Of a stretch of DNA of 12,500 nucleotides, positions 1 through 12,500 are shown in pieces. The translations under genes and the position numbers were made by a program. The notes beneath the pieces are model-generated. The model was not told where the DNA came from. It searched no databases and was given only the letters and a program-made list of their open reading frames with translations. Position 1 is the stretch's first letter. Each line of letters starts with the position of its first letter. The stretch is from Salpingoeca rosetta (taxonomy: Eukaryota; Opisthokonta; Choanoflagellata; Craspedida; Salpingoecidae): positions 452,574 through 465,073 of the forward strand of contig NW_004754900.1 in NCBI RefSeq assembly GCF_000188695.1. Reading direction: 5' to 3'.

Positions 1-10
1 TGATCAAGAA

Positions 11-57
11 CAACCACCACCACCACCACCATCATCGCCACCACCGCCACCACCACG
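11..57. repeat. Imperfect (CCA)n trinucleotide tract
   Basis: Interrupted CCA/CCG/CAT triplets lie in what should be intron 6 of the minus-strand ABC1/ADCK gene, just downstream of its donor at 69. On the sense strand it reads GGT-rich. I see no coding continuation here. Confidence 0.7.
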
Positions 58-69
58 ACAGCGGCTGAC

Positions 70-477
70 CTGTGAAGTACATGGGGAGGTCAAACGCCTT
101 TTCAAAGCACCAGACGAGCACGCGGTAGCACAGCAGATCCCACGGCATCTGCCAACACATGCACGCATGCATGCATGTGTCAGCGGTGAAGCGAGGCAGG
201 TTGCGTGGTGCTTGCTTGCGCATGATACTGCGTACACGCTTGCGGAGCATGCCTCACGCACGCACGCACACATGAACACACACACACACACACACACATA
301 CAACGCCAGTGTGTATGCAAATGGTGTCGATCAAACCTGGTATCGGATGTTTGGTTTCTGCACCTTGACGGCAACCTGCAGGCAACAAGGCAAACAATAA
401 CACGTGCGTGTGTGTGAGGGGGCGAATGGCACATAAACACGCACTGTCCCTCCTCGCACATACACACACAGACACAG

Positions 478-540
<63 letters not shown>

Positions 541-1091
541 CACACACGCACGCACGCACACACACACACACACGCACGCACCGCGGTGCCGTCCTTGAGC
601 TTTGCTTTGTGGATTTGGGCGATGGACGCGGATGCAATTGCCTCTTTGTCGAATTCGGCGAAAATCTCCTCTGGCTCCTTCCCAAAGTCCTCTCGCATCA
701 CTGCGCACACTTCCTCGTAGGACACCGTTGGCGCCTTGTCCTGTCCTCGTGTCCACGTGTTCATGTAAGCACGTGAGCGTGCATGAGTGTGCACGAGTGT
801 GTATGTAGATGCGCACAGCATCTTCTTACCTCAGCTGTGTGTATGTGACATTGCACACCTCCTATATGCAAACACACAAGCACACGCACGCACATACACA
901 CACACGCACATACACACGCGGCTGACCTGCAAGTTCGCGAAGAGTTCTGCGTATTCTGGAGGAAGGACGTGGTTCTGCATGCTGATGCTCTGGCCGAGCT
1001 TGATGTACAGCCCGGCGTTCTTGCAGCAGATGTTGTACCTTTGAGGGTTGTGGTATAGTACAGACGGTGAGCGTGAAATAGAGAAAGGGAG

Positions 1092-1170
<79 letters not shown>

Positions 1171-1680
1171 GTGTGTATGTGTGTATGTGACTCAAAGGTG
1201 CACACACAACTAATCCCGCCCCCCCCCCCACACACCATCTGCGAGCGACCCTGGCGTGAATGTCGCTGATCATATCTGGGTGGCGGTCCAGGACGACCTT
1301 GTAGTCCCATACGGTTTGCACCGCCGCAACGGCCTGAGAAGAAACGATGTGGCGGGGAATTGGCACGCATGTGGGCGCAGGCCACAAACTGACAGTAGAG
1401 ACCTTACGCACCTCACGCGCTGCAGCCTGCTTTACCTCCCAACAGCGCGCACACACACACACACATCACGCACACACACGCACGCACGCACGCACACACA
1501 CACACACACACACACACCACGTGTGTTGCTGTTCACACGAATGAAGACAAGCATGCGGCGCACCGTGCGCATGCTCCTGTTGAAGCACTCGTAGCGGAAG
1601 TGCGTGTCATATTGGTGGGCTGCGACCGCGCCGACGGCAAGCACGGCACCGGCCCGCCGCCACAACGTACTGCGGCTCAT
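70..1680 (-). CDS. ABC1/ADCK (UbiB-family) atypical kinase-like protein, 5' part, six exons, continues past left edge
   Basis: ABC1/ADCK proteins are kinase-like ATP-binding proteins of mitochondria and plastids, linked to coenzyme Q and lipid homeostasis. Exons on the minus strand: 1680-1537, 1333-1236, 1038-927, 740-582, 375-337 and 148-70. All boundaries are GT-AG and the phases join cleanly, giving 210 visible residues. The family hallmark KxGQ is at K94-Q97. The alanine-rich loop that replaces the usual glycine-rich loop is around residues 152-160 (ASASIAQ), and the VAVK lysine is K175. The N-terminus is rich in Arg and Ser with a hydrophobic stretch at about 11-22, which suits a mitochondrial presequence. 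The start is the ATG at 1680; the codon just before it is GTG. The last visible exon ends in phase 1 at an AG|GTCAGC donor, so the kinase core lies outside the window. It most resembles the ADCK1/MCP2-like branch; the exact subgroup is uncertain. The end of exon 1 could instead be at 1549 (donor GTCTTC). Confidence 0.85.
276..299. repeat. (CA)n microsatellite in intron 5 of the ABC1/ADCK gene
   Basis: A short perfect CA run lies inside the intron 149-336. The gene is on the minus strand, so its transcript reads (UG)n. Confidence 0.85.
456..580. repeat. Long (CA)n tract in intron 4 of the ABC1/ADCK gene
   Basis: About 125 bp of CA with a few GA and GC interruptions fills the donor-side half of the intron 376-581. 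The donor itself, GTGCGTGCG at 581, runs directly into the repeat on the sense strand, so the 5' splice site merges with (UG)n. Confidence 0.9.
870..918. repeat. Interrupted (CA)n tract in intron 3 of the ABC1/ADCK gene
   Basis: CA with CG and TA interruptions lies next to the donor at 926 of the minus-strand gene. The sense strand is UG-rich. Confidence 0.8.
1094..1190. repeat. (TG)n tract in intron 2 of the ABC1/ADCK gene
   Basis: About 97 bp of TG on the plus strand with TA and GC interruptions. Unlike the other introns of this gene, the transcript here reads (CA)n. A C-rich run (1218-1229) and a short CA run lie between it and the donor at 1235. Confidence 0.85.
1449..1518. repeat. (CA)n tract in intron 1 of the ABC1/ADCK gene
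   Basis: CA with several GC-containing steps lies close to the proposed donor at 1536. The sense strand is (UG)n. Reading frames across it are open only because the repeat contains no stop codons. Confidence 0.85.
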
Positions 1681-1834
1681 CACGGGTCGTCGACTCTGTG
1701 GTGGTGAGAAGACGGCAGGGTGATGATGGTTGGTGATGATGTGATGACGATTAGGGGTGGCTGTTGCTGTTTGTTGTGTGTTGTGTGTGTTTGAATCCGC
1801 CGCGCAATTTGCGTGAAATCATCGGCGGCGAGAT

Positions 1835-1868
1835 TGCCGAGTCAGCACATGGCTTTGCTGAGTCAGCA
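1835..1868. promoter_or_regulatory. Tandem MARE/ARE-like bZIP sites, 21 bp apart
   Basis: The site at 1856-1868 reads TGCTGAGTCAGCA, a perfect 13-bp palindrome identical to the consensus Maf recognition element of the TPA type. It also fits the antioxidant response core TGACnnnGC. The site at 1835-1847 reads TGCCGAGTCAGCA, one mismatch away. Their start-to-start distance of 21 bp is two helical turns, so bound dimers would lie on the same DNA face. Function is inferred from the match alone. Confidence 0.5.
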
Positions 1869-2031
1869 GTATTTTGTTTGTGTTGTTTGTAACAAGCAAG
1901 CAACAAGAAGGCAAGCGACTCAGTGCGGTGATGAAGCAAGCAAGCAAGAGACGGTGCAGTGGACGGCACTGCTTGCTCAGCTCCATTCATCCCTTCTTCC
2001 TTCCGGTGTTCGCTCGCCCGCACGTGATCTC

Positions 2032-2078
2032 AGCTTCCCTTCCTCTCGTCTTCTTCTCCTTCTCACTCCCTCCTGCCC
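2032..2078 (+). promoter_or_regulatory. Pyrimidine-rich leader/initiator tract before Ro60
   Basis: Almost pure C/T on the plus strand ends about 15 bp before the Ro60 ATG. It could be core promoter or 5' UTR. A 3' splice site tract is less likely, because no AG directly upstream of the ATG fits an intron. Confidence 0.35.
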
Positions 2079-2093
2079 AAACGATCAAGAATC

Positions 2094-4013
2094 ATGGCGA
2101 GCCGTCCTGGGCAGATGCAGAAGCAGCATGCGCACGAGGTGGAGAACAGCGCGGGCGGGTTTGTGTTCAAGGTGAGCGACATGACGCGTGCGCTGCGGTT
2201 CCTCATCCTGGGCTCGGACTCTGGCACGTACTACGCGTCCGCGCGGAAACTGACGCGCGACAACGCGCAGTGCCTGCAGCGGCTGCTGGATGGCGGGCAG
2301 GGCGCGGAGCTGGTGGACCTCGTGCGCACCGTGTCCGTGGAAGGCCGCGCCGCCAAGCAGGACCCGACCCTGTTCGCGCTTGCGCTGTGTGCAAAGCAGG
2401 GCGACACTGCGACGCGCCAGCGCGCGTTCGCCGTGCTGAGCGAGGTGTGCCGCATCCCAACGCACCTGTTCATGTTCCTGGAGTTTTGCCGCCTGTTTGT
2501 GGACGGCAAGGGCTTTGGCCGCGCGCAGCAGCGGGCGGTTGCGGCCTGGTACAACGGCAAGCCCGCGGACAAGCTGGCCCACGCCATGACCAAATACAAG
2601 CAGCGCAACAAGTGGCGCCACGGCGACGTGCTGCGCCTGGCGCACGCCAAGCCCGCGGACGCCGCGCACAACGCCCTGTACGCGTACGCGACCAAAGGCA
2701 AGGATGCCCTCGCGCAGGCGGCGCTATGGACGGAGGACGAGACGACGCGCGAGCTGCACGCGTTCCTCACGGCGCTGCACGGCCTCGCTGCCGAGGAGGA
2801 CGTGGGCAACGTGGTCGCCGCCATTGGCGAGCACGCCCTCGTCCGCGAGCACATCCCCACGCGCTTCCTGTCCTGCAAGCGGGTGTGGCTTGCCATGCTG
2901 CCGGGCATGCCGTTCACGGCGCTGGTGCGCAACCTGGCAACCATGTCCCGCATCGGGCTGTTCCCCACGCCGCCGGAGGACGAAGACGGCGAGCCAGAGC
3001 AGGCGGAGAGCAGCGTGCTGCCTTTGCAGAGGCGCCTGGCAGGCCTGCGCGTGTCCCCACGCTACAACGTGCGGCGCAACCCGCGCCGCAAGTGCGCCAA
3101 GCTGGGCAGCGTCGGTGACGATGGGCGCCGGCGCCACGAGTCGATGGACGACGACGAGGACGAGGACGAGGAGGCGCGCACGAAGCGGGAGGAGAAGCAG
3201 AGGAAGGAGGAGGCAAGGCGAAAGCGCAGGGAGGCCGCGGAGGTGCGTGACCGCATCACCGCTGAGGATCAGCAGCGCGCCCTGGACCTGGTGTGCGAGA
3301 AGCTGGGGGACGAGGCTGCTCTGCGTCGCGCGCGCGTGCACCCGTTCAGCGTGCTGCTTGCGCTCTCCACGTATGCGCAGGGGCAGGGCTTCCGCTCGTC
3401 TGCGGGCGAGTGGACCCCACATCCGCGCGTGATTGCGTCACTGGACCGCGCGTTTGACGCCAGCTTCGCCAACGTGGCGCCCACCAACGAGCGGTACCTG
3501 CTGGCGCTGGACGTGTCCGGGTCCATGAGCGTGCCCATCATGAACTCGCCGCTGACCGCACGTGATGCAACCGCGGCGCTTGCCTGCGTGACGCTGCGCA
3601 CGGAGGAGCACGTGGACGTGGTTGCCTTCTGCCACGAGCTGACACGGCTGGACATTCCGCGCACGGCGCCACTGCAGGAGGTGGTGGAGACGATACAGCA
3701 CCGCAGCTTTGGGCGCACCGACTGCGCCCTGCCCATGCTGTACGCCACGCAGCACAAGATGGACGTGGACGTGTTTGTCGTGTACACGGACAGCGAGACG
3801 TGGTACGGTGGCACGCACCCGTGCGACGCCCTCCGACAGTACCGCGCCACGATGAACAAGCCCAACGCCAAGCTGATTGTGGTTGGCATGACGTCCACGG
3901 GTTTCACCATTGCGGATCCGCGCGACCCGAACATGCTGGACGTGGTTGGCTTTGATGCAAACGCCCCGCTCCTCATGGCTGCTTTTGCTCGCGGCGACCT
4001 GGCGGCGCGCTAA
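2094..4013 (+). CDS. RO60: 60 kDa SS-A/Ro ribonucleoprotein homologue (TROVE + VWA)
   Basis: Ro60 is a ring-shaped RNA-binding protein that holds Y RNAs and misfolded small RNAs. The frame is a single uninterrupted exon of 639 residues. The start at 2094 has A at -3 and G at +4 and begins the protein near the family's usual N-terminus. The TROVE HEAT-repeat region spans about 15-290 and resumes at about 393-460 (CEKL and RARVHPF segments). The C-terminal VWA domain (about 465-625) has an intact metal site: DVSGS at 473-477, T542 and D566. Animal Ro60 is about 540 residues. The excess is a charged insertion at about 290-392 with an acidic run (352-360) followed by a Lys/Arg/Glu-rich segment. 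I saw no Y RNA gene nearby. Being intronless is unusual beside its spliced neighbours. Confidence 0.95.
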   Translation: MASRPGQMQKQHAHEVENSAGGFVFKVSDMTRALRFLILGSDSGTYYASARKLTRDNAQCLQRLLDGGQGAELVDLVRTVSVEGRAAKQDPTLFALALCAKQGDTATRQRAFAVLSEVCRIPTHLFMFLEFCRLFVDGKGFGRAQQRAVAAWYNGKPADKLAHAMTKYKQRNKWRHGDVLRLAHAKPADAAHNALYAYATKGKDALAQAALWTEDETTRELHAFLTALHGLAAEEDVGNVVAAIGEHALVREHIPTRFLSCKRVWLAMLPGMPFTALVRNLATMSRIGLFPTPPEDEDGEPEQAESSVLPLQRRLAGLRVSPRYNVRRNPRRKCAKLGSVGDDGRRRHESMDDDEDEDEEARTKREEKQRKEEARRKRREAAEVRDRITAEDQQRALDLVCEKLGDEAALRRARVHPFSVLLALSTYAQGQGFRSSAGEWTPHPRVIASLDRAFDASFANVAPTNERYLLALDVSGSMSVPIMNSPLTARDATAALACVTLRTEEHVDVVAFCHELTRLDIPRTAPLQEVVETIQHRSFGRTDCALPMLYATQHKMDVDVFVVYTDSETWYGGTHPCDALRQYRATMNKPNAKLIVVGMTSTGFTIADPRDPNMLDVVGFDANAPLLMAAFARGDLAAR

Positions 4014-4042
4014 GGGGCATGTGCTGGTGTGTTTTGGTGTGT

Positions 4043-4044
<2 letters not shown>

Positions 4045-4104
<60 letters not shown>
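4045..4104. repeat. (GTT)20 microsatellite
   Basis: Twenty perfect GTT units begin 31 bp after the Ro60 stop codon, in the presumed 3' UTR or downstream GU-rich region. Confidence 0.95.
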
Positions 4105-4106
<2 letters not shown>

Positions 4107-4137
4107 GTGTGTGTGAATGTAAATTGCGTGCGTGTGA

Positions 4138-4282
<145 letters not shown>

Positions 4283-4615
4283 GGTTGTGAACATCCATGG
4301 GTGGGCATTGTAATAGCTGAACCGTCCCTCCCCTCCCCCCCCTCTCCTTGTCCCCCTCCTATATCCTTGTGCTTGCACCGTGTTGCTGGCGCTTATGTAT
4401 TTCTGTGACTGGTGTGTCTTGTGCGTTGCCACGTTGCCACTTAAATTTGCATTGTCCAATGTGTGATGATGATGATAACTGTAGCCACACGATGCAATTC
4501 GACTCCAACTTAAAACAGACCCAGCGAGACAAGCAAGAAACATGCAAGAGCATAAACAACAACAATAGTGATGATGACAATCGAGACAAACGATTGAGTT
4601 CTCTGCCCCCTCCCG

Positions 4616-4644
4616 CCACACACACAAACACACACACACACACA
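4616..4644. repeat. (CA)n tract directly after the minus-strand stop codon
   Basis: CA on the plus strand begins about 3 bp beyond the stop codon (4649-4647) of the DUF6940-like gene, so the transcript reads UG repeats immediately after UAG. Confidence 0.85.
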
Positions 4645-4646
4645 AC

Positions 4647-6008
4647 CTATGTGCGGGATCGCAGAAGCCGTGTGTAGGTGTCCTTGAAGTCGCGCGAGAC
4701 ATAGTACTTGGGCCGCTCGTCCACGCGCACATGGAGATAGCTCACACCAAGCCTGTGGTGGTGGCGACAGTGTGGGGCGAGGATGAGCCACGGTGAGTCA
4801 ACCTTTGACTTCCAGTCGCCAAACACGGGATCATCGACAGCCCTCGCTAATATCACACACACACACAGTTGCACACACAAAACCACACACAAGCACACAG
4901 TTACACACATACACACACACGCACAGTTGCACACACACATACACACACATACACACAAGCACACGCACACACACACACACACAAGCACACGCACGCAAGC
5001 ACAAGCGCACACGCACCCTGATGTCGAGAGACAGATGACAGGCTGGCGATGGAGGCGAGCAAGGGCTTGGTCCGCAGCGACACGGAGCACATCAAGCCGC
5101 TGCTGTTGCAAGGCCGACAAGACGTTGCTCGAATCCTGGTCGCCGTCTGCCGCCACAGCGACGCGGTCTTGCAGCCCATAGTATGTGCCAATGTGCGCAT
5201 ACGCGCGAGTATCCACCCCTTGCAGCGGAACAGGCACAGTGAGCTCTGCGTCGCCGCCCAGGTTGCTGAAGTGCACCACGCGCGGCTGCGGCTGGCCGTC
5301 CGTGCCGCCAAAGTGTTCGCTGAAGGCGTCCACGTCTGTGCTGATGGCGTCCAGCGCAGGCGCGGGCACGAGCCGCATCCGAAATGTGTCGTCGAGTGTG
5401 TGCAAGGTCATTGGCTCGCACTCCCAGAAGAACCCGGCGCCAGTGCGGCCATTGTCGTCCACCCCGTGCTGCAGCACATCCACAAACAGCCGTCGCAGGG
5501 CGTCCGATTCCGTCTGACTGGACAACAACCCCAGCACCCGCCTTGCTGTTAACCTCTCCCTGTGGCCCTGCGGGTGTTGCTGTTGGTGCGTGTGCTGCTG
5601 TTGCTGTTTCTGTTGTTTTTGCTGTTTATGTTGCTGTTTATGTTGCTGTTGCTGTTGCTGTTGCTGTTGCACATGCTGCTGCACATGTTGTGCACTTTTC
5701 CTCGTGTCGTCCCCCTCCTTCTTCCCCACATGGAGTTCTTCCTCCTTCTCAACTACACTTGCCACGGTCAAGATGCCATTGCGGTGCTTCTCGATGAGAA
5801 ACCTCGTGTGTTGTGTGCCCTCTTGCCGTGTGGCGCTCCTCGCCAGCTCCCCATCCGCCGCCATCGCCTCCCCCGTCACCCCCGCCATCGCGCCAGTCAT
5901 TGTCTCTGTCATCGTCTCAGAGGTGTCCTTCCACCACACCACACAACAAGTGCCAACGACAACAAACAGCACAGTCAGCACGGCGATGGTGATTGTCGGG
6001 TGCGACAT
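4647..6008 (-). CDS. Membrane-anchored DUF6940-like protein with polyQ linker
   Basis: Two exons on the minus strand, 6008-5017 and 4752-4647, give 365 residues; the intron is 5016-4753. I chose this intron because it restores the continuous motif [25 protein letters not shown] (about 328-348), which I recall as the C-terminal signature of DUF6940 proteins. Other matching segments are GFFWECEP (192-199) and [16 protein letters not shown] (244-259). The function of DUF6940 is unknown, and the assignment is from memory, not a search. The start at 6008 is the first ATG after an in-frame TGA about 50 nt upstream. Residues 6-26 form a hydrophobic segment followed by Lys, consistent with a signal anchor (or signal peptide). 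Residues 108-148 are Gln/His/Lys-rich low complexity. The intron is 264 nt, divisible by three and free of in-frame stops, so retention would give a 453-residue form. Confidence 0.75.
4855..5014. repeat. Interrupted (CA)n tract filling the DUF6940-like gene intron
   Basis: About 160 bp of CA with GTTG, AAG and CG interruptions occupies the donor side of the intron 4753-5016. The transcript reads (UG)n starting at the donor GTGCGTGTG. Confidence 0.9.
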
Positions 6009-6420
6009 GATGATTATGAGCTCAATCCTGATTTCAGGTACACATTCTGGCGCACGTCAAAGTTGATCGGCGGGAATAGCACCGTAAATCGTCCGCCAAC
6101 ATTCCGCAAAACCCACGTGCATGCGCGTCAGCGAAAACCAACAGAAATCGTCAACGAATGATCGTCAACACAAAAGCCGTGCGCAATCACTGCACACCCA
6201 CCCACAGCAGCAGACAAAAAAATTTGCCAGCCACGCGCGCAACCGCTTGCTCTCACCTTTCTTTCTTGCTTGCTTTCTTGCTCTCTCTCTCTCTTGTGTG
6301 CGCGTGTGTCTCTTGATTCTGCCTTTTTCCCTTTGGTCGCATCCGCGTGCACATCACCCTTCATCCACCTGCCGGTCACCCACCCTCCCTTTTCACCCCT
6401 CCCACGAGACAACCGCCACC
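6009..6420. promoter_or_regulatory. Divergent promoter between the DUF6940-like gene (-) and eEF2 (+)
   Basis: This gap of 412 bp separates two start codons pointing away from each other. It has a direct repeat ATCGTCAAC at 6147-6155 and 6161-6169, and an A/T-rich element near 6215-6225. A long C/T run (about 6248-6295) is followed by more pyrimidine-rich leader up to the eEF2 Kozak sequence. I see no TATA box, and the transcription start sites are not determined. Confidence 0.6.
6248..6295 (+). promoter_or_regulatory. Long pyrimidine tract upstream of eEF2, possible TOP-like start
   Basis: Nearly uninterrupted CTTT/CTCT sequence lies about 130-170 bp before the eEF2 ATG. In animals eEF2 mRNA begins with a 5' terminal oligopyrimidine (TOP) tract that ties its translation to mTOR. 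If transcription starts with a C in this run, the same could apply here. This is inference from position and composition only. Confidence 0.35.
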
Positions 6421-9400
6421 ATGGTAAGTGCACCTGCCTGTGCCTGTGCCTCTGTGCGTGCACACGAGAGCGTGCTTGGGTTTGTGTGGGTGTGTGCAAG
6501 CGAGTGCATCCACAAGCATCCCGCTCTTCTTTATGGGAGGGCGATCTCAAAGACATGTGCATGCACACATGCATATGTGCACATGTGCACATGTGCACAT
6601 ATGCGTTTTCCTCGCGTCGACGATTCTACTGCCACCTTCGGCGGACTTGTGTGCATGCTCGTTTTCCTCCTCTTCCCTTGCCACCAATGTTGATCCTCTC
6701 CTCCACGATTGCACACTCTTCCCTCGTTGTTTTTTTCGCCTTTGCGTCTGCCAACTTGTCTTCATCTGCGATCGCTTTTATGCGCACGCACGTGGTCCAC
6801 CACCACCCAATATGGCATCTGAAAACCGATTTCCTTTTCGTCCCCCTCTTTTCTCTCACCATCCTTCTCTTCTTGACCGTTCCCCTTCTTCGCTCCAACG
6901 CACACACAAACATGCATCAATGGCTGAATCCATCCACCACACCACCCACTCACTCACACACACACTCACACACGCTCGACCCCTACCCCTGCCCCCTTTC
7001 TCTTTCCAAACTCAGGTGCATTTCACAGTGAGCCAGATCCGTGAGATCATGGACAAGCGTCACAACATCCGTAACATGTCTGTGATTGCCCACGTCGATC
7101 ACGGCAAGTCCACCCTCACGGACTCGCTCGTGTCCAAGGCCGGTATCATCGCCGGTGCCAAGGCCGGTGAGACCCGCTTCACGGATACCCGTGCCGATGA
7201 GCAGGAGCGCTGCATCACCATCAAGTCCACCGCCATCTCCCTGTACTACGAGCTTGACGAGAAGGACATGGTCTTCGTCAAGCAGGAGAGCCAGGGCAAC
7301 GCCTTCCTCATCAACCTCATCGACTCCCCCGGGCACGTCGATTTCTCGTCCGAGGTGACGGCCGCCCTCCGCGTCACCGATGGCGCCCTCGTCGTCGTTG
7401 ACTGCGTCTCCGGCGTGTGCGTGCAGACCGAGACTGTGCTTCGCCAGGCCATTGCCGAGCGCATCAAGCCCATCCTCTTCATGAACAAGATGGACCGCGC
7501 TCTCCTCGAGCTCCAGCTGGAGAAGGAGGACCTCTACCAGACGTTCCAGCGCATCGTCGAGAGCGTCAACGTCATCATCGCCACCTACGGTGACGACGAC
7601 GGTCCCATGGGCCCCATCCAGGTCGACGTCGCCAAGGGCACCGTCGGCTTTGGCTCCGGCCTCCACGGCTGGGCCTTCACCCTCAAGCAGTTTGCCGAGA
7701 TGTACTCTGCCAAGTTTGGCATTGACATTGAGAAGATGATGTCCCGCCTCTGGGGCAACCAGTTCTTCAACGCCAAGACCAAGAAGTGGCGCAAGTCCGA
7801 GGGCGACGGCTTCCAGCGTGGCTTCAACATGTTCGTGCTCGACCCCATCTACAAGCTCTTCGACGCCGTCATGAACTTCAAGAAGGACATGACCGCCAAG
7901 CTCATCGAGAAGCTCGACATCAAGCTCCAGGGTGACGAGAAGAGCCTCGAGGGCAAGCCCCTCATGAAGGTCATGATGCGCCGCTGGCTCCCCGCCGGTG
8001 AGGCTCTCCTGCAGATGATTGCCATCCACCTTCCCTCCCCCGTCACCGCCCAGGCCTACCGTATGGAGATGCTCTACGAAGGCCCCCACGACGACGAGGC
8101 CGCCCTTGGCATCAAGAACTGCGACCCCGAGGCCCCTCTGATGATGTACATCTCCAAGATGGTCCCCACCTCCGACAAGGGCCGCTTCTACGCCTTCGGC
8201 CGTGTCTACTCTGGCAAGGTCGCCACCGGCCTCAAGTGCCGCATCATGGGGCCCAACTACGTGCCCGGCAAGAAGGACGATCTCTTCATCAAGAACATCC
8301 AGCGCACCATCCTCATGATGGGCCGCTACATTGAGCCCATTGAGGACGTCCCCGCCGGTAACATTGTCGGTCTCGTCGGCGTCGACCAGTTCCTCGTCAA
8401 GACCGGTACCATCACCACCTCCGATGCCGCCCACAACATGAAGGTCATGAAGTTCTCCGTCTCCCCCGTCGTCCGCGTCGCCGTCGAGGCCAAGAACCCC
8501 TCGGACCTCCCCAAGCTCGTCGAGGGTCTCAAGCGCCTTGCCAAGTCCGACCCCATGGTCCAGTGCATCATCGAGGAGTCTGGCGAGCACATTGTTGCCG
8601 GTGCCGGTGAGCTCCATCTCGAGATTTGCCTCAAGGATCTCGAGGAGGACCACGCCCAGATCCCCATCAAGAAGTCCGAGCCCGTCGTGTCCTACCGCGA
8701 GACCGTCTCCGAGATGTCCAACATCATGTGCCTCTCCAAGTCCCCCAACAAGCACAACCGTCTCTTCATGAAGGCCGAGCCTCTCGCCGAGGGTCTCGCT
8801 GAGGCCATTGAGGACGAGAAGGTCACCTCCAGGCAGGACCCTAAGGAGCGCGCCCGCTACCTCGCCGACAACTTTGAGTGGGACCTCACCGATGCCCGTA
8901 AGATCTGGTGCTTCGGCCCTGAGGGCACTGGCCCCAACGTCGTCGTCGATGTCTCCAAGGGTGTCCAGGTGAGCGCGACTGTGCTATTATTGTTGGATTT
9001 TTTTTTTCGTCAATGCTGTTGTTTGTCTTGCGGCCAGGCCTTCGACTTCACAGTGGTTTCCCTCTCCTCCTGATGATGCACATCATTGATTTACATCTGA
9101 CGTGCGCCTTGTATGGCGTATGGTGATGCTTTATTCAATGTTAAACACTCTAATTTTTTGCTGAGGGGTTGTTGTTATCCGCCATGTTCCTCCACCTCTT
9201 GTTGTTCGGCACTCACACGCGGCATCATCATCCCGCTCATTTGCACTGCAATTTCACTCACTCAAAACCCCATCTCCTTTCTCCCGCTCCCTCTCATTCA
9301 CACAGTACCTGAACGAGATCAAGGACAGCGTCGTCGCTGGTTTCCAGTGGGCCACCAAGGAGGGTGTGCTCGCCGACGAGAACATGCGCGGCATCCGCTT

Positions 9401-9872
9401 CAACATCTACGATGTCACCCTGCACACCGATGCCATCCACCGCGGTGGCGGCCAGATCATCCCCACCGCCCGCCGCTGCATGTACGCGTGCTGCCTCACC
9501 GCCTCTCCCCGCCTCATGGAGCCCGTCTTCCTTGTCGAGATTCAGTGCCCAGAGAACGCCATTGGTGGCATCTACGGTGTCCTCACCCGCCGTCGTGGTC
9601 ACGTCTTCGAGGAGAACCGCGTTGCCGGTACCCCCATGTACAACGTCAAGGCTTACCTGCCCGTCATGGAGTCCTTTGGCTTCGACTCTGCCCTCCGCGC
9701 CGGTACCGGTGGCCAGGCCTTCCCCCAGTGCGTCTTCGATCACTGGCAGGTGCTCACCGCCGATCCTCTCGACCCATCCTCCATTGCCGGTCAGATTGTC
9801 AACAAGTCCCGTACCCGCAAGGGTCTCTCCCCCGAGCCCTTCCCTCTGGACAAGTACTACGACAAGCTCTAA
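6421..9872 (+). CDS. EEF2: Translation elongation factor 2 (eEF2), complete, three exons
   Basis: eEF2 is the cytosolic GTPase that moves tRNA and mRNA through the ribosome. Coding exons are 6421-6423 (ATG only), 7016-8968 and 9306-9872. Donors are GTAAGT and GTGAGC, both acceptors end in AG, and the joints are in phase 0. The product is 840 residues, like yeast eEF2 (842). The start sits in a near-perfect Kozak context (CCGCCACC before ATG, G after). G-domain motifs are intact: AHVDHGKST at 26-34, DSPGH at 104-108 and NKMD at 158-161. T57 in TRFTDTR is the site phosphorylated by eEF2 kinase in animals. H697 in DAIHRGGGQ is the diphthamide histidine. The C-terminus ends DKL. Codon use is strongly C-ending, as expected for a highly expressed gene. 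Intron 2 carries a snoRNA. Confidence 0.98.
6424..7015 (+). other. eEF2 intron 1 (after the ATG codon)
   Basis: This 592-nt intron begins GTAAGT directly after the start codon and ends in a pyrimidine-rich tract and CTCAG before GTG (Val2). It contains the alternating purine-pyrimidine palindrome at 6571-6604, a long C/T-rich middle, and a short CA run at about 6947-6975. I found no paired box C and D in it. Confidence 0.9.
6553..6606. repeat. 54-bp alternating purine-pyrimidine block with a 34-bp perfect palindrome
   Basis: Positions 6553-6606 alternate purine and pyrimidine without a break. Within it 6571-6604 is a perfect palindrome built from CATATG, GTGCAC and CATGTG units. It lies in eEF2 intron 1 and could form a cruciform, Z-DNA or an RNA hairpin. 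Confidence 0.9.
8969..9305 (+). other. eEF2 intron 2, snoRNA host intron
   Basis: A 337-nt GTGAGC...CACAG intron joins GVQ to YLNEIKDS, as eEF2 continuity requires. It holds a T9 run near 8999-9007, the snoRNA at 9066-9169, and a C/T-rich tail. Box D lies about 140 nt from the 3' splice site, farther than the roughly 70-80 nt common in vertebrates. Confidence 0.93.
9066..9169 (+). ncRNA. Box C/D snoRNA guiding 18S rRNA 2'-O-methylation (U36/snR47-type target), in eEF2 intron 2
   Basis: Read from the sequence: box C is cTGATGA at 9070-9076, D' is CTGA at 9097-9100, C' is GTGATGC at 9123-9129, and D is CTGA at 9161-9164. A 4-bp terminal stem pairs 9066-9069 with 9165-9168 (one U-G). The 16 nt at 9144-9159 upstream of box D are complementary to the conserved 18S rRNA segment AAAAAATTAGAGTGTT. 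By the D+5 rule T9156 would select the fourth A of the A6 run. From memory, this segment contains the methylated A guided by human U36 (SNORD36A/B, Am668) and yeast snR47 (Am619). The element lies inside a translation-factor intron, the usual kind of snoRNA host. The D' guide (9081-9096) has no target I recognise. Box C has C instead of the usual purine at its first position. Confidence 0.85.
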
Positions 9873-10475
9873 GCTCCCCCGTGCTGTTTTGTTTGTGGAT
9901 AGTCTTGGTCCTTTCGGGTGTCGTGTTGTGCATCCATGTTGGTGTCGTCTTCCCCTTCTTTACGTTGCGCTCCTACTATACTCTGCCCTTTCTTCCTTCT
10001 TCTCCACGCTGTTCTGTCTGTGTTTTGTGTTGCTCTATGCGACTCTTTACGACCAAACCAGCAATGTTCGGTCGGTGACGTGTCTTGTGCGTGTGCGTCA
10101 TTTGCGTCATTTGTGCTGCCGCTGTGCTCGTTCTCTGCTGTCTTCGTCGCTCTCCATGCTCTCTCGTTTGGTATGTGAAGGAAGTCATCTCAGGCGACCA
10201 GCTCACCACTGATGATGTTTTAAAGGCTTTCACGCCTTGTCAAGTACACGGGCAGCCCTCGGCAAATCCTCCGCAATTGAGAATGTGGAAGACACAGTGC
10301 GAAGAGAGAGAGAGAGCAGAGGCACGGCGCTTGCGTGTTGTGTGTGTGTGTGTGTGTGCGCGCGCTCTGAAGGTGCTGTACCGATGTGACATGAGGATTT
10401 CAAAAGTGTACTCAAGAGTTTGTGCACACAGGACAGCGGCAAAGGGGCAAGCAATCAAGGACATGCATGTCGGAT

Positions 10476-10536
<61 letters not shown>

Positions 10537-10541
10537 TTCGA
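9873..10541. other. Convergent 3' intergenic region (eEF2 / hydrolase)
   Basis: After the eEF2 stop comes a GT/T-rich stretch (9885-9905), then U- and C-rich DNA on the plus strand to about 10170, which is presumably the eEF2 3' UTR and downstream region. From 10170 to 10478 composition is mixed, with short GA (10303-10316) and TG (10338-10358) runs. It ends in the CA repeat next to the hydrolase stop codon. No AATAAA and no convincing gene are seen. Confidence 0.65.
10479..10535. repeat. (AC)28 microsatellite after the hydrolase stop codon
   Basis: A perfect AC repeat of about 57 bp ends 7 bp beyond the minus-strand stop codon (10544-10542). The transcript reads (UG)n almost directly after UGA. 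Confidence 0.95.
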
Positions 10542-12336
10542 TCAGTCATCACGGTCAACAAAAGGCTGTCGAATCGACGACACAGTGTAGGGCTGGCTGC
10601 CAGCATCATGCTCATCATGATCATCATCACTGTCCTTGAGTTGCCGGTAGCGCGAGGACGACATGATGGCCCCCGAGCCCGTGTGCTGCGACACAGAGGC
10701 GAGCGCAGAGTGCAGCGTGTTGCTGCTGTTGTTGGTGCCACCACCACCACCACCACCACCACCACCACTACCACCATGAGGCCCGAGCAAGGATGACGGC
10801 ATGAGCGCTGACTTGCGCTTGAGGTTGCGGTAGATGCCAACCAATATGGCCACCACCACCGCCGACGCCAGCACAGCGAGCGTGACGTTCGCCGCCTGCT
10901 TCAGGCCGCCACCAGCTGCACCCAACACGTCGTCACCGGGCTCAAAGATGGCAGCAAGGCCCTGCGTGGACTGGAACGCCAGCGTGTGGTCGTGCCCCAC
11001 GTTTGGCACCACGGAGATGTTGTGCACGGGCCGCTTGAAGAACGCCTGCACAAACTTGAAGTACAGCTGCCCGCGCTCCAGCCTGAACCGCCCCTCAAAC
11101 ATGTCCATGCATGTCTTCTCCAGGCCGTGCGACTGGCAGCCTGGCTCCAGGTCCTCGTTGCACGTGTCGTTGCCGCCAAGCAGGTACACCACGTGCTGGT
11201 GCGCGTACGCCTGCTTGAGGGTGTCCACGGGCCGCCCGTTGGCAACGTACAGCGGAAACGCGCCGTCCAGGCCCCACTCCCACATGTTGTAGTTGTCGCA
11301 GTTGTTGAGCTGCTCCTCCGTGGGGATGACGAGGTCCCCGTCAATCCACCTGCGCGGGTCGAGGTAGCAGTAGGAGGAAGGATTGGCCACCACATAGCGG
11401 AACGCGCGGGCAAGCCCGCTTCCGAGGTGCAGCGCATGTTGCGTCAGGGCGTAGCGCTGGACCGTCTGTCCGCCAGACGAGTGCCCGACCAGCGTCACCT
11501 GCTGCAGCTTCGGGTACGTGTGCGTGGAGTTGAGCGCCTTGAGCATGCGGTCGAGGATGGCGTAACTACTGGTGGTGGCGCCCGTCTTGGTTGCGCTGGG
11601 CTCCGACTCCTGCCCAGACCGCCACACGCCGTTCTCGTCCGCACCGCTCCAGTACACCACGCCTGGGTTGAAGTGGGGGAGGTTGGAGGGAGGGGGAGCG
11701 AAGTAGGCGTGAGTAAGGTGGTGGTGAGACGAGGAGTGTGTGGAAGGAGTTTGTGGAACAGATACATGCAATCACACACGCACACACAGAGGAAAGCAGA
11801 CGCACACACAGAGACAGAAAGGCAGGCACACAGAGAGAGAGAGAGATGCACACACACACACACACACAGATACACAGATACACACACACACAGATACACA
11901 CACACACAGATACACACACACATGCACACACACAGAGCGCCCCAATGCTCACCGTCCGGAGGGTTGTCCTGGGGCTCCATGAACCAAGGTGCAAACACGG
12001 CGACGGAGTTGCGCGGGTAGTGGGACTGCAGCGCCGCAGCCTCGAGCATGGAGCAGAAGTACTCGTCGGCATTGCGGGCAGCACCATGCACCACAATGAC
12101 AGCCATGCGGATGCCTGACCTGTCCGGCCTCTCAATGTCGCCGTTGTCGCTGAAGTACACAAAGTCCGTGTCATCCACCACGTTCTTCAACCGCTGTGTC
12201 GGCAAAGGTCCCCGGCACAGGTTGTATAGCGGCATCCACGGCATGTATGGGTGCTGCTCCACATCATCTGCCTCGCAGCGGGAGCCAGCACAGTGATATC
12301 CATGTGCACAGCAGTGTTTGCCATCATGGCAGCAGA
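10542..12336 (-). CDS. Granulin-half-domain / alpha/beta-hydrolase membrane protein, 5' end beyond right edge
   Basis: Two exons, 12336-11953 and 11662-10542, are joined in phase 1 (donor GTGAGC, acceptor CCAG) and give 500 complete visible codons, numbered here from the Cys at 12334. Residues 1-20 carry CC-x5-CC-x5-C-x4-C with HDGKHCC and HGY, the signature of the C-terminal half of a granulin module. The hydrolase follows: HGAARN oxyanion-type loop at 83-88, nucleophile S189 in GHSSGG, probable acid D293 in GGND, probable histidine H351 in VGHDH. These fit a serine hydrolase triad; the substrate is unknown. A membrane segment at about 386-404 is followed by basic residues, so the enzyme would face outside or a lumen. 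The tail has a Gly run (about 424-436), an acidic stretch and YRQL (466-469), a possible YxxPhi sorting signal. The exon starts after TTAG at 12337 in phase 1, so earlier exons lie outside the window. Confidence 0.85.
10736..10770. repeat. (CCA)n trinucleotide tract coding for poly-Gly
   Basis: ACC/CCA triplets encode the glycine run in the predicted cytoplasmic tail of the hydrolase. As a pure trinucleotide repeat it is probably length-variable between strains. Confidence 0.85.
11770..11936. repeat. CA/CAGA tract in the hydrolase intron
   Basis: CA repeats mixed with AGAGAG and GATACA units fill most of the intron 11663-11952. On the sense strand this is UG/UCUGUG-rich and begins about 16 nt after the donor. 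Confidence 0.85.
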
Positions 12337-12500
12337 CTAATTACATGTGTTTGGTGGTTGGTGGTTGTGGAAGGAGGAGCGTGAATTGGTGAATGGGCGT
12401 GAAGTGTGCTCTCAAAAGCAAGACACGCACGCACACTCAAATATACACACACATGCACACGAACAAGACACGAACACATGCACACATAAATACGCACACA
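12337..12500 (-). other. Intron upstream of the granulin-coding exon (partial)
   Basis: On the minus strand this stretch ends in a pyrimidine/A-rich tract and TTAG, directly before the cysteine-rich exon. It contains a CA-rich run on the plus strand at about 12422-12500 (UG-rich in the transcript) and in-frame stops. No coding sequence is seen. Confidence 0.6.

Follow-up and report, generated by a model that had tools for sequence, protein, structure and literature searches.

An intron of the Salpingoeca rosetta eEF2 gene very probably contains an ordinary box C/D snoRNA. We consider it likely, with a probability of roughly 0.85, that this is a functional intronic snoRNA, released from the eEF2 intron, that guides 2′-O-methylation of A868 in 18S rRNA. 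In the proposed mechanism, the snoRNA would be excised from the eEF2 pre-mRNA intron and would assemble with the usual box C/D core proteins, i.e., 15.5K, Nop56, Nop58, and fibrillarin (a fibrillarin gene is present in the genome); the 16-nt guide beside box D (the D guide) would pair with 18S A865–U880, and this pairing would direct 2′-O-methylation of A868 (yeast A755, approximately human A811). We infer transcription, processing, and A868 methylation from the sequence. The original prediction was of an intronic box C/D snoRNA in eEF2 built for guiding 18S methylation, and the boxes, the stem, and the antisense to the organism's own 18S rRNA bear it out.

The Putative snoRNA and Its Host Intron in eEF2

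The element lies within a window of 12,500 nucleotides (the whole stretch of DNA that was analyzed), in whose coordinates the relevant features are as follows.

6421–6423, 7016–8968, and 9306–9872: eEF2 exons; joined, 840 residues with one terminal stop
8969–9305, + strand: host intron, the second intron of eEF2; phase 0, GTGAGC...CACAG, splitting KGVQ from YLNE
9066–9168, + strand: putative box C/D snoRNA body, with predicted ends, 97 nt past the 5′ splice site and 137 nt ahead of the 3′ splice site
9066–9069, + strand: 5′ arm of the terminal stem, pairing with 9165–9168
9070–9076, + strand: box C, CTGATGA (CUGAUGA); first base C, consensus R
9097–9100, + strand: box D′, CTGA (CUGA); a search with the preceding stretch gave no target in rRNA or U6
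9101–9122, + strand: segment separating D′ from C′, predicted to fold into a hairpin of 8 bp with a 6-nt loop
9123–9129, + strand: box C′, GTGATGC (GUGAUGC); last base off consensus
9144–9159, + strand: D guide, 16 nt, antisense to 18S A865–U880; T9156 lies opposite the predicted methylation target A868
9161–9164, + strand: box D, CTGA (CUGA), separated from the guide by one base (9160)
9165–9168, + strand: 3′ arm of the terminal stem, GGGG

The eEF2 gene carrying the intron is intact, and its exon at 7016–8968 matches solved eEF2 chains (best match 1165 bits). The first eEF2 intron (6424–7015) is long and begins right behind the ATG; in a scan of the CTGA motifs of the window, none within this intron was associated with 11 nt or more of antisense to rRNA. 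Upstream of eEF2 lies a single-exon gene (2094–4013) for a Ro60/TROVE-domain RNA-binding protein of 639 aa, whose best relative among the matches listed is 55% identical. Very long TTG/TG and CA microsatellites occupy 4020–4280 and many further stretches of the window beyond the exons given above. The assignment of the genome to S. rosetta (Choanoflagellata) is very likely and agrees with its rhodopsin gene, in which 346 of 347 aligned residues are those of the PDB 7d7q chain, S. rosetta Rh-PDE.

The order of boxes C, D′, C′, and D and the 4-bp terminal stem, both part of the original prediction, were confirmed at 9066–9168. The element has the sequence attributes expected of the box C/D class: boxes C and D are joined by the terminal stem (with C at the R position of box C), internal boxes D′ and C′ follow in order (the end of C′ being off consensus), and an antisense element of at least 10 nt, here 16 nt and directed at the organism's own 18S rRNA, adjoins box D. 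One of the four base pairs of the terminal stem is a G-U pair, and the spacing from D′ to C′ is 22 nt. The guide (9144–9159) is unpaired in the centroid fold and, with the exception of 9159, also in the MFE fold; the fold has a z-score of −2.2, with 7 of 200 shuffles equally stable, and the duplex of the guide with its 16-nt target has an energy of −16.7 kcal/mol.

The Predicted 18S Target and the Possible Role of the Pairing

All 16 guide nucleotides are complementary to positions 865–880 of the 18S rRNA (numbered on the copy of contig C8, 2,096 nt), and a single nucleotide separates the match from box D. Counting back from box D, the fifth base is T9156, whose partner is A868. In agreement with the original prediction, this adenosine occupies the fourth place in the A6 run, and the predicted target is the fourth A of AAAAAAUUAGAGUGUU. 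Each of the two 18S copies contains the 16-nt word once, although the copies differ in several stretches. These two genes (L009, 4056–6151, and L010, 4742–6844), which are distinguished by substitutions and small indels, are located close to contig ends, approximately 35 kb from the end of C8 and less than 7 kb from the start of C34. The target segment had been described as universally conserved in 18S rRNA; we find it in both copies of this genome and in a provisional yeast 18S segment, which is the extent to which the description holds here.

On this provisional yeast segment, we take the equivalent of A868 to be yeast A755, four bases ahead of Ψ759, and yeast Am619 and Am796 to be the bracketed residues of GCAGUU[A]AAAAGC and AUAUU[A]GCAUGG, respectively. 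The segment was fitted to 11 published modified positions, some of them taken from the available part of a yeast table (PMC5199042); all 11 letters agree at one offset, and 6 agree at the runner-up offset. If Ψ814/815, given for human 18S rRNA in the accessible portion of PMC8351944, are the two U residues behind the A run, the human counterpart of A868 would be approximately A811. The A868 site is predicted to sit in expansion segment 6 (ES6), next to a known pseudouridine site.

Other targets for the two guides were considered. Upstream of box D′, no exact complement of at least 8 nt ending 0–2 nt before the box was found in SSU, 5.8S, LSU, or U6 RNA; looser pairings occur in the rDNA stretch at raw scores of 9 to 10. 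Part of the D guide (9150–9159) could base-pair at 10 positions, including two G-U pairs, with the organism's own U6 (L008) at AGAAGATTAG, likewise ending 1 nt before box D. This pairing would presumably point at A48 in human numbering, whereas the known site is A47; U6 is a possible second target of the D guide.

We regard it as unlikely that the snoRNA is real but that its pairing serves mainly as a chaperone of 18S folding or processing, with A868 unmethylated or partly so. Sixteen perfect pairs are near the long end for guides, for which a range of 10–21 bp is given in the part of PMC2780460 consulted, and the target lies in ES6, where snR30/U17 pairs for 18S processing (PMC8351944, in part). 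Moreover, the rows examined of the yeast table list no 2′-O-methylated residue (Nm) between Am619 and Am796, and thus none at the equivalent base (PMC5199042). Against a role confined to chaperoning, the box D spacing exactly fits the D+5 methylation rule, with the target base paired.

Statistical Support for the Element

To describe the element, we used a descriptor consisting of boxes C and D, a stem of at least 4 bp, and boxes D′ and C′, which was composed after the element had been seen. The full descriptor has a single match in the window (both strands) and matches neither any of 100 one-strand dinucleotide shuffles nor any of 2,000 intron shuffles; when D′ and C′ are dropped, it has two matches in the window versus 0.06 per one-strand shuffle. 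Of the 55 CTGA motifs in the window (both strands), box D alone is preceded, at 0–2 nt, by 11 nt or more of exact complementarity to rRNA or U6, and in a reversed-window control with 23 CTGA motifs the longest such antisense is 8 nt. At the base composition of the window, 0.0036 chance copies of the 16-mer are expected in 54.4 Mb on both strands. A pattern search of the 54.4-Mb genome gave three occurrences of the 18S word AAAAAATTAGAGTGTT, i.e., the two 18S genes and, as antisense, the eEF2 intron.

The same genome search found no guide word outside the rRNA genes besides that in the eEF2 intron, and no further copy of the intron stretch was found. Neither the guide word nor the 18S target word occurs in the viral contigs searched, the guide word is absent from the text of published papers as searched, and its one match in a Bartonella genome was judged to be due to chance. 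It is very unlikely that a chance antisense word lies beside chance boxes, or that the element is a degenerate snoRNA copy that has ceased to be expressed: boxes C and C′ are each off at one base and the descriptor is post hoc, but none of the 2,000 intron shuffles reproduces it, the expected number of word copies in the genome is far below one, and there is no second copy of either the intron stretch or, outside the rRNA genes, the guide word.

Relationship to Known snoRNA Families

In a covariance search, nothing in the window matches Rfam at the gathering score; the best permissive match is a box C/D snoRNA, Afu_298 of A. fumigatus (RF01507; 20.7 and 21.3 bits, E-values of 1.1 and 0.27), which does not reach the gathering threshold of 40 bits. 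A genome-wide search with Afu_298 yielded 11 weak places, all under the cut-off, with the eEF2 intron second. Low Rfam scores are unsurprising in this genome, since its U14 (SNORD14) candidate (L014; G000:C25:965758-965862) is likewise under the cut-off, with 47.1 bits versus 64. This candidate has 13-nt and 11-nt antisense elements to the organism's own 18S rRNA, at 88 and 469; a canonical CUGA was not seen at the place of box D in its sequence.

U36 (SNORD36) and yeast snR47 are likewise box C/D guides for an 18S adenosine, and the original prediction placed the target in the neighborhood of their site and suggested that the guide had moved from RPL7A to eEF2. Their site, Am668/Am619 (PMC8817022, in the part available), lies 193 nt upstream of A868 in this 18S rRNA. 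On the provisional yeast segment, we take it to be the adenosine that follows GCAGTT in AGTTAAAAAGC, which corresponds to A675. The D guide is not complementary to AGUUAAAAAGCUCGUAG of 18S rRNA, the stretch with which a SNORD36 (RF00049) guide would pair, and, with 70 of the 629 candidates scored, no SNORD36-family match was obtained at E-values of 10 or less. Elsewhere in the genome, the exact pattern of a U36-type guide with box D has no match, and the perfect 13-nt U36-type antisense word occurs nowhere beyond the two 18S genes; these searches were for exact words, imperfect or shorter guides being outside their scope. Because the target differs from the U36 site and no U36-type match was found, there is no basis here for the proposed migration from RPL7A to eEF2. 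A relocated S. rosetta homolog of U36/snR47 is therefore almost certainly the wrong reading: a run of A is common to both targets, but the guide complements another stretch, and we excluded the homology on target position (A675 versus A868) and the lack of a SNORD36 match.

Yeast snR53, plant snoR53Y, and Neurospora CD11 are likewise box C/D guides whose target adenosines lie in this part of 18S rRNA (Am796, Am799 or Am801, and Am793, respectively). A homolog of snR53/snoR53Y (Am796/Am801) has next to no probability: the site is nearby, in the same ES6 region, but Am796, once placed by its context on the provisional yeast segment, corresponds to A917 here, 49 nt downstream of A868, and the guide is complementary to 865–880, not to GAUUAGCAUGG. 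A lone snR53-type guide match elsewhere in the genome was rejected and judged to be due to chance, because it has no TGATG within 250 nt upstream and matches no Rfam snoRNA family at E-values up to 1.

Possible Methylation of the Equivalent Base in Other Organisms

The two Nm residues of human ES6 we take to be Cm797 and Um799. Two such residues are given for human ES6 in the available part of PMC8351944, along with five sites in Arabidopsis ES6 that are predicted but unmapped. In the portion of a plant table consulted, no Arabidopsis, tomato, or tobacco site falls at the corresponding position (about 758–760), the closest being 623 and 780; the human column of this table holds only sites common to plants (PMC11542601). 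No matching Nm entry is present in the accessible parts of a Dictyostelium table (PMC8817022) and a Neurospora table (PMC2780460). Dictyostelium 17S Am796 was rejected as a different base, since it lies 468 nt from the Um1264 site, versus 514 nt between A755 and Um1269 in the provisional yeast numbering.

A literature search by site name for Nm at a position of the A755/A811 type returned only a planarian study (PMC11649923). As described in the part of that source available, RiboMeth-seq shows planarian 18S Am755 as fully methylated and planarian-distinct, and the residue is altered by knockdown of either fibrillarin, with RTL-PCR validation lacking (PMC11649923). Planarian Am755 and S. rosetta A868 may be equivalent, since the planarian residue is 511 nt from the Um1266 site, compared with 514 nt from A755 to Um1269 in yeast.

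Choanoflagellates are the sister group of animals, and the predicted A868 mark bears on the gain and loss of rRNA methylations near the origin of animals. In the open-licence literature searched, no paper, judged by titles and listings, describes choanoflagellate or S. rosetta snoRNAs. The guide is directed at an 18S base not listed as methylated in the part of the yeast table consulted (PMC5199042), and it predicts one specific rRNA methylation. Tentatively, and as a possibility that we hold to be doubtful, the mark at yeast A755/approximately human A811 could be an old opisthokont one, lost in yeast and vertebrates and kept in choanoflagellates, Aspergillus (Afu_298), and flatworms.

Comparison with Afu_298 and Human SNORD37

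Afu_298, whose box D reads AUGA in Rfam's consensus, carries AAACACUCUAAUUUUUUG immediately ahead of that box, as does the S. rosetta snoRNA ahead of its own, and the same guide word leads to the same predicted 18S base. The match between the two RNAs rests mostly on the guide and box D, and in one alignment covers those alone; outside them there is scant similarity, such that homology is indistinguishable from a common target. With respect to the host gene, human SNORD37 (U37) is likewise a box C/D snoRNA listed with EEF2 as host, its target being given, in the part of the source available, as 28S A3697 (PMC3766210). Movement of snoRNAs among broadly expressed host genes is argued for in the accessible portion of PMC3511168, and, given this argument and SNORD37 in human EEF2, eEF2 as a host comes as little surprise. 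The human RNA is directed to 28S rRNA, in contrast to the 18S rRNA predicted for the eEF2-intron snoRNA of S. rosetta, which is the usual kind of RNA; what is unusual is its predicted 18S site.
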